A stretch of DNA of 64,000 bases, taken from assembly GCF_001565895.1 (NCBI RefSeq), contig NZ_LSNE01000006.1, forward strand, positions 1 through 64,000, in the 5' to 3' direction. Shown here piece by piece: positions 1 through 64,000 of this stretch. A model generated the notes under the pieces. That model did no database searches, was not told the origin of the DNA, and saw only the letters and a list, made by a program, of their open reading frames with translations. The stretch is from Paraglaciecola hydrolytica (lineage in GTDB: Bacteria; Pseudomonadota; Gammaproteobacteria; Enterobacterales; Alteromonadaceae). Every line of letters begins with the position of its first letter. The first letter of the stretch is position 1. Both the position numbers and the translations under genes were made by a program.

Positions 1-708
1 TTCCTCCCTCGGATATTATCCGCTAGCTGTCCCAGCCTAGCAGGGCGAAGGCAGTTTAGTGTGGCCGACAGCTAACTGATAATCTAAACATTTGCAGAAG
101 TTGAAAAGGGCTGGGTTGACAGGTAGCTTCGAGCCTAAAAGCGGTCAGTCGAGCGCTAAACCTGATGGGGAAGTTTTTGCCAATTGGAGTCATTTGATAT
201 TGGATATGACACTATTGCTTTTGTCACTAAATAGTTGTTTATTCGAGTTGAATTCAACCCAATAATTGTTCCGCTTCGTCACCAAAGCGGACTAAATAAC
301 TTAACGGGTTGAACGGTAAACTTGGTGCAGAATGATACATTTCAGCGAACCTAACCCCGCAGATTGATTTATGGGCGCCAACCGCGTTGCCGTTCCAAAT
401 GAATCACTCCAACTTCCACTCAAATGGCATCCTTGCCATTCGCCCTTAAAATAAGCCTTTTTTGTGCTGAAACTATATATGCGGGAAAGGTATTGGCGGT
501 GCCACCAAAGCAGTTTTAGGCAAAGTCCATTTTCTTGTTCTCTTACGATGTGTGTCTTGTCAGCTACTTTTTGAAATTATCTCTGGATTAACAGGAATAA
601 CCGTCTCTTCTCTCTCGTGCGGGTTTGGATATTTTGATCGTGCTGTTCAAAGTATATTTCAAGTATTTATGGGTGATACTTTCCATAAGTATCGCTTTAC
701 AAAACGAC
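1..708. other. Window-edge region without a recognisable gene
   Basis: No open frame here has a recognisable protein, a good ribosome binding site or a family motif. Two short plus-strand frames at about 552-831 run antisense into the 3' part of the DUF6090 gene and look like chance frames. The segment lies downstream of that gene, in a part of the window with other decayed sequence (the IS91 remnant at about 1600), so it may be degenerate accessory DNA. I see no tRNA, terminator or clear repeat in it. Confidence 0.5.
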
Positions 709-1443
709 CTAAATACCTTGATCATATTCCATTATTGTTTTGTCCAGAATAGGAATAAGCTCTTGTATGTCCGACGCTCCTCTTTCCAAGGCTTGCACTG
801 TGCTTTCTTGGTTCATACGGTTTATTTTTAAGGAAGTAAGAAAATAATGATCTTCCTTAATTTGTTCATAATTTGCTAAGTGCCCATACTTACCCCAACT
901 CCAATCGAGAAAATGGTTGCGTACATAAGGGAGGAATACTGTCTGGAATTCGAGGTCATCGTCTAAGGTGTCGTCGTAGATTCCCTTTACTGAAACGGTG
1001 TAGTAGTTGATCAAAGCATTCCTAAACACTTCGTCCTTTATGCGCTCCAAGCCGAATTTCTTCATTAGTTGATAGCCGTTGTCCACAAGAACGATTCGTC
1101 TGACAATCATTACCCTTCCCATATGATACTCAATTGAGTCGTATGGAATATTTCCACTTTCTAGTGCTTCGATAAGCACCGACTGAATTCTGATATCCTC
1201 AGCTTTCAACTTATAGGTTTGTTGGATCTGCAGATTATCGGTGATCAAATTGGTGCGGATTTCCTTGAGCACCTTTACTATTTCTGTGTCGACCTTCCTC
1301 TGCTCGTTCCAATTGTTGATTTGCAAGGCGATCAGTATCCCGATAACCACAAGAACTATTTCGCCGATGGCATAAAACAGATATTTTGAAAACCTACTTT
1401 CTTTAATCATTCGTTGGCGGATACGGCGGAAGAACTTGATCAT
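709..1443 (-). CDS. DUF6090 family membrane protein
   Basis: A 244-residue protein starting with a basic stretch (MIKFFRRIRQRMIKESRFSK), then one strong membrane segment at about residues 23-42 (YLFYAIGEIVLVVIGILIAL) running into QINNWNEQRK. This basic-TM-QINNWNE signature is characteristic of the DUF6090 family, common in Bacteroidetes and scattered in Alteromonadales. The rest is a soluble, charged, mostly helical domain. Length fits the family. The function is unknown; the layout suggests an inner-membrane anchor with a cytoplasmic N terminus. It stands alone, next to a transposase remnant, which fits acquisition by transfer (inference). Confidence 0.8.
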   Translation of the reverse strand: MIKFFRRIRQRMIKESRFSKYLFYAIGEIVLVVIGILIALQINNWNEQRKVDTEIVKVLKEIRTNLITDNLQIQQTYKLKAEDIRIQSVLIEALESGNIPYDSIEYHMGRVMIVRRIVLVDNGYQLMKKFGLERIKDEVFRNALINYYTVSVKGIYDDTLDDDLEFQTVFLPYVRNHFLDWSWGKYGHLANYEQIKEDHYFLTSLKINRMNQESTVQALERGASDIQELIPILDKTIMEYDQGI

Positions 1444-1599
1444 TTTCTCTTTTCAATTTCTCTGTTAGTCAGATGGAGTATAGGTAAAATAAAACGTCAT
1501 TTTTCCTAAAATCAAAATACATGATGCCTCATGTTTTACATATTTACCTCTCTTTAATATACTTTAGGGAGTGAAAGTAGGCTATTTTTCGTCTATTAC

Positions 1600-1875
1600 T
1601 CACCTGCTTCCACGTAATTCAGAATTCAAAACAAGCACCTCCCACTGTTGTGAAAACCAGCATTGCCGACTGGGCAGGAAAAAACACGGACACAAAAGCA
1701 CTAGTCGATGACCTGGGCGCAAAGACTTAAACGGTTTTTTAACATCGACATTGAAACCTGTGAGTGATGCGGTGGTGTGGTTAAGGTTATAGCGAGCATC
1801 GAAGGCCCATTGGTGCTCCAAAAGATACTTAGTCACCTGAATACAAAGAATGATGATGTCATCGACTGGCAGCTA
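1600..1875 (+). pseudogene. IS91-type transposase, 3'-terminal remnant
   Basis: From 1708 the plus strand reads MTWAQRLKRFFNIDIETCE, then an in-frame TGA at the next codon, then CGGVVKVIASIEGPLVLQKI. This is the C-terminal zinc-binding tail of IS91/IS801-type transposases (usual form TWAQRLKRVFxIDIExCxxCGG.VKVIASIEDP). About 100 bases earlier, in another frame from 1601, HLLPRNSEFKT resembles the usual F-H-G-V-x-A-P-N-S-x-x-R segment just before it. The fragment is therefore both frameshifted and interrupted by a stop, and the catalytic Y1-HUH part is absent. It is a dead relic of an insertion sequence. Confidence 0.75.
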
Positions 1876-2013
1876 TCTTGGGCATAGCTGGAGTTCGTCT
1901 ACGATAACTTCAATGTCTCTTGATCGCTCAAAGCCGTCTATCTATATAGAAATTAGCTCAAGCATTAAGTTAAATAGCTCTGCCCATTGCCCATTTATAT
2001 TACCTATCATATT

Positions 2014-2076
2014 TTCTCTGTGTTCTCTGTGTTCTCTGTGTTCTCTGTGTTCTCTGTGTTCTCTGTGTTCTCTGTG
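2014..2076. repeat. Tandem repeat, 7 perfect copies of TTCTCTGTG
   Basis: Seven uninterrupted identical copies of the 9-mer TTCTCTGTG. The last copy continues as GTTAAAA, giving CTCTGTGGTTAA, which is also the right end of the palindromic elements at 4551-4610 and (with one change) 16355-16412. The array may have expanded from one arm of such an element (inference). It lies in an intergenic stretch between the IS91 remnant and the gene ending at 2197. A perfect 9-bp array is prone to slippage, so copy number probably varies between strains. Confidence 0.9.
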
Positions 2077-2097
2077 GTTAAAACGCTTCTGTCTTTT

Positions 2098-2130
2098 AGC
2101 TAGTCACTAGTCTCTATTTGCTAGCTGCTG
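2098..2130. repeat. CTAG-rich intergenic motif
   Basis: The stretch contains CTAGTCACTAG and then TTGCTAGCTGCT, 3' of the gene ending at 2197 (minus strand). Related CTAG-rich motifs lie 3' of three other stop codons, at 2946, 4625 and 20249. The CTAG tetranucleotide is normally rare in gammaproteobacterial DNA, so its clustering marks a repeat family. Its function is unknown. Confidence 0.5.
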
Positions 2131-2196
2131 CTTTGAAGGGCATATCTTTGCCTGGGCTGGCAATTTATTGACCAACTATTTAAGCTAGGTATGTGC

Positions 2197-2871
2197 TCAA
2201 ACCGAACTGTTGTTATCACTCAAACCTAAAGTATTTTTCACTTCTGCAAAAAAGTTTTCTGCTTCGCCTTGGGAAGTCGGTGTTAGGTGTTTACTGGATA
2301 AACTAAAACTATCAATACTAAACAGATATTCACGGGCTTTGGTGAGGTAAGTGACTACATCTGGCTCACTTACATCGGCTTCTTGTAGTTGTTTGGCAAA
2401 TTCTTGCGATTTACCTAACTCGAGCATTTCTGACAATTGGTTGATGGTGTCTAATTTACCCTGCAAAGCTTTATTGCGATCCAAATAGTTTTGCAATTGT
2501 TGCAGGGCTTTGTTGTTGCTGCCATCCTCGTTTGTAAGGCCCTGTACCTGCCATTTACCATCAACCTGAGCGAGATTAATCTCGCTGTTTATGCCCAGAT
2601 CGTTGGCGACTTGTTGTAGATCCTTGGATACCGAAATCATATTGAAGTTGAGCATGTTGTCGATAGTTTGCAGGCTTAGGCTGCTGTCACCATTTTGTAA
2701 ACGCTCTAGGGTGGCATCGACATTTTCTTGGGATATGTCGCTTTGCAAACTGCGAATTTCACTGGCGATATTAGAGTTTTGTCGCGCAATAGCTTTTTCA
2801 AAGCCTGTGTCAGTATTGCTTGAATTACCAATGTAATTGAATAGTGATAAAGGTGATTTTTCAACTTGCAT
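2197..2871 (-). CDS. Hypothetical cytoplasmic protein
   Basis: A 224-residue protein with no signal peptide or membrane segment. It is rich in Gln, Asn, Ser and Leu and predicted largely helical, with heptad-like stretches at about 60-90 and 120-170. The region around residues 75-120 (DNMLNFNMISVSKDLQQVA, then QVDGKWQVQGLTNEDGS) looks like a small mixed domain. I do not recognise the family. It is followed by a CTAG-rich repeat and preceded by a 119-base gap from the 5'-nucleotidase gene on the same strand, so cotranscription is possible but not shown. Confidence 0.6.
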   Translation of the reverse strand: MQVEKSPLSLFNYIGNSSNTDTGFEKAIARQNSNIASEIRSLQSDISQENVDATLERLQNGDSSLSLQTIDNMLNFNMISVSKDLQQVANDLGINSEINLAQVDGKWQVQGLTNEDGSNNKALQQLQNYLDRNKALQGKLDTINQLSEMLELGKSQEFAKQLQEADVSEPDVVTYLTKAREYLFSIDSFSLSSKHLTPTSQGEAENFFAEVKNTLGLSDNNSSV

Positions 2872-2945
2872 GCTAGTTCTTAATATTGCTAGTCCGTAGG
2901 ACGTACTAACAGCAAAACATGCGCCAAGTTGGTTTTTGCGCCTAA

Positions 2946-2964
2946 CTAGCCACTATTTACTAGC
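2946..2964. repeat. CTAGCCACTATTTACTAGC repeat, copy 1
   Basis: This 19-mer is found again without a mismatch at 4625-4643. It is imperfectly palindromic (CTAG near both ends) and lies 26 bases beyond the stop codon of the minus-strand gene ending at 2991. The second copy lies 23 bases beyond the stop of the gene ending at 4667, so position relative to the stop is kept. Confidence 0.75.
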
Positions 2965-2990
2965 CTCTATGTACAGCAACTTACTGGCAT

Positions 2991-4373
2991 CTAGTTACTG
3001 TTTAACGCCTCTTTTAATAATGTTTTAACCGTTGTTCCTTCGAACTCAGTAAAGCTTAACTGTGTACCCAGATAGTTAAGTTGGTTATCTGGCAACGTTA
3101 CCCAATCTGGGGTGACTATTTTATAAGTTTGGCTGTCTTGTACATCGATAGTATTGGCATATACAAAGTCACCACTGAGCAAGTTGATATCAGTTTGTAG
3201 ATGTTGATTGGCTTTTGCCAGTATGGCTTTTAAGGTCATTCCATCTACTGTTGCGATCATCAATTTGTTTTCAAAACGCATAAACTGATTAAAACGGTAA
3301 TTGGCGAGTGGCCCTTGGTGTAAACCTGAGCCAAAAGATGAATGGTTAAACAAGGCCGCGTCGGCGCCAGTTTTATCGCGCATGGTTTGAAGTGTCCAAT
3401 CGACTACTTCGTTTAAGCCCATATCTTTAGGTACTGACCCTACAATAGCCAGATCGTCAGCGCTCAACACTTCTGCGCGCGTTACGGCAATTTCAGCGGC
3501 AAAGCTTGGTTCACCCACTTGGCTAAAGTCAGTCATCAGGTTTTCGATATCGAGTTGTGGCTTAGTTGCGTTAGTTAGCAAATTGACGACCACCAAACGT
3601 TGGCCTTTAAAGGTGGTATGCAAATAAGGCATGTTGCTGATTGTGGTCTGTAAATTCAGATGATCATGGGCCCCTAGGATGTACAAGGGTTTAGTATCTT
3701 GGCTGGCTAAAAACGTCAGTATGGCTTTGTCGGCCATTAAGCCAGCATGGGATAACACCACATTATAATCGCTGTTTTTGGCTAATTCGGCATAATGTTG
3801 TGTTAGCCAATCTTGCGGCACAGGGATGGTTAAACTGTCACGCATAGCCGCGGGAAACGTGCGGCTATGGTCGGTATCCACCCCAATAAAACGGAGTGTT
3901 TTATCGCCAAAATCAATATCTGTAAAAGTAGGCAGGGCAGTGCTTAATTCACTGCTGGCAAAAGTGCCTATCACCCTTACCCTTAAGGCTGTGGCCTGTG
4001 CGATAAAGTCATTCATATCGATAATATCAAAATCGTGATTACCAATATTAAACACCACTTCGCCACGGTGGGTTAGCTGCGCTAAAAACGCCATATCCAG
4101 TTTACCTTTAGACTTTTGTGCCACTACACTGCCGGCTTCAAAATAGTCACCGTTGATCACAAAAACGCTGGTGGCCTTAGGTTGTTGCGCCATACGTTGG
4201 TCAATATTACTCAGTAAAATAGGGTAGGCGTCATAGCCAGAGTGCATGTCGGCCATGTTGAATATCAGCAGCGAAGTTGACGTTTCAACTTGAACGACTG
4301 CAGGGGTTTGCGGCTGACAGGCGCTGATAAAACAGATAAAAACCAACAGCATGCTATTTAAGAATTTTTGCAT
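2991..4373 (-). CDS. Lipoprotein metallophosphoesterase / 5'-nucleotidase
   Basis: A 460-residue protein with a lipoprotein signal (LVFICFISAC, Cys19), so probably anchored to a membrane and facing the periplasm. The N-terminal half has calcineurin-like metallophosphoesterase motifs in order: NMADMHSG, NGDYFEAG, GNHDFDI, SHAG and GAHDH, which supply the two-metal site residues. The C-terminal part from about residue 300 (MGLNEVVDWTLQTMRDKTGADAALFN, then NYRFNQFMRFENKLMI) matches the 5'-nucleotidase C-terminal domain that binds the substrate base. The family hydrolyses nucleotides or related phosphoesters; a role in scavenging external nucleotides is likely. The usual GHTH or GHDH motif appears here as GAHDH. 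Confidence 0.85.
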   Translation of the reverse strand: MQKFLNSMLLVFICFISACQPQTPAVVQVETSTSLLIFNMADMHSGYDAYPILLSNIDQRMAQQPKATSVFVINGDYFEAGSVVAQKSKGKLDMAFLAQLTHRGEVVFNIGNHDFDIIDMNDFIAQATALRVRVIGTFASSELSTALPTFTDIDFGDKTLRFIGVDTDHSRTFPAAMRDSLTIPVPQDWLTQHYAELAKNSDYNVVLSHAGLMADKAILTFLASQDTKPLYILGAHDHLNLQTTISNMPYLHTTFKGQRLVVVNLLTNATKPQLDIENLMTDFSQVGEPSFAAEIAVTRAEVLSADDLAIVGSVPKDMGLNEVVDWTLQTMRDKTGADAALFNHSSFGSGLHQGPLANYRFNQFMRFENKLMIATVDGMTLKAILAKANQHLQTDINLLSGDFVYANTIDVQDSQTYKIVTPDWVTLPDNQLNYLGTQLSFTEFEGTTVKTLLKEALNSN

Positions 4374-4550
4374 AAAACAATGCCCAGATTAATTTATTGA
4401 AACGGCGTCAAGGTAGTGACAAAAGGTTATTACAGCAGATAGCAGAAGATAGCAAATAGATGATAGTAAAAGAAAAGGCTAAAGCAAAAAATCAAGATAT
4501 AAGGGATTTACCACAGAATTTATCGAGCTTTTTAGGTGCAAAATCAATAG

Positions 4551-4610
4551 ATAACCACAGAGCTGTATATCTCCCTCGGGTGAGGGAGTCCATACATCTC
4601 TGTGGTTAAT
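4551..4610. repeat. Palindromic intergenic element, copy 1
   Basis: A ~58-base imperfect palindrome. The outer arms are AACCACAGAG and CTCTGTGGTT; an inner hairpin is CTCCCTC-GGGT-GAGGGAG. A related copy lies at 16355-16412. It sits between the BtuB-like gene (stop at 4667, minus) and the start of the nucleotidase gene (4373). Nested arms and dispersed copies suggest a REP/MITE-like element; the inner hairpin could also act as a transcription end. Confidence 0.7.
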
Positions 4611-4624
4611 GCTTTTGGCTTTTC

Positions 4625-4643
4625 CTAGCCACTATTTACTAGC
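4625..4643. repeat. CTAGCCACTATTTACTAGC repeat, copy 2
   Basis: Identical over 19 bases to 2946-2964. It is placed just 3' of the BtuB-like gene and directly next to the palindromic element, followed by a further AGCTAGTA motif. Confidence 0.75.
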
Positions 4644-4666
4644 AGCTAGTATCTGCTCTCTTATTA

Positions 4667-6535
4667 TTACAGCGAATAAATCAGGTTGAGGTAAAACGCT
4701 CGTCCATTGGCGGCAAAACCGATGTCATTTTGATAATCAGCGTCGGTCAAGTTGGTTAGATTGAGCGAAGCTTGCCAATGTTGATCGTAGGTATAACGGA
4801 CATTGGCATCAAAACGTAAGTAACTATCAAGCGCTTGTTGCACTGCTTCACCGGTATGTAAGCTGGTGGCATAACGCTCATCCACCCACAGGGCTTGTAG
4901 GTTGTAGCTTAAACTCGTGTTTTGCACATAGTTTACACTGCTACCCAAAGTCAATTTGGGACGACCATTTAAGAGGTTTTCTGAGTCGATATCGCTGTAA
5001 TTAAACTGGCTGCTGACTTGCCATTGTTGGTTGAGCGATTGCCAGGCTAAATGACCGTCTAGGCCTTTAATATCAATTTTGGCACGGTTTACGTTAGTGA
5101 ATAACTCAGCATCAAAGTCGATTAAGTCACGAAACTCATTAGCAAAATAGTTAAGACTGGCAGTCAGTTGGGAGTCTTGCCATTCAATACCCGTTTCAAG
5201 GGTAATTGAGGTTTCGGGTTGCAGTTCAGCGTTGCCTACTAAGGGATGACCGAGGGCAAAAAAGCTTGGCAATTTAAAGCCTTCACCACGGTTGATGAAG
5301 ATATTTAGCTCGTTGCTTAACGCATAACGTAGACCAACAGAGGTACTTTGATTCGACGAGAAACCATCAGGATCGTCGTGACGTAAACTTGCTTGTAACA
5401 ATAATTTTTCGGCCAATACGCCGTTAACATTTACAAAAGCACTGTTGACTGTGCGTGACAAACTAAAGTTAGTGGGCAGTAAAAAACCAATGTTGAGATA
5501 ACCGTCACTGTCGCCATTCTCTTTTTTGGTTTCTAAACCAACGTTAGCCCACAGCTCTTTTTGCTCACCGAGGGTATTAACCCACGCCGCACTGGTGCGG
5601 GTAAAGTCACTCTTAGCACCATTAGCTGGTACCGCGTCATAAGGCACTATACCAGGTGATTGGCTATCATCTTGGCGATTAAACCAAGTTGAAGTTACCT
5701 TGCTCAACCACAGTGGAGTTACCTGCCATGCCCAACTGGCTGCTGCATGTTGGTCACGATAGTCGCTACTATCAAGCTCATCACTTTGGGCAAACTCAGG
5801 GCCACCACTTTGTTCTGGATAGGTGGTTTTATTGCCATCAAAATAACGATAAAACAAGTCAAGCTCATGCTCATCGCCCTGCCAATTAAGCTTAGCTAAT
5901 AGGTCGGTGTTTTCTGCTGTGCTGCCTTTAAGTGGCTCTCCGGCGTCTTTTTTCTGGGCCTTGATGGCATAACCTAGCTTATCAATGGTGCCAGATGCCG
6001 AGGCGCCAAAAGTTAAATAGTCATCGCTGCCAATGGTCGTAAACCCATTAAACTCAGCTTTGCCACTGGGCTCCATGGTGATGATATGAATAACACCGGC
6101 TAAAGCATCAGAGCCATAAATCGAGGACTGTGCACCTCGAATAATCTCTATGCGTTTAATCGAATTAATATTAACGTTATTTAAATCAAACGAGCCACCA
6201 CGGGTATTGGTGGGGTCGTTTAACTGCACACCATCCACCAGTACCAAAGTATGGTTACTTTCTGCACCACGCATCACGATGGAGGTTAATCCACCTGGGC
6301 CACCTTGGGATTCAACCCACAGGCCTGGCACTTGGCGCAGGGCATCTACTAAGCTGGTTGAGCTGAGATTTAATAGGGTTTCACTGTCGATGATCACGGA
6401 AGATGAGGTGATCTGAGATTTTTCTACGGCACTGTAACTGCCGGTTACCACGATGTTTTCAATGGAGTCTTGTGCGGCTAAGACAGGCGCAGAAATAGCC
6501 AACAACGTGGCTAAATAAAGGGGGTGTAATTTCAA
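4667..6535 (-). CDS. btuB: TonB-dependent outer membrane receptor, BtuB-like
   Basis: A 622-residue protein with signal peptide (cleavage near residue 20, after APVLA) and a TonB-box-like stretch, DSIENIVVTGSY. The plug domain follows, with typical motifs: DALRQVPGLWVESQGG, MRGAESNHTLVLVDGVQLND, and RIEIIRGAQSSIYGSDALAG. The remaining ~450 residues are alternating beta strands forming the barrel, ending in FYLNLIYSL. Length and plug sequence are closest to BtuB (E. coli BtuB about 614), the cobalamin receptor. The substrate is inferred only: I found no cobalamin riboswitch or btuFCD genes here. It lies 62 bases downstream of the large cytochrome/dehydrogenase-like gene on the same strand. Confidence 0.8.
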   Translation of the reverse strand: MKLHPLYLATLLAISAPVLAAQDSIENIVVTGSYSAVEKSQITSSSVIIDSETLLNLSSTSLVDALRQVPGLWVESQGGPGGLTSIVMRGAESNHTLVLVDGVQLNDPTNTRGGSFDLNNVNINSIKRIEIIRGAQSSIYGSDALAGVIHIITMEPSGKAEFNGFTTIGSDDYLTFGASASGTIDKLGYAIKAQKKDAGEPLKGSTAENTDLLAKLNWQGDEHELDLFYRYFDGNKTTYPEQSGGPEFAQSDELDSSDYRDQHAAASWAWQVTPLWLSKVTSTWFNRQDDSQSPGIVPYDAVPANGAKSDFTRTSAAWVNTLGEQKELWANVGLETKKENGDSDGYLNIGFLLPTNFSLSRTVNSAFVNVNGVLAEKLLLQASLRHDDPDGFSSNQSTSVGLRYALSNELNIFINRGEGFKLPSFFALGHPLVGNAELQPETSITLETGIEWQDSQLTASLNYFANEFRDLIDFDAELFTNVNRAKIDIKGLDGHLAWQSLNQQWQVSSQFNYSDIDSENLLNGRPKLTLGSSVNYVQNTSLSYNLQALWVDERYATSLHTGEAVQQALDSYLRFDANVRYTYDQHWQASLNLTNLTDADYQNDIGFAANGRAFYLNLIYSL

Positions 6536-6555
6536 ACTTTACCTCTACAACTTGA

Positions 6556-6575
6556 ATGCCTGCTTGCGCAGGCAT
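6556..6575. repeat. Inverted repeat ATGCCTGC-TTGC-GCAGGCAT
   Basis: A perfect 8-bp stem with a 4-base loop, between the stop of the 1,075-residue protein gene (6598, minus) and the start of the BtuB-like gene (6535). No T-run follows in the direction of transcription, so it may be a weak terminator, an mRNA-stabilising hairpin that sets relative expression of the two genes, or a small dispersed palindrome. Confidence 0.5.
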
Positions 6576-6597
6576 GGATTTCACAGGAAAACGCTGA

Positions 6598-9500
6598 TTA
6601 TTTAAATGAATATAGGCTGTAATAGGCCGTCATTTTAGCTGGGCTAGCAACTGAAAATAAAGACTCCGACTGTAACACCATGTGATAAACCCGTGCAGTT
6701 TGCTGGGGATGGACAACAGGGTGCGTTAGGGTTTCCAACTCAATGCTAAAGGACAAACGATCGTCACTTATCTGAATCGATTTAGCGGCTTCTTGCTGAT
6801 GACCTAATTCATCTGAGCCATAACTGGGTGAATCTTGATAAACCCATGAATCCAATGTTAGGGCATTTTTCAAGTCTGCAAGTGTCACTGACTCAGCCAA
6901 GGCTTGAGTAAGTTGTACCTCAAAACCTTTGTCGTTCACCACGATTTGTTTTATGCCCGGCGCTACGGTAAGGCCATCCCAACTCACTCGTTGTAAAGCC
7001 GCTACATAACCGCCTTTAGCCTGCCAACCACGACCGGTTTGGCCTAATAACAAACTCCCATCAGCCAAAAACAGTGGGCGCATTACGCCCGATTCCAAAC
7101 CATCAAAAAAGGGCATAATGCTACCTTGGGTTTGCCCATTTACAACTTCAGTCGCCACGCGGAACACGTTAGATTTGGTTTGATCCCCCATTAACATTTG
7201 ACCAGCAAAAGGACCAAATTTACCCTCTGAGGTATCCCATGCCGGATTACCCGGTGAGTTAGCCACTCGATTATGGGGTAACAAAATGGCGGGTTTAACC
7301 CGTGTATCCAGCACATTTTTCCATAAAATCTCTGGGGAATCGGGTGTCATACCGGGTAAATCGACCAAGCTTGAGGGGTGACCATAAAAACCGTCTTTTT
7401 CAAGAATGAATATTTTGGATGTGCCCATGTATTCACCTTGGTTGTCTGAATACCATATTTGGCCGTCGGGAGCTGTGCCCATACCGGCAGGGCTGCGCAT
7501 GCCATTACCCCAAGCTTGGGCCTTACCTTGTGCATCGACGCGGAAATTCCAGCCAGCAAAACCACCAGCCGAGCCCATGTAAGGACCACCGGCATTATAA
7601 GCACCACCATCACCACCATCAGCTAGATTGATGTTGAGGTAATAAGCGCCATCAGCCCCACGCACTGGACCATGCATGTAAGAATGGTAATTACCGTGAT
7701 AACTAAATTGATCAAAAAGGGTTTTATAACTATCCGCTATGCCGTCACCATTGGTATCGGAAATACGGGTTAATTCTGCTTTTTGCCCCACCACTAAAAC
7801 TAAGCCCTGTTTATCTTCAATTTGCACACCTAGGCTATCAAAAGTGCCTTCAGCAAAACGTGTCCATTTATTGTCTTTTAAACGCCAAATACCTGCGGTA
7901 CGAGTGGCCACGACAATGGTGCCATCTTCGGCCAGTGCCAAACCTAAGGCTTCAAATAATTGCTCACGGCCAAAATTATCGCGAGGCGAATAATAACTTT
8001 CTACACTGTAACCCGCTGGCATATTAGCTGTTGATGCTTTGACTTTTAAGTCTTGAGCATTAAATGCAAAATCGGCTTTGGGGGCATGCCATACATTGGC
8101 AGACAAAGGCATGGTGGCGCTAAGGGTGGCGTTAACCTTACCTTTAGCCAGTTGCCATAGGTTGTTTTGATAGCTACCCGCAGAGACTTTTAAAGCCTTG
8201 AGTAGTTCACCGTTGACTTTAAATGTTTGTGCTGTGCTTAAGTCACCACTTACACGAATACTGACTTTACCTGTTTTATCGATGTCAGTTTTTACCGAGA
8301 GTTGATTATCACCCACACGATAGTGAAACACTGGAGCCGCATCAGGTTTAGAAGAATCGAGATCATAGCCTTTAAACTGGGCGTTCACTTTTGCCAATTT
8401 TTCCGCATGATCTTCTAAGGTGTTTAATTCGGCGAGAATACGTTTTTTATCGCCAAACTTAGCGCTTTGAAAAGTGAAGTCAAGGGGCTCACCAGCGTGG
8501 TTGAGCGGTGCCATTAAAACACCCATGTCACCTAAGTTTATTTCCATACTTTGGTAACCGGTTTTTAAACCTTTGCCTCCACGATTTTGGAATTCACCGG
8601 CCATATCCAAATAGCCACCTTGCCAGATTTTACTGATGGCCAGTACGCGGGGATCAAAACTGTAGTTAACGCTGTTGGGCAGTCCAACATGGATGGCGCG
8701 ACCGGACGTACCTTGCAACGGACCACGTTGAATGCGAGTACGCTGATCAACCAATAGTTGTAGATCATCTTTGAGCGGATCGTAATTTTCTTGGCCAGTT
8801 TGTGGCATCAGTTGCACCACGGGACCTTGTTGCCAAGGGGTATTAAGGCTTGCCAGATAAGCGCCAATGGCATCAACTTGTTGATCGCTGAGTACCTGTT
8901 TGCTAAAAGTCGGCATGATAGGCATATAGGTTTGACCTACGTTACTGCCGTTTTCAGCGATGGCCAGTTGCGCCGCAGGAGTACGAATACTACTGTGCAA
9001 ATAGTTACGATCAGCTTTGATGGTAAAATGATGATTTTCGCCACCTTCAACTATGGTTCTATCGCGGGGAGTTAATGCAAATAAACCGAATAAATTGGGG
9101 CCAGTGGTAGTTTGGCTATTTGCCTCATCAACACTGTGGCACACATTGCAACCAACCGACTCAAAGCTGTCTTTACCCAAGGCGACAAAATCGATTAATT
9201 CAGCTTCGTTGGTTTCGCCGCCTGATTCTTGTGGGATCTTAATGGCAGAAAAATCTGCGCGTTTAACACTGACATTACGCAGGGCAATCCGCCCTTTAAT
9301 TGACTTGATGGCCGTGCCATCCATGGGGTTATCCCAATTGGTTAAAGCGTGTTTACCCACTTCTGGAAACACGATGTTTTTGGCGACCACATCACCATTC
9401 ACCTTAACCTCAATTATCGTAGCCGCTTCGGTTTTGTTGCTCGCTTCGTCATAACGACTGGTGCGGTATTTAACATCCATATGCTGCCATTCATTATTGT

Positions 9501-9825
9501 TGGCTGGCATGTCTACGTCATAACGACGTTGCACCAATAATACGGCTTGGCCGTCTTTTGCTAACAAATAATCGAGGCTGATGACCGCATCACCTATATA
9601 TGAGTTGTGCTCTAAGGGGCTGGCGTTTTCGTCACTGACCACAATAGTATCTGTCGAGTCGGTAGTGCTATTAATTTGCAATTTGTTATCGATTGCGCTG
9701 ACAGCGCCGGCGGTTTTCCAAGTAAGATTGTCTTTAAATTCGCTAAGTGGATTAGCGTTTGCCACTGGGCTAAAACACAAAATAGCTAATCCAATACCGC
9801 CATAAACTCGTTTAACTATGCTCAT
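6598..9825 (-). CDS. Secreted multidomain cytochrome c / glucose-sorbosone-dehydrogenase-like protein
   Basis: A 1,075-residue protein with signal peptide (cleavage near ANA, residue 24). Domains in order: a DUF1080-like beta-sandwich at about 25-195 (starting PLSEFKDNLTWKTAGAV); a cytochrome c domain at about 210-330 with haem motif CNVCH (226-230) and a likely axial Met in YMPIMPTF (301/304); a DUF6797-like region from about 370 (NSVNYSFDPRVLAISKIWQG); and a C-terminal beta-propeller region from about 600 (GYSVESYYSPRDNFGREQLFEALGLALAEDG, MRSPAGMGTAPDGQIWYSDN) resembling glucose/sorbosone dehydrogenases. Such fusions occur in marine polysaccharide degraders. A periplasmic redox role on a carbohydrate-derived substrate is inferred. 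The TonB receptor gene follows on the same strand. Confidence 0.75.
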   Translation of the reverse strand: MSIVKRVYGGIGLAILCFSPVANANPLSEFKDNLTWKTAGAVSAIDNKLQINSTTDSTDTIVVSDENASPLEHNSYIGDAVISLDYLLAKDGQAVLLVQRRYDVDMPANNNEWQHMDVKYRTSRYDEASNKTEAATIIEVKVNGDVVAKNIVFPEVGKHALTNWDNPMDGTAIKSIKGRIALRNVSVKRADFSAIKIPQESGGETNEAELIDFVALGKDSFESVGCNVCHSVDEANSQTTTGPNLFGLFALTPRDRTIVEGGENHHFTIKADRNYLHSSIRTPAAQLAIAENGSNVGQTYMPIMPTFSKQVLSDQQVDAIGAYLASLNTPWQQGPVVQLMPQTGQENYDPLKDDLQLLVDQRTRIQRGPLQGTSGRAIHVGLPNSVNYSFDPRVLAISKIWQGGYLDMAGEFQNRGGKGLKTGYQSMEINLGDMGVLMAPLNHAGEPLDFTFQSAKFGDKKRILAELNTLEDHAEKLAKVNAQFKGYDLDSSKPDAAPVFHYRVGDNQLSVKTDIDKTGKVSIRVSGDLSTAQTFKVNGELLKALKVSAGSYQNNLWQLAKGKVNATLSATMPLSANVWHAPKADFAFNAQDLKVKASTANMPAGYSVESYYSPRDNFGREQLFEALGLALAEDGTIVVATRTAGIWRLKDNKWTRFAEGTFDSLGVQIEDKQGLVLVVGQKAELTRISDTNGDGIADSYKTLFDQFSYHGNYHSYMHGPVRGADGAYYLNINLADGGDGGAYNAGGPYMGSAGGFAGWNFRVDAQGKAQAWGNGMRSPAGMGTAPDGQIWYSDNQGEYMGTSKIFILEKDGFYGHPSSLVDLPGMTPDSPEILWKNVLDTRVKPAILLPHNRVANSPGNPAWDTSEGKFGPFAGQMLMGDQTKSNVFRVATEVVNGQTQGSIMPFFDGLESGVMRPLFLADGSLLLGQTGRGWQAKGGYVAALQRVSWDGLTVAPGIKQIVVNDKGFEVQLTQALAESVTLADLKNALTLDSWVYQDSPSYGSDELGHQQEAAKSIQISDDRLSFSIELETLTHPVVHPQQTARVYHMVLQSESLFSVASPAKMTAYYSLYSFK

Positions 9826-10229
9826 TTGTTCATTCTCGAAAGTGATTGGCTTAGGCAGCTTTAAAATTAAATGCTGAGGTATTAAAAGCCTAAGTCTAAC
9901 ATATTGTTAACATGCAATTAGTGTATAAGTTATTTGTGATTTAAGTGTACGAAAAATTCGGCAAACACTAAGAAGAACTAGGCGTTATTGTATTTGGTTA
10001 AATTGTTTTATTAGTAAAACAATTTAGAAGGTTTACTTTGTTTGCAAGCAATACATACCTATTGAACCAAGCCAAGGAACGAATGAGTTGGACTAAAATT
10101 GTGATTTTTTCAGCATATTGCACCCTTATTCAACCGCTATGTAAATTGCCATTTTTCATGGTGCAATAGGCTTAGTATTTCAGGCGTTCATTAATAAAAA
10201 TGTAATGAAATTGTAAGCAGGCTAGGATG
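9826..10229. other. Intergenic region between two minus-strand genes
   Basis: About 400 bases, strongly AT-rich, without an open frame. It should hold the promoter of the 1,075-residue protein gene and the transcription end of the diguanylate cyclase gene. I looked for a cobalamin riboswitch or B12-box because a BtuB-like gene lies in the downstream unit, and did not find one. No clear terminator hairpin is visible. Confidence 0.45.
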
Positions 10230-11198
10230 TTAATACACACAATTACGACCATTGGATTTAGCTTTATACAACAATTCATCCGCCTGATTGATCAATTGTT
10301 GTAGCGTCATGCCAAGTGACCATTGCACAACACCAATACTCACTGTGCAACCCTTTGGAATATCGGTGACAACGAGATTTTTTTCTATCGCCATACGACA
10401 TCTTTCGGCCAAGGGTTTGGCTTCTTCATAGTTAGTATCTGGCAGAAGGATTAAAAACTCTTCACCACCCAATCGACCAATAAAATCGATATTCCGACTG
10501 GTCAGCCTAAATTGCTCTGCACAGGCAATTAACAACTTGTCACCTGCATGATGACCATAGGTATCGTTGATCTGTTTAAATTCATCTAGGTCTAACATCA
10601 ATATGGATAATGGAATGTTGTGTCGTTCAGCGCGAGTGATCTCAAGACTAAGGATGCGCATTATTTCACGGCGGTTTAGCAAGCCTGTTAGATCGTCGGT
10701 GTTAGCCATTTTTTCTAACTGAGCGGTGCGCTTAGCGACTTCTTGTTCTAGTGTTTGGTTGGCATTAGCTAGGCGCTGTTCGGCCTGTTGCAACTGTAAA
10801 ATTTTATCAGTTAATGCCTGCTTGCTGGGATGTGCAATGGCTTGGGGCAACAAGCGCCACAATAAAATCGCCGTAGCAATTGAGATAACACCGGTCAGGG
10901 TTTTTATCAGGCCATGGATGTAATAATAACCATGCCAGACATTGATTATGCCCAAGATGTGGGTTGCCCCACAAAAGAAAATAAAACCTGCAAATAGCAT
11001 AATCATCCAATCTAAATGCAAATCCGTTCGGGCTTTAACCAGTTTGAGTAGAGCAAGGGGGATTAATAAATAAGCGATTGAGGTAAGTGCATCGCCACCG
11101 ACATGTAAAAGCAGTAAATCTTCACGCCACAGCAGGCAATGTCCATGTGGCATAAAATCACCGTTTAAAAATTCCTTGAAAAAATCCATAGTTACCAT
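10230..11198 (-). CDS. Diguanylate cyclase with ethylene-receptor-like membrane sensor
   Basis: A 322-residue protein. The N terminus has three membrane segments (about 33-55, 64-85, 93-116) that align with the ETR1 ethylene-binding domain: D36, Y43, I73, C76 and H80 stand where ETR1 has D25, Y32, I62, C65 and H69, a constant offset of 11. C76/H80 (in FFCGATH) would bind Cu(I). A coiled linker at about 130-165 leads to a GGDEF domain with GGEEF at 244-248 and an inhibitory site RxxD at 235-238. It should make c-di-GMP from GTP in response to ethylene or another copper-bound ligand. ETR1 homology is read from motifs; ligand is inference. A second Met at residue 4 is an alternative start. Confidence 0.85.
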   Translation of the reverse strand: MVTMDFFKEFLNGDFMPHGHCLLWREDLLLLHVGGDALTSIAYLLIPLALLKLVKARTDLHLDWMIMLFAGFIFFCGATHILGIINVWHGYYYIHGLIKTLTGVISIATAILLWRLLPQAIAHPSKQALTDKILQLQQAEQRLANANQTLEQEVAKRTAQLEKMANTDDLTGLLNRREIMRILSLEITRAERHNIPLSILMLDLDEFKQINDTYGHHAGDKLLIACAEQFRLTSRNIDFIGRLGGEEFLILLPDTNYEEAKPLAERCRMAIEKNLVVTDIPKGCTVSIGVVQWSLGMTLQQLINQADELLYKAKSNGRNCVY

Positions 11199-11328
11199 TA
11201 ATCCGACGGCTAATAGTTAATTATCTTAGTCAGGTTTATGGATATTTGGTAAAGATTGAAAATTAATTTGAAAAACGCAGGTTAATATTGCTGATTTAGG
11301 ATGTTGACAAAAAACTAGCGATGAAAAG

Positions 11329-11370
11329 TGCTAGGTATATCGCCGTAAAATCCCTTCGATATACCTAGCA
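11329..11370. terminator. 14-bp perfect inverted repeat, probable terminator of can
   Basis: The arms TGCTAGGTATATCG (11329-11342) and CGATATACCTAGCA (11357-11370) are perfectly complementary around a 14-base loop. It lies 36 bases past the stop codon of the minus-strand carbonic anhydrase gene; on that strand the stem is followed by CTTTTC and later a TTTTTT run. A rho-independent terminator is likely but the T-tract is not adjacent, so an operator or mobile palindrome is possible. Confidence 0.5.
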
Positions 11371-11406
11371 TGGTATTACTTAATAGATAACATGAGCGTG
11401 ATGTTT

Positions 11407-12060
11407 TTACTTCTTAGCCGGTGTTTGGCTGTTTTGTTTGGCATAGGCTTGTTTCATGGGCACAAACGCTTGTTTTTGTTCGTCGTAACATTCCACTGCA
11501 CCCGTGCCTATGTTGTAGACCCAGCCATGTAGCTTAATGTTGCCCTCTTTTAATCCCGCAGCAACACTGGGATGAGAGCGCAAATGTTCTAGCTGTAATA
11601 GCACGTTTTCTCGAGTGACTTCTTCCATATGCTCATGGTTCAACTCACCACATTTCTGTCTGACTTTATCGACTGCTCCCCAGCAATAGCCTAACCATTG
11701 TTTAACATGTGGCATGCTATCAAGTGAGTCGGGATCAATTGCCCCCTTCATAGCACCACAATCAGTATGGCCGCATAACACTATATGACTGACACCAAGC
11801 GCCGCCACGGCAAATTCGATAGACGCCGTCATACCTCCTGTATGTTCAGTATGGGGTGGTATTACATTGCCTGCATTGCGACAAATAAACAGTTCGCCTG
11901 GTTCGGTTTGGGTGACTAAACAGGGATCAATACGTGAATCGGCACAGGTAATAAACAATACTTCTGGGTTTTGTTCGTTGGCGAGTTTTTTAAAAACCGC
12001 CCGTTTGTTAGGAAAGACTTCACGCTGAAATTTAGCAACCCCGGATATGACATGGTCCAT
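11407..12060 (-). CDS. can: Beta-class carbonic anhydrase
   Basis: A 217-residue cytoplasmic enzyme for reversible CO2 hydration to bicarbonate. The zinc ligands are visible: C39 in CADSR (with the D41-R43 dyad), H98 and C101 in CGHTDCGAM. The segment ELFICRNAGNVIPP is also typical. Length matches the E. coli Can enzyme (220). It is a single gene with its own likely terminator (inverted repeat at 11329-11370). It supplies bicarbonate for carboxylations and pH balance. Confidence 0.92.
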   Translation of the reverse strand: MDHVISGVAKFQREVFPNKRAVFKKLANEQNPEVLFITCADSRIDPCLVTQTEPGELFICRNAGNVIPPHTEHTGGMTASIEFAVAALGVSHIVLCGHTDCGAMKGAIDPDSLDSMPHVKQWLGYCWGAVDKVRQKCGELNHEHMEEVTRENVLLQLEHLRSHPSVAAGLKEGNIKLHGWVYNIGTGAVECYDEQKQAFVPMKQAYAKQNSQTPAKK

Positions 12061-12271
12061 CGTTTATTCTCATTTTAAAAAGTAATTATTGGCTTTATGT
12101 AAGCAGGCTTACAGTGATACCCGATAGCATTTTGTGCGTCAAGGTATAGTGGATGTTGGGGGCTTGAATGGGGATAAAATGTGCAATTTCAATTACCATT
12201 ATAAATAGCTTGTAATGGCTGGCACATTATTTTAAAACACACACTATGAGTTGTGATTACAGTGAGAAAAA

Positions 12272-12679
12272 ATGAATTTTAAACCGTTTTTAATTTTGGT
12301 TTTTGGCATGTTGATAGCGAGTCAATCTATTGCCGCCACAGCACTTGAAGGAACATGGCAGTTAATTTCAGGAGAATATATTGATGCTAACGGTGATACA
12401 CTCAGTTATGCCAGCGCGGATATGCAGTCCTTAAAAGTTTTGTCGACTAAGCACTTTAGTTTTACCTCGATGAAAGGTGAACAATTTTGGGCTGCGGGCA
12501 CAGGTACTTATGAGTTCAAAGACGGTCAGTATGTGGAGTCATTGTTGTTAAATTCGTTTGGTGAAAAAGTGGGCGCCACCTTTGCATTTCAAGCTCAATT
12601 GGATGGTGATAAGTGGTACAACTCCCGTTGGAAGGATGGCAAACGTGTTGAGTATGAAGTGTGGCAAAAGGTAAATTAA
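12272..12679 (+). CDS. Small secreted lipocalin-like protein
   Basis: A 135-residue protein with signal peptide (MNFKPFLILVFGMLIASQSIAA). The mature part starts with TALEGTWQLISGEYIDANGD and continues as alternating beta strands ending in KRVEYEVWQKVN. The GxW near the start and WKDG...YEVWQKV at the end resemble lipocalin-like small barrels often found in Alteromonadales and Bacteroidetes. The ligand is unknown. It stands alone, about 200 bases upstream of the exporter genes. Confidence 0.6.
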   Translation: MNFKPFLILVFGMLIASQSIAATALEGTWQLISGEYIDANGDTLSYASADMQSLKVLSTKHFSFTSMKGEQFWAAGTGTYEFKDGQYVESLLLNSFGEKVGATFAFQAQLDGDKWYNSRWKDGKRVEYEVWQKVN

Positions 12680-12769
12680 GTTTGCGACTTTCAATTCCAT
12701 AAATCTTAGTGCCTTGTAAAAACCACTGCAGTTACTTTTTAAACCTGCAAGCTTAACAATCTCAATTTT

Positions 12770-12798
12770 TTGACACAGTCTGAGCTGTTTTCTTTACA
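12770..12798 (+). promoter_or_regulatory. Putative sigma-70 promoter of the MacAB-like operon
   Basis: TTGACA at 12770-12775 and TTTACA at 12793-12798 are 17 bases apart. This is the best promoter-like pair upstream of the adaptor gene at 12882. It would give a leader of roughly 75 bases. Confidence 0.35.
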
Positions 12799-12881
12799 CA
12801 ACGCTGACAGTTTTTTTATCGTTTTCATGCTTTAATTCTGCATCACATTCTTAAACAGATCTCACAGATATTAAGCCACTT

Positions 12882-14378
12882 ATGAAAAATCTATCTTTTA
12901 GCAAAATCATTCTTGTATTACTGGTGATTGCCCTGGGGACTTGGTGGTTATTTAAACCAGCGGCCAACACTGAACAAATAAAGTATCACACCCAAGGGGT
13001 ATCGCTGGGCAAAATTGAAAGTATGGTGAATTCGTCCGGCTCTATATCCCCCGTGCTCACTGTGGATGTGGGCTCTGAACTATCCGGCTTAATTTCTCAA
13101 TTGAATGTGGATTTTAATGACGTTGTCACCAGTGGTCAGGTGATCGCCCGTATTGATGATCGTACTGTCCAGTCAAAATTACGCCAGAGTGAAGCCGATT
13201 TAGCCTCATCTAAGGCTTCATTGTCCCAGTTACAAGCGGCGTTAATTAAAGCGCAAGCCGAAGAATCCCTCGCTCAACGTGAATTTAAACGTACCCGTGA
13301 GTTGCGTAGCAAAAACTTACTCAGCGAATCCGAGTTGGATATCAGTGAAACTAAATATGAATTAAGCAAAATAGCCATTGATACCGCCAAGGCTGCGATT
13401 TTGGTAGGTGAGTCACGAGTATTGCAGTCCCAATCTAGCCTAGAACAGGCCAAATTAGACGTGGATCGCACTTTTATTCGCTCACCGGTCGATGGCGTGG
13501 TTATCGATCGCCAGGTAGATAAAGGCCAGGCGGTGTCGGCCAGTTTGTCGGCACCCACATTGTTTTCTATCGCCCAAGACTTAGTCAAAATGCAGATTGA
13601 AGCCGCCGTGGATGAGGCTGATATTGGTCGGATTAAACAAGGTCAGGATGTTAGGTTTACCGTTGATGCTTTTCCTGAGCGCAAGTTTAGTGGTGTGGTA
13701 TCCCAAGTCAGAAAATCCGCCACGGTGACCAGTAATGTGGTGACCTATAAAGTGATTATCAGTTTAGAAAACCGTGACTTAATCCTGCTGCCAGGAATGA
13801 CAGCCAATATTGATATTATTCTTGGTCAGCGTGACAAGGTATTAAGGGTGGCAAATTCAGCCTTACGATTTAGCTTGGATAATCAAACCACAGGCTCTGC
13901 GAGTCAGGGTAATGATGGCTCAGAACGAGCTAAACAAATGGCTGAGCAGTTAGGCTTAAATGACAAACAACAAAGCCAAATGGCCGATGCCATGAACAAC
14001 ATGCGTAAAGCGATGCAGGAGATGCGTAATGCTGGGCCAAGTATGGCAGGTGGTCCACCTCAGGGCGGTTCTTCATCAGGAGGCGATGCAATGAAAAAAT
14101 TACGTAGTCAGATGGAAATTGAACTGTCGTCGTTTTTAAGCCCAGAGCAAATGGAAAAGTATAAAGGCCTTAATCAACAACAACGACGTAAACCCCAGGC
14201 CAGCGAAGGCGACGAAGTGCAATATCAGCGTGGCAGCGTGTGGGTATTACGTGATGGTGAGCCGCAAAAACTCAATATTCGGACGGGCATTAGTGATCTG
14301 GAATATACCGAGATTGTCACCCCCGATCTTAAAGATGGCGACCAAGTCATTGTGCGTGCACAAAAGGTCGGTGGCTAG
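12882..14378 (+). CDS. MacA-like periplasmic adaptor (membrane fusion protein)
   Basis: A 498-residue protein, membrane-anchored at residues 7-24, with the adaptor layout: lipoyl half-motif at about 55-95, a long coiled-coil hairpin at about 96-195, second lipoyl half (FIRSPVDGVVIDRQVDKGQ) at 198-216, then beta-barrel. It links an inner-membrane MacB-like transporter to a TolC-type channel. Odd feature: residues about 336-447 form a Met/Gln-rich helical insert (KQMAEQLGLNDKQQSQMADA, then LSSFLSPEQMEKYKGL) inside the membrane-proximal region. The phrase around FLSPEQMEKY recalls Spy/CpxP-type LTxxQ helices. Its stop overlaps the start of the ATPase gene by one base, so the two are cotranscribed. 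Confidence 0.85.
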   Translation: MKNLSFSKIILVLLVIALGTWWLFKPAANTEQIKYHTQGVSLGKIESMVNSSGSISPVLTVDVGSELSGLISQLNVDFNDVVTSGQVIARIDDRTVQSKLRQSEADLASSKASLSQLQAALIKAQAEESLAQREFKRTRELRSKNLLSESELDISETKYELSKIAIDTAKAAILVGESRVLQSQSSLEQAKLDVDRTFIRSPVDGVVIDRQVDKGQAVSASLSAPTLFSIAQDLVKMQIEAAVDEADIGRIKQGQDVRFTVDAFPERKFSGVVSQVRKSATVTSNVVTYKVIISLENRDLILLPGMTANIDIILGQRDKVLRVANSALRFSLDNQTTGSASQGNDGSERAKQMAEQLGLNDKQQSQMADAMNNMRKAMQEMRNAGPSMAGGPPQGGSSSGGDAMKKLRSQMEIELSSFLSPEQMEKYKGLNQQQRRKPQASEGDEVQYQRGSVWVLRDGEPQKLNIRTGISDLEYTEIVTPDLKDGDQVIVRAQKVGG

Positions 14379-15097
14379 TGTCGCAGGCATTAATCAAAGT
14401 CCGCCAGGCTAAAAAAGTCTATCAAATGGGCGAAGAACAGGTTTGGGCGCTCAAGGGCGTGGATCTTGACATTCAACAAGGTGAATTTGTCGCCATTATG
14501 GGCTCCTCTGGTTCAGGTAAATCTACCATGATGAACCTACTCGGCTGTTTGGATATCGCCAGCGAAGGTAGTATTTCCTTGGATGGCGTTGAGCTATCTA
14601 AGCTCAGTAAAAATGAGCTGGCGACTATTCGCAATCAACGTATTGGTTTTGTTTTCCAGCAGTTTAATTTGTTACCGCGTACCACGGCTTTGGACAATGT
14701 CACTTTGCCACTACTTTACAGCCAAGTGCCAGAGTCAGAATGGCCCGCCAGAGCGTCTTCCTGTTTGCAAAAAGTGGGTTTGGGCAGCCGTATGGATCAC
14801 CATCCTTCGCAGTTGTCTGGTGGTCAGCAACAAAGGGTGGCCATTGCCCGTGCTTTGGTTAACGAGCCGGTGATGATCTTAGCCGATGAACCCACTGGTG
14901 CCTTAGATACCCAAACGGGCCTTGAAGTTATGACCTTGTTTCAAGAGCTAAACCAGCAAGGTAAAACCATTATTTTGGTTACCCATGAACCGGATATTGC
15001 GCAGTTTGCCAGCCGTAAGTTGATTTTTCGTGATGGTGAATTGGTGGCAGATGAAGTGAACCCTTCGCCCAAATTAGCGAGTCAGATGCAACTATGA
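14378..15097 (+). CDS. ABC transporter ATP-binding protein, MacB/LolD type
   Basis: A 239-residue ATPase with Walker A GSSGSGKST (42-50), Q-loop VFQQFNLLPR, signature LSGGQQQRVAIARAL, Walker B MILADEPTGALD and the switch His in LVTHEP. The GTG start at 14378 overlaps the preceding TAG, and the 3' end overlaps the permease gene by 4 bases (ATGA). It powers the exporter formed with the flanking adaptor and permease. In classical MacB the ATPase and permease are one polypeptide; here they are separate, as in many MacB-like lipoprotein or peptide exporters. The substrate is unknown. Confidence 0.9.
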   Translation: MSQALIKVRQAKKVYQMGEEQVWALKGVDLDIQQGEFVAIMGSSGSGKSTMMNLLGCLDIASEGSISLDGVELSKLSKNELATIRNQRIGFVFQQFNLLPRTTALDNVTLPLLYSQVPESEWPARASSCLQKVGLGSRMDHHPSQLSGGQQQRVAIARALVNEPVMILADEPTGALDTQTGLEVMTLFQELNQQGKTIILVTHEPDIAQFASRKLIFRDGELVADEVNPSPKLASQMQL

Positions 15098-16323
15098 AAA
15101 TATTTATTCTGCTTAGAACCGCGATCACAGCTCTGAGAGTCAACTTATTACGCAGCTTTTTAACCATGCTTGGCATTATTATTGGCGTGTCAGCAGTGAT
15201 CATCATGGTGGCCATGGGCGCCGGCGCTCAGCAACAAGTGGATGAACAAATTAAGTCCTTGGGTGGCAACGTCTTTTTTGTCACGGGCTCATTTCGTTCC
15301 AGTGGTGGGGCTCGTGCCTCGTCGGTGGTAAAAATTAACGAAGATGACGCCAACTTAATTGAAAAACAAGTAAGTGGTGTTGAAGCCGCAGCGCCTTATT
15401 TATCGGCCAATGGCCAAGTGGTCTATGGCAACCTTAATTGGTCAACCGAAATCGTAGGTATCGATAATCGTTATTTTGTGGTGCGTGATTGGGACATCAA
15501 TAGTGGCCGTGAGTTTAGCACTCAAGAAATCAATAGTGGTGCCAAAGTCGCTATTATTGGCGAGCGTATTAAAACAGAATTGTTTGGTGCCAGTGAGCCA
15601 ATTGGTCAAACCGTGAGGGTTAAAAACTTCAATGTCACTGTGGTGGGTGTATTAAGTGAAAAAGGTCAGGATGCCCGCGGTGAAGATCAAGACGACGTGA
15701 TTTTGATGCCGATTAAAACCGTACGTAATAAAATCACCGGCATAGATTCAACGAATCCCAAATCGGTGCGATTTATTCAGGTCAGCGCCTATGATGGCGA
15801 AGATATGGATTATATCGAAGAAGAAATGACCTTGTTGTTACGTCAACGCATGCGCATACCGGTTGGCAGTGATGATTTGTTCCGCATTCGTAATGTCTCT
15901 GAAATGATCGCCACCCGCGCCGAGACCATGCAGGTATTTAATACTTTATTAGCGTGGGTTGCTTCAGTAAGTTTAGTGGTGGGCGGCATCGGCATTATGA
16001 ACATTATGTTGGTCTCGGTAACCGAACGTACCCGTGAGATAGGTTTGCGCATGGCGGTGGGCGCTAAACCTGCTGACATCCTGCGCCAGTTTTTAATCGA
16101 ATCCATCGTACTTTGTGGTTTGGGTGGGGCTATAGGCGTATTAATCGCATACGGCTTTGTCTACTTAGGTAACAACTACGGCATAGGCGCAGGCGGTGTA
16201 ATCAATACTGATGTGGTACTACTGAGCATTGGTTTCTCGGCCCTGATCGGCATATTTTTTGGATATTACCCCGCACTAAAGGCCTCACGTTTAGAGCCGA
16301 TTGATGCACTGAGGTACGAGTAA
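15094..16323 (+). CDS. ABC transporter permease, MacB type
   Basis: A 409-residue permease: one N-terminal membrane segment at about 20-42 (LLRSFLTMLGIIIGVSAVII), a large periplasmic MacB_PCD domain (about 45-270), then three C-terminal membrane segments in the FtsX domain (about 283-400) with the typical VGGIGIMNIMLVSVTERTRE and the C-terminal YPALKASRLEPIDALRYE. This is a mechanotransmission-type exporter that drives substrate through the adaptor and an outer membrane channel. No TolC-like gene is present in the window, so the channel must be encoded elsewhere. Confidence 0.9.
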   Translation: MKIFILLRTAITALRVNLLRSFLTMLGIIIGVSAVIIMVAMGAGAQQQVDEQIKSLGGNVFFVTGSFRSSGGARASSVVKINEDDANLIEKQVSGVEAAAPYLSANGQVVYGNLNWSTEIVGIDNRYFVVRDWDINSGREFSTQEINSGAKVAIIGERIKTELFGASEPIGQTVRVKNFNVTVVGVLSEKGQDARGEDQDDVILMPIKTVRNKITGIDSTNPKSVRFIQVSAYDGEDMDYIEEEMTLLLRQRMRIPVGSDDLFRIRNVSEMIATRAETMQVFNTLLAWVASVSLVVGGIGIMNIMLVSVTERTREIGLRMAVGAKPADILRQFLIESIVLCGLGGAIGVLIAYGFVYLGNNYGIGAGGVINTDVVLLSIGFSALIGIFFGYYPALKASRLEPIDALRYE

Positions 16324-16354
16324 ACTCATAAGCAGTAAAAAGAAAAAAGCATTT

Positions 16355-16412
16355 TCACTACAGAGATGTAAATCCCCCTCGGGCGAGGGAGTTCATACAT
16401 CTCTTTGGTTAA
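16355..16412. repeat. Palindromic intergenic element, copy 2
   Basis: Related to 4551-4610: arms ACTACAGAGATGTA and TACATCTCTTTGGT around CCCCCTC-GGGC-GAGGGAG. The arms have diverged from the first copy (CTCTTTGGTT instead of CTCTGTGGTT). It lies about 30 bases after the permease stop codon and could serve as its transcription end. Confidence 0.65.
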
Positions 16413-16563
16413 TCACTTGTATCTTGGCTTTGCTAGTTTCATCCTCTCAAAACATCACAACAGTGATGCCAAAAAAAGACATGTTTGTTTTGCGAAAACT
16501 CGGTAAACAGCAGCATAATGTGGACAAATTTCGCTCGTGTAGTTTGATCTCATAGGAGATGCT

Positions 16564-17445
16564 GTGCCACGTATTGTGTTTGGTTTATTTGCCCCGTTTA
16601 TTATCACTGTGGTGGTATGGTTTATTGGCAGCCCACCGGCTTTATCGCTTTTGTGGGATACCGCGGATGCCGTTGTTGTTGGTCATGAGACTTATGAGGC
16701 TGAAACCGGCTATGGTCTTTTTCCGTTTAATGTGCCGCTGGTGAAAGTGGCAAGCTCTGGTCAAACCCTGCGCATGAATCTGCCAGATGTGCCCACCATG
16801 GATGAACTAAAAATCGCTTGGCCGCTGGGCAAGCTAGTCAGCGTCAAACTCAATCCCCTCAGTACAGCCGCCTTTGCCGTTGACGACCCACGCCGCAGCT
16901 ACATTGCGCCAATAACTGTGTTAGTTATCGCATTCGTCGTAATGGGGCTCACTCTCGCATCTTATTTTATTGCATTAGATACCATATCCTTGGCCTGTGG
17001 GGCATTTGGTTTAATTTTTATAAGCCTTCCTTTGGTCGTTATGGGAGTTCGTTGGCAAATTGGTAATCCGCCTCCTACTGCCCACTTTTTTTGGCCTACT
17101 GAGATGGCCCAAATTGTGAGCCAAGAAATCATATCCAAACGCATCGGAAACGGCACAATCCGCCATACCCCTATTATTAAAGTCAAACGAGAGCATTTCA
17201 TCGAACAATTCGAAGTGGCAGGATATCTGGGCGGTTTTAGAAATGACGCTGAGCAGGTCTTAGCCCGTGGCGGTGTGGGAACAATAATGGAAGTTAATAT
17301 ATCGCCGGCAGGCATACCGTTTGAAGCACGTTGGAATATTCAACAAATTCTCACTGTCATTTTTACCCTACTGCTCCCCATTTTTTTAATCATCGGCTTG
17401 TTATGCTTGCGTATAGCATGGCCTAGTAAGAGACAAAGATCATGA
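16564..17445 (+). CDS. Tandem-duplicated membrane protein, DUF3592-like (paralogue A)
   Basis: A 293-residue protein with four membrane segments, two per repeat. Each half has a TM, then a G-x-P-P motif with a following Trp (GSPPALSLLWD at about 22-32; GNPPPTAHFFWP at about 168-179), then a soluble beta-rich part, then another TM. The soluble part ends with WPLGKLVSVKLNP, reminiscent of DUF3592 (small beta domain between two TMs). GTG start, chosen because AGGAG lies a few bases upstream. It overlaps the next gene by 4 bases (ATGA). Function unknown. The paralogue next door and the secreted protein downstream make a cluster with no recognised enzyme. Confidence 0.65.
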   Translation: MPRIVFGLFAPFIITVVVWFIGSPPALSLLWDTADAVVVGHETYEAETGYGLFPFNVPLVKVASSGQTLRMNLPDVPTMDELKIAWPLGKLVSVKLNPLSTAAFAVDDPRRSYIAPITVLVIAFVVMGLTLASYFIALDTISLACGAFGLIFISLPLVVMGVRWQIGNPPPTAHFFWPTEMAQIVSQEIISKRIGNGTIRHTPIIKVKREHFIEQFEVAGYLGGFRNDAEQVLARGGVGTIMEVNISPAGIPFEARWNIQQILTVIFTLLLPIFLIIGLLCLRIAWPSKRQRS

Positions 17446-18359
17446 TCAAATATCTGCTACGTGGCCTGTTCAGTTTAGTGGTAACGCCAGTCATCTGTGT
17501 TGCTTTATATACGGGGTGGTACATCGGCATGCCGCCTGCTGCTTCGCTGTTTTGGCCCGCAGTACAAGGAGAGATTATTGCTTATAGCAGCACACCATTA
17601 ATCGACGACTCGGCTAATGTCTGGACTTATCCCATGGTGCAAGTACTTGGTGTAAGCGAGCCCGTGCGACTTATTACCTCACAGCAAGACGACGCTAAAT
17701 TAATAGAGTCTTTGTGGCCAATCGGGCGCAGCGAATACTTTAAAGTCAGCACAAAATTACAAGAGGCATTTTGGGGGGATGATCCAGCAGGTGGCGATTA
17801 TTTGGTCCCATTTGGACTAAGCCTTTTAGCAATAGGCTTGTTGGTCATGATAAATGCGTGGCTTGCCCCTTTTATCTTTGGCGCAATTGGCAGCATAAAG
17901 GTGGCGTATATGCTGGTCGGCCTTGGAATGCTAACATTGCCCACCTTGGTTACTTATGCGTTTTGGATATTAGATAGCCCGCCAGCGACGTCAATCTTCT
18001 GGCCCCATGAAACCGTTACTGTTAAGGGCTTCGATGCCGATATTCCGCTAGACGCTGACGACAAAACGTATGTACAACCTAGCGTTACCCTTATCCGTGA
18101 CAACGGAGATTCAGTAAAACTAGCGGGCGTATTTAGCATGACGCTGGCTGAGATAAATGACCTGAGTCAAGAATTTCCAATAGGTGAAAAGGTGCAGGTC
18201 AAACGTGGCCCAGATGAGCAAATTTATCAGGCTAGCTTGTTGAATTATTGGGCGACGTTTATGGCTACATTATTCCTGCCGCTCTTTTTGTTTTCTGGGC
18301 TGGTGACCTTCTGGCGTGGTCTTACTGCCCCTTGGAGAGCGACGGATTCAGACAGCTAA
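17442..18359 (+). CDS. Tandem-duplicated membrane protein, DUF3592-like (paralogue B)
   Basis: A 305-residue protein built like its upstream neighbour: two repeats, each TM - PPA motif with Trp - beta domain - TM. The motifs are GMPPAASLFWP (about 29-39) and DSPPATSIFWP (about 180-190). The beta domains end in WPIGRSEYFKVS and FPIGEKVQVKRGP. Counting both proteins the unit appears four times, so one gene arose by internal duplication and the operon by a second duplication (inference). Translation is probably coupled to paralogue A through the ATGA overlap. The localisation should be inner membrane, with the beta domains most likely periplasmic. Confidence 0.65.
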   Translation: MIKYLLRGLFSLVVTPVICVALYTGWYIGMPPAASLFWPAVQGEIIAYSSTPLIDDSANVWTYPMVQVLGVSEPVRLITSQQDDAKLIESLWPIGRSEYFKVSTKLQEAFWGDDPAGGDYLVPFGLSLLAIGLLVMINAWLAPFIFGAIGSIKVAYMLVGLGMLTLPTLVTYAFWILDSPPATSIFWPHETVTVKGFDADIPLDADDKTYVQPSVTLIRDNGDSVKLAGVFSMTLAEINDLSQEFPIGEKVQVKRGPDEQIYQASLLNYWATFMATLFLPLFLFSGLVTFWRGLTAPWRATDSDS

Positions 18360-18455
18360 TTGCATGGCTTTTGGACTGTAACTCTATAGATTTGCTTGTG
18401 TCTTACTTTATTATCGTTACTATTTTGAGCTTCTATTTTTGGTGAGGGATACCCA

Positions 18456-20225
18456 ATGAAAATATTAAGTGCATTAACCCGCGCGATACCCGTTTTAGCT
18501 ATTGGTATTTTATCGGGCGGAGCTGCCCATGCCGATGGCCCTTTTGCCCCGCAATTCATTCCTCATGCAGAACCAGGTCAATGTATACCGATTAAGCGTA
18601 GTAAGGCTTGCCAACGCACTGATCAGAATTATTTGGTTAATAAAGCCGACGGTTCGGGCACTACTTATGTGTCGATTATCGACGACAATACCCTTTCATA
18701 TTCAACTATTTCGAAAACGGCCAGCATGTTAGGCGAGCCTCTATATCCAAAAGATGATTCCTATACCAAAAAGACCCTTGCGGCGAGATTTTATCGCGGA
18801 CTAATGTTGAAAGATGAGGCTAAGATCATCGAGCCGGCCATTTATTCTTATATTTTGCCAGTATCAGACAAGGTGGCTCTGGCAACAGCCAATGAATCCA
18901 CCCGATTCTATGGTAAAAATAACCCCTACCGCACCGAAACCAACAAGTTTTACTTTGTTAATCTTGACGGTAAGTTGACCAAACCTGAGCGACCAGGCAT
19001 GGTGCCAAACAGTTTTTATTATATTGGCGGCTATTATAGCGGCATGCCAGCGCACGTTTTCGAAAGGGTCCAGATTAATGAAGCCCGCGGTACCCTTACC
19101 GTCCGTCAATTTGATGGCTATGGCAACGAACGTGCGGTGTTTGACAATATCCTTATACACAAACGCAAAGATAATTATGATTCTTTTGAGCTGAGTTTCT
19201 ACGTCAACAGTGACACTAAAACCTTTACTGTTTCTGCCCTTCACCCTGAAACCGGCGAACCGGCTTCGCTGTGGTTTGCATCTGATGGTTCGGTGATTGG
19301 TTACAGACCGCCGGTAGAACCTCGTAGCATATTAATAAATGATAAAGAATCGATTAATACTGGCTTAGTAAGTATTGTCGGCCAGCTTCCCGTGCTCACT
19401 GATCTGAAGGATGACAGGCTCTACCATCCTGTAGATGGCAACGGTGAAAAAATCCCTGCCCCCGATAATTTTATCGGTATGGCGCGTTTGTTTCATAAAC
19501 AAGGCAAGGTAGGCAGTGTCTCTACAGCACATAACTATTACTCAAAATGGGTGCTGGTTTACGCCCTGCCAACGGGTTACGGTTTTAAGACTGACTATGG
19601 TTCAGATTTTGATTCGCAAGGCATCCGCAGCGCTTACGGTGTGCTTTCGGCGGAGAACAAACTAAAAATGTTCTCAGGTTTTGGTTACCGTAGGGTTGCG
19701 GATGGCTCTTTCGCTACTATCTTAAGGCCTTTTGATCAATACCAAGAAGATGGTGTAACACCTGTTGAACGTGCTTTGCCTACGGTATGGAGTCAAGTTT
19801 GGAGCTCTTCAGAGCACGGAATGAGTCTGGTGGCGACTACGGATGACAAGGATCCAGAAAAAACCTTCACGTCATCAACTGAGGCATTCGAAGCCATCGG
19901 TAGAGCTAGAGTCGCTCACGACCGAGCCTATGCTGCACGAGTAGCTGCTTCTCGCAAAGCACAGGCCGAACAGCAGGCATTTTACGAGGCCGAACGAGCC
20001 CGCCGTCAGGCCGAACTCCAAGCTCATTTTGCCAAAGAGGCACAACGAAAAGCAGAGTTAATGGCTAAAAATAAGTACCGACCTAAGACAGGCGCCGAAG
20101 AGTTTGAAGAGCGCATGAAACTGATGCAAAACCACTGGAGTCAAAAAAACAAACCTAATTTGGCCCCAGGTACCAAAATTTGTTATGACATGGGTGATGG
20201 TTCGGATTTTTGTTTTGCGTATTGA
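18456..20225 (+). CDS. Secreted protein with C-terminal coiled coil, unknown family
   Basis: A 589-residue protein with signal peptide (cleavage near residue 26, AAHA). Residues about 30-480 are beta-rich with many Tyr and Gly and no motif I recognise; CIPIKRSKACQRTD near the N terminus may form a disulphide. Residues about 485-555 form a highly charged Ala/Arg/Glu/Gln helix (RARVAHDRAYAARVAASRKA, then QAEQQAFYEAERARRQAELQ), a probable coiled coil, followed by a short tail with CYDMGDGSDFCFAY. It starts 96 bases after paralogue B on the same strand and may be a periplasmic partner of the two membrane proteins. No function is claimed. Confidence 0.65.
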   Translation: MKILSALTRAIPVLAIGILSGGAAHADGPFAPQFIPHAEPGQCIPIKRSKACQRTDQNYLVNKADGSGTTYVSIIDDNTLSYSTISKTASMLGEPLYPKDDSYTKKTLAARFYRGLMLKDEAKIIEPAIYSYILPVSDKVALATANESTRFYGKNNPYRTETNKFYFVNLDGKLTKPERPGMVPNSFYYIGGYYSGMPAHVFERVQINEARGTLTVRQFDGYGNERAVFDNILIHKRKDNYDSFELSFYVNSDTKTFTVSALHPETGEPASLWFASDGSVIGYRPPVEPRSILINDKESINTGLVSIVGQLPVLTDLKDDRLYHPVDGNGEKIPAPDNFIGMARLFHKQGKVGSVSTAHNYYSKWVLVYALPTGYGFKTDYGSDFDSQGIRSAYGVLSAENKLKMFSGFGYRRVADGSFATILRPFDQYQEDGVTPVERALPTVWSQVWSSSEHGMSLVATTDDKDPEKTFTSSTEAFEAIGRARVAHDRAYAARVAASRKAQAEQQAFYEAERARRQAELQAHFAKEAQRKAELMAKNKYRPKTGAEEFEERMKLMQNHWSQKNKPNLAPGTKICYDMGDGSDFCFAY

Positions 20226-20247
20226 TGCACTGAGCTAAAACAGCACT

Positions 20248-20275
20248 TGCTAGAGACTAGTCACTAGACGCTAGT
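20248..20275. repeat. CTAG-rich intergenic motif
   Basis: GCTAGAGACTAGTCACTAG followed by ACGCTAGT lies just after the stop codon at 20225. It shares CTAGTCACTAG with 2100-2110 and the same position relative to a stop codon as the copies at 2946 and 4625. Confidence 0.5.
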
Positions 20276-20454
20276 AAAAATGCAGGAAAGACTGGAGTGG
20301 GGAAGCGTCGACTAACAAGCACTCCGGGTGTTGATAGGTGAGTAAGCTCAACTGCTCTATAACTGCGATGAATTAACTTTGAAAAATGCCGCGAGTCACT
20401 GATAGTATCAGGCTTTTATGTCACGACATTTAATCTGATAATTGGAAACCATGC

Positions 20455-23172
20455 ATGTTTAAAGTTAAGTCAGCCCTGTTAGGCTTTGCAAGTTTGCTGG
20501 CTGTTGCCACCTTGGCACCAGTAAATGCCCAAACGGTCGCCCAAACTAATATCCAAAAAAGTGATAGCTATGATATGTGGCCGGGTGCCACGTATGATTC
20601 AGCAATTCCGACCCATGCTCAAGTATTAGGGTATGCAGTGGGAGAGCGCATCACCAATCATGGTGACATGTTAAGTTTTTTTGAGGCCCTTGAACGTGCC
20701 GCTCCCGATCGTATTAAAGTCTTTGAGTATGCCCGCTCTTGGGAAGGTCGCAAACTGATTTATGTGGCCATAGGCACCCCTGACAGAATTGCTCATTTAG
20801 ATGACTTTGCTGTCAATATGCAAAAGCTATCCGATCCTCGCCAAACTAACGAAAAAGCCGCTAAACAAATCATCAACGATTTGCCGGTATCTGTATGGTT
20901 AGAGCATGGCGTGCACGGTAACGAAATTAGCAGCACCGATGCAGCCATGATGACAGCCTATCATTTACTCGCGGCGCCCAATGAGCCAACCAACAAAAAA
21001 ATTCTCGCTAATACACTCGTGTTTATCGACCCTCTGCAAAATCCTGATGGTCGTACGCGTTTTACCAGTCGTTATTATGCCTCTGTGGGATTAGAGCATA
21101 GTGGTGACCGTTTAAGTGCTGAACAAAATGAACCCTGGCCCAATGGCCGTAGTAACCATTATTTGTTTGATATGAACCGCGATTGGTTGGCGATTACTCA
21201 GCCCGAAACAGCCGGCAGAATCAAAGTCTTAAATCACTTTAAACCCACTGTGGTGATTGATTTACATGAAATGGGCGGTGACGAAAGTTACTTTTTCTCG
21301 CCAGCGGCTGAGCCTATCAACCCTTTTATGAACAAAGCACAGATTGAAAATACTGGGCTAATTGGTAAAAATATTGGCAAAAATTTTGATGCTTTTGGTT
21401 TCGACTATTTTACTCGTGAAGTGTTTGATGCTTTTTATCCGGGTTATGGTGACAGTTGGCCGACATTTTACGGCGCATCGGCTTCGACTTATGAAGTGGC
21501 CTCTAGCCGAGGTGAAGTTTATCGCACCAAAACAGGTAAAATGCTGCAATACAAAGATACTGTAAAACGCCATTTTGTCGCTTCAATTGCCACAGCTGAA
21601 GGCGCTGCCGACAACCGTGAAAAAATCCTGCACGATTTTTATCGTTATCAAGAAGATGCGATCATCTCGGGTAAAAACGATAAAAATGAGCGAGTTTTCA
21701 TCCTGCCTAATACTCGTGATAAAGCCGCGACTCATCGATTAGCCACCTTAATGGCACAACATGGTGCTGAGGTTAAACAGGCTGAAAAAGACTTTAAGGC
21801 CTGTGGTGTGAGCTATCAGGCAGGTGCTTATTTTATTGATACCGCCCAGCCGCGCGGTAAATTTGTAAAAACCACTTTTACTCAACAAGTCGATATGTCG
21901 GCCGCTTTTCTTAAAGAGCAAGAGCGTTTACGGGCACGCAACTTGAGTGATCAAATATACGACATCACGGGTTGGTCGCTACCTTTAATGTTTAATGTGG
22001 ATACCGATAGCTGTGGTAAAGAAATAGATGTTGATAGCCTTAATGTTAAAGCAGACAGTCCGTTAGTAGGCTCCGTAACTAACCCACAAGCCAAAGTCGC
22101 TTATTTAGTGCCATGGGGCGACATGGCCGCAGGACGTTTTTTAAGCGCGGCTTTGCGAGCGGGACTCAGTATTAAAAGCGCGGATCAAGCTTTTGTGCTT
22201 GAGAAAAAAACCTCTTTTCCAGCAGGTACCTTAGTCATCGAAACCAAAGCTAATGGCGCAGATCTGGCCGCTGTGGTGCAAAAACTAGCCCAACAAAGTG
22301 GTGCTCAGGTAGTCGGCGTGGATAGCTCGTGGGTTACCGATGGCCCCAGTTTTGGCAGCGAGCATACCGCCCATATGCTAGCGCCTAAAATCGCCTTGGC
22401 TTGGGATGAGCCAGTAAGTTCACTGAGTGCAGGCAGCACTCGTTTTGTGATTGAACGCCAGTTTAACTATCCCGTTACTGCGATACGTTCTGACCGTTTA
22501 GCTCGCTCTGATTTAAGTGCTTATCAAGTGTTGATTTTACCGGCTGGTAACTATGCCGATGCCTTAGGCTCCAGCGGTATTAGCAATATTAAAGAATGGA
22601 TTAAAAAAGGTGGAGTGTTGCTAACTCTAGGCAGTGCTACACGTTTTGCGGCAGATGCTGATTTGTTGGCGGTGCAACGTGAACTTGCTTACAAAGATGA
22701 AAAAGCCACAAAAGAAAGTGATAAAAAAGAGTCAAAAGTCGCAGGGCAATTATTTAAGGATAAAACCGCACTGGTAAAAGCCTCTATTGATGCCAAAGAA
22801 AGCCCAGACTACGTTGCAGGTGTATTAGCTAACGTGGAAGTCGACCAAGAGCATTGGTTAACGGCCGGCGTTAACCCTAACCTAGTGGCTATGGTGTCGG
22901 GTAACGATATTTATACACCGATTAAATTGTCTTCAGGTAAAAACCTTGCTTGGTTTGCGGATGCTAAAAACGTATTGGCCAGCGGCTATTTATGGCAAGA
23001 AAATAAACAGCAATTAGCGTATAAACCCTTTTTAATTCATCAACCTATGGGCAGAGGTATGATAGTGGCCTTTACTCAAGAGCCAACCAGTCGCGCTTAT
23101 CTGGATGGTTTAAATGTGTTATTAATGAACAGCATTTTCAGAGCTGCCGCGCACGCTGAACCATTGCGCTAA
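20455..23172 (+). CDS. Secreted M14-family zinc carboxypeptidase
   Basis: A 905-residue protein with signal peptide (cleavage near APVNA, residue 25). The M14 peptidase domain spans about 55-380: zinc ligands H154 and E157 in EHGVHGNE, and H271 in VVIDLHEMGG; NPDGR at about 196-200 and the conserved STYEVASSRG downstream. The C-terminal ~500 residues include a Rossmann-like glutamine-amidotransferase-like portion (LPAGNYADALG, IKEWIKKGGVLLTLGSATRF) common in large M14 proteins of marine bacteria. It trims peptides or peptide-like substrates in the periplasm. Its 3' third is duplicated at 25605-26219. Confidence 0.88.
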   Translation: MFKVKSALLGFASLLAVATLAPVNAQTVAQTNIQKSDSYDMWPGATYDSAIPTHAQVLGYAVGERITNHGDMLSFFEALERAAPDRIKVFEYARSWEGRKLIYVAIGTPDRIAHLDDFAVNMQKLSDPRQTNEKAAKQIINDLPVSVWLEHGVHGNEISSTDAAMMTAYHLLAAPNEPTNKKILANTLVFIDPLQNPDGRTRFTSRYYASVGLEHSGDRLSAEQNEPWPNGRSNHYLFDMNRDWLAITQPETAGRIKVLNHFKPTVVIDLHEMGGDESYFFSPAAEPINPFMNKAQIENTGLIGKNIGKNFDAFGFDYFTREVFDAFYPGYGDSWPTFYGASASTYEVASSRGEVYRTKTGKMLQYKDTVKRHFVASIATAEGAADNREKILHDFYRYQEDAIISGKNDKNERVFILPNTRDKAATHRLATLMAQHGAEVKQAEKDFKACGVSYQAGAYFIDTAQPRGKFVKTTFTQQVDMSAAFLKEQERLRARNLSDQIYDITGWSLPLMFNVDTDSCGKEIDVDSLNVKADSPLVGSVTNPQAKVAYLVPWGDMAAGRFLSAALRAGLSIKSADQAFVLEKKTSFPAGTLVIETKANGADLAAVVQKLAQQSGAQVVGVDSSWVTDGPSFGSEHTAHMLAPKIALAWDEPVSSLSAGSTRFVIERQFNYPVTAIRSDRLARSDLSAYQVLILPAGNYADALGSSGISNIKEWIKKGGVLLTLGSATRFAADADLLAVQRELAYKDEKATKESDKKESKVAGQLFKDKTALVKASIDAKESPDYVAGVLANVEVDQEHWLTAGVNPNLVAMVSGNDIYTPIKLSSGKNLAWFADAKNVLASGYLWQENKQQLAYKPFLIHQPMGRGMIVAFTQEPTSRAYLDGLNVLLMNSIFRAAAHAEPLR

Positions 23173-23191
23173 AAGTTAAGCATGAGTCAAA

Positions 23192-23218
23192 AGCCACGGC
23201 ATGTACCGTGGCTTGTTT
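23192..23218 (+). terminator. Terminator of the M14 peptidase gene
   Basis: Stem AGCCACGG / CCGTGGCT with a 6-base loop, followed by TGTTTAT. The truncated copy of the gene has a matching hairpin at 26238-26265, so the terminator was duplicated along with the coding sequence. Confidence 0.75.
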
Positions 23219-23379
23219 ATGGGCAAAAATTGTTAAATTCATGACTATATTTAGAAACTATTAATTACCTAAAATCACAAACAACATAGAAAATTATTGA
23301 ATAAAAGTGGGCACTAAAATAATTAAGAAATACCATAAATTATATCAATCTCAGGTTTAAATTCCTTAGCTAGCAATTT

Positions 23380-25209
23380 TTAAGGTATGTAATTCCAACC
23401 AGACAAATTCATTACATCTTTATCAAAATAAACAGACTCGGTTTTTCTTTCACCGGATTTTTTATGTTTCATATAAAGGGTCATTTTTTCGTGTAGTTGA
23501 TTATCGGCCCAGTTCATATCAACTTGTTCAATAACGTAAGGCATACATTCCATAAAGTCTTGTATTGAGCCTCGGCACTTTCCACCAACCATGTTCCAAA
23601 TTTGTCTTGGGAAAAATTTATCTTCAAAATATTCTAGAAGTTTTAACCTAGATTTCATCAACTTGGCATATCGGTCAAATTTTACGACAGCATTACCAGA
23701 AAGCTGATTATTTTTTATCATTGCAGTAATCATAAAATCTTTTTTGTTACTCAGGAATGATTCCAAATTAGATAAATATAATTGGCTGGGAAGTTCATCT
23801 TTGGTTTCACTATCAAATTTAACTAGACTGACCTTGTCTTGTTCATCGTATTCAAAAGAATGTACTTGAAGCATAATTACTTTTAGCTGCGGATTAAATT
23901 CAGCATAGTAGTAATCAGTAAAACCCATTAAGTAACCGAAATTTCTAGTACTTGCCCAATATTCTGGTGTTTTATTACAAGTCAGACCGTTCTGAGACGG
24001 CAGAGACCTAGTGAATGGTGGCTTCTTAATCGCAACATCTTTTAAATTATCAGGTTCAACCGTCGCTCTGGCTGTCATTATTATTCTTGCTTGGGGATCG
24101 ACTACCGCAACATCTACCCAGCACTTGGGATCATTTAAATTGGTACTACAACGCATAAACTGCGAACTGTTGTAACCACTTTCAGTGGGGATCATGTGAT
24201 CAATTTCAATCCGACTATAAGTCATGCTATTTAATTGATTTTTACTTTCTTTATATATAAGTTCTTTGGGGGTGGTTGTCGAAAACCCAGCATATTTACG
24301 TAAAGCGAACTCCCGTTTATTTTGTCCTGCCCAAAATGGTTCCAACAAATTCTCTCGGTCAACGTAGGGTTGAAATACAAATGAATTTTCTTGCCCATAG
24401 GGCAGATTTTCACAGTTGGTCCGTGTAACTTCTTCTTTTACAGCACTTTTTGTGAGGTTAGTTAAAAGGATATCCATCGCTTGTAATGTCATGTCATTAG
24501 TGCCATTTTGTCCGATACCGTATTTGCCTAATTGTTGAATAAATTTTTCACAATAACAGTTGCTACCGCTAATAAAAGCATTAGGGAAAACCTCTTGGGC
24601 ATATTGGGCGTAAACATCGTCAAGATACTCAGGTTTAAGCATATTACGTTGTTCGTTAACTTTATAACGGACATCAAATAAGTTTAAAAACTTGATTCGT
24701 TTAGTGTTCTGAGTAACCCAAAGTTTTAGCTGTTCTTTATTAAACTTCTCTCTTTTTATTTTATACGCAGCTTCTAGTTGATTGATTTTTTTACTTATTA
24801 GACTGCGTTGACTCATAGTAAGTGAAAGATGCTCAAGACCTTTTTCTTTACCATGAATTATTAAACGAATATATGGTAAGCTAAAAGCCTCATAATCTTC
24901 AGCACTCTCACAATTTTGACAAGTGACTCCTATAAGGTCTTTAAGAACGTTTGCTATGCTTTGTTGTAAAGGGAGATATGCTGAGTAAGGTAAATATCCG
25001 CCAGACTCAATATTAGCGATGTACCATAAGGCATTCATCATCCCTTTGTCGGTATCGAATACAACAGATTTATCCTTACTGTAATATTGATACGTTAAAG
25101 GATATGAGTCTTTTAAGCCATCGAGCAACTCTTGTACTTGATCCTTTCCGCCAGCATACGCAAATGGTGCGAACATTATTAATAATGTAAATAACTTCAA
25201 CCAATTCAT
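23380..25209 (-). CDS. Orphan secreted protein of unknown function
   Basis: A 609-residue protein with signal peptide (MNWLKLFTLLIMFAPFAYAG). No family is recognised. It has clustered Cys pairs (CQNC at about 98-101; SNCYCEKF at about 220) and a segment IEIDHMIPTESGYNSSQFMR at about 336-355. IDHMIP recalls the start of some HNH-type nuclease motifs but the other expected residues are not obvious. The gene is AT-rich compared with its neighbours and lies antisense between the M14 peptidase and that gene's truncated copy. That placement suggests it arrived with, or after, the rearrangement that broke the second peptidase copy. Confidence 0.65.
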   Translation of the reverse strand: MNWLKLFTLLIMFAPFAYAGGKDQVQELLDGLKDSYPLTYQYYSKDKSVVFDTDKGMMNALWYIANIESGGYLPYSAYLPLQQSIANVLKDLIGVTCQNCESAEDYEAFSLPYIRLIIHGKEKGLEHLSLTMSQRSLISKKINQLEAAYKIKREKFNKEQLKLWVTQNTKRIKFLNLFDVRYKVNEQRNMLKPEYLDDVYAQYAQEVFPNAFISGSNCYCEKFIQQLGKYGIGQNGTNDMTLQAMDILLTNLTKSAVKEEVTRTNCENLPYGQENSFVFQPYVDRENLLEPFWAGQNKREFALRKYAGFSTTTPKELIYKESKNQLNSMTYSRIEIDHMIPTESGYNSSQFMRCSTNLNDPKCWVDVAVVDPQARIIMTARATVEPDNLKDVAIKKPPFTRSLPSQNGLTCNKTPEYWASTRNFGYLMGFTDYYYAEFNPQLKVIMLQVHSFEYDEQDKVSLVKFDSETKDELPSQLYLSNLESFLSNKKDFMITAMIKNNQLSGNAVVKFDRYAKLMKSRLKLLEYFEDKFFPRQIWNMVGGKCRGSIQDFMECMPYVIEQVDMNWADNQLHEKMTLYMKHKKSGERKTESVYFDKDVMNLSGWNYIP

Positions 25210-25604
25210 TTGTATTCCTCACAAACTTTTTATTTTTGGGTAGGTTAAATTTATTACATTTTTTAAGCAACTTAGGATTGAGTGTACGGGTCTAGGTAAA
25301 TTAAATTTTGTTATTTTAGCTAAATGTTTTGGGAAACGTCATTAAGGTGGTATTTGTCGCTGATTTTTATACGTCTATCTTCGATGAATTTTATTAATAG
25401 TGGATTAATTATTAGGTTTAACAAGCTAACAATTAGTCACTCTTGTTCAACCGAATAATTCAAAAATCAAAATCCACAGTTAAAACGATGACTTAGTTGC
25501 GGCATTGGAATTGCTTTTAGTCAAAGAGTACAAGATGAGGGCAAGCCAAAGGAAAACGTCACATGTCGTGAGTTTCGTCGTCGCTGCAAAGGAGAGTATG
25601 TCGG
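25210..25604. other. AT-rich intergenic junction region
   Basis: About 390 bases: the promoter region of the orphan minus-strand gene, then a junction into the truncated peptidase copy. A 28-base stretch at 25492-25519 recurs at 29978-30005 with two mismatches, and CAAAGGAGAGT follows some distance after it in both places. The junction with the peptidase homology is at about 25605. No gene is recognised. Confidence 0.5.
25492..25519 (+). repeat. 28-base imperfect direct repeat, copy 1
   Basis: Begins CTTAGTTGCGGCATTGGAAT; pairs with 29978-30005 (CTTAGTTGTGGCATTTGAAT), same orientation. Both copies sit upstream of a coding segment and share a downstream CAAAGGAGAGT, suggesting degenerate copies of one longer sequence. 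Confidence 0.55.
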
Positions 25605-26219
25605 GTCTTAGGCAGTGCAGGCATCAGCAATATTAAAGAGTGGGTAAAACAAGGTGGGGTATTACTGACAATTGGTAGTGCCACGCGTTTTGCGGCTGAT
25701 AATGACTTACTCGCCGTACAACGTGAGCTGGCTTACAAAGATGAAAAAGCGGCTAAAGACAGTGATAGTCAAAAAGAACCAAGAGTTGCTGGGCAGTTAT
25801 TTAAAGATAAGGCCGAGTTGGTCAGAGCCTCTATCGATGGCAAAGAAAGTCCTGACTATGTGGCCGGAGTATTAGCTAACGTGGAAGTCGACCAAGAACA
25901 TTGGCTTACCGCAGGGGTTAATCCCGCGTTAATCGCCATGTTGGTGGGCAATGATATTTATTCGCCCATTCAACTCTCGTCGGGTAGTAACTTAGCGTGG
26001 TTTGCAGATGCTAAAAACGTCTTAGCCAGTGGTTATTTATGGCAAGAAAACAAAGAGCAATTGGCCTATAAACCCTTTTTAATACATCAACCATCTGGCA
26101 AAGGCATGATCGTCGCCTTTACTCAAGAGCCCACTAGCCGTGCTTATTTAGATGGTTTAAACGTGTTATTGATGAACAGTATCTTTAGAGCTGCTGCTCA
26201 TGCCGAACCTTTGCGTTAA
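25605..26219 (+). pseudogene. 5'-truncated duplicate of the M14 peptidase gene
   Basis: One open frame encodes about 204 residues that align end to end with the last ~205 residues of the 905-residue peptidase: for example SGISNIKEW / AGISNIKEW, the AELVRASIDGKESPDYVAGV segment, and identical ends FRAAAHAEPLR. Divergence is mostly synonymous or conservative (AKDSDSQKEPRVAG for TKESDKKESKVAG). The peptidase domain with all zinc ligands is missing, so no protease activity is possible. An ATG at 25818 could start a 133-residue product but has no sign of being used. The copy is old enough to have diverged but still has no stop codons. Confidence 0.85.
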
Positions 26220-26237
26220 TGTGTAAGATATAGCCAA

Positions 26238-26265
26238 AAGCCACGACATCTGTTCGTGGCTTTTT
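26238..26265 (+). terminator. Terminator of the truncated peptidase copy
   Basis: Stem AGCCACGA / TCGTGGCT followed by TTTTTT. Homologous to the terminator at 23192-23218 and stronger, with a continuous T-run. Confidence 0.8.
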
Positions 26266-26418
26266 TATGAGAAGCAAAAACTCAATAGTGGCTCAAGTCA
26301 GTGTCTGTTATTCTACGTCGGCTGAGACGTAGTTTGCTCAAAAATATTTTTTACTACTGCTTATTATCCCGTTCTTAACCCGCCTTTTTTGTCAGTATTA
26401 TCGTGGAGTCTAACCAGA

Positions 26419-27495
26419 ATGCCCTTGCTTAAAAGACTGCTGCTGCAGTTTATCACCCTAATGCAGCGTTATCCTGGGGTCTTGGCCGTTCTGGCCTTTA
26501 GCTCCGGCATAGCCAGTTATATTTTGGTCGAGCGTAAGGAATCATTGGCGCAATTTATCGCCATATTGTTATTAGTTAGTTGGCTGTGGCTGTTAATGGA
26601 TAATTGGCTGCGGGAGCGTATTGAACGGCACTTTGGCCTCGCCTTGTCACCCAACCTAATGCGTTTTGCCCTACAGTTAGTGCATCAGGAAAGCTTGTTT
26701 TTTGCACTGCCGTTTTTTCTGGCGGTAACCACATGGGATCATGGCCAGGCTGTGTTTACCCTACTGATTATGATCTGTGCATTGTTGTCGCTGATCGATC
26801 CACTGTATTACAAAAAACTAGCACCAAGACGCACCTTATTTGTGGTGTTTCATGCTTTTTCACTGTTTGTCGTATTGCTGGTGATCCTACCGATTTTACT
26901 CAATTTGACCACCAGTCAAAGCCTGGAAGCGGCGCTTTACGTCGCCGTGTTGCTTAGCATACCTAGCTTGAGTACCTTAATGCCAAATGGCCACTGGTGG
27001 CGCTTTCCTTTACTGGTGCTGCTGCTAAGTGGGCTTGGTGCAGGCTTGTGGCAACTGCGCAGTTATGTACCACCGGCTGCATTGCGTTTAACCGGCATTA
27101 CCTTGTCACAAGAGGTTGATTATCAGCAGCGAAAACCAGGCAAAAGCATTGGTACACTAGATGTTAATCAGTTACGGCAAGGTCTCTTCAGCTGGACAGC
27201 GGTAAAAGCCCCGCGTGGACTGAATGAGAAGATTTTTCATGTGTGGCTACTTAATGGAAAAGAAGTCGATCGTATTACGCTAGATATAAAAGGTGGCAGT
27301 GAGCAAGGTTATCGCGCGTGGACACATAAGATGAATTTTCCGCCCAATCCAACAGGACGCTGGCAAGTAAAAGTGGTGACTGAATCTGAGCAACTAATTG
27401 GTCTAACTCGATTTACTGTTACTGCGGCTGCATCTAAACCAGAGCTTGAGTCATCGTCTGAGCCAGAGCTAAACGAGCAAGCGACTTATCCTTAA
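26419..27495 (+). CDS. DUF5924 membrane protein with C-terminal DUF2914 domain
   Basis: A 358-residue inner-membrane protein. About eight hydrophobic segments cover residues 15-220. The C-terminal soluble domain (about 235-345) has DUF2914 features: VKAPRGLNEKIFHVWLLNGK, RAWTHKMNFPPNPTGRWQVKV and ESEQLIGLTRFTV, a small beta sandwich. Family members are widespread in gammaproteobacteria and of unknown function. I take ATG 26419 as start; an in-frame TTG at 26389 would add ten residues. It lies 72 bases upstream of the glycoside hydrolase gene on the same strand. Confidence 0.75.
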   Translation: MPLLKRLLLQFITLMQRYPGVLAVLAFSSGIASYILVERKESLAQFIAILLLVSWLWLLMDNWLRERIERHFGLALSPNLMRFALQLVHQESLFFALPFFLAVTTWDHGQAVFTLLIMICALLSLIDPLYYKKLAPRRTLFVVFHAFSLFVVLLVILPILLNLTTSQSLEAALYVAVLLSIPSLSTLMPNGHWWRFPLLVLLLSGLGAGLWQLRSYVPPAALRLTGITLSQEVDYQQRKPGKSIGTLDVNQLRQGLFSWTAVKAPRGLNEKIFHVWLLNGKEVDRITLDIKGGSEQGYRAWTHKMNFPPNPTGRWQVKVVTESEQLIGLTRFTVTAAASKPELESSSEPELNEQATYP

Positions 27496-27567
27496 TCGGC
27501 TGTTGGTAACGACCTTGCAATAAACAGTCTTACTCTGCATATTATTGTGCAAGGGGGATTACCAAAC

Positions 27568-29787
27568 ATGATGTCATTCGCAAAATTGAAAATAGTTGTT
27601 CTGCTTTATCTATTTGCCAGTACATGCCAAGTGTGGGCAGTTACCCTAGAATTCGAGGATCAGCAATATCAGATTGATCCCGCCACATTACAAATTAGTA
27701 TGTTGCTTGACGATAAATTGGTAGAGATCAATGCTGGGGTTGCGGTTCAGCCAGTCGAAAATCTCAAGCACTCATCAAACGAGTTGCAATGGTATTGGCC
27801 GACATCAGGCAGTCACATCACCATCACTGTGCAGCACAATGACTTATATTTGCGCATAATTAACGAACAGGACGGAAATTTACATTGGTATAGCTTGCCA
27901 GCTAGCAGTCAATTTCTATTGATGCCACTTTCGGAAGGCATGCGCATCGATATTAACAATCCACAGTGGCTTGATTATTTGGTCAATAGCTTTGGTGAGG
28001 TGAATACCACCTATGATTTGAAAATGCCCTTTTGGAGCCAACAACAGGGTGACAAGGTTTTTAGTTGGGTAATTCCGCCTTATTATAACACCTTAGCTTT
28101 TAGTCAAGTTCAGCAGCGCCTAGTGTTAACGGCCTCTCACCAATTTAAAGCCAAGGAAAGCTATGAAGTCATATTGCATACTGGCACAGATGAACTCAGT
28201 GGGGCGCGGCGTTATCGCCAATATTTGCAAGATCACAAACAATTTATCCCCTTAAGTGAAAAATTTGCCGCCAACCCTCAAGGCAAAAAACTAATCGGTG
28301 CGCTACACACTTATCTTTTTGGTGATGCTTTGTTGGATAAAGATGACATTCAAGATTGGAGTGGGCTGATTACGTATTTAACTCAGCCAGAGGGTAAAAC
28401 CTTGACTCAGTATTTTGATAAAGAGGCATCAACGGTATTAGTTGAGCTCAATCAACACAATACCAAGCCTTTTGGCTATCAGCAGTGGCAACTCACAAGC
28501 GCTATTAATCTTGCCATGGATAAACTTTACCCAGCCTATGGCGATGCCAATAGTCAGGCTGTGATTGAGCAACAATATCAGGCAATTCAACAGCAACAGC
28601 GTTGGCTAGAGCAACATCTTGGGCCATTTTTACAGGCGCAAAACCGCCGTGGACAAGGGGTATCTGTGCCGGTGATTGAGGCACTGACAAAAGCAGGATT
28701 AAACAATTTATGGTTAGGGGTGAATAAGTGGACGTCGGCTTTTGCCAATCCGCAAGCCATTGAAGCCGCTAAACACGCTGGTTATTTAATTGGCCCTTAC
28801 GATTCTTACAATACCGCTATCCCCAAAGGTTTAAATGATACTTGGCTAAGCGCACGTTTACCCGATGACATGCGAGAACAATGCGCAGTAATCCTAGCCG
28901 ATGGCAGCAAGCAAAAGGGTTTTCAAAAAAGTGGTCACTATTTAAATCCCAATTGCCATACCGCTACTATATATAAACGTATTGGTGACATTTTACGCTT
29001 AGGTAAATTTAATAGTTATTTTATTGATGTGGATGCGACCGGCATGGTGCGCGATGATTTTAATAGCAAAAATCCCAGTAGCGCCGAGCAAATGACAGAA
29101 CATTACAATCAGCGTATGCAGTGGATTGCTGAAAAACAGCACAGTGTTTTAGGCTCGGAAGATGGTAACGCGATCACCCAACAGGGAGTTATGTTTGCTC
29201 ATGGCATGGAAACGGTTGGCTTTGGCTGGGGTGACCAGGATATGCGTAAAAATCGCCAATCGCCCTATTATTTAGGCCCTTGGTATCCAGATCATAAACC
29301 GGAGTTTTTCTTTCGCCCTGCGCAGGTAAAAGCGCCCTATAAATACCTGCTGTTTGCGCCAGAAAATAGACTGCCACTTTACCAAAGCGTTTATCATGAT
29401 TCGTTGATTAATAGCCATCACTGGACCATGGATAACCTGAAATTCAGCGATGTAAAAGCCCAACGGGATTTAATTGGCATGTTATACAACACCCCTCCAA
29501 TGGTGAATTTAAGCCGCGATGATATGCAGCAACGTATAAAAGCACTACAGCATTACCAGCAAGGTTTTAGTCCTGCTCACCAGCAACTATGGGATAAAGC
29601 CTTAGTTAAATTGTTGTATTTAACCGAGGATAAACAAGTTCAGCAAACCCACTTCAGTGACGGGAGCAAAATTACCGGTAATTTTAGTCAGCATGCATTT
29701 GTAATTGGTGATGCTACCTTAGCAGCACAGAGCGCACTGGTTGAACTAGTCAATAAACCACCTTTTACTTGGTTTAGTGAGCCTTAA
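27568..29787 (+). CDS. Probable secreted glycoside hydrolase (GH101/GH129-like barrel)
   Basis: A 739-residue protein with signal peptide ending near TCQVWA. An N-terminal beta domain (about 20-230) precedes a probable (beta/alpha)8 barrel at about 240-600. Barrel-like motifs include LWLGVNKWTSAF, GPYDSYNTAIPKG, YFIDVDATGMVRDDF (candidate catalytic Asp in D-x-D) and LGSEDGNAITQQG (candidate acid). These resemble large retaining hydrolases of the GH101/GH129 type that act on alpha-N-acetylgalactosamine, but the match is from memory of motifs; substrate is open. ATG 27568 is chosen because AGGGGG lies 11 bases upstream; an in-frame GTG at 27547 is the alternative. Confidence 0.6.
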   Translation: MMSFAKLKIVVLLYLFASTCQVWAVTLEFEDQQYQIDPATLQISMLLDDKLVEINAGVAVQPVENLKHSSNELQWYWPTSGSHITITVQHNDLYLRIINEQDGNLHWYSLPASSQFLLMPLSEGMRIDINNPQWLDYLVNSFGEVNTTYDLKMPFWSQQQGDKVFSWVIPPYYNTLAFSQVQQRLVLTASHQFKAKESYEVILHTGTDELSGARRYRQYLQDHKQFIPLSEKFAANPQGKKLIGALHTYLFGDALLDKDDIQDWSGLITYLTQPEGKTLTQYFDKEASTVLVELNQHNTKPFGYQQWQLTSAINLAMDKLYPAYGDANSQAVIEQQYQAIQQQQRWLEQHLGPFLQAQNRRGQGVSVPVIEALTKAGLNNLWLGVNKWTSAFANPQAIEAAKHAGYLIGPYDSYNTAIPKGLNDTWLSARLPDDMREQCAVILADGSKQKGFQKSGHYLNPNCHTATIYKRIGDILRLGKFNSYFIDVDATGMVRDDFNSKNPSSAEQMTEHYNQRMQWIAEKQHSVLGSEDGNAITQQGVMFAHGMETVGFGWGDQDMRKNRQSPYYLGPWYPDHKPEFFFRPAQVKAPYKYLLFAPENRLPLYQSVYHDSLINSHHWTMDNLKFSDVKAQRDLIGMLYNTPPMVNLSRDDMQQRIKALQHYQQGFSPAHQQLWDKALVKLLYLTEDKQVQQTHFSDGSKITGNFSQHAFVIGDATLAAQSALVELVNKPPFTWFSEP

Positions 29788-30110
29788 CTGAAAAGTGATA
29801 GGTGGGGTAGAGCACACTAAAATTTGAGTTTTTGATACGCCTTACTTTTATAGAGTGGGTACCTTCGATCTTTAAAAGTGAACAAAATGGTAATTTAATA
29901 GGTTGATATGGCTAATTGTTGGCGTAGTTTACTTAAGGGCTTATTTTAGAAGGTGGTTTTTATATTAAAATCAGTGGCTTAGTTGTGGCATTTGAATTGC
30001 TTTTGGAAATTGCTATAGCATACGCGAAAGAAGTGCGTGAGCAAGATAAAGGTTTACCCATTTTGTGGGTTTCATCAAAGTTTCAAAGGAGAGTCACCAT
30101 TAAAATTTCA
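29788..30110. other. Intergenic region upstream of the serine hydrolase gene
   Basis: About 320 bases. Holds the second copy of the 28-base repeat (29978-30005). A frame open from 29985 joins the hydrolase, but its first 42 codons (AFELLLEIAIAYAKEVREQD and on) read like a relic and precede a proper signal peptide, so I treat it as non-coding for the mature gene. Confidence 0.5.
29978..30005 (+). repeat. 28-base imperfect direct repeat, copy 2
   Basis: See 25492-25519. Two mismatches; same orientation; about 4.5 kb apart. Confidence 0.55.
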
Positions 30111-31154
30111 ATGTTCAGATCACTAATTATTACATGCATGTGCCTTATCGCTTCCGTTTCATTCGCTCAAGAAAATACTTTATTCGACCATGATGATGAC
30201 ATTGAGCGTTGGTTAAAATCTAACAATGTTCCTACTTTAGGCTTAGGCATAATCAAACAAGGTCAATTACAACAAATCAGAGTGTTTGGTGAATTTGAAC
30301 CAGGTAAAAGCGCCCCTTATAATACTATTTTTAACGTTGCCTCTTTAGCCAAGCCAGTAACAGCCATGGTGGCGTTGAAACTAGTGAGTGCCGGCAAGTG
30401 GAATTTGAATGAGCCATTATTTAACTATTGGACAGATCCCGATGTTGCCCAAGATTCAAGAAGCAAACTACTCACTACTCGCCATGTATTAAGTCATCAA
30501 AGTGGTTTTCCAAATTGGCGTTATATGAATGAGTCTAACAAATTAGATTTTAAATTTTCCCCCGGTGAGCAGTATCATTATTCTGGCGAAGGCATGGAAT
30601 ATCTAAGGAAGGCCTTAGAAAATAAGTTTGATAAAACCTTAAATGAGTTGGCCAATGAACTCATCTTTGTGCCCTTGGCAATGACAGACACGCAGTTTGT
30701 GTTTAACTCGTCTATCGATTCAAGTCGTGTCATCCAAGGTTATGATAATCAGGGCAAGGCCTACGAAACCCACCAACATCAAAGCGCCAATGCAGCTGAT
30801 GACTTACTCACCACTATTGAAGATTACGGCAGGTTTTTGGTTAGTGTGTTAAATGGAGGTGGATTGTCGGCAGAGGTCTACAAAGACATGAACTCTCATC
30901 AGGTCGCCAGCACCAAGGGCAAACATTTTGGCCTAGGTTTTGAGATATACGACTTTGAGCAAGGTGACTATGCATTATCTCATGGTGGTGCAGACAGAGG
31001 CGTACAAACTATCGTATTTATCTTTCCAAAAACTAAAGACGGTTTGCTTATCTTTACCAACGTAGACGATGGTTACAAAGTTTATGAAACACTTTTGTTA
31101 CATTACTTAGGTAAAAAAGGACAGCAAATTATGCAAATCGAGATGTCTGAATAA
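30111..31154 (+). CDS. Beta-lactamase-fold serine hydrolase
   Basis: A 347-residue protein with signal peptide (MFRSLIITCMCLIASVSFAQ). Class C/beta-lactamase-fold motifs: SxxK at S78-K81 (SLAKP), YxG at Y157-G159 (YSGEG, where classical enzymes have YxN) and a C-terminal HGG (SHGGADRG). Such proteins are esterases, D-aminopeptidases or cell-wall peptidases more often than true beta-lactamases. Start set at ATG 30111 because a clean signal peptide begins there. Monocistronic. Confidence 0.85.
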   Translation: MFRSLIITCMCLIASVSFAQENTLFDHDDDIERWLKSNNVPTLGLGIIKQGQLQQIRVFGEFEPGKSAPYNTIFNVASLAKPVTAMVALKLVSAGKWNLNEPLFNYWTDPDVAQDSRSKLLTTRHVLSHQSGFPNWRYMNESNKLDFKFSPGEQYHYSGEGMEYLRKALENKFDKTLNELANELIFVPLAMTDTQFVFNSSIDSSRVIQGYDNQGKAYETHQHQSANAADDLLTTIEDYGRFLVSVLNGGGLSAEVYKDMNSHQVASTKGKHFGLGFEIYDFEQGDYALSHGGADRGVQTIVFIFPKTKDGLLIFTNVDDGYKVYETLLLHYLGKKGQQIMQIEMSE

Positions 31155-31370
31155 GGGCTGATTCTTCCTATACGCTAGGTAAAAGTGATAGGCCTTACAC
31201 TATGCAAAGTAGTGCTTTTTTGGCATGTGAGATAGGGTTTTAACTTTACAACTTGTTTGTCTCTATATCTTCTGCGATAAAACATGTTCTGATGGGGAGT
31301 TAATATTCTACACTCCCTTATTAATACAAATTGGTATAAACATATGAGTCAATGTTGTGAACAGTAACTT

Positions 31371-32213
31371 ATGCAACTAGTTTATTTGTATGCAGTTAAA
31401 TTTCTGCAATGGCCGATAACCCTGTTTGGTCTATTGGCGTTGGTTGTATTATTGCTAAACTCTTTGCTTGCACATGCTGGGCAAAATATCAAAGTCTATG
31501 TTTACCACAATCAGCCCCCCTTTGTTTTACAAAACGGCGATCAAATACAGGCAGGTTTGAGTGTCACATTAGTTGAACAATTAAATTTATTGTACTGGCC
31601 AGAATATTTATTTAAGCCCGAGATACGGCCCAGAATGCGTTTAAACCATGAGCTGCAACCTTGGATAGATGCTCAATGTCCAAATTCACAAACAAAGTGT
31701 GACGATAACTGGATTGTTTTGTGGGTAACCCCCCAATGGGGATGGGGAGCCGATGCCGAGAGTCGGTATTTGTGGGTCGATTTTTTTCAGGATCATGATT
31801 ACCTGATTTCTGCACAACAAAAACCTATTGATGTTTGGTCAGCAGAAAATATGCAGGGCAAAATTTTTGCGAGCTTACGTGGGCATGTATACCCTCCCGA
31901 GATAAACCAGTTTTTTGACAGCGGCGTGATGCTGCGTGCCGATAGCGACAATGAGTTAACCTTATTGCAGCGTATCCACAGGGGCAGAGCCGATTTGAGC
32001 TTGATGCAGCTATCAACCTTAAATTATCTGTTTCAACATAATCACGAACTAAGTCTGATAAAAAACGAACTACATATTGCCAATGAGCCACTGAAAAGTT
32101 TTATGTTACAGGCCATGATACCCGCCGGTAGGCAAGATCTTAAAGACGCTTTAGAGCAGCTTAAATCTCAGCAAACTTGGATAGCATCGTTAAAAGAATT
32201 TGGTATTCAGTAA
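31371..32213 (+). CDS. Periplasmic solute-binding-like protein (SBP family 3)
   Basis: A 280-residue protein. A long hydrophobic N-terminal segment (about 14-35, ITLFGLLALVVLLLNSLLAH) serves as signal peptide or anchor. The mature part fits a family-3 binding protein: IKVYVYHNQPPFVLQNGDQI at the start, then GLSVTLVEQLN, and GKIFASLRGHVYPPEINQFF with a late helix QDLKDALEQLKSQQTWIASL. No transporter genes are adjacent. In Alteromonadales such orphan proteins are frequent and their ligands are mostly unknown. Confidence 0.7.
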   Translation: MQLVYLYAVKFLQWPITLFGLLALVVLLLNSLLAHAGQNIKVYVYHNQPPFVLQNGDQIQAGLSVTLVEQLNLLYWPEYLFKPEIRPRMRLNHELQPWIDAQCPNSQTKCDDNWIVLWVTPQWGWGADAESRYLWVDFFQDHDYLISAQQKPIDVWSAENMQGKIFASLRGHVYPPEINQFFDSGVMLRADSDNELTLLQRIHRGRADLSLMQLSTLNYLFQHNHELSLIKNELHIANEPLKSFMLQAMIPAGRQDLKDALEQLKSQQTWIASLKEFGIQ

Positions 32214-32456
32214 TACTACCCTCAAGCAAACACAAATTTATACCCCTACCATTAGAGTGGTAGCTAGGCGGTAAAAGCACATTGCCCCACGAGCTGAGTT
32301 CACTAAGTGCCAAGCAAGTTACAAATCACGGTGAGTGAGAGCCGCCAATAAATTTGCAGTTTCAAGAGGGAAGGGGATAGCAGCATTTTTGCACCGTCAG
32401 ATTAATTTGGTTTATGATGTTTTACGGTTTTTATTTCACTTAAAAAAGGCTTAATA

Positions 32457-33044
32457 ATGCTCACACTTTATGGTTCAACCACTTCTCCCTACGTTCGCCG
32501 TTTGCGTATCTGGTTAGCCAATACACAACATGACTTTGTGAATTGGAAAATCTTTGAAAAACAAGATCGCGCAAAATTAATGGCAAAAAATCCCACGCTC
32601 AAAGTGCCTATGCTAGAAGACAGTACAGCAGATGAAGTACAAACCATATTCGACTCAAGAGTGATTTATCGCTATTTAAGCGAAAAACTCAAACATCCCG
32701 CCTTAACCTGGCAGCAAGAAAATCAGCTGACCATAATTGATGCGGCCAATGATTCGTTAGTGCAAATGTTTATTTTGGCACAATCAGGTATTAAGGCCGA
32801 TGAAGATTTGTTATTTTTTAAATTACAAAAAGAGCGAGTTAATGGGGTTTTAGTCTATTTAAATGAGCTGGTGGCAGAGGGACAATTTGTTAATTGGAAT
32901 TACCCCGCCATGAGTTTGTTTAGCTTGATTGACTGGGTTGAATTTCGCAGTTTACACAACTTAAAGGGTTTGACTGATTTATTGGCCTTTCATGAAGATA
33001 ACGCCCAGCGTATTGAAGTGACCGCCACTGATCCTAGAACCTAA
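32457..33044 (+). CDS. Glutathione S-transferase family protein
   Basis: A 195-residue protein. The N-terminal thioredoxin-fold domain has STTSPYVRRLRIWL with a candidate catalytic Ser/Thr near residues 7-9, the cis-Pro motif LKVPMLED and the FDSRVIYRYL motif (usual ESxxI). The helical C-terminal domain follows from about 90. It resembles small GSTs of the stringent-starvation-like/YfcF type; substrate unknown. A DUF1244 gene follows after 22 bases, so both are likely in one transcript. Confidence 0.85.
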   Translation: MLTLYGSTTSPYVRRLRIWLANTQHDFVNWKIFEKQDRAKLMAKNPTLKVPMLEDSTADEVQTIFDSRVIYRYLSEKLKHPALTWQQENQLTIIDAANDSLVQMFILAQSGIKADEDLLFFKLQKERVNGVLVYLNELVAEGQFVNWNYPAMSLFSLIDWVEFRSLHNLKGLTDLLAFHEDNAQRIEVTATDPRT

Positions 33045-33066
33045 TATTAAAAATATTGGAAATACC

Positions 33067-33372
33067 ATGAACCAACAGCAACAAACTGAAGCACAAGCCG
33101 CGGCGTTTAGACAACTAGTGAAACATCTCGACGAAAACAAAGATGTGCAAAATATTGATCTGATGAATCTCGCCGATTTCTGCCGTAACTGCTTAGCTAA
33201 ATGGTATATGGCAGGTGTGCAAGAACAAGGCCTTGAGATGGACTATGACCAAGCTCGTGAGGCCATTTACGGCATGCCTTTTGCGGATTGGAAAAAACAA
33301 TATCAACAACCTGCTACAGAAGAACAACTGGCACTTTTTGCCGCCAGAGAAGCGCAAAAAAAACAAAAATAA
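33067..33372 (+). CDS. DUF1244 domain protein
   Basis: A 101-residue protein. The conserved core DLMNLADFCRNCLAKWYMAG and the following GLEMDYDQAREAIYGMP are the DUF1244 signature. The family is small, soluble and of unknown function, common in proteobacteria. It is probably cotranscribed with the GST gene, an arrangement I cannot interpret further. Confidence 0.9.
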   Translation: MNQQQQTEAQAAAFRQLVKHLDENKDVQNIDLMNLADFCRNCLAKWYMAGVQEQGLEMDYDQAREAIYGMPFADWKKQYQQPATEEQLALFAAREAQKKQK

Positions 33373-33558
33373 TATGAGGGTAACGCTAAAAAGTAATTGT
33401 TACTTTTTAGCGTATGACATCGTTAACATCACATTGTGCAAAATGACATATTTTGAAACAGATTATGTATTCGATATGGGATTGCATGATGCTGGATTTG
33501 TTGATCCAAGCTAGGCATCCAAGTAAGGTTGGGCTTACGCCATCTGTTAGTTAATCAT

Positions 33559-34236
33559 ATGTTAGAATTACGCCATATTTCCAAATCTTTTGTTAATGGC
33601 ACTGAGCAAGTGCATGCCCTTAATGATATTTCCTTATCCATCCAAACCAATGAGTTTGTTGCCTTTATGGGCAGTTCTGGCTCGGGTAAATCGACCTTGA
33701 TGAACATCATGGGCTGTTTGGATGCGCCTAATGGGGGGCAGTATTTATTAGATGGGCAGGATGTGGCCAAATTAGATGACGATACCTTGTCATCTATTCG
33801 TAATAAACACATAGGTTTTATCTTTCAAACTTTTCACTTACTGCCCAAATTGACTGCACTGGAAAACGTTAAGTTACCTTTGCGTTATACCGATGTATCA
33901 AGCGAAGAAGCCGATAAACGCGCCCATGCTTTGTTGGATAAGGTAGGATTAAGCCATCGTAAAAGTCATCGCCCTAATGAGATGTCGGGTGGTCAACGCC
34001 AACGGGTGGCCATAGCTCGAGCTTTGATCAATAACCCCACAGTGGTATTGGCCGACGAACCGACGGGTAACTTAGACAGTAAGACCTCGGTCGAAATCAT
34101 GGCCTTGTTAACCGATTTGCATAAACAAGGGCAAACCATCGTAATGGTAACCCATGAAGATGACATAGCCGCCCACGCCCAGCGCATCGTCATGATGCGT
34201 GACGGTAAAGTGCTTGATCTCGATTATAAGGTGTAA
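33559..34236 (+). CDS. ABC transporter ATP-binding protein, MacB/LolD type
   Basis: A 225-residue ATPase with Walker A GSSGSGKST (about 38-46), Q-loop IFQTFHLLPK, signature MSGGQRQRVAIARAL, Walker B VVLADEPTGNLD and switch His in VTHEDD. ATG 33559 (MLELRHISKSF) is chosen; an in-frame TTG at 33529 is less likely. It is the first gene of a five-gene unit with tight spacing (2 bases to the next gene) that ends with the permease at 37394-38635. It energises export from the periplasm or inner membrane; substrate unknown. Confidence 0.9.
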   Translation: MLELRHISKSFVNGTEQVHALNDISLSIQTNEFVAFMGSSGSGKSTLMNIMGCLDAPNGGQYLLDGQDVAKLDDDTLSSIRNKHIGFIFQTFHLLPKLTALENVKLPLRYTDVSSEEADKRAHALLDKVGLSHRKSHRPNEMSGGQRQRVAIARALINNPTVVLADEPTGNLDSKTSVEIMALLTDLHKQGQTIVMVTHEDDIAAHAQRIVMMRDGKVLDLDYKV

Positions 34237-34238
34237 AC

Positions 34239-35207
34239 ATGGCTAGATTATTCAGTAAGTTAATCATTCTTGCTGCTTTAGGCAGTGTAACAACGTGGGC
34301 CAACGAGGGTGTTAACAAAGCCCCTTTGTTATTGACTGGTGAAGTATCCTCGGTACAAAGTCAAACCGTGACAGCGCCTAAAAGTGAAGGGTGGCAGATT
34401 CAAATTCAGTGGTTGGCTGAAGAAGGTGCCATAGTGCAAGAGGGGGATTTAATCGCTGTATTTGACTCAGGTGGTATTCAATCTCAACTAGAAGAAAACG
34501 AAGAAAATCTGCAAACCCAACAGTTAGAATTGATTAAGGCCGAAATGGATTTAAATCAAGCCGTGACTGAAGCTGAAGGCCGTCTCAAATTAGCAGTAAT
34601 TTCGGTAAACAAAGCCCGCATTGAAGCGAATATTCCTGATGGTGAAATCAGTCACTACGAAAAAGGTAAGTTTGTTATTGCCTTTGAAAAAGCCCTGTTA
34701 GAAAAGGTTAAATCTGAGGAAAACCTAAAACTCAAAGAGGCTGAACGTGATGTGGGTATTCAAAAGCAACAGATTGAAATTATCAAACTAGAAGAAAAAA
34801 TTGCCTATCAAAAAGGCCAAATTGAAAAACTCAGTGTTAAGGCTCTGGTGAGTGGTCCTGTCTCCCACGTCATGCACCCTTATATGCAACAAAAAATTGC
34901 CGCGGGCACTAACGTTGAGCCCGCCTGGGAAGTGGTCAGAGTGCAAGCGCAGTCCTCTTATCAAGTCACCTCATGGGTGCATGAAATTGATGCGGCTAAA
35001 CTCGATATACAACATAGCAGTCTCGATTTGATCTTAGATGCTTACCCCAATCAGACCTACAAAGGCAGAATATTAAGCATGACCAGTCAAGCAGAACAGC
35101 GCAACCAGTGGAGTGATAGTGCCTATTACCGTCTTGAAATCGCCTTTGATGAAGCAGTACAACAGAAAATTTTTCCGGGCATGAGTGTTCGAATTGAACA
35201 GTTATAA
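34239..35207 (+). CDS. Exporter adaptor subunit 1 (HlyD-like, secreted)
   Basis: A 322-residue protein with signal peptide (MARLFSKLIILAALGSVTTWA). Lipoyl half-motif at about 35-80 (IQWLAEEGAIVQEGDLIAVFDSG contains it), long coiled coil at about 80-205, second lipoyl half at about 205-240 (KALVSGPVSHVMHPYMQQ), then beta-barrel (HEIDAAKLDIQHSSLDLILDAYP). Adaptors bridge the inner-membrane pump and an outer-membrane channel. Unlike its two successors it has no lipobox Cys, so it is likely soluble or anchored by an uncleaved signal. The first of three consecutive adaptors. Confidence 0.8.
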   Translation: MARLFSKLIILAALGSVTTWANEGVNKAPLLLTGEVSSVQSQTVTAPKSEGWQIQIQWLAEEGAIVQEGDLIAVFDSGGIQSQLEENEENLQTQQLELIKAEMDLNQAVTEAEGRLKLAVISVNKARIEANIPDGEISHYEKGKFVIAFEKALLEKVKSEENLKLKEAERDVGIQKQQIEIIKLEEKIAYQKGQIEKLSVKALVSGPVSHVMHPYMQQKIAAGTNVEPAWEVVRVQAQSSYQVTSWVHEIDAAKLDIQHSSLDLILDAYPNQTYKGRILSMTSQAEQRNQWSDSAYYRLEIAFDEAVQQKIFPGMSVRIEQL

Positions 35208-35217
35208 GGAGCTTTGC

Positions 35218-36207
35218 ATGTATCACAAACTTAAAACTGCCTTAATTGCTGCATTTGGCTCGGCGGTATTGTTTGCTTGTCAAACCGAAACTGTCGATGT
35301 GTCTGTCCAACAAAGCGCTAGTGTTACCGCCTCGGCCGAGCTTATTTCGCTCAAAAATGCCACTATCGGGCCGCCCAGTGTAGCGCGCATGTGGCAGTAT
35401 AAAATTGAGTTTATGGCCAAAGAAAATCAAGTGGTTAAAAAAGGCGATAAAATTTTGGTCTTTGATGGCCAACGTTTAAAAACCGACTTAATTAGTCATA
35501 GCAGTCGTTTGGCGGCCGAGATTAAAAAAGCCGAAAATCAAAAATTAAAAGATGAGGCTACTGAACAAGATTTAAAACTCTCTTTGGCTGAAGCCGAAAT
35601 GAACTACGAAAAAGCCAAACGTAAGGCAGAAATTACCGATGCGTCACGCTCAAAAATAGAGCGCGACAAACAGCAAGCGGAATACGAATATCAAACTGAA
35701 AATTTGGCGCAGGCCAAACAACGACTGGCTCACCATATTAAAGCCATGGACATTAACCGCCAAGTTGACCAAGGCGGCATCAAAATGCGCCAAGGTCGAG
35801 TCAACAGCATTGAGCGTGACATCGCAAAACTGACCATTTGGGCACCCAAAGATGGCTTAGTGATGTACACCGCCGATTGGAATGGCGAAAAAGCAGCTGT
35901 GGGCCAAACCGTCTATATGGGACGCAGTTTATTGCAATTACCTTCCTTAGACGAAGTGGCGATCAAAGCCGAATTTGCTGAGCCGGATACCGCCAAACTG
36001 CATACTGGCCAAGCCGTTAAAGTTATTTTTGAAGCCTATCCGGAGAATGCGTACGTGGGTAAAATTTCTGAATTGGGCCAAGCCTATTACCCCAAATCCA
36101 ATACCAATTCTAAGGTGGTATTTGATGCCTTAATTGAACTCGACGGTAACCAACCCGACGTGATGCGCCCCGGTATGAAAGCCAAAGTGGAGGTATTGGG
36201 CTCATGA
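35218..36207 (+). CDS. Exporter adaptor subunit 2 (HlyD-like lipoprotein)
   Basis: A 329-residue protein with a lipoprotein signal ending LFAC, so acylated at Cys. It has the same adaptor plan: lipoyl half (FMAKENQVVKKGDKILVFDG), very charged coiled coil (about 80-195, rich in Lys, Glu, Gln), second lipoyl half (KDGLVMYTADWNGEKAAVGQ) and barrel ending GMKAKVEVLGS. ATG 35218 is preceded by AAGGAG. The 3' end overlaps the next gene by 4 bases (ATGA). Distinct in sequence from adaptors 1 and 3, so not a recent duplicate. Confidence 0.8.
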   Translation: MYHKLKTALIAAFGSAVLFACQTETVDVSVQQSASVTASAELISLKNATIGPPSVARMWQYKIEFMAKENQVVKKGDKILVFDGQRLKTDLISHSSRLAAEIKKAENQKLKDEATEQDLKLSLAEAEMNYEKAKRKAEITDASRSKIERDKQQAEYEYQTENLAQAKQRLAHHIKAMDINRQVDQGGIKMRQGRVNSIERDIAKLTIWAPKDGLVMYTADWNGEKAAVGQTVYMGRSLLQLPSLDEVAIKAEFAEPDTAKLHTGQAVKVIFEAYPENAYVGKISELGQAYYPKSNTNSKVVFDALIELDGNQPDVMRPGMKAKVEVLGS

Positions 36208-37388
36208 TCAAAGCTTTTAGTTGTTGTTTTACTGCTATGTTTTTACTGGGTGCCTGCGCCGATCCTGAGGTTGCAACCATTCCTACCTTTGAAGTCACTT
36301 CCCGTCCTTTTGCTATCGTTATTCCGGCCTTTGGCGAACTGGAATCGGCCGAAGCGCAAAATATCTCCGCCCCTGGCAGACGGCCTATGATGATTGACTG
36401 GCTGGCTGAGGAAAATACTCGAGTAACTAAAGGCCAAGTGGTGGCACGTTTTGACGCTGAGTTGTTATTACTTGATAGCCGCGAAGAAGAACTGGAAATG
36501 ATGTTGCTCGATAAGGACTTACATAAAACCTATGCGGAAAAGATCAAACAAGAAAACGAGTTAAATTCTGAAGAAGTGTTTGTAGGCAAAGAGTTTAATT
36601 TTGTGGATACTTTTGCCATTGATGATATGCGTCTCTATTCAAAAATCGAAATTATCGACACTCTGTCTAATCGTGATTATTTAGGTGCTAAAGAGGAATT
36701 TATCGATTGGAAACAAGACAGCATAGGAGAGCGTAATCAAAGTTCGGTGCAAATTTTAGATATTCGTAAACAGGGTCATGAAGCTAAATATGTGCAACAT
36801 CAAGAAGCCTTATCCCAGTTAGAAATTTATGCTCCCTATGATGGTTTGTTAGTGTACGAAAAAAACTTTAGGGGCGACAAACCCAGCATAGGTCAAACGG
36901 TTTTCCCTGGCAGCACCATAGCTAAAATTCCCAACTTAGAAAAAATGCAGGCCAAAATCTTTGTATTAGATAAAGATGCCATTGGCCTTAAAGACGGCCA
37001 AGAGGTTGAACTCACACTCGAAGCCTTACCTGAACATACTTTGCTTGGGCACTTGACCAGTGTATCGGGATATTCACGCACTATTAAACGGGGCAACCCA
37101 ACTAAGTATTTTGAGTTAACCGTGGCTATTCCCAGCAGCGATATAAAATTACAACCAGCACAAAAAGTGGTGGCGCATATTAAAGCCAGTGAAGCGGTCG
37201 ATAAAATCACTATACCGCTACAAGCTATCTTCAATGAAAAAGGTGAGAACTTTGTCTATCTGCAACAGGGCAGTGACTTTGTTAAACAAGTAGTAGCTAC
37301 CGCAGAAAAAAATCTGCATTTTGTAGAAATAGTAGCCGGGCTTAGCGCTGGTGATGTTATCGCACTCAGTGTGCCAGCGGGAGTATAA
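36204..37388 (+). CDS. Exporter adaptor subunit 3 (HlyD-like lipoprotein)
   Basis: A 394-residue protein with lipoprotein signal ending LLGAC. Lipoyl half at about 55-90 (WLAEENTRVTKGQVVARFDA), a shorter and less regular helical part than the other two (about 95-195, with several acidic Asp/Glu-rich turns), second lipoyl half (YAPYDGLLVYEKNFRGDKPS), barrel, and a C-terminal domain (ITIPLQAIFNEKGENFVYLQ) that resembles the membrane-proximal domain of MacA-type adaptors. Adaptors 1 and 2 are shorter and seem to lack this last domain, so this one is the best candidate for direct contact with the permease (inference). Confidence 0.8.
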   Translation: MIKAFSCCFTAMFLLGACADPEVATIPTFEVTSRPFAIVIPAFGELESAEAQNISAPGRRPMMIDWLAEENTRVTKGQVVARFDAELLLLDSREEELEMMLLDKDLHKTYAEKIKQENELNSEEVFVGKEFNFVDTFAIDDMRLYSKIEIIDTLSNRDYLGAKEEFIDWKQDSIGERNQSSVQILDIRKQGHEAKYVQHQEALSQLEIYAPYDGLLVYEKNFRGDKPSIGQTVFPGSTIAKIPNLEKMQAKIFVLDKDAIGLKDGQEVELTLEALPEHTLLGHLTSVSGYSRTIKRGNPTKYFELTVAIPSSDIKLQPAQKVVAHIKASEAVDKITIPLQAIFNEKGENFVYLQQGSDFVKQVVATAEKNLHFVEIVAGLSAGDVIALSVPAGV

Positions 37389-37393
37389 GTCAG

Positions 37394-38635
37394 ATGATTG
37401 CTACCTTTAAACCCTTGATATTCGACGCCCTAAGCGAAATGGCTGCCCACAAATTACGCACCTTATTAACTTTGTTAGGTATGATTTTTGGTGTGGGCGC
37501 AGTGATTGCTATGTTAAATATTGGCGAAGGCGCCGAGCGTCAGGCCTTAAAACTCATTGATTCCATGGGCCTACGTAACTTGATTGTAGAGTCTAAGCAG
37601 TTTGCCAATGATGAGTTGATGGAAATTCGTGAAGAGTCCTTAGGATTAACCTTGGCTGATGTGGAAGCTGCGGCTATTACCTTACCCTTTGTGGAAGATT
37701 ACAGCGCAGAACGGCGTATTAAAACCCAGTCTATTTATAGTGATGAAGGACGTAGTGATGCCAATGTAGTAGGGGTAACTGCGAGTCATTTTTCCTTGGC
37801 GAATATGAAAACCGCCAGTGGCCGTTTGCTCAGTGAAGACGATAATCGCGATGTGGCTCAGGTCGTAGTACTAGGTTCGTCGGCTGCTGAAGAACTGTTT
37901 CCACAAGGTGGGGCTGTAGGCAAGTTTGTTAAAGTAAACCACTTGTGGCTGGAAGTTGTTGGGGTGTTATTTAATCCCTATCTAGGCAAAGATGAGTTTC
38001 AAGGAGTTAAAATTGGCGGTGACAGCGCACGACTTTTTGTACCACTATCTACCAGTATGAAAAAGCTCAATGCTCCTGCACTAGCCAGTGAACTTGACGT
38101 AATCAAACTGAAAATTTCAGAAGAGGTTGATCCCAGTGTGGCAGCCAAAGCGGTAGCCCAGTTATTTAAACTGCGCCATGGTGAAACCGAAGACTATCAA
38201 TTGATTATTCCGGCAGCGTTGTTAGCTCAGCAAAAACAAACTCAGCAAATATTTAATATCGTGATGGCTTGTGTGGCAGGTATCTCCTTGTTAGTGGGTG
38301 GTATTGGCATCATGAATATCATGCTGGCCAACGTATTAGAGCGCACCAAAGAAATAGGTTTGTTGCGCGCCGTTGGCGCTACCCAGAAAGACATCAAGTT
38401 ACAGTTTATCGCCGAGAGTTTTACCATTTCGGTATTGGGCGGTTTGTTAGGTATAGTATTTGGGTTGGCACTGTCTGAAATCATCGGCTTTTATTCAGGC
38501 TGGGCGGTGAGCTGGTCTATGGTGGCAATCTTTTTGTCTTTGGGTATTTGTATTGCTGTGGGTGTTGGTTTTGGCGTGTTTCCAGCCATTAAAGCCTCTC
38601 AGCTTAATCCCATTGAAGCCCTACATAGTGATTAA
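37394..38635 (+). CDS. ABC transporter permease, MacB type
   Basis: A 413-residue permease. N-terminal TM at about 19-42 (LRTLLTLLGMIFGVGAVIAM), periplasmic domain at about 45-280, and three C-terminal TMs with VGGIGIMNIMLANVLERTKE and the terminal FPAIKASQLNPIEALHSD. It closes the five-gene exporter unit, starting 5 bases after adaptor 3. Together with the ATPase at 33559 it should form a MacB-like dimeric transporter. It is clearly related to, but not a recent copy of, the permease at 15094. Confidence 0.9.
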   Translation: MIATFKPLIFDALSEMAAHKLRTLLTLLGMIFGVGAVIAMLNIGEGAERQALKLIDSMGLRNLIVESKQFANDELMEIREESLGLTLADVEAAAITLPFVEDYSAERRIKTQSIYSDEGRSDANVVGVTASHFSLANMKTASGRLLSEDDNRDVAQVVVLGSSAAEELFPQGGAVGKFVKVNHLWLEVVGVLFNPYLGKDEFQGVKIGGDSARLFVPLSTSMKKLNAPALASELDVIKLKISEEVDPSVAAKAVAQLFKLRHGETEDYQLIIPAALLAQQKQTQQIFNIVMACVAGISLLVGGIGIMNIMLANVLERTKEIGLLRAVGATQKDIKLQFIAESFTISVLGGLLGIVFGLALSEIIGFYSGWAVSWSMVAIFLSLGICIAVGVGFGVFPAIKASQLNPIEALHSD

Positions 38636-38749
38636 TACCAAATCAGGCTACTCTATTTAGCTAGTAAATAAACAATATGTAATTTAAGCCCCATACAACA
38701 AAGACGACAACAGGTACAACTACTTGTTAGGGTCTAAGAGGAAGATGTG

Positions 38750-39232
38750 ATGAGTAAATCCATAGTCATTAATGCTAAAAGTTATGCCATTGATGTACCT
38801 GACGACATGCCTTTATTGTGGTTTTTGCGCGACAAATTGGAGCTTACCGGCACCAAATTTGGTTGTGGTATGGGCTTATGTGGTGCCTGTACTGTATTAC
38901 TCGACGGCCAAGCAACTCGTTCCTGTGTAATGCCGGTATCTGCTGTAGCAGGAAAATCTATCACTACCATCGAAGGTCTATCTGCAAAAGGTGATCATCC
39001 GCTGCAAATCGCCTGGATAGAAAATAAAGTCCCACAATGTGGTTATTGTCAGGCTGGGCAAATCATGAATGCAGCAGGCTTTTTGGCCACTAATAAAACC
39101 CCTAGCAGCGACGATATCGACAATGCGATGCAAGGGAATATTTGTCGTTGTGGTACTTATCAACGTATAAAACAAGCCGTTGCTGATGCGGCGATTGTGA
39201 TGAATGAAGGCATGTATAAGGAGGTCAAATAA
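38750..39232 (+). CDS. iorA: Molybdenum hydroxylase small subunit, [2Fe-2S] (IorA type)
   Basis: A 160-residue iron-sulfur subunit. The plant-type cluster uses Cys39, 44, 47 and 59 (CGMGLCGAC ... RSC) and the second cluster Cys97, 100, 132 and 134 (CGYCQAGQ ... CRCGTY), numbering from ATG 38750. It carries electrons from the molybdenum subunit encoded next. Its stop codon overlaps the start of that gene by one base. Family members include isoquinoline 1-oxidoreductase and aldehyde oxidases; substrate cannot be told from sequence. GTG at 38747 is an alternative start. Confidence 0.85.
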
Positions 39233-41439
39233 TGAACCTTTTTAATGAAAGCACAGCACAACTGATTAACGAAAGTCGTCGTCGTTTCCTCAAACAATCT
39301 GGCGTTGCCGCTGGTGGTTTGGTTATTGGTGTGGTTATTCCTCAGCATGCTATGGCCAAGTTTACGCAAGGTGCTGAAGACGCCACATTTAACCCGAATG
39401 CCTTTATTCATATCGCTGAAAACGGCGATACCCTAATTTATTGTGGTCGTTGTGAAATGGGCCAAGGTATTAGTACTGCTTTACCTGCCGCTGTCGCAGA
39501 TGAGCTTGAAGCCGACTGGTCACGAGTGACGGTATTGCAAGCCGATGGCAACGAAGAAAAGTTTGGCTCACAAGCTACCGGCGGCTCGGCCAGTATTCGT
39601 ACTATGTATATTCCAATGCGTGAAGCAGGTGCGGCAGCCAAAGAAATGCTGATCGCGGCTGCCGCCAAGGTATGGGCAACATCAGCGGCAAACTGCAAAG
39701 CGGATAATCATTTTGTCATTAATACCCTGAATCAACAAAAACTCTCTTACGGTGAGTTAGCTAGTTTGGCAGCAAATAGCCCAGTGCCAGCTAAGCCGGT
39801 TCTAAAAACCAAAGCACAATTCAAATATATCGGTAAAGATTTAGCTCGTCACAACCAAGGCGACATAGTGCAAGGTAAATTGACTTATGGGGTTGATACC
39901 AAGTTACCCGGTTTAAAATACGCGGCCATTACTCACTGTCCGGTACTCGGTGGCAAGTTAAAGTCTTGTGATAAAAGCGCTGCCTTAAAAATGGCAGGTG
40001 TGCTGGATGTTGTTGAGATCCCACGTTTTGATATTCCCTTTGGTTCTATTGGCGGAGTGGCCGTGGTGGCCGACAATACCTGGACAGCGCAACAAGCGCT
40101 GAAACTGCTCAAAATAGAATGGGATCTGGGTGCTAATCAAAGCTACGACACGAATGCTTACAAAGCCATGTTGGTGAAAAATGTCGAAAATCCAGCCGAA
40201 GTGATGGTTGAGCGTGGTGATGTGCAAAAAGCCTTTACCGATGCTGCCCATGTAGTAAAAGCCACTTATACCGGTGGACATTTGTCCCATTCACCCATGG
40301 AGCCCAATGCCAGTGTGGTGTGGGTGCAAAAAGACAGTTGTGAAGTCTGGGCTGCTACTCAAAGCCCAGCCGATATTCAAAAGGTCTTAGGCCAATATCT
40401 TAAACGTGAGCCCAAGGATATCTTGGTGCACGTGACCATGGCTGGCGGTGCTTTTGGGCGTAAATTTAAGTGTGACTATGTGCACGAAGCCACTGTGTTG
40501 TCGCAAAAGGTCAATGCGCCAGTGCAGCTTACGTGGTCTCGTGAAGAAGACATGCGTACCGGTTATTACCATTCTATTAACGCCCAGCATATCGAGGCCT
40601 CCTTAGATAAATCCGGTAATGTGACAGGTTGGATGCATCGTATTGCCTTTCCACCAATCGCGTCTTTGTTTAACCCTGCTCAGGGCAAAGCCACTAAGGA
40701 TGATGTGGCCGAAATCGCCAATCATCCCTTTGGTATAGCCAATTTGCGTAGCGAAAACGGTGATGCTCCAGCCCATACCCGTATAGGTTGGTATCGTGCT
40801 GTATACGCCATTTTTTATGGTTTTGCCTACGGTGCTTTTGCCGACGAACTCGCTCACCAAGCTAAACAAGATACGCTTAGCTTTTTGAATAAGGTTTACG
40901 ACAATAACAAAGATCCCAAAGACGCTGAAAAAGTAAGGCGCTCTAAAGGCGTGTTGGCCTTGGCTGCAAAGCAAGCTAACTGGGACAAACGTGGAGCTCT
41001 GCCTAAAAACCAAGGTTTGGGTATAGCGGTGCATTACAGTTTTAATACCTACGTGGCCATGGCGGTATTGGTAGAAGTCAACGGCGACGACATCAAAGTG
41101 CTAGAAGTAAACGCCGCAGTGGATTGTGGTCAAGTGCTTAACCTTGATGGTGCTACCGCGCAAATGGAAGGCGCGGTAGTCATGGGCATGTCTTACTCTT
41201 TACGCACTGAAATTGTGTTTAAAAACGGTGCAGTGGTGAATAGCAATTTCCATCAATATCCGGTATTACGTATTAACGAAATGCCCGTGGTTAAAGTACA
41301 TTTTGTCGAAAATGACGAAAAAGCCACCGGCTTAGGTGAACCTGGACTTGGACCTTTTGCCCCAGCCTTAAGTAATGCGGTATTTGCCGCCTCAGGTAAA
41401 CGTTATCGCGATTTACCTTTTACACCTCTAGCGATTTAA
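39232..41439 (+). CDS. iorB: Molybdenum hydroxylase large subunit (IorB type)
   Basis: A 735-residue protein with a Tat-type signal (SRRRFLKQSGVAAGGLVIG), so exported folded with its cofactor. Visible motifs: GRCEMGQGISTALPAAVADE, ATGGSAS, the cofactor-binding MAGGAFGRKF and the C-terminal GLGEPGLGP, whose Glu is the catalytic base in xanthine oxidase family enzymes. Two-subunit IorAB-type enzymes lack the FAD subunit and usually pass electrons to a cytochrome. It hydroxylates an aldehyde or N-heterocycle in the periplasm. The MCD chaperone genes are not nearby. Confidence 0.88.
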   Translation: MNLFNESTAQLINESRRRFLKQSGVAAGGLVIGVVIPQHAMAKFTQGAEDATFNPNAFIHIAENGDTLIYCGRCEMGQGISTALPAAVADELEADWSRVTVLQADGNEEKFGSQATGGSASIRTMYIPMREAGAAAKEMLIAAAAKVWATSAANCKADNHFVINTLNQQKLSYGELASLAANSPVPAKPVLKTKAQFKYIGKDLARHNQGDIVQGKLTYGVDTKLPGLKYAAITHCPVLGGKLKSCDKSAALKMAGVLDVVEIPRFDIPFGSIGGVAVVADNTWTAQQALKLLKIEWDLGANQSYDTNAYKAMLVKNVENPAEVMVERGDVQKAFTDAAHVVKATYTGGHLSHSPMEPNASVVWVQKDSCEVWAATQSPADIQKVLGQYLKREPKDILVHVTMAGGAFGRKFKCDYVHEATVLSQKVNAPVQLTWSREEDMRTGYYHSINAQHIEASLDKSGNVTGWMHRIAFPPIASLFNPAQGKATKDDVAEIANHPFGIANLRSENGDAPAHTRIGWYRAVYAIFYGFAYGAFADELAHQAKQDTLSFLNKVYDNNKDPKDAEKVRRSKGVLALAAKQANWDKRGALPKNQGLGIAVHYSFNTYVAMAVLVEVNGDDIKVLEVNAAVDCGQVLNLDGATAQMEGAVVMGMSYSLRTEIVFKNGAVVNSNFHQYPVLRINEMPVVKVHFVENDEKATGLGEPGLGPFAPALSNAVFAASGKRYRDLPFTPLAI

Positions 41440-41458
41440 TTCTGCGTAAATAGGCAAG

Positions 41459-41498
41459 ATGCCGCTGCATACTCTTATAGGTTGCAGCGGCATTTTTA
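41459..41498 (+). terminator. Rho-independent terminator after iorB
   Basis: An 11-bp perfect stem (ATGCCGCTGCA / TGCAGCGGCAT) with a 13-base loop, followed by TTTTTA. It lies 20 bases after the iorB stop and could also serve the convergent cdd gene. Confidence 0.85.
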
Positions 41499-41545
41499 TA
41501 CCCTTCATAATTGAAACTGCAGGTTGCTTGGGTATATATGGGGTT

Positions 41546-41956
41546 TTAGTCTTTATTAAACCCAAAAGCTAAAGGCAATAAATCACTGAAAACGACAGTT
41601 TTGATTTCGCCTTGTTGAGTGGCCATGTGCACTAAGGTATTTTTATCAGCAAATTCCGCTATTTTTTGCCGGCATCCACCACAGGGCGAGCAGAATTCAT
41701 CGTTTGGACTAGCAATTAGGATTTCACGAATTCGTTTACCACCGTTAACCACCATCATACCTATGGCAGTGGCCTCGGCACATTGGCCTAAAGGGTAAGC
41801 GGCATTTTCGACATTACAGCCAAAATGGGTTTGCGAATTATCATCGATAATGGCGGCACCTACCTTAAATTGCGAGTAGGGCGCGTGAGCGTGTGTTTGT
41901 GCCTGCTGGGCTTTAGCTAATAGTTGTTGGTGTTGTGCGCTAAGCATTGTTTGCAT
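41546..41956 (-). CDS. cdd: Cytidine deaminase
   Basis: A 136-residue enzyme of the small tetrameric class that deaminates cytidine and deoxycytidine to uridine forms. Motifs: FGCNVENAAYPLGQCAEATA with zinc Cys and catalytic Glu in CAE, and SPCGGCRQ with the other two zinc Cys. I choose ATG 41956 (MQTMLSAQHQ) because TGAGGAT precedes it at a good distance and the length then fits the family (about 130-136). The open frame extends 45 codons upstream to 42091 with no family support. Confidence 0.9.
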   Translation of the reverse strand: MQTMLSAQHQQLLAKAQQAQTHAHAPYSQFKVGAAIIDDNSQTHFGCNVENAAYPLGQCAEATAIGMMVVNGGKRIREILIASPNDEFCSPCGGCRQKIAEFADKNTLVHMATQQGEIKTVVFSDLLPLAFGFNKD

Positions 41957-42251
41957 TAGATCCTCATTTATACCCATGCCACTATAATTAGAGTATTTTT
42001 TAGACAGTAAGGGTACATAACAAAAACTCGGCCGCGCAGTGTGTCTTATTTTCACGCTTTGATACAAGTTATATTGATAAATTTGCCTCATAGTTCAGTG
42101 CTTAACTTTACTTTTTAGCCTATTTGCGAGACTCTAAGGCTAATTCGACTTCTCTTTTAAATGGCTTTTTTTGCAGCACAAGTCGTAACTAAATTTGTTC
42201 AACTTGCGCTGCTGATAGTCTCAACCAGGTTAAATCAGTCTCTTCTTAATT

Positions 42252-43157
42252 ATGTATAAACATCTTGTTAGCTTGGTTTTATGTAGTACTTTTTTGGGCG
42301 GTTGTGCGATGAATACGGCAACTCAGCAAAGCTCTACGCAAATGAGTAATTTATTGTTAGCTGAGCCTGCGCCTATGAGTGTGCGCTCGCAAATGGCTAT
42401 TGCTCGTTATAATCAGATTTTGGCGCAGGTGAGTCTCAAAGATGAAGAGCGTGCACAATTACTGCACCAGCGCGGCATGCTTTACGACAGTGTGGGTTTA
42501 GCTGGTTTAGCCCAGTTTGATTTTAATCAGGCTATTCAACTGAAACCTGATTTGGCCGAAGCCTATAACTCTATTGGCGTGCACTTCACCCAACAAATGG
42601 AGTTTATCCAAGCTTACGAAGCTTTTGATGCCACTCTAGATATTAACCCTGATTACGAATTTGCTTTTTTGAATCGTGGCATCGCGCTTTATTATGGTGG
42701 TCGTCCTGATTTAGCAATGCAGGATCTTGGCGCGTTTTATACTAAAGATTCGAGTGATCCTTATCGCGCCTTATGGAGTTACTTGGCAGCCAGCGAAATT
42801 AACAAAGAGCAGGCGTTAAAAGACTTAGCCATCGCCCGTAAAAATTTAGACAAGGACAACTGGGCGACTAATCTGGTTGACTTATATCTGGATAAAATTA
42901 GCGAAAATAAACTGTTAAATGCCTTAATTTCAGGTGTGAGTAGTCAGCAGCAACTCACTGACAGATTATGTGAAGCCTACTTTTATTTAGGTAAATACCA
43001 TTCAGCCAAAGGGGAGCGTGGTATAGCCTCTAATTATTTTAAACTCGCCCTAAGTACCAATGTATTTGAATACGTTGAACATCGTTATGCCCGTCTTGAG
43101 TTAAATATGTTGCGCGAGGATGCCAGTAAAGCGCAGTCTGAAATTCAAGCACACTAG
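42252..43157 (+). CDS. nlpI: Lipoprotein NlpI (TPR adaptor)
   Basis: A 301-residue lipoprotein with signal ending LGGC (Cys18). TPR repeats are visible at about 65-165: ERAQLLHQRGMLYDSVGLAG, LAEAYNSIGVHFTQQMEFIQ and YEFAFLNRGIALYYGGRPDL. Length and sequence fit NlpI (E. coli 294), an outer-membrane lipoprotein that scaffolds the protease Prc and peptidoglycan hydrolases. The next gene starts 12 bases after its stop and may be cotranscribed. Confidence 0.9.
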   Translation: MYKHLVSLVLCSTFLGGCAMNTATQQSSTQMSNLLLAEPAPMSVRSQMAIARYNQILAQVSLKDEERAQLLHQRGMLYDSVGLAGLAQFDFNQAIQLKPDLAEAYNSIGVHFTQQMEFIQAYEAFDATLDINPDYEFAFLNRGIALYYGGRPDLAMQDLGAFYTKDSSDPYRALWSYLAASEINKEQALKDLAIARKNLDKDNWATNLVDLYLDKISENKLLNALISGVSSQQQLTDRLCEAYFYLGKYHSAKGERGIASNYFKLALSTNVFEYVEHRYARLELNMLREDASKAQSEIQAH

Positions 43158-43169
43158 TTAGATAACTTG

Positions 43170-44273
43170 ATGAACAAGGGCTTTTGGCTGGCACTGGCCC
43201 TTTTACTAGCGCTGTTATTAGCAATAATGCCAGCTTTGTTAATCGCTCAGTATTGGCTGAGCTCTCCCTGCTCTGATTTTAAACACTGTAATGCTTCGCC
43301 CAACCTGCAAACAAAACACAATGTTAAATTGGCAAAAGTTAAGCTCAATCAAGGCTTAACACTTTGGCAGCAAGGTCTCTATGACGAGGCTTTGTTGAGC
43401 TTGGTTGACGCCTCTGAATTGGGCTCACAACCTGCCGAATTGTATCGACAATATGCTCAAGATTGGCTCGACTCACATCAAAACGCAGCATTATATTCAA
43501 GTGATTTGCCAAATTGGGCAGGTGCAGGTTGTTTACAGCAAGTCTTGTTTGTTACCAGTGAATTACCCTCTTTAGGCCAAGCTAGTGATTTTATTAGGCG
43601 CTTTAATACGGATTTAAGGCTACAAAGCCTGCCAATTTGTATCGCCCCTAAAGTGGTGTTTGTGCCCCAATTATTAGAGTGTGATGATGTTGACTCCAAT
43701 ACCCGTATTAGTTGTGATATTGCACCTTTGGCTGCACACCTTAAAGATCGCCAATTTACCCATTTAGTGATTTTTACCCGCCAGGGTAAAGCCAATGTGC
43801 ACAACGGTATTATGTACTTGGATCTGCAAGATACTTACGATGTGTTGATACACGAGATGGCACACTTTGCCGGTTTTATTGATGAATATCCCTTAAGCAA
43901 AGAATTAGCTGAGCGAGTATGCAGTGGTATCGCTGCGCCAAATTTGGTGTTTCAACAGGCTGGGCAAAAACAGCCTGATTTGCATTATTGGCAAGGGCTT
44001 GGACGCACCGACATCCCCTTGCTCAGTAAGGCGCGCACTTGTAATAATCACAGTGCTCAAGCTTTTAAAACCAGCAAAGAGATGACCTTTATGGAATACC
44101 ATGATTTAAGGCGTATTCCCGCGACTTATCTGGCAGCGTGGCAGGCTTCTTTGCAGCAGAACAAACATATCACCCCAGCTTTTATCAACTTTGCCCAATT
44201 GTATGAGCAACAAAACGATGTCAGCGCAGTGTATTGGCGAGCGCGTTATGAAGCCTTTCATCAACCCCCTTAG
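43170..44273 (+). CDS. Membrane-anchored HExxH metallopeptidase-like protein
   Basis: A 367-residue protein with an N-terminal membrane anchor (about 5-30). Residues 50-100 resemble a TPR pair (VKLNQGLTLWQQGLYDEALL). The core has LIHEMAHFAGFIDEYPLSKE: H228-E229-x-x-H232 followed by D238-E239, as in M64-like and related gluzincin/metzincin folds (HExxHxxxxxxDE). Cys pairs at about 157/171/183 may form disulphides. I infer a periplasmic, membrane-tethered zinc protease; the family name is uncertain. It sits 12 bases after nlpI, whose product is a protease adaptor, which suggests a functional link. ATG 43170 chosen over TTG 43167. Confidence 0.7.
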   Translation: MNKGFWLALALLLALLLAIMPALLIAQYWLSSPCSDFKHCNASPNLQTKHNVKLAKVKLNQGLTLWQQGLYDEALLSLVDASELGSQPAELYRQYAQDWLDSHQNAALYSSDLPNWAGAGCLQQVLFVTSELPSLGQASDFIRRFNTDLRLQSLPICIAPKVVFVPQLLECDDVDSNTRISCDIAPLAAHLKDRQFTHLVIFTRQGKANVHNGIMYLDLQDTYDVLIHEMAHFAGFIDEYPLSKELAERVCSGIAAPNLVFQQAGQKQPDLHYWQGLGRTDIPLLSKARTCNNHSAQAFKTSKEMTFMEYHDLRRIPATYLAAWQASLQQNKHITPAFINFAQLYEQQNDVSAVYWRARYEAFHQPP

Positions 44274-44334
44274 CCCTATTTTTACTGTCTCGAGTATTAG
44301 TAATAACTTAGCGTAAACAGGCTCTGTAGCTAAT

Positions 44335-44363
44335 ATGTCATTTTTGTTTCATTCGAGTATAAT
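44335..44363 (+). promoter_or_regulatory. Putative sigma-70 promoter of nadA
   Basis: A consensus -10 box TATAAT at 44358-44363, 17 bases after a weak -35 candidate ATGTCA (44335-44340). It lies 50 bases upstream of the nadA start codon. Confidence 0.4.
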
Positions 44364-44413
44364 GCCCGGACCACATTTCCTCGTTTGATCTTATTCAGTA
44401 TTTCAGGTTGTCT

Positions 44414-45472
44414 ATGTCTCAGCTAATTGCAGTCGAAAAAGTCGACTATCCGTTTCCAGCTAAACCCAAGGTACTCACTGTTGATCAGCAGCAATTTTAT
44501 GTGCAAGAAATAAAAAGCCTGTTAAAACAGAAAAATGCCAAACTGATTGCCCATTATTATACCGATCCTGAAATCCAAGCCTTGGCCGAAGCCACCGGCG
44601 GTTGTATTTCAGACTCGCTAGAAATGGCCCGTTTTGGCCGCGATTGCGACGCGGATACACTGATCATCGCCGGTGTTAAGTTTATGGGTGAAACCGCTAA
44701 AATTTTGAGCCCTGAAAAAACCGTATTAATGCCCACTTTAGAGGCTACCTGCTCATTAGACATAGGTTGCCCTGAAGATAAATTTGCTGCTTTTTGTGAT
44801 GCCCATCCTGATCACACAGTTGTGGTCTATGCCAATACCTCGGCGGCAGTGAAAGCCCGTGCCGATTGGGTGGTGACCTCAAGCATTGCCTTAGAAATTG
44901 TCGAGCATTTAGACTCACTTGGTGAAAAAATCATTTGGGCACCTGACCGTCATTTAGGTGCGTATATCGCCAAAAAAACCGGCGCTGACATGTTGATGTG
45001 GCAAGGTGAATGTATAGTACACGACGAGTTTTCGGCTAAAGCTCTGCTTGATATGAAACATTTATATCCTGATGCAGCAATACTGGTGCATCCCGAATCA
45101 CCAGCCAGCGTAGTGGCCTTAGCCGATGCGGTTGGCTCAACCACCCAGTTGATTAAAGCCGCGCAAACCTTGCCCAATAGTCATTTTATTGTAGCTACCG
45201 ATCGCGGTATCTTTTATAAAATGCAACAAGCCGCGCCGGGTAAAATATTGTTAGAAGCCCCCACAGCTGGCAACGGTGCCACTTGTAAAAGTTGCGCCCA
45301 CTGCCCGTGGATGGCCATGAATGGTTTACAAGCCATCTATCAATCACTGACTGATAACAGCGGCCACGAGATTAAGGTAGACGAAGCCCTGCGCCAACGA
45401 GCGTTAGTACCACTCGATCGTATGTTGGCTTTTTCAGCAGAGTTGAAAATGAAGATTAGTAGTAATATTTAA
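44414..45472 (+). CDS. nadA: Quinolinate synthase A
   Basis: A 352-residue enzyme that condenses iminoaspartate with dihydroxyacetone phosphate to quinolinate in NAD synthesis. [4Fe-4S] ligand regions are visible: [22 protein letters not shown] and the C-terminal CKSCAHCPW. Substrate-binding motifs [13 protein letters not shown] and [14 protein letters not shown] are typical. Length matches E. coli NadA (347). ATG 44414 preferred to the in-frame TTG at 44408. Its usual partner nadB is not adjacent. A terminator follows. Confidence 0.95.
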
Positions 45473-45504
45473 ATCGTGTTTTTAGGCGATTCACCAAGAT
45501 AAAA

Positions 45505-45524
45505 GCCAGCATCGCTGGCTTTTT
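45505..45524 (+). terminator. Rho-independent terminator after nadA
   Basis: GCCAGC-ATC-GCTGGC stem-loop followed by TTTTTC, 32 bases after the nadA stop codon. Confidence 0.85.
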
Positions 45525-45585
45525 CATATTTAGGCCACATAACCTCTGTAGGTTAAGTTTTTGTTTTAATAATTAGGAGCAGTAC

Positions 45586-46185
45586 ATGCCAGATTTAAGC
45601 CGTTACAAAGGGATAGTGTTTGATATGGACGGCACCCTAATAGATTCAATGGGCGCCCATGGTCTAGCCTGGCAACAAACCTGCGCACATTTTGGTTATC
45701 CCTATGACGGTGATTACATTCATGGCCTAGGCGGCGTACCCACTCGAGAAATCGTGGGCATGCTCAATGTAAAATATGGCCTTGCACATGATCAAGATGA
45801 AGTAACCGAACATAAACGCCAAGAATTTCTTAAGCTCGACGACAAACCTGTGGTGATTGCCGAAACCTTTGCCGTAATGCAAAAATACCAAGGCATACTT
45901 AAAATGGGCGTAGGCACAGGTTCTGAGCGCGGTAACGCCATCCGCATGTTAAGCGAGTCAGGTTTGCTAGCAAGAGTCGAAACTGTGGTGACCGCCAACG
46001 ACGTGACTTATGGTAAACCCCACGGCGAAACCTTTTTAACGGTCGCCAAAAACATGGGTCTACAAGCCAAAGATTGCGTCGTATTTGAAGACACCGAAAT
46101 AGGCCGCCAAGCCGCGCAAAATGCAGGTATGGATTGTATTATGGTGATCAATGGCAAGATATCCCTGGCACCCTTGAAACTGTAG
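45586..46185 (+). CDS. yqaB: HAD-superfamily sugar-phosphate phosphatase (YqaB / beta-PGM-like)
   Basis: A 199-residue HAD hydrolase. Motif I is FDMDGTLIDS (D13, D15); motif II is GVGTGSER; the conserved Lys and motif III are in GKPHGETFLTVAKNMG and VFEDTEIGRQAAQNAGM. The cap helix insert between motifs I and II is short, as in YqaB and beta-phosphoglucomutase. It dephosphorylates fructose-1-phosphate or related sugar phosphates; whether it is a mutase or phosphatase cannot be settled from motifs. RBS TAGGAG precedes the ATG. Confidence 0.85.
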   Translation: MPDLSRYKGIVFDMDGTLIDSMGAHGLAWQQTCAHFGYPYDGDYIHGLGGVPTREIVGMLNVKYGLAHDQDEVTEHKRQEFLKLDDKPVVIAETFAVMQKYQGILKMGVGTGSERGNAIRMLSESGLLARVETVVTANDVTYGKPHGETFLTVAKNMGLQAKDCVVFEDTEIGRQAAQNAGMDCIMVINGKISLAPLKL

Positions 46186-46596
46186 CCTTGTTGGCTGCTC
46201 CCACTCTCCCCAATCAAATAGTACGGCTATGTTCATGGGGGAGAGTTCATTTGCCGCCTCGCGACAATTCCATCCTTAGGTTCGCGAAACAATACGTCCC
46301 TGTATTCGCTTTCCAATGGTATTGGGGATTGTTTTGGCTGAATTAGTAAACCAATAAATCGATGTTAAGGTCAGTTTTGTTGCGAACAGTCGCGTAACTG
46401 ACCAATAAATCACCAACTCATATCTGTGTTAGCAGTTATTACTTGCGCGGAACCAAGGTTTTCCCTAACATACGCGCCTGCTAAAAATGCTCCTTTATAA
46501 TTTGTATTATTTAAGCCTAAATACAACGGAGTTAAAGCACTGATTAAAAGGTTTTAGATAGATAATAAGTATGTCTAGCTGGGATCTAAAAGGTTT
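46186..46596. other. Intergenic region upstream of tRNA-Ser
   Basis: About 410 bases. An inverted repeat ACTCTCCCC (46203-46211) / GGGGAGAGT (46237-46245) soon after the phosphatase stop may be its transcription end. CCCCAATCAAATA and GGTATTGGGGATTG are further complementary pieces. The AT-rich 3' part must contain the tRNA promoter. No gene is seen. Confidence 0.45.
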
Positions 46597-46686
46597 GGAG
46601 AGGTGGCTGAGTGGCTGAAGGCGCACGCCTGGAAAGTGTGTTTAGGGTTAAACCTAACGAGGGTTCGAATCCCTCTCTCTCCGCCA
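46597..46686 (+). tRNA. tRNA-Ser (anticodon GGA)
   Basis: A 90-base tRNA with acceptor stem GGAGAGG / CCTCTCT-type pairing, D-arm GGCTGAGTGGCTGAAGGC, anticodon loop CTGGAAA with GGA, a long variable arm typical of tRNA-Ser, T-loop GGTTCGAATCC and encoded CCA. It reads UCC and UCU codons. The accessory patch just downstream suggests it has served as an integration site. Confidence 0.95.
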
Positions 46687-46696
46687 AATAATATAG

Positions 46697-46727
46697 AAAA
46701 ACCAGTAACTTAGTTGCTGGTTTTTTT
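46697..46727 (+). terminator. Terminator after tRNA-Ser
   Basis: AACCAGTAAC / GTTGCTGGTT stem with a TTA loop and a run of seven T. It starts 11 bases after the tRNA CCA end. Confidence 0.85.
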
Positions 46728-46763
46728 ATTTGGGATCAGATAACCCAATATTTTGTTGATACC

Positions 46764-47567
46764 TCACTGCAAATAATCACCGAACCAGTAGTCAATACTT
46801 TCAGCATTAAGCCCATATTCAGGCTTCCACAAATCAGCTGGGAAAGGCCAATCAGATTTAGCATAGGTCGAATATTCTCTCTCGTTGCCAGTGGTGTAAT
46901 GTTCGTGAAATGCTTTGATATTTGGTATCGATAAAATTCCACAATATCCAAGTGTTGATACGATTCCTTCTCGCTCATTTTTATTGCTCTTTAAGAAAGA
47001 AAGTGCGTTTTGTGCATCAGAGAGCTTGTTACTTCCGATATCCTTCAATGAATCGAATATGTCGCGCAGCAACTCAATATCATTTGGGGTAGGGGAACTC
47101 ACTTCTAACTTCTTAAAGCAAGTTAAGTCAAGCCATATGTACAAGGGACTCAAGTGCCTCACACCGCCAAATTTAATCCTTTCGAAATTCAATATGTTCA
47201 AATCTATAGGCCCATTGGCCTCATACTCTGAGCAGATTGAGCATAACCTAGTAGTAGTAGTAGTAGGTAGGTGTGAATGCAATGGTAGTTTTTGACCACA
47301 AGCAAAACTTGCAAGAGCTGACCGATGTTCTAAGTCTCGATTGCTCAAGCTACTGATAAACGCATCAGTAACTGACTTCTTACTAATATTGTTGCAAGTC
47401 TTAATGACACTTTGGATTAATTGGTCATGAGTAAAACTTACTGGATCGAACATTAGCCCTTTTGATTTAGCATATTCAAAATCATTAGTGTCTATAGGTG
47501 TTTTTTTCCATCCAGAACTAGGCTTCCAATAACAATCAAACAATATTTTTTTAGCTTTGGAGTCCAT
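46764..47567 (-). CDS. Orphan protein next to tRNA-Ser, unknown function
   Basis: A 267-residue soluble protein (from ATG 47567; a GTG start at 47576 would add three residues). No family is recognised. A CxxC pair (LCSICSEYEANGP, about residues 108-111) follows a Thr run, and the C-terminal part is rich in aromatic residues (SDWPFPADLWKPEYGLNAES). It has no signal peptide. The AT-rich codon use, lack of homologous neighbours and position directly after a tRNA gene fit a recently acquired accessory gene. Confidence 0.6.
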   Translation of the reverse strand: MDSKAKKILFDCYWKPSSGWKKTPIDTNDFEYAKSKGLMFDPVSFTHDQLIQSVIKTCNNISKKSVTDAFISSLSNRDLEHRSALASFACGQKLPLHSHLPTTTTTRLCSICSEYEANGPIDLNILNFERIKFGGVRHLSPLYIWLDLTCFKKLEVSSPTPNDIELLRDIFDSLKDIGSNKLSDAQNALSFLKSNKNEREGIVSTLGYCGILSIPNIKAFHEHYTTGNEREYSTYAKSDWPFPADLWKPEYGLNAESIDYWFGDYLQ

Positions 47568-47576
47568 AGCAGACAC

Positions 47577-48229
47577 ATGTCCTTGTTTTGAGATGAACTA
47601 GATTGAAATTAGAGTCTGTAATAGTCTAGCGGAGAGAAGGAATTTAGGCTGAACGTTGCAGCAAAGATTTCTTTTTGTACATGAAAAATTCATTGAAATC
47701 AATAGGTAAACACTCTGCGGCACCAAATGCATCTTTGTCTGAACTCCCAACCCCGCCCGCACATATTTCTCACTCTAAGTTACTAATAAATCGTTTTAAC
47801 CGCGTTAGCGGATATTTTATTAATTTTATAAGGAGTTTGTTTCGTATCTATGCGTACGCATATATTTTAGGTGATGCATGAAAATTGAAATAAACCACTA
47901 CCAAGACATCCAGTATAAATTACCTTAAATGACAATATGAATTTGGATTTATTGAACTGGGGGTCTGAATAATTGCGTTGTATAGATCAGCAGTCCGTTA
48001 ACTTTTTTGATTTTCAACGCCTCTGCCCTGCAGTTACAAAACCCAAACCTGTTTCATAGAGAGTTTCGCCGTATAGCTTACGAAGTAAGCAAGGGCGGGG
48101 TCAGCCAGAGTACTAATAATTTGGAGTAAACAGCCCTTGCGCCCTTTTTTATTTTCATTGGCTCATGCCACGCAGATCTTGTAATTCTCAGCGCCTCTGT
48201 CTCTATTCTTAAGTCACAAGCACCATCCA
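47577..48229. other. Accessory intergenic region after the tRNA-linked orphan
   Basis: About 650 bases. A 68-codon frame at 47675-47881 has a hydrophobic C-terminal stretch but no RBS or recognised family. An inverted repeat GCAAGGGC (48089-48096) / GCCCTTGC (48133-48140) is followed by CCCTTTTTT. I looked for a second copy of the tRNA 3' end here as an attachment site and did not see one. Confidence 0.45.
48089..48150 (+). terminator. Possible terminator-like inverted repeat
   Basis: GCAAGGGC / GCCCTTGC arms with a 36-base loop and then CCCTTTTTT. The long loop makes it a weak candidate. It lies between convergent-free space and the 3' end of the minus-strand esterase homologue. Confidence 0.3.
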
Positions 48230-49288
48230 CTACTGCTGATGCAACACTCTTTGAATGAAAGGGAAAACTTCACTGCGCACTCTACCTTGCTCGCCCCACA
48301 TTTTGTCAAATGGTCCACCGTTGTATTCTTCGGCCTCGTGGTCGACACCATAATCCATTAATATTTGGGTAAATTTTCGATTCCCATAGACATGGTCGGG
48401 ATTGGTATCTAAGCGCCCCCAATCCATCTTAAAGGCTTTTAATTGTTTTAACGCCTCAGCCTTAAAGGGTACTTGCTCGAGTAACAAAAATCGGCTGCGC
48501 AGTAAACGCACATTTTCACTGTTAATGACTAACTTTCCTTGTTTTAGTTCAACCATCATATCGGCATAAAAAGGCGGTTTTTGGGGGTTCGGTAAGTAGG
48601 TTTGTGCCATCACCATAAATACAGTCGAGAATACATTGGCTTGTAACTCTTCCCAACTTGTGGCGGTGTTCATCGCATGCCAATCCGGTTTTGAGTGCAA
48701 TAGGGTTTCTCCAGTGGCAGTGCCTACCGGATGCATCGAATATATCGCGCTAAATAATCCGGGATAATCCATAGCAAGTCGCAATGCCGCATACCCGCCA
48801 AAAAAATCGCCCAAGCCTATACGTTTATTGGGTAATGTTCGATATTGTTGGTCGATGTAGGGTATTAGCTCCTGAGTAATGTGATCTAACCAGCGACCAC
48901 TGCTAGGGCTATTGCCATAAAAGGTACCGTTATTAGGAGCACGAAAATCACCAGCCACCACAATCACCTCATCGAGTTCGCCCTTTTGGATGGCAAAATC
49001 CAACAAAGATTTAAACTCATTACCCTCACCAAAAAGCTGCTTATTGCTCCAGAACATATTGTGAAAGTAGAAAACCACCGGATATCGCTGTTGACCTGAT
49101 TGGTAAGACGTTGGTAAATACACCCGAATGTCTCTTTTTGGGTCAATACCGATGACATTCTCTTCCAAGGATTTAGCCTGCAAGCTTTTCACTTCCAAAC
49201 TTCCGGCAAAACTCATACTTGCTGGTAACATAAAACCGATGAGTAAAACACGAAAGATTGATGTAAAAGACGATGTTATAACGCGCAT
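48230..49288 (-). CDS. Esterase D-like alpha/beta hydrolase lacking the nucleophile Ser
   Basis: A 352-residue protein with signal peptide (FRVLLIGFMLPASMSFAG). The fold matches the esterase D/Fes-like family: DPKRDIRVYLPTSYQSGQQR, YPVVFYFHNMFW, VIVVAGDFRAPNNGTFYG and RWLDHITQELIPYIDQQYRT. The nucleophile elbow, normally GHSMGG in this family, reads GDFFGG in GLGDFFGGYAALRLAMDYPG, so the Ser is replaced by Phe. A His near the C terminus is in PDHVYGNRKF. The protein is probably not a classical esterase; it may be a binding or regulatory homologue. An AGGGGAA site precedes ATG 49288. The divergent-free AraC gene upstream is on the same strand. Confidence 0.75.
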   Translation of the reverse strand: MRVITSSFTSIFRVLLIGFMLPASMSFAGSLEVKSLQAKSLEENVIGIDPKRDIRVYLPTSYQSGQQRYPVVFYFHNMFWSNKQLFGEGNEFKSLLDFAIQKGELDEVIVVAGDFRAPNNGTFYGNSPSSGRWLDHITQELIPYIDQQYRTLPNKRIGLGDFFGGYAALRLAMDYPGLFSAIYSMHPVGTATGETLLHSKPDWHAMNTATSWEELQANVFSTVFMVMAQTYLPNPQKPPFYADMMVELKQGKLVINSENVRLLRSRFLLLEQVPFKAEALKQLKAFKMDWGRLDTNPDHVYGNRKFTQILMDYGVDHEAEEYNGGPFDKMWGEQGRVRSEVFPFIQRVLHQQ

Positions 49289-49342
49289 GATGTTCCCCTA
49301 TTAGATAGCAAAGAACATCAATCTAAGGGTGTTTATGTTAAT

Positions 49343-50491
49343 TTACGCCCTAACCGTTCGGTTAGTACCTTTTTGCAATAGTTGGTTGCGATATTGGCTT
49401 GGCGTCACACCTGTATGTTTATAAAACGCGCTGTTAAACGTTGATTTGGCGTTAAAGCCCACTTGTTCGGCGACATCAATTATTTTTAGATCTGCGTTGC
49501 GCGCTAACAAAGCACAGGCGTCCTGAATGCGCTGACTATTTAGCCACGTATAAAAATTACAGCCTAACTCCTGATTTAACACCTGTGAAATATAGTGCGG
49601 ACTTTCTCTAAAATGTTCACTCAGCTTTTTAAGACTCAAATCCGGCTGCCGATGGAGCCCATCATGTACGCAGGCATTTTCGAGCTTTTGCAAAATGCGT
49701 TTACAGGTGGGCGTATTTAAGCCAGAACTTTGATACTTTTGGTCCTTAGCGCTCTCGGTTTTGGTATTTTTCGATGGTAAGGGGTCAGTGTTCTTATATA
49801 AGCGCTTAAATATTTGTGACAATGCCCATAGGGTGACAACAATATCCAAGGTCATTATAATATTCAGTTCAAACCCTGGGTTCGCGCCCATTACCGCACA
49901 ATGGATTACCCTTAAAAAACAACATAGCCATTTCACTGCCAACGCGAGAATGAGTAAATCAACCAGTTGCTTCTGCGGGATTGAAATTTTTGACAACAGC
50001 TCTTTACTCGCTGTTTTCGCACGCCAGAGTAAACAAGGGGTTAATGTGGCAAAAATCCCAGCACTCACAAACATTCCCACATGGATCGCAAAAGCTTGTC
50101 TGTCAGAAACGGGTGCCAAAGCATCATAAAAATCAGTGCCACTATGGGCAGCAAATATCAACGGTGCTATCAGTAATATGCCAAAGGTTGACCATATCCA
50201 AATGCCACGGTTGCGCGTTGAATACGGTAAGGCTAATAACACTCGAACACTTTGCCAGAAGAACGGTAACAGCAACAAAGCGGTGCTCATTACAAACCAC
50301 AACCATAGACTCTTAAACGGAGTACTCGAATGAAGCATCAACCATTCGGCAATATAACCGATAGTCGATATTATCAGAAAACCGCTAAGGGGCTTAGAAG
50401 CGCCCCCTATTTGCATTCGGTAAAGGCGGTAACAGCAATGGAAGCCATAGCCAATAGCGATGGCAAGTAATGAGATCTGGACTGAATTCAT
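49343..50491 (-). CDS. AraC-family regulator with N-terminal membrane sensor
   Basis: A 382-residue protein. Seven hydrophobic segments span about residues 5-220, giving an integral-membrane sensor; the linker at about 225-275 is charged. The C-terminal ~100 residues are an AraC-type DNA-binding domain with two HTH motifs (LSLKKLSEHFRESPHYISQV and IIDVAEQVGFNAKSTFNSAF, then HTGVTPSQYRNQL). The architecture is common in Alteromonadales and Flavobacteria. ATG 50491 is chosen; a TTG at 50512 is in frame. The gene for the serine-less esterase homologue follows after 54 bases and is the obvious regulatory target or partner. Confidence 0.85.
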   Translation of the reverse strand: MNSVQISLLAIAIGYGFHCCYRLYRMQIGGASKPLSGFLIISTIGYIAEWLMLHSSTPFKSLWLWFVMSTALLLLPFFWQSVRVLLALPYSTRNRGIWIWSTFGILLIAPLIFAAHSGTDFYDALAPVSDRQAFAIHVGMFVSAGIFATLTPCLLWRAKTASKELLSKISIPQKQLVDLLILALAVKWLCCFLRVIHCAVMGANPGFELNIIMTLDIVVTLWALSQIFKRLYKNTDPLPSKNTKTESAKDQKYQSSGLNTPTCKRILQKLENACVHDGLHRQPDLSLKKLSEHFRESPHYISQVLNQELGCNFYTWLNSQRIQDACALLARNADLKIIDVAEQVGFNAKSTFNSAFYKHTGVTPSQYRNQLLQKGTNRTVRA

Positions 50492-50741
50492 AAGGCCGAT
50501 TTCACCGGACAATTTAAATTACCCAAAGCATACACAATGTTTTCTTGCTTATGTAGCTTACGGTTTAGCTTATGGATTTGTTAAGCTTATTTTCAGAGAT
50601 TTTCAGATTCTAAGTTCGCCTGAAACGTACTAACAAGACACCCACTGCAAATAATGACAACTGACATGCAACTTTGTTTTTTTTAGATAGGTGACTGCTA
50701 CCCATAAGACCAGCGTCCTGGGCGGGGTTACTTTGCGATGT

Positions 50742-51260
50742 TTATTGGTGCTCAACCTTCTTAATTGAGTCGGCTTTGGTTGACTCAGATCCCACATTTC
50801 GCCACGCTTCATACTCTTCGCTATTTACCCAGGTGACGCCAATATATTGCTGCCAGTGGGTAAAATCTGCACTGCGAAAACGCTCGCCTGTCCATGCTCC
50901 GGCACCAAAGGTTTGTCGATCAACATGTAAAATAATAAATTCGCCATCATACTCGAGATAATTTCGTTTTAGCTCTCTTTGCGCACACGTTGTCATAAGC
51001 TGACTTGGCGCAGTAAATATAACCACTGCAGACTGAGCACCGGTAGTATCTTTACTTACTCGAGTAACAGTGCACGGGGCACCGTAAAATTGATCGCCAT
51101 CAATAATAATAGGTGGGACATCTTCCCACCAAGGCGCTGGTAAATCGGGCTTGGCAGCAAGAAGCGGACTCTCACTGCACGCAATTAACTGAGTCGCTGC
51201 TATTAAGACAAAAATCACAACTCGCAAATTATGCAAAGCCATTTTTGATGATTCCAGCAT
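50742..51260 (-). CDS. Hypothetical lipoprotein
   Basis: A 172-residue lipoprotein with signal ending LIAC. The mature part has PAPWWEDVPPIIIDGDQFYG, a Cys pair (PCTVTR, TTCAQRE), and AWTGERFRSADFTHWQQYIG. No family is recognised. ATG 51260 is supported by TAGGA a few bases upstream. The 3' region (50513-50741) is AT-rich with no evident terminator. Confidence 0.6.
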   Translation of the reverse strand: MLESSKMALHNLRVVIFVLIAATQLIACSESPLLAAKPDLPAPWWEDVPPIIIDGDQFYGAPCTVTRVSKDTTGAQSAVVIFTAPSQLMTTCAQRELKRNYLEYDGEFIILHVDRQTFGAGAWTGERFRSADFTHWQQYIGVTWVNSEEYEAWRNVGSESTKADSIKKVEHQ

Positions 51261-51317
51261 ATGATCCTATTCAAGTTATTGGGATTGTCTTTAGCTGACT
51301 TAGTTAGCCTGCCCCGT

Positions 51318-51947
51318 TTACACAAAATTAGTTCGCTTAGTAAACAAGCTACCCACCGCATTTTTTGGGGTTTTTGACAGTTTTTGAATGAAGGCAAAAG
51401 GAACATCTATTTGTTGGGTTGCGAGGGTAATGTCTTGCAGCATGACCATCCATAGTTTTGCGGTCATTTCTGAGTCGAATAAGGCTCGGTGAAAATCCCC
51501 AGGTGAAAGGATGTTTTTATAAGCGATAAGCGAACCTAACTTATGATTAGGCGCTTGTTGATATAAACGCCTAGCGACTAATAACGAACAAGCAAAAGTA
51601 CCTGTATATGGCCTAGCGATACGACGTAATTCGGCATCTAAAAAACGTTTATCAAAGGAGGCGTTATGGGCAAGCAGATTACTGTTACCCATAAAGCTGG
51701 CAAATTGTTCCATCACTTCGTCACAGGGTGCAGCCTTGCTTAACATTTGGTTAGTAATGCCGGTGTAATTTTCGATAAAACTATTGATACGTTTGCCTGG
51801 ATTCATCAGGGCTTGAAAGCGTTCTACAACTTGGCCTTTTTCAAGACGCACCGCACCTATTTCAATGGCTCTATCGCCCATGTCTGGAGACAAACCGGTG
51901 GTTTCAAAATCGAGCACTATAAGTGAGTCGGCGCAGTGTTGTGGCAT
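51318..51947 (-). CDS. DEDDh-type 3'-5' exonuclease
   Basis: A 209-residue exonuclease of the DnaQ/DNA polymerase III epsilon superfamily. Exo I is VLDFETTGLSP (D13, E15), Exo II is LAHNASFDKRFLDAEL, and Exo III is HRALFDSEMTAKL with the His five residues before the Asp, as in DEDDh enzymes. Too short and divergent to be the replicative proofreading subunit; it probably trims DNA or RNA 3' ends in repair or small-RNA turnover. Single gene. Confidence 0.88.
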   Translation of the reverse strand: MPQHCADSLIVLDFETTGLSPDMGDRAIEIGAVRLEKGQVVERFQALMNPGKRINSFIENYTGITNQMLSKAAPCDEVMEQFASFMGNSNLLAHNASFDKRFLDAELRRIARPYTGTFACSLLVARRLYQQAPNHKLGSLIAYKNILSPGDFHRALFDSEMTAKLWMVMLQDITLATQQIDVPFAFIQKLSKTPKNAVGSLFTKRTNFV

Positions 51948-52398
51948 AAATTTTTACCTGTAAATCAAAGCGATAAATCAGACCTGTGTCTAAGGCGCAC
52001 ATATTAGCAAAAAGTTTTTGCTTAGGTTTAGTTTTAACCTATCAACAAGCTCAAGGCTTTGCTTAGGTTTTTTAAAATCAAAATATAGTCGGTCTGAGCA
52101 AATAATTAACAGGACAGACATAATAACTATGCCACTACACACCTGTGTGGTTCACCTGCTTTGCAGGCCAACTAAAGTTGTTCTAAGTTGCTCCTTTATA
52201 TAATCGTAACATGCCCCGCATGGCCTACTAAGCAGGCGAGAGCAGGGAAGGCCGCAGGCTGCCCGCAAGGTGAGTATCATGATGTTACTGCATGGAGTTG
52301 TTAGCAGTTTGATGAGAGTCTGGCACGGTTGAAAGTGAATTCTGCTTTTATTCCTTCGTTATCGGTTAAACCATTTTGTTGAATTAATGATGTTATTT

Positions 52399-52413
52399 TG
52401 TAATTTTATTACA
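52399..52413. promoter_or_regulatory. Palindromic site TGTAATTTTATTACA, copy 1
   Basis: A 6-bp inverted repeat (TGTAAT-TTT-ATTACA), part of the longer TTTGTAATTTTATTACAG. Its core GTAATTTTATTACAG recurs at 52497-52511. Likely a binding site for a dimeric regulator of the downstream secreted DUF3718 protein, given position and spacing. Confidence 0.45.
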
Positions 52414-52496
52414 GATTTATTTTGGCGCTTCGCCTGCAGGTCTTGTTTTTATTGGTTTGGTATGGATGCCAATACGTGTGTATGTAATTTTATTTC

Positions 52497-52511
52497 GTAA
52501 TTTTATTACAG
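52497..52511. promoter_or_regulatory. Palindromic site GTAATTTTATTACAG, copy 2
   Basis: Same core as the site at 52399, 97 bases downstream and 82 bases before the start codon. A half-site TGTAATTTTATT lies just 5' of it at about 52482-52494. Confidence 0.45.
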
Positions 52512-52592
52512 TTTGTTTGTTTATTGGTCATAATAGCAGCATGCTTTGAAAGCAACTGACTCTTAACTTTACTACTTAATAGGAATACCAAT

Positions 52593-53009
52593 ATGAAAAC
52601 AGCTTTAATCGCTTTATCTTTATTCGCAGCATCTTCAAGTGTTACAGCAGCTACAGCTAAATATAATTTTGTTGGTCTGGACAATTCTGAACAAACTCAA
52701 GTATGTGTTGTTTCTGCCACACAAGGTCTAGCTGCTGCTAAAGCTTTTGGTAAAAATCTTTTTAGTCATGACACGCTTTGTAACGGTAAAAAAATCGCTG
52801 AGTTTGCCAAGCAATACCAACAAACAACGACACCCGCTAAAGTTAAATATTCTGTCGTAGCGAGTGATGAAAATGTCGCGTCACAAGCGTGTGCACAAGC
52901 TGCCGCCCATGGTGTTGATTCATTAAATCTGAGTGCTTTTGATTTGAGAGATATTACGTGTAACGGCCGTAGTATTAAGTCTTTTGCAAATTCATTTTCT
53001 AATCAGTAA
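52593..53009 (+). CDS. Secreted DUF3718-like protein with two repeats
   Basis: A 138-residue protein with signal peptide (MKTALIALSLFAASSSVTAA). The mature protein is two copies of a ~50-residue unit: YNFVGLDNSEQTQVCVVSAT to LCNGKKIAEFAKQ, and YSVVASDENVASQACAQAAA to ITCNGRSIKSFANSF. Each unit has one early Cys and a late CNG motif, so each probably holds a disulphide. The C...CNG...FA pattern is the DUF3718 signature. Function is unknown. The gene has its own terminator and two palindromic sites upstream. Confidence 0.75.
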   Translation: MKTALIALSLFAASSSVTAATAKYNFVGLDNSEQTQVCVVSATQGLAAAKAFGKNLFSHDTLCNGKKIAEFAKQYQQTTTPAKVKYSVVASDENVASQACAQAAAHGVDSLNLSAFDLRDITCNGRSIKSFANSFSNQ

Positions 53010-53028
53010 TTTTATCGTTTGAATGTGC

Positions 53029-53057
53029 AAGCCGCTTCCTAAAGGAGCGGCTTTTTT
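53029..53057 (+). terminator. Terminator of the DUF3718 gene
   Basis: AAGCCGCT / AGCGGCTT stem with loop TCCTAAAGG, followed by TTTTTT, 20 bases after the stop codon. Confidence 0.85.
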
Positions 53058-53291
53058 ATTACTGCGTCAACTTATACCATTCTAGATAAATATGTTGTCA
53101 TCATGACAAGTTGAGATGCAGAAAGCCTATCTATCAACTTAGTTTAAGACTTGAATTGAGTTAAAAAGCCCCCAGATTCAATAATCGAACAATTAGAATA
53201 CGTTTGTGTGATTTGAATTCTGCTTTAGCTTTAATTTAATTTTGTCCACATTCGCTATAAAACTAACCGACTAAAAATGTAAGGACGAGCA

Positions 53292-53771
53292 ATGATTGCA
53301 GATCAAAAAGTAGTATCGCTAAACTTCACCGTAAAAGATAGCGAAGGGCAAATTGTCGATAGCTCTGAAGGTGGTCAACCCTTAGTTTACCTACATGGCC
53401 ACAAAAGCATTATCCCAGGCTTAGAAGCGGTACTTGTGGGCAAAGCCCCTGGTGATGAATTTGCCGTCACCATTGAACCGGCAGAAGGCTACGGTGATTA
53501 TAATGAGGAGATGTTGCAAGTTGTGCCACGAGCGGCCTTTCAGGGTGTTGAACAAATTGAATTAGGCATGGTATTCACTGCGCAAACTCCAAATGGTCCT
53601 GTGCAGCTAACGGTCGCTAAGATTGAAGGTGATAACATTACGGTTGATCCTAATCATCCTTTGGCAGGTAAAACCTTGAACTTTACGGGTTCGGTTATCG
53701 ATGTACGTGATGCAACGGAAGAAGAACTCGCTCATGGTCACGTACATGGCGCAGGCGGCCATCACCACTAA
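53292..53771 (+). CDS. slyD: FKBP-type peptidyl-prolyl isomerase, SlyD-like
   Basis: A 159-residue protein with FKBP motifs: VYLHGHKSIIPGLEAVLVGK, EPAEGYGDYNE, then the IF (insert-in-flap) chaperone domain at about 70-125 (QVVPRAAFQGVEQIELGMVF) and DPNHPLAGKTLNF. The tail GHVHGAGGHHH is a short His-rich metal-binding segment, reduced compared with E. coli SlyD. It isomerises prolyl bonds and may take part in nickel handling. RBS AAGGACG is visible. Single gene. Confidence 0.9.
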   Translation: MIADQKVVSLNFTVKDSEGQIVDSSEGGQPLVYLHGHKSIIPGLEAVLVGKAPGDEFAVTIEPAEGYGDYNEEMLQVVPRAAFQGVEQIELGMVFTAQTPNGPVQLTVAKIEGDNITVDPNHPLAGKTLNFTGSVIDVRDATEEELAHGHVHGAGGHHH

Positions 53772-53928
53772 ATCCAGCAAAATAGGGAGTTGGTATAAAT
53801 ATTGATGTTGTATTTACTCCCTGTCTTATTCTTAGCGGGCGTTCGCGTTAAAAAATAGACGCTCAAACGCGCAATTTGAGGTTGCTTGGGTATCACTAAA
53901 AATCTTGGTGAAACCAAGATATAGCGAA

Positions 53929-54285
53929 TTACAATACAAGATGTTTGGGAGGAGAGCGGCTGATAATAGTGGTCGAGTCTAGATTGGTATTGTCATTATA
54001 ATCAGTCTGAAAAACCAGAATATAGCTGCCAATAAAAATGGCGTCTCCGGCCTGGAGGATGTAATCACTGTCCAGCGCTTTACCATTAATCTTAGTGCCA
54101 TTGACACCAAGGTTTTGAATGACTCTGTCATCACCAACCGACTTAATAACGGCGTGTTTACGGGACACTTTAGGGTCAGGAATGATCACAACACAATTTG
54201 GGTCGCGACCTAAAAGAAAATCGCTGTCATCCAGTTTAAACGACGCTTGCAATTCATAGTTAGCATACATGTCTAATCGAGCCAT
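53929..54285 (-). CDS. FHA-domain protein
   Basis: A 118-residue protein that is almost only a forkhead-associated domain: LLGRDPNCVVI, SRKHAVI and the loop NLGVNGTKINGK, then a C-terminal tail rich in Ser/Thr (NTNLDSTTIISRSPPKHL). FHA domains bind phosphothreonine peptides, but no Ser/Thr kinase gene is in the window. It is transcribed divergently from the patatin/export genes with 279 bases between them, and I infer that it belongs to that system, for example recognising a phosphorylated partner. AAGGAAA precedes the ATG. Confidence 0.85.
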   Translation of the reverse strand: MARLDMYANYELQASFKLDDSDFLLGRDPNCVVIIPDPKVSRKHAVIKSVGDDRVIQNLGVNGTKINGKALDSDYILQAGDAIFIGSYILVFQTDYNDNTNLDSTTIISRSPPKHLVL

Positions 54286-54564
54286 AACTTTCTATTTCCT
54301 TGTCGAACCCTAATAATAAATTGAATTATAAAATCAATATCTTACCGCTAGGCCAGCGCGCTAAAGGTTTCTCTGTATTGACGCGAGTAGTGTACTGTTT
54401 TGTATGGAATTCGTACAGTGGCTTGTATACAATCGTTCGAGAATCTAAATTAAATGTAAAGTCTGTTGTTATGCTCTGACCAATTGAAACAACTTGGTTT
54501 ATCGCGTTTTGTTGTGTTCGAGAAAAGCAGCTTTCGGTTTTTAAATTGATGGAACGGTAAATAA

Positions 54565-56814
54565 TTGGATACTCTCCCCACAAATGTTACAGCCGATTTG
54601 CGCGCTGGTTCAGTCCAAAGCATTAAACTTAATCAACAGGAACGTCAAATACTGGCTGACTATACGCAACTTAGTTACGTATCTGCCAAAGAATATTTAG
54701 TCACTGAAGGAAACGGCGATAACTGCTTTTATTTGTTGCTCAGTGGCAACATGGTTAAAGAGCAATCTGGCAAAACAATCACGTTGGGGATGTACGAACA
54801 ACTGGAAGTGGGGGAGCTGATCGGTCTATTAAACTTTTTTACTGAGGAAAAACATCTTTCTCCCATTCTTGCCCGTACCGATAGCCAGGTGGCTATTGTC
54901 ACCAGAGAAATTTACGATAGTTTGCTGTCTGAGCAACCCCTGTTGTGGCAAAAGCTACAGAATATTGGTCTGCAGATGATGCGTAAGCATCGGCTATCAA
55001 TCCATCTTGACAAATTATTTGGCCCTTTTGGTGTCATGTTGCCTTTTGTGCTGGCTGATATAGACAATGAGCTGGAGTGGATTACGCTTCCCAGCGGACA
55101 GACCTTGTTCAGTCAGGGGGATTTGGCGGACGGTGCCTACATCCTGGTGGCGGGGCGTCTGCAAATGACAACGACTCTGCTGGACGGCAGGGAAGTCGTC
55201 AATAATGCCATTCTGGCCGGTGAAACAATAGGTGAAACAGCACTCTTAACTAACCAGCCGCAATCTCACACTGTGTATGCGGTAAGAGATAGCGAGTTAG
55301 TTAAATTGTCAAACTTCTGTTTTGAACTGATGTTAAAGAGAAACACCCAGGCCATACACAATATTGCTCAGATACTGGGCAAACGTCTCAGTAATTTACC
55401 GTTCGAAAAAGGTGCCTCGAAAGCGCCAGTACGCTGTATCAGTTTGCTGCCTGCAAATGACAGTATTCGACTCTCAGATTTTGCCCAACAGTTATGTAAA
55501 TCCCTTGCTGAATATGGTTCTACCCGGCATCTAAGCAGCGACATTGTCAATACGGAGCTCTCTGCTGAGGGTATTGCTCAATGTCAGGAAAACGAAGCGT
55601 CTAGTTTACGATTGGTGGAGTGGCTGCATTTACAGGAAGATAATTGCCAGTTTTTAGTTTATCAGTCTGACCAGCAATGGACTGACTGGAGTGCCAGATG
55701 TGTTAGGCAAACCGATCAGGTGATTGTTGTCGCTGACGCAAATGCACAAGCCGATTTATCATCCTTGGCGCCGCATTTATCTGGTGAGCGACAACGCTGG
55801 AGTTTAGTCTTGTTGCATAATCACGATACCGACCGACCCAGAAACACGGCGGCGTGGTTTTCTTCTGTTGCACCTGATGCTATTTATCATGTGCGTCAGC
55901 AACATGCCGCAGATTTAGCAAGATTAACGAGGATCTTGTCAGGTAATGCCATTAGTCTGGTTTTGGGTGGAGGTGGAGCCCGCGGCTTTGCTCACTTGGG
56001 GGTTATAAAAGCCATGGAAGAATTAAATATCCCCATTGATATGGTGTGTGGCAGCAGTATGGGGGCTCCCATTGCAGGCATTATTGCCCAAGGCGCTAAT
56101 GCAGATGAAGTTATACGCCGTGCTAAAAAGGCTTATCACAAAATTATCGATTTCACTTTTCCTTTGGTCTCGCTTATTGCCGGCAAACGTATTAGCCAAA
56201 CGATAAAAGAGCAAACTCAGGGATGGGATATTGAAGATTACTGGTTACCATTTTTTTGTGTATCAACTAATTTGACAACCGCTTTACCTGTTGTTCATTA
56301 CCGTGGGGACTCCTGGCTGGCTATTCGCAGCAGTGTCTCTATTCCAGGTGTTTTACCACCCGTGCCTCATCAAGGAGATTTGCTGGTCGATGGGGGTGTA
56401 TTAAACAATTTGCCAGTGGATATCATGCGTGAAATTAACCCTTTTGGCGTAGTTATCGCTGTCGATGTCGCGCCTCCCCTCGGACTCAAAGCAAAATCTG
56501 ACTATGGCACCGAGTTGTCTGGCTGGGGACTGTTAACCCAACGTTTTTTTCCGTGGTTAAAAGCACCTTCTGTACCGAGTATAGGCTCAACCATTATGCA
56601 GGCCATGGTGGCTGGGTCAGCCCTCAAACGTCAGCAAATAATTGACCAACAACAAGCTGATCTTTATCTTAATATTCATGTGAAGGGAGTAGGTATGCTG
56701 CAATTTGAAGCACAGGCGAAAGCAACTCAGATTGGCTATGAGGCCAGTAGAGAAAGGCTTAAGAGCTATTTTGAGACTGCCAGCGCCAAGACTACAATCA
56801 AGCAGGAGGGGTAA
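54565..56814 (+). CDS. Patatin-like phospholipase with cyclic-nucleotide-binding domains
   Basis: A 749-residue protein of the NTE/RssA type. Two cyclic-nucleotide-binding-like domains span about 30-145 (YLVTEGNGDNCFYLLLSGNM) and 155-270 (LFSQGDLADGAYILVAGRLQ, then ETIGETALLTNQPQSHTVYA). A central part (about 285-455) resembles a degenerate P-loop/response-like domain. The patatin domain at about 463-640 has the oxyanion loop GGGGARG (468-474), GSSMG with nucleophile Ser498, and DGG with catalytic Asp609. It should cleave phospholipid acyl chains at the inner membrane. TTG start at 54565, with GGAA ten bases upstream; no ATG is available nearby. The DevB gene starts two bases after its stop codon. 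Confidence 0.88.
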   Translation: MDTLPTNVTADLRAGSVQSIKLNQQERQILADYTQLSYVSAKEYLVTEGNGDNCFYLLLSGNMVKEQSGKTITLGMYEQLEVGELIGLLNFFTEEKHLSPILARTDSQVAIVTREIYDSLLSEQPLLWQKLQNIGLQMMRKHRLSIHLDKLFGPFGVMLPFVLADIDNELEWITLPSGQTLFSQGDLADGAYILVAGRLQMTTTLLDGREVVNNAILAGETIGETALLTNQPQSHTVYAVRDSELVKLSNFCFELMLKRNTQAIHNIAQILGKRLSNLPFEKGASKAPVRCISLLPANDSIRLSDFAQQLCKSLAEYGSTRHLSSDIVNTELSAEGIAQCQENEASSLRLVEWLHLQEDNCQFLVYQSDQQWTDWSARCVRQTDQVIVVADANAQADLSSLAPHLSGERQRWSLVLLHNHDTDRPRNTAAWFSSVAPDAIYHVRQQHAADLARLTRILSGNAISLVLGGGGARGFAHLGVIKAMEELNIPIDMVCGSSMGAPIAGIIAQGANADEVIRRAKKAYHKIIDFTFPLVSLIAGKRISQTIKEQTQGWDIEDYWLPFFCVSTNLTTALPVVHYRGDSWLAIRSSVSIPGVLPPVPHQGDLLVDGGVLNNLPVDIMREINPFGVVIAVDVAPPLGLKAKSDYGTELSGWGLLTQRFFPWLKAPSVPSIGSTIMQAMVAGSALKRQQIIDQQQADLYLNIHVKGVGMLQFEAQAKATQIGYEASRERLKSYFETASAKTTIKQEG

Positions 56815-56815
56815 T

Positions 56816-57733
56816 ATGAAGTCTCCATTGCCCGTGATGATGTTTGGCATTTTTAGCCTATTCAGTCATCTACTGCTCGCCAGTGATATTACCGCAGTAG
56901 CTGCTCTTGGCAGAATTGAACCTGAAAATGGCATTATCATCATCAGCGCGTCCTCTACTCCAGATTCAACCGCAGGCTCATTGATTGCTAAATTGCACGT
57001 AGCCGAAGGAGACAGTGTAAGCGCTGGTCAGTTACTCGCTGAAACTGACTCAGCCCCGGTCGCTCGGGCACTCATTATCGAGACTGAAAAGGAACTTGAA
57101 TTTGCACAGCGTCAATTTGACGCGGATAACAGTATTGCTGACGCCGCGTGTGTGCAGGCAGATACCGCTAAAAGTGAAGCTTTGAGGCGTGAAACATTAC
57201 TCAACAAAGGGCTGGCTTCTGTTGAAGAAGTTGAGCAGACGCAAGGTTTTGCCAAATCACTTAGAGCATCTTGTCAGTCGGCTCGGGTATCAGCTACCGC
57301 AGGTGAGATGGCGATTGAAGTAGCGAGAGCCAGGTTAGAACGACGTAAAGCCGAATATCAACGGAAAATGATTTATTCGCCCATTAACGGCTTGGTTTTA
57401 CAGGTGAATGCTTACCCAGGAGAGTTTGTGCAAGCGGATGGTATTTTAGAATTGGCGGCAGTAGAAAAAATGTATGCGGTGGCTGAAATATATGAAACAG
57501 ATATAGGACGTGTTCATGTAGGGCAGAAAGCGACAGTCAGCAGTGCTGCTTTAAGTGAAAAACTGAGCGGAAAAGTGACCTATATTCATCCCAAAGTGAA
57601 AAAACATGATGCAATAGGCACCGATCCTGCTGCACGTAAGGATGCCCGAATAATTGAAGTTGATGTGCTGTTAGACAAGCCGCAAGCGGTAAGGCGATTA
57701 ACCAACTTACAAGTTGAAATTGTGCTTGAGTAA
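56816..57733 (+). CDS. devB: DevB-family exporter adaptor
   Basis: A 305-residue membrane fusion protein with signal peptide (MMFGIFSLFSHLLLAS). The DevB pattern is visible: AALGRIEPENGIIIISAS, lipoyl half GSLIAKLHVAEGDSVSAGQL, coiled coil at about 85-185, second half IYSPINGLVLQVNAYPGEFV, and barrel with IYETDIGRVHVGQKATVSSA. In cyanobacteria DevB forms the adaptor of the DevBCA/TolC glycolipid exporter. AGGAGGGG lies right before ATG 56816, so translation is coupled to the patatin gene. A TolC channel would be supplied from elsewhere. Confidence 0.85.
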   Translation: MKSPLPVMMFGIFSLFSHLLLASDITAVAALGRIEPENGIIIISASSTPDSTAGSLIAKLHVAEGDSVSAGQLLAETDSAPVARALIIETEKELEFAQRQFDADNSIADAACVQADTAKSEALRRETLLNKGLASVEEVEQTQGFAKSLRASCQSARVSATAGEMAIEVARARLERRKAEYQRKMIYSPINGLVLQVNAYPGEFVQADGILELAAVEKMYAVAEIYETDIGRVHVGQKATVSSAALSEKLSGKVTYIHPKVKKHDAIGTDPAARKDARIIEVDVLLDKPQAVRRLTNLQVEIVLE

Positions 57734-57741
57734 TCAATAAG

Positions 57742-58899
57742 ATGATCTCAATGCAGACTAAAGTTGCGTGGCTGCAGCTAAAACATCGGCCATTGCGGCT
57801 TATCGTAGCCTTGTGTGGTATCGGCTTTGCGGTATTGCTGATCCTCATGCAATTGGGTTTTCGCTCAGCTTTGTTTGAAAGTGCGGTGCGCTTTCACGAA
57901 AAGCTAAATTACGATATTGCGCTGTTTAGTCCCGACAGTGTGTTTATTGTGCGTCCTCAGGCTTTTTCGCAGCGCCGCCTATATCAAGCACTGTCATTAA
58001 AAGAAGTGGAACAGGTGATGCCGATTAACATCTTCCCGGGTGTCTGGAAGAATCCTTGGAACCATGGCAGCCGCAGCATCAATACTTTGGGTTTTGAGCC
58101 TGAAGATGCCATATTCGATAACCCCGAGTTCAATCAATTGCGCCCTTTGCTTAAAGCCCGCGATGCGATGATTTTTGACTCAGCTTCACGTCCTGAATTT
58201 GGCCCAGTTAAAGAAGCTATGAGCCATAACGAGGTGTTAGAGACTGAAATAAACAATCGACAAATTAACATTGTTGGTTTGTATAAAATGGGCACATCGT
58301 TTGGTTTGGATGGCAGCGTATTTATGAGTACCGACAATTGGCATCGTTTATTTCCGGAACGTTCCCGGGAAGACATCGAGCTTGGTTTAATTAAGCTTAA
58401 ACCAGGTGCCGACGCTAAGATTGTACGAGATCAACTCAGAGAATATCTGCCCGGTGACGTATTGGTTATGACAAAAAAAGACTTTGTAGCAAGAGAGACT
58501 GCTTATTGGAATTCAGCCACACCGATAGGCTACATTTTTGCTTTTGGGGCAATAATGGGTTTTGTTGTAGGCGCGATAATTGTTTATCAGATATTGTTTG
58601 CGGGTGTATCGGAGCATCTAAGTGAGTATGCTACCTTGCGTGCTATGGGGTATTCCAGCACATTTGTATCGGGTATCGTGGTGCAACAGGCTGTGTTATT
58701 GGGGGCGCTTGGTTATATTCCGGGCGTAGTGCTGGTCATGGTGCTGTACTCTGTAGCAGCGGACGCAACCAATTTACCGCTTTACTTAACGACAGACAGA
58801 GCAATATTTGTCTTTGCATTAACCATGATAATGTGTGCAATTTCAGCCTTGTTGAGCGTTAGGAAAGTGGCGCGTCTCGATCCTGCCGAGGTGTTTTGA
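57742..58899 (+). CDS. devC: DevC-family ABC permease
   Basis: A 385-residue permease. N-terminal TM at about 20-40 (LRLIVALCGIGFAVLLILMQ) followed by FRSALFESAVRFHEKLNYDI, a hallmark of DevC; a periplasmic domain at about 60-255; then three C-terminal TMs (about 265-380) of the FtsX type, ending KVARLDPAEVF. It forms the membrane part of the exporter with DevA and DevB. Its TGA overlaps the next gene's ATG by one base. Confidence 0.88.
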   Translation: MISMQTKVAWLQLKHRPLRLIVALCGIGFAVLLILMQLGFRSALFESAVRFHEKLNYDIALFSPDSVFIVRPQAFSQRRLYQALSLKEVEQVMPINIFPGVWKNPWNHGSRSINTLGFEPEDAIFDNPEFNQLRPLLKARDAMIFDSASRPEFGPVKEAMSHNEVLETEINNRQINIVGLYKMGTSFGLDGSVFMSTDNWHRLFPERSREDIELGLIKLKPGADAKIVRDQLREYLPGDVLVMTKKDFVARETAYWNSATPIGYIFAFGAIMGFVVGAIIVYQILFAGVSEHLSEYATLRAMGYSSTFVSGIVVQQAVLLGALGYIPGVVLVMVLYSVAADATNLPLYLTTDRAIFVFALTMIMCAISALLSVRKVARLDPAEVF

Positions 58900-60191
58900 T
58901 GTCTAGTGATATTTCAATCAGTGTAAAAAACTTAGACTTCTTTTTTGGCAGCGGTGAGCTTAAAAAACAAATACTATTTGATATCAGTACCGATATTCGG
59001 GCTGGTGAAATTGTCATTGTTACTGGCCCTTCTGGCTCAGGAAAAACCACGCTTTTAACCATCGTTAGCGCATTACGATCGGTCAATACCGGCAGTGTGC
59101 AGATATTCGGCAAGGAATTATGCGGTGCAAAAAGCAAAGATTTGGAGCAGGTCCGCAAAAATATTGGCTTCATTTTTCAGCAACATAACCTCATCGCCGC
59201 GCTAACAGCCTTGCAAAATGTGGTGCTCGGTATACGTATTAGCGGCAAATATAAAGGCAGCCAGATAGAGCAAAGAGCTATCGAATATTTGCACCTTGTT
59301 GGCTTAGGCGAACGTATCCATTACCTTCCTGAGCAATTATCAGGTGGGCAAAAACAACGTGTCGCGATTGCCAGAGCAATGGCCGCTGAGCCGAAGATTT
59401 TGATGGCCGATGAACCTACAGCTTCTTTGGATAAACAGTCGGGCCGTGATGTGGTTGACCAAATGAAAAGTATGGCGAAAGAGCAAGGTTCAACCATTCT
59501 ATTGGTGACACATGACAACCGTATCCTTGATGTTGCTGACCGAATTATCTATTTAGAAGATGGGCAAATTGCCAGTTTTAATGAAGCAGTTATCGACAGC
59601 AGTCAACATATGATGAAAGTGGTCGCAGATACGCCATCAGAGCGACCAAATAACCAAAATGAAAGTGATTTTGACTCTCAATATTTTATGGTTGATCTTT
59701 CATTACAATCACAGCGGATTCTGGCACTTAAAAGTAAGATTAATCCTATTGCGTTTAAAGGTGTACTGACAAACGCGCTAACTGATTTTACCACGCGAGC
59801 ATGCGAAATATTCGATACCCATGGATTTGTTTTATACCTGGCGAATGAGCAGGCATGGAGTGTGACTCCGCTTGGAAGTTCCAGCGGTCAGCAAATTGGC
59901 ACTTATCCCAATCAGGGCGGTGTTGTTAATGCCGTAAGAGATTTGAATAAGTCACTGTTGATTACCAACTCCTTTGGAGATAAACGAATAGAGCCAGCTT
60001 TAGATAAACAGTTTGACGAAGCACAAATGATTATGGCGGTGCCGTTAAGGCGACGCAGCGGAGAGGTTTTTGCTGTTGTTCAATGCCGACGTTTGAGTAA
60101 TAAAGCGGTTTTTACCGAGCGGGACTTAAAATTATTTGAGCTATTTTGCAGTAGTATCACCGGTTTGTTGGAAGCCTATTCTAAGTTATAA
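58899..60191 (+). CDS. devA: DevA-family ABC ATPase with C-terminal GAF domain
   Basis: A 430-residue fusion. Residues 1-230 are a complete ABC ATPase: Walker A GPSGSGKTT, Q-loop IFQQHNLIAAL, signature LSGGQKQRVAIARAM, Walker B ILMADEPTASLD and the switch His in LVTHDN. A linker of about 35 residues (SERPNNQNESDFDSQ) leads to a GAF-like domain at about 265-430, with LTDFTTRACEIFDTHGFVLY, GTYPNQGGVVNAVRD, DEAQMIMAVPLRRRSGEVFA and a closing helix LFELFCSSITGLLEAY. Usual DevA proteins end at about 240 residues. The GAF part should bind a small molecule or dimerise and so gate export. ATG 58899 overlaps the DevC stop. Confidence 0.88.
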   Translation: MSSDISISVKNLDFFFGSGELKKQILFDISTDIRAGEIVIVTGPSGSGKTTLLTIVSALRSVNTGSVQIFGKELCGAKSKDLEQVRKNIGFIFQQHNLIAALTALQNVVLGIRISGKYKGSQIEQRAIEYLHLVGLGERIHYLPEQLSGGQKQRVAIARAMAAEPKILMADEPTASLDKQSGRDVVDQMKSMAKEQGSTILLVTHDNRILDVADRIIYLEDGQIASFNEAVIDSSQHMMKVVADTPSERPNNQNESDFDSQYFMVDLSLQSQRILALKSKINPIAFKGVLTNALTDFTTRACEIFDTHGFVLYLANEQAWSVTPLGSSSGQQIGTYPNQGGVVNAVRDLNKSLLITNSFGDKRIEPALDKQFDEAQMIMAVPLRRRSGEVFAVVQCRRLSNKAVFTERDLKLFELFCSSITGLLEAYSKL

Positions 60192-60294
60192 GATAGCCCA
60201 GTCACTTTTATAAAAATGTATTTAATATATTGAGTTAGGTGTAAAAGTTGATTTTATTTTCACTTTGTTAGCACGGCTCTTACTCGGCAAAGAC

Positions 60295-60930
60295 TTAAGC
60301 CAAGTCACAGCGCCATGAAAATTGAGAATGTAAAAAACCGTATCCTGCACTTGCTTCATTTGCCAGTGCGATACGTTGGTATCCTCCTTGTTGACTCACC
60401 ATCAAATCATCGTATGACATATTCATTGCCCCTTGAATAAAGGTGTTACGTGCGTGGTCATTATTTTCAGTTGTGCTACAAAGAATGCGCGATTTAATGG
60501 TGCGCTTGTTATTGTTCTTAAATTTAACTTCCAGAAACTGGGTATTGGTGTCTAGGTAGGTTTGTTGTCTTACTTTATAGCGATTAAGTTTGCCATTGTG
60601 ATGGTCATAGTAAAAACGTAGATTATTGGTATCAAAATACTGATTGTAATAGCGTGAAATACGCTGGTTATTGATTTCTAAAACGCTGTAATAGTTTTGC
60701 AACCGAGCTAATAACCCAGGTAAAAATGCTCTTGGCAGCAAAAACTTCACATCAACTCTATCCATTAAATTGGCTTTATCTAAATCGGCCAAGTGATGAC
60801 TTTGAAAACGTTCTAAGCTCGCGTTTAGATCTTGTTCTTGGTTTTTATTATCACTGTATTTTGCACCTCCTGTGCCAAACCATTGTTTTTGATAGCCTTT
60901 ATATGGCTCAATAATTTGTGCGTTTAACAT
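60295..60930 (-). CDS. VTC domain protein, C-terminally altered
   Basis: A 211-residue protein of the VTC (polyphosphate polymerase-like, CYTH-related) family: MDRVDVKFLLPRAFL, SRYYNQYFDTNNLRFYYDHH, LNRYKVRQQTYLDTNTQFLE and VKFKNNNKRTIKSR give the tunnel-lining basic and acidic residues. The usual end of the family, after YQRIALAN (normally a hydrophobic strand with an acidic ligand), is replaced by AGYGFLHSQFSWRCDLA, encoded by the 55-base repeat that recurs at 63884. The protein is therefore probably truncated and swapped at its end; activity is doubtful. ATG 60930 preferred; ATG 60960 is in frame. It follows the CotH gene, its frequent partner. Confidence 0.7.
   Translation of the reverse strand: MLNAQIIEPYKGYQKQWFGTGGAKYSDNKNQEQDLNASLERFQSHHLADLDKANLMDRVDVKFLLPRAFLPGLLARLQNYYSVLEINNQRISRYYNQYFDTNNLRFYYDHHNGKLNRYKVRQQTYLDTNTQFLEVKFKNNNKRTIKSRILCSTTENNDHARNTFIQGAMNMSYDDLMVSQQGGYQRIALANEASAGYGFLHSQFSWRCDLA
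60297..60351 (+). repeat. 55-base direct repeat, copy 1
   Basis: Pairs with 63884-63938 in the same orientation with 3 mismatches in 55. It overlaps the last ~18 codons of the VTC gene on the other strand. The two copies bracket the VTC-CotH pair. Confidence 0.85.
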
Positions 60931-61036
60931 GATGACTCTCTTATTATTAGCTAAAATCATATGGGTTCTTTTGGCCTAAAGCTGATTTAAACACTTGGTT
61001 GAACCTGCCAAAAACTAGGCCAAAAGACACCATCAA

Positions 61037-63607
61037 TTAATTTCTACAAAATCCATTTCCGTTACCACTTGAGGCAATTTCACCACTGAGTTGCTGGTTC
61101 ATATTGGCTACACGGTAGGACATAAAAGAAGTCAGTCCGTAAAACCTTGAAACAGTAGAGTGTTGGTTTTGTTGATACTGTGAATAGCTATAAAAAGCAG
61201 TGGGATCATTCGCCACGTGCTCACCGATTAGTTTATCTATTTCAGCTATTCGCGCGGCAAAGTTGGTGCTCGTCAACGGACCATCAATCAACTGATTTAG
61301 GTAAGCGTGGTAAGTATTGAGATTGTCACTATCGGCAAACACCTTGGCAATGAGGGGCTTGTCGGCTAATGCACCATCTGTTGGTTCATCGATATACAAT
61401 TCGCGGATATCAGCGCGATTGCAACCCATGCTGAATGAACCAAATGATTCATTGAGATCCCATGGCAACATAGAAAATACGCCGTCTTGTTCGTAGATAT
61501 AATAATTATGAGCGAGAGAGCCGTGGTAGCTGTCTAAGTTTGATAGAGCAACACTAACCGCCATGTAGCGCAGTACAGAGTCTTGATCGATAACACTCAA
61601 AGCATCACCAAACTCCATTGCACTGACAAAATTTATAAAGGCGCCGTTATCTGAGCTATCTTCATTGGTTTTTAACTCGACACCTGAATAACGGCTAAAG
61701 TCGTCGCTAATCCATTGTAAATCGCTACCAGTGCCATCGGGCTTGTATAAGTCACCCTGGGTATTGCTAAAATGTTTAGCAATAAACTCTTCATTAACGA
61801 ACTCGACTAAGAGGTACAAGCCTTTCAATTCATCGTTTACATACACGTTGACATAAGCATGCTCGGGGGTGGCTACGCCCATTTCTTCCAGTAATTCATA
61901 AGCAATATACTCACGCATATAAGAGGGATCGTTATACATATTGTTTAAAACGAATTTCTTCATACCCAATAACTTTTGCCCACTGACATATTCATTAACG
62001 TCAATATTGAAGCTATATCGTTCGCTGGTGGAACGGGCAACGGCAGATAAACTGGAATTTCCCTTAGTACGAATAGCGACAGAATCTAAGGTAATACCTT
62101 TGTAGGTCACTGAAGTAGGGTGATATTCTTCATCAATAGCGTTGTCGAGTAGGTCTTGCCACTCTGTGTTATCAATCGTAAAGTAAATAGATTCAACTAC
62201 TGCTTTATTGTAAACACTAGGTAGAACATTGGAGGAGCCAAGGCTAGGCTCTAGGGTGTTTTTGGCCCAGCCACCATCAGTTGTTAAGCCGTAGCTGTAA
62301 CCTGCGGATACATCGCTAGCTTGCCAGTCTATATAATCAACGGTTTCGCCATTTTTAATCAAGCTTAGCTCGTCGTCTTTGCCTAATTTAAATGGTACGT
62401 AATAGCTGCCAGGATCTTCATCCACGGCATATATCACCACAAAAGCTCCCGCCGCCAAGATAATTTCTGGCAGGGTGACTGGCTCTATATCATTACTACT
62501 ATCAATGATTTGATAATCGCTAAGTAAGATGGGGTTAACACTGTTGTTGTAAAGCTCAAACCAATCATTACCCTCTGCAACATGAGAAGCAACGAGCTCA
62601 TTGATAACTAAAGGGCCATGAGTAGCGAGCGAATTAGCCATAGCAGGTGAAGGTATTAAGGTGGCAAGGGCATCACTACCGTCGGGGTAACGACCATAGC
62701 TATAACCAATGAGTGCTTCACCGTTTTTCCAACTTAATTGGTCGATTAAATCCTCAGCTAAAAATAAGCTAACTTGGTCCGAGGAGCCCAATTTAAAACC
62801 GACTGTTGCTAAGTTCTCAACCTCATCCGTGGTGGCGTACACACGATAAAACGTACCGGCGGCTAGGGTGATATCGGGCAGTGCAAACAGTTCGCCGTCT
62901 TCATCGCTAACCAAATAATCGCCTAAAAATACGGCGTTATCACCCGCTGCATACAGCTCTATCCAGTCGTAACCGTCATCACTTGCTTTGGCCACAATTT
63001 CATTAATTCGTAATTCGGCATCATTGTTGGTGATAGTGTCTGTGACTAATACTTCATCGCTTAATTGGGTATTAGCGGCACCCGGTGTAGGCAACATGGT
63101 TCGCGCCGTGCCTGTGCCATCAAGGTACAAACCAAAACTGTACCCTTGCTGTGCGTCGCCATCTTGCCAATCTAATTGGTCAATTTGCACCGCGTTTTCA
63201 TACAGAGTCACTGCGTCATCTGAGCCTAATTTAAATGTCACATAATAAGCATCGCTAGGTGGAGTATCTTCTTCATCTATCGCTTGAATAACGATGAATT
63301 GACCTGTGTTTAATGAAATGGCAGGAAGTGTTTGTGCGACATGCTCAGCGTTATCATCAACTATGCTGTAAATCGACAGGTCTGGAATATCTGCTAGGGC
63401 ATAGAGCTCTATCCAATCTGCTCCACCATCAACCGCCGAAGCGACAATTTCATTTATCTTTAAACTGCTAGAGGATGGGGTTTCGGTAGACGGAGTTTCA
63501 GTCGACACTTCGTCAGTAGAGGCCGTGTTTTCACTCGCTCCGCCACAGCTAAAAAGTAGAGTAGTGCAGAATACTAGGGAAAGTGCGGTTAATACTTTAT
63601 TTTTCAT
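61037..63607 (-). CDS. Lipoprotein with lamin-tail domains and CotH kinase domain
   Basis: An 856-residue lipoprotein with signal ending LLFSC. Three lamin-tail domains (LTD) in tandem occupy about 45-460; each starts with a (K/R/V)INE(I/L)VA motif and DWIELY or DWFELY, and ends with a GYSxGLY/GRY turn. A CotH kinase domain follows from about 470: VESIYFTIDNTEWQDLLDNA, AIRTKGNSSL, FVLNNMYNDPSYMREYIAYE, YKPDG and MLPWDLNESFG with the Asp used in CotH catalysis. CotH proteins are secreted protein kinases in spores; here the surface-exposed protein may act on other exported proteins. ATG 63607 is chosen, giving a clean signal. A VTC gene follows. Confidence 0.85.
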   Translation of the reverse strand: MKNKVLTALSLVFCTTLLFSCGGASENTASTDEVSTETPSTETPSSSSLKINEIVASAVDGGADWIELYALADIPDLSIYSIVDDNAEHVAQTLPAISLNTGQFIVIQAIDEEDTPPSDAYYVTFKLGSDDAVTLYENAVQIDQLDWQDGDAQQGYSFGLYLDGTGTARTMLPTPGAANTQLSDEVLVTDTITNNDAELRINEIVAKASDDGYDWIELYAAGDNAVFLGDYLVSDEDGELFALPDITLAAGTFYRVYATTDEVENLATVGFKLGSSDQVSLFLAEDLIDQLSWKNGEALIGYSYGRYPDGSDALATLIPSPAMANSLATHGPLVINELVASHVAEGNDWFELYNNSVNPILLSDYQIIDSSNDIEPVTLPEIILAAGAFVVIYAVDEDPGSYYVPFKLGKDDELSLIKNGETVDYIDWQASDVSAGYSYGLTTDGGWAKNTLEPSLGSSNVLPSVYNKAVVESIYFTIDNTEWQDLLDNAIDEEYHPTSVTYKGITLDSVAIRTKGNSSLSAVARSTSERYSFNIDVNEYVSGQKLLGMKKFVLNNMYNDPSYMREYIAYELLEEMGVATPEHAYVNVYVNDELKGLYLLVEFVNEEFIAKHFSNTQGDLYKPDGTGSDLQWISDDFSRYSGVELKTNEDSSDNGAFINFVSAMEFGDALSVIDQDSVLRYMAVSVALSNLDSYHGSLAHNYYIYEQDGVFSMLPWDLNESFGSFSMGCNRADIRELYIDEPTDGALADKPLIAKVFADSDNLNTYHAYLNQLIDGPLTSTNFAARIAEIDKLIGEHVANDPTAFYSYSQYQQNQHSTVSRFYGLTSFMSYRVANMNQQLSGEIASSGNGNGFCRN

Positions 63608-64000
63608 ATTAAATCTCAAGTTCAGTAAATGATTACTGTCACTATATGAAATAAAAGTGTGATAAAAGTGCAATAAATGTGCAATTTGTGTGGAGAATTA
63701 CATTGTTGTTCGATTAGTCTTTAAAACTAAGGCAGAGGAGATATTTTATCGGCTAACTGAGCGTCTACGATTAACTGAAAACAGCACATAGTCAGTGACA
63801 AAAGTTAATGTGCTTGGCTTATTTCCACTGGCATAAGGACGACTGCCATGGCTTTATTTATTGTTGTGTGTTGTTAGCCCATCAAGCCAAGTCACAACGC
63901 CATGAAAATTGAGAATGTAAAAACCCATATCCTGCACTGTAAACGCGGGATTTTTTTTGCAGCTTAAATTTAACTGGAGTGGCTTGCACCTTAACCCAAC
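63608..64000. other. Intergenic region at the right edge
   Basis: About 390 bases: the promoter region of the CotH gene, then the second copy of the 55-base repeat (63884-63938), then GTAAACGCGGGA and a T-run (TTTTTTTT). No credible gene. The repeat's other-strand reading gives MGFYILNFHGVVTWLD, out of frame with the homologous end of the VTC protein. Confidence 0.5.
63884..63938 (+). repeat. 55-base direct repeat, copy 2
   Basis: See 60297-60351. Same orientation, 3 mismatches, about 3.6 kb apart, flanking the CotH and VTC genes. Confidence 0.85.

Follow-up and report, generated by a model that had tools for sequence, protein, structure and literature searches.

Many gammaproteobacteria encode a lipid-cutting enzyme together with a lipid-type exporter, and this pairing is no accident. 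The exporter is of the DevBCA type, with a GAF domain fused to its ATPase DevA, and the enzyme is an NTE-type lipase. We give an even chance to the reading, drawn from sequence, that these four genes form a conserved unit for handling membrane lipid at either face of the inner membrane. On that same reading the unit would be gated by cyclic nucleotides (cNMP) in most of its carriers, and the copy described here would be a derived one. This copy lies in a stretch of 64,000 nucleotides of Paraglaciecola hydrolytica, here called the window. Among the papers listed by literature searches limited to open-licence PMC content, none describes such a gene combination.

The original prediction placed five genes in one locus, and ORFs, domain profiles and conservation counts agree that they are real (Table 1). 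As it had stated, four of these follow each other closely on one strand: the lipase gene and devB are 1 nt apart, devB and devC 8 nt, and devC and devA overlap by 4 nt. Judged by this spacing, they are one tight predicted operon. The FHA gene is divergent, with 279 nt between it and the lipase gene.

Table 1 Features of the locus in the Paraglaciecola hydrolytica window.
Feature	Coordinates	Strand	Basis
FHA-domain protein, 118 aa, stand-alone	53929..54285	-	Pfam FHA E=2e-14; divergent from operon
FHA-lipase intergenic region, divergent, presumed regulatory	54286..54564		Coordinates from ORFs
NTE-type lipase, 749 aa	54565..56814	+	Pfam; two CNB, NTE P-loop-like, patatin
devB, membrane fusion protein (HlyD/MacA type)	56816..57733	+	TIGR02971 194.7 bits, cut-off 129
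devC, MacB/FtsX-type permease	57742..58899	+	TIGR01185 433.5 bits, cut-off 290.35
devA-GAF, whole ORF	58896..60191	+	ORF
devA, ATPase part	58896..59580	+	TIGR02982 324.8 bits, cut-off 295.8
devA, C-terminal helix and GAF domain, NKFDE lost	59658..60191	+	Pfam GAF 1.3e-7; alignment, model, motif tables

The lipase start codon is TTG. Loci L010 and L011 have the same codon at the same place, and L024 has ATG. For devB the start is the ATG at 56816; the program-listed ORF opens earlier, at 56705. A consensus promoter scan of 53800-60400 gave 13 sites against a shuffle mean of 12.1, which is no excess, and a terminator scan stayed at chance level. The block does not stand out in G+C either, at 44.5% versus 43.0% for the window.

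DevA matches are rare in the two sets searched first, with 2 of 147 genomes of the window's own family at 1e-60 and 2 of 398 phylum-wide at 1e-70. Relatives were therefore taken from a named genome collection, where most of their records are metagenome bins. In the best 80 of 166 relatives there are 40 loci with DevA-GAF, and 36 of them have an NTE gene next to the dev genes. None of 39 loci with a GAF-less DevA shows an NTE match at 1e-4, in stretches of some 3 to 21 kb. That last count leaves out L051, where DevA is cut by the contig end, and L060, which has a GAF. The adjacent NTE comes after devA in 27 of the 36 loci and before devB in 9, and in 22 of those 27 a possible NTE start codon overlaps the devA stop.

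In the order sample the NTE is adjacent in 30 of 31 loci. This sample shares loci with the first, as L152 and L019 at 100% identity show, and the counts cannot be treated as independent. Beside other NTEs, at 27 places in 299 phylum genomes with flanks of up to about 1.5 kb, no dev genes were found. Co-occurrence of the patatin/cNMP gene with DevA-GAF across genomes had been proposed as a check. The idea that the two are only occasionally adjacent clearly fails, and lipase, DevBCA and DevA-GAF stand as a conserved unit.

DevA-GAF occurs without an adjacent NTE in L030, L047 and L060, and the genomes of L030 and L060 had no NTE match at 1e-10. An NTE next to the devA of L047 was considered and rejected, given that the two are on contigs of different length (59450 and 49619) and that L047 does not contain the end of the retrieved stretch. 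ORFs were also clustered around 41 loci, and the clusters in 5 or more loci, with several smaller ones, were annotated. No cluster but the dev genes and the NTE is widespread, and antisense ORFs make up some of the clusters. Other clusters in at least 5 loci are a response regulator, a histidine kinase, a tRNA dihydrouridine synthase, ETF-QO, an AMP-binding enzyme and one antisense cluster.

The system belongs among the known kinds DevBCA and NTE, and its nearest working analogue is YbbAP-TesA. A complete DevBCA exporter had been claimed, and this holds: DevB, DevC and DevA each exceed their NCBIfam cut-off, a likeness to the cyanobacterial DevBCA-TolC/HgdD glycolipid exporter. Unlike that exporter, this one has a C-terminal GAF on DevA and an NTE lipase in the operon. 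In YbbAP-TesA, too, a MacB-family ABC transporter and a lipid hydrolase are encoded together (PMC12646458). TesA is periplasmic, whereas the CNB-patatin lipase here has no evident signal peptide; also different here are the TolC-type adaptor and the sensor domain on the ATPase.

The ATPase part of DevA has a Walker A (GPSGSGKTT), a signature (LSGGQ), a Walker B and an H-loop, with residues that are invariant or nearly so in a 40-row alignment. The window DevC belongs to a clade of 37 DevC rows with 100/100 support, where 36 are from DevA-GAF loci and the other is L051, whose devA is cut by the contig end. None of the scanned locus genes is a TolC-type partner; 11 OEP (PF02321) stretches are found elsewhere in the genome.

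In the lipase, Pfam finds two cNMP_binding stretches (7.9e-29), NTE_Ploop PF24179 (5.9e-26) and patatin (2.4e-27). The better-scoring CNB covers residues 174-259, the NTE P-loop-like part 290-433 and patatin 465-620, and the same order is present in relative L019. The original prediction had not named the NTE_Ploop domain. The catalytic Ser498 (GxSxG) and Asp609 (DGx) are invariant in a 32-row alignment (the window and 31 of 33 tree lipases, with L036 and L044 left out), and the pair is kept in every aligned row, including a separate 34-row display. NTE/PNPLA6-PNPLA7 has the same CNB, NTE P-loop-like and patatin parts with a Ser/Asp dyad. Different here is that the lipase is operonic with an ABC exporter, and that the window CNB sites lack Arg.

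The phospholipase was said to have two nucleotide-sensor domains. The fold is there, but the cNMP-binding residues are not intact in the window copy. CNB2 keeps Glu224, with the phosphate-cassette Arg replaced by Gln233, and CNB1, aligned by eye, also has no Arg at this position. Both Glu and Arg are kept in 30 of 30 relatives, versus 0 of 4 Paraglaciecola lipases for the CNB2 Arg.

The C-terminal part of DevA was predicted to be a GAF domain. In sequence it is: PF01590 matches residues 294-421 with 32.7 bits over a cut-off of 22.4, and the family GAF profile finds CyaB2 (1ykd, 2.7e-59) and PDE GAF domains. The fold check by structure was less clear. The predicted model is alpha/beta, with block pLDDT of 59-88 over residues 261-431, but among the 50 Foldseek matches listed for DevA there are ABC transporter chains only, and no separate GAF match.

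For relative L019, the best PDB match of the GAF is the CyaB2 adenylate cyclase GAF pair 1ykd (5e-38), followed by PDE2A and PDE5. The window GAF matches only 4mcw (1.2e-4) and PDE5 (0.013), and that of L010 has no match at 0.1. The NKFDE motif is intact in 35 of 36 readable DevA-GAF rows from outside Paraglaciecola and in 0 of the 4 Paraglaciecola rows, window included; this count covers all 40 loci, with L048 (broken devA) showing no motif columns. In the order sample 30 of 31 loci have the pattern, the exception being L171, with Ala for Glu. NKFDE residues make no contact with the ligand, according to passages of PMC11977230.

By profile and motif, the relatives' DevA GAF is thus of the phosphodiesterase/CyaB2 cyclic-nucleotide kind, akin to the tandem cNMP-binding GAFs of CyaB2 and PDE2/5/6/10. 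Unlike those, it is a single GAF on an ABC ATPase, and the window GAF is without NKFDE. With NKFDE and the CNB Arg kept as counted above, both ATPase and lipase look cNMP-gated in most carriers. That in relatives both proteins have what look like cNMP sensors was the main point absent from the original prediction.

What it did propose were two ligand inputs, cNMP-like and GAF. For the window copy this does not hold up, as both sites are eroded. The erosion of both is one event in one genus. It probably means that the controlling signal has changed in Paraglaciecola, and that the window copy is a derived, cNMP-blind form. At a DevC identity of 0.62-0.70, Paraglaciecola GAF identity has a mean of 0.23 (maximum 0.27), versus 0.57 (minimum 0.45) for other pairs. 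The GAF alignment has the window and 34 of 40 loci (L017, L026, L028, L036, L044 and L048 are absent).

In only 3 of 40 loci (L014, L038 and L044, two of which are close relatives), the 5 kb or so upstream of the module contain a gene for a class III nucleotide cyclase. These nearby cyclases carry a response-regulator domain. In the window, none of the 9 proteins scanned is a cyclase. Two Planctomycetes loci have a CNB fused to DevA, and it seems that DevA gains nucleotide-sensor domains more than once.

The history of the Paraglaciecola lipase appears to differ from that of its transporter, which suggests that a second NTE was recruited to the locus. The lipase tree has the window and 33 of the 36 adjacent lipases; L014, L017 and L020 are left out, being cut by contig ends, and the partial L015 is included. 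One 100/100 clade, without Paraglaciecola, unites the other 30 module lipases. Grouping the Paraglaciecola lipases with their DevC sisters is rejected (p=0.0002), as is the same grouping with two sets picked after the lipase tree was seen (p=2e-14 and p=3e-11). The DevC sisters alone are not rejected (p=0.10), nor is a single clade of all module NTEs (p=0.077). Long branches may mislead here, and this doubt is the greater because the GAF, apparently orthologous, also evolves fast.

The FHA protein reads GRD, SRKH and NGT in translation. We take GR, SxxH and NG to be the binding-loop residues of FHA phosphothreonine readers, and the protein carries this motif as a putative reader. FHA had been counted as part of the system. 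It is indeed present and divergent at the window locus, but it lies beside the module in Paraglaciecola only. Of 22 genomes of the genus, the 4 that have DevA-GAF are also the 4 that have FHA, and in the other 37 DevA-GAF loci, some on short contigs, FHA has no tblastn match at 1e-4.

The gene could have come into Paraglaciecola along with the module by chance, without playing any part in it. This is a real possibility, if on balance a doubtful one: a single transfer of all five genes as a block could explain the shared 4 genomes, but FHA adjoins the module in all four at 75-82% identity, and seven outer neighbours of the window copy have no match beside the module in L010, L011 and L024. Four genomes of the genus (L146-L149) were searched around the FKBP that is the window's upstream neighbour, with no FHA, lipase or VTC homologue beside it, so a clean empty site was not demonstrated.

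The sequences show the composition of the unit, its conservation, its catalytic residues and its sensor motifs. As proposed, the conserved unit would work as follows. DevC, DevA and DevB, with a TolC-type channel encoded elsewhere, would extrude a lipid-like molecule from the periplasmic leaflet. On the cytoplasmic side, the lipase would deacylate lipids of the pool that the pump draws on. In most carriers, cAMP or cGMP would bind to the lipase CNB and to the GAF that each DevA of the pair carries, and one messenger would license pump and lipase together. In Paraglaciecola the cNMP sites have decayed, a second NTE was apparently recruited, and the divergent FHA gene joined. Control of the unit by cNMP is probably absent there, and a phosphothreonine signal read through FHA may have taken its place. 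A simple hand-over from lipase to pump is argued against by the MacB-type mechanism: the accepted view of these transporters is that their substrates do not cross the inner membrane through them (PMC5985334, in excerpt), and a cytosolic-side product would not enter the pump directly.

An unlikely alternative is lysolipid disposal as in YbbAP-TesA, with toxic lysophospholipids cleared out of the outer leaflet by the pump and out of the inner by the lipase, and export to the outside being secondary. YbbAP-TesA has a type VII (MacB-family) ABC transporter whose partner lipid hydrolase is encoded at the same place (PMC12646458), the YbbAP ATPase is among the listed Foldseek matches of the DevA model, and PNPLA6/NTE hydrolyses PC and lysoPC (PMC9025805, in excerpt). 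Genes for electron-transfer flavoprotein, ETF-ubiquinone oxidoreductase and an AMP-binding acyl/acetyl-CoA synthetase-like enzyme recur near loci of some Lysobacterales (two flank clusters were counted, each present at 5 of 41 loci), which would fit the use of freed fatty acids. However, DevB is a TolC-type adaptor by family, and the available text of PMC12646458 describes none for YbbAP. The lipase N-terminus is also hydrophilic by eye, and so not evidently periplasmic like TesA.

The model of the original prediction had the exporter move a glycolipid or other special envelope lipid, like cyanobacterial DevBCA, and the lipase trim a precursor in the cytoplasm. This now looks distinctly improbable. 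The Dev proteins do fit their families, DevBCA-HgdD transports heterocyst glycolipids (PMC6161253, in excerpt), and a wax ester synthase/diacylglycerol acyltransferase gene is near one locus (L046), but no glycolipid-synthesis gene is found among the neighbour clusters in at least 5 loci.

A cyclic-nucleotide-triggered defence, with a CNB-patatin effector of Pycsar/CBASS type and the transporter as accessory, is very improbable indeed: PADLOC matches the CNB part to TIR effectors (2.5e-15) and PycTIR (1.8e-13), the patatin part to phospholipase effectors (5.2e-8) and DevA to the MADS ATPase mad3 (2.8e-32), and three relatives have the cyclase nearby, but in the window proteins these matches span single, widespread domains, the scanned window proteins include no cyclase, and the nearby cyclases have a response-regulator domain as signalling proteins do.

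Within the preferred reading of a conserved lipid-handling unit, a more specific and tentative one falls somewhat short of an even chance. Here the unit would be a cyclic-nucleotide-gated ABC exporter, with one messenger read by two unrelated sensor folds, the PDE-type GAF of the ATPase and the CNB of the lipase, switching hydrolysis and extrusion together. Paraglaciecola would represent a natural variant that has lost its gating, has recruited a new lipase and now responds to a phospho-signal through FHA. The sensor gains of DevA in Planctomycetes and the cyclase near the module in three relatives count toward this cNMP-gated exporter.

If true, a domain on the ATPase of an ABC exporter, shared with the lipase of its operon, would tie cAMP/cGMP signalling directly to lipid traffic in the Gram-negative envelope. 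For bacterial NTE-type lipases, relatives of human PNPLA6, it would supply a candidate partner, and for their cyclic-nucleotide domains a role that can be put to the test. With its sensor sites gone, the Paraglaciecola form would offer a natural comparison.

The FHA, lipase, DevB, DevC and DevA-GAF proteins of this locus can be assigned to their families firmly on sequence. The NTE-type lipase, devB, devC and devA-GAF genes form a compact operon in that order, with spacings of 1 nt and 8 nt and a 4-nt overlap; the FHA gene is divergent. The genome is 5.2 Mb; among the best 80 of 166 matches, the named relatives closest to it at this locus are Paraglaciecola. The original prediction described the lipase as cNMP/patatin. 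Both parts are borne out, but the description is incomplete: an NTE-family P-loop-like domain sits between them, and the lipase is therefore a bacterial relative of neuropathy target esterase. Its predicted model (mean pLDDT 76.3, pTM 0.70) matches the patatin-like PlpD and the CNB (cNMP_binding) domains of PKA regulatory subunits. For DevA-GAF the model is of moderate quality (mean pLDDT 73.9, pTM 0.49). Outside the module, 3' of devA, a VTC-domain gene lies beside one for a CotH-kinase protein with three lamin-tail-domain matches.

A DevA-GAF scan kept the best 80 of 166 loci, where the match extends into the GAF domain in 40 (L010-L048 and L060; L-numbers are homologous loci from other genomes, the majority of these relatives being metagenome bins). 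Of these 40, 36 have an NTE gene adjoining the dev genes; it follows devA in 27 and precedes devB in 9. In 22/27 of the loci where devA comes first, its stop is overlapped by a putative lipase start codon. DevA-GAF matches at 1e-90 occur in 31 of 299 genomes from the order to which L026's genome belongs. In this sample, which overlaps the 40-locus set, an NTE is adjacent in 30 of 31 loci read. This means that lipase and DevA-GAF exporter, proposed earlier as one system, are a recurrent pairing and not an occasional adjacency. Among 39 loci whose DevA lacks the GAF, a search of the locus DNA at 1e-4 found no NTE. NTE-type proteins (E<=1e-50) are present in 27/299 phylum genomes and devC (E<=1e-70) in 5/398; dev genes were sought in the flanks (up to about 1.5 kb) of 27 NTE places outside the window, and none had them. 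Two large stand-alone NTE proteins (L107, L117) are encoded next to a gene for an MFS transporter (Pfam MFS_1), another NTE-transporter neighbourhood.

In L026, which has no adjacent NTE, devA is at a contig end, and a second devA-GAF of the same genome does have one. L151 and L026 are two DevA-GAF copies in one Lysobacterales genome, 83% identical over 271 residues compared. In the Acidobacteriota, L047 has its NTE on another contig and a genome search for L060 found none; NKFDE, a motif of cNMP-binding GAF domains, is intact in both although neither has an adjacent NTE. The devB and devC of L047 are on the opposite strand. In L048 the devA-GAF is split over two frames, with the break near residue 204, while the adjacent devC stretch and NTE are open; L182 comes from a contig of equal length.

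By its sequence, the GAF of the relatives' DevA is not a generic one. The L019 GAF finds adenylate cyclase CyaB2 (1ykd) at 5e-38 as well as the PDE2A and PDE5 GAFs, and the family profile matches CyaB2/PDE GAFs more strongly (1ykd at 2.7e-59). According to PMC4411481 and PMC11977230, NKFDE sets apart cNMP-binding GAFs. Of 36 readable non-Paraglaciecola rows, 35 keep it intact (30/31 in a smaller alignment), and it is found in 30/31 loci of the order sample. The sole exception among those rows is L030, which also has no adjacent NTE, nor any NTE match at 1e-10 in its genome. In the lipase CNB, the phosphate-cassette Glu and Arg are retained in 30/30 relatives. Each of the operon's two enzymes thus carries a domain with cNMP hallmarks, and the two domains have unrelated folds. 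Elsewhere, DevA of two Planctomycetes (L053, L078) is fused to a C-terminal CNB with the cassette GE...PRSA/PRTA, by sequence another cNMP-type sensor on DevA, the same theme outside the module. In gammaproteobacterial L055 and L087, near the module clade, the C-terminal domain is TerB-like and not GAF, the L087 match being just under the Pfam cut-off.

The Paraglaciecola copies differ. NKFDE is lost in 4/4 of their DevA-GAF proteins, window included, and the CNB2 (second CNB) arginine is Gln in 4/4 lipases. Of the two predicted ligand inputs, cNMP-like and GAF, the domains are present, with cNMP hallmarks in relatives, but the Paraglaciecola sites do not support them. The erosion of both sites is one lineage event. 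Over 31 rows, at DevC identity 0.62-0.70, GAF identity averages 0.23 (max 0.27) for Paraglaciecola versus others and 0.57 (min 0.45) among others; for the patatin part it is 0.38-0.39 versus 0.50-0.53. The transporter itself looks ordinary, its DevC nesting in a starred clade of 11 module rows.

The sequences suggest that the Paraglaciecola lipase has a different history from DevC. The lipase tree places the 30 remaining module lipases in a single clade (100/100), with Paraglaciecola outside. A tree that joins it to seven of its DevC relatives is rejected (p=0.0002), while a clade of those seven without it is compatible with the data (p=0.10). Two further sets including Paraglaciecola, picked after the lipase tree was known, are rejected more strongly (p=2e-14, p=3e-11). 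The best phylum-sample matches of the window lipase are stand-alone lipases of one family, among them L091 with two CNB domains. Probably a second NTE was recruited to the locus in Paraglaciecola; the alternative is rate acceleration. A single clade of all 34 module lipases is not rejected (p=0.077).

The FHA gene, a putative phosphopeptide input, was found beside the module in Paraglaciecola only. FHA (E<=1e-10) is present in 4 of 22 genus genomes, and these are also the 4 that have DevA-GAF (E<=1e-60); FHA adjoins the module in the window, L010, L011 and L024 (the other Paraglaciecola copies); no match was found in 37 non-Paraglaciecola DevA-GAF loci. For seven genes that flank the window copy further out, no match was found beside the module in L010, L011 or L024. 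L010 has an RND pump pair after devA, and L011 and L024 share these ORF clusters. Since the FHA adjacency is kept while the outer neighbours differ, the unit common to Paraglaciecola is five genes.

Apart from dev genes and NTE, no ORF cluster exceeds 9/41 loci. Clusters in at least 5 loci are a response regulator, a histidine kinase, tRNA dihydrouridine synthase, ETF-ubiquinone oxidoreductase, an AMP-binding acyl/acetyl-CoA synthetase-like enzyme and one antisense cluster. Electron-transfer flavoprotein (ETF) subunits are also near the module in L022 and L031. The ETF, oxidoreductase and AMP-binding neighbours fit fatty-acid use, though they may be plain Lysobacterales synteny. In L046 a wax ester synthase/diacylglycerol acyltransferase gene is near the module, separated from the lipase by a gene of the AMP-binding cluster. 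In L014, L038 and L044 a gene for a response-regulator/class III nucleotide cyclase lies on the opposite strand, about 0.3 to 3.5 kb upstream of devB, and is a possible source of the module's cyclic nucleotide. The L014 cyclase domain at 1e-5 matches only these three of 80 loci, which amount to two lineages because L038 and L044 are closely related, at 88% over the cyclase.

Coordinates of genes at the window locus and at homologous loci
Locus	Coordinates	Strand	Feature
window	53929-54285		FHA gene
window	54565-56814		NTE-type lipase
window	60295-63673	-	VTC-domain and CotH-kinase genes
L014	3500-4633	-	response regulator/class III cyclase
L038	3961-6018	-	response regulator/class III cyclase
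L044	5647-7668	-	response regulator/class III cyclase
L046	2-3928		wax ester synthase region
L048	10001-11304		split devA-GAF
L053	4461-5540		DevA-CNB
L078	10001-11065		DevA-CNB
L055	10001-11107		DevA, TerB-like
L087	7844-8896		DevA, TerB-like
L107	3325-4533		NTE-MFS neighbourhood
L117	3418-4563		NTE-MFS neighbourhood

As a MacB-family tripartite exporter, DevBCA belongs to a class of pumps that pass ATPase motion to the periplasm and are held not to move substrate across the inner membrane (PMC5985334). The lipase, acting in the cytosol, would therefore not simply hand its product to the pump. Most likely, we infer, lipase and exporter handle one lipid pool on both faces of the inner membrane. 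The lipase would hydrolyse lipid at the inner side, and DevBCA would extrude lipid from the outer leaflet via a TolC-type channel from another locus; the genome does have OEP genes elsewhere. The nearest worked example is YbbAP-TesA (PMC12646458), which likewise pairs a MacB-family transporter with a lipid hydrolase. In most carriers a cyclic nucleotide would license both lipase and exporter; in Paraglaciecola this input has probably lapsed.
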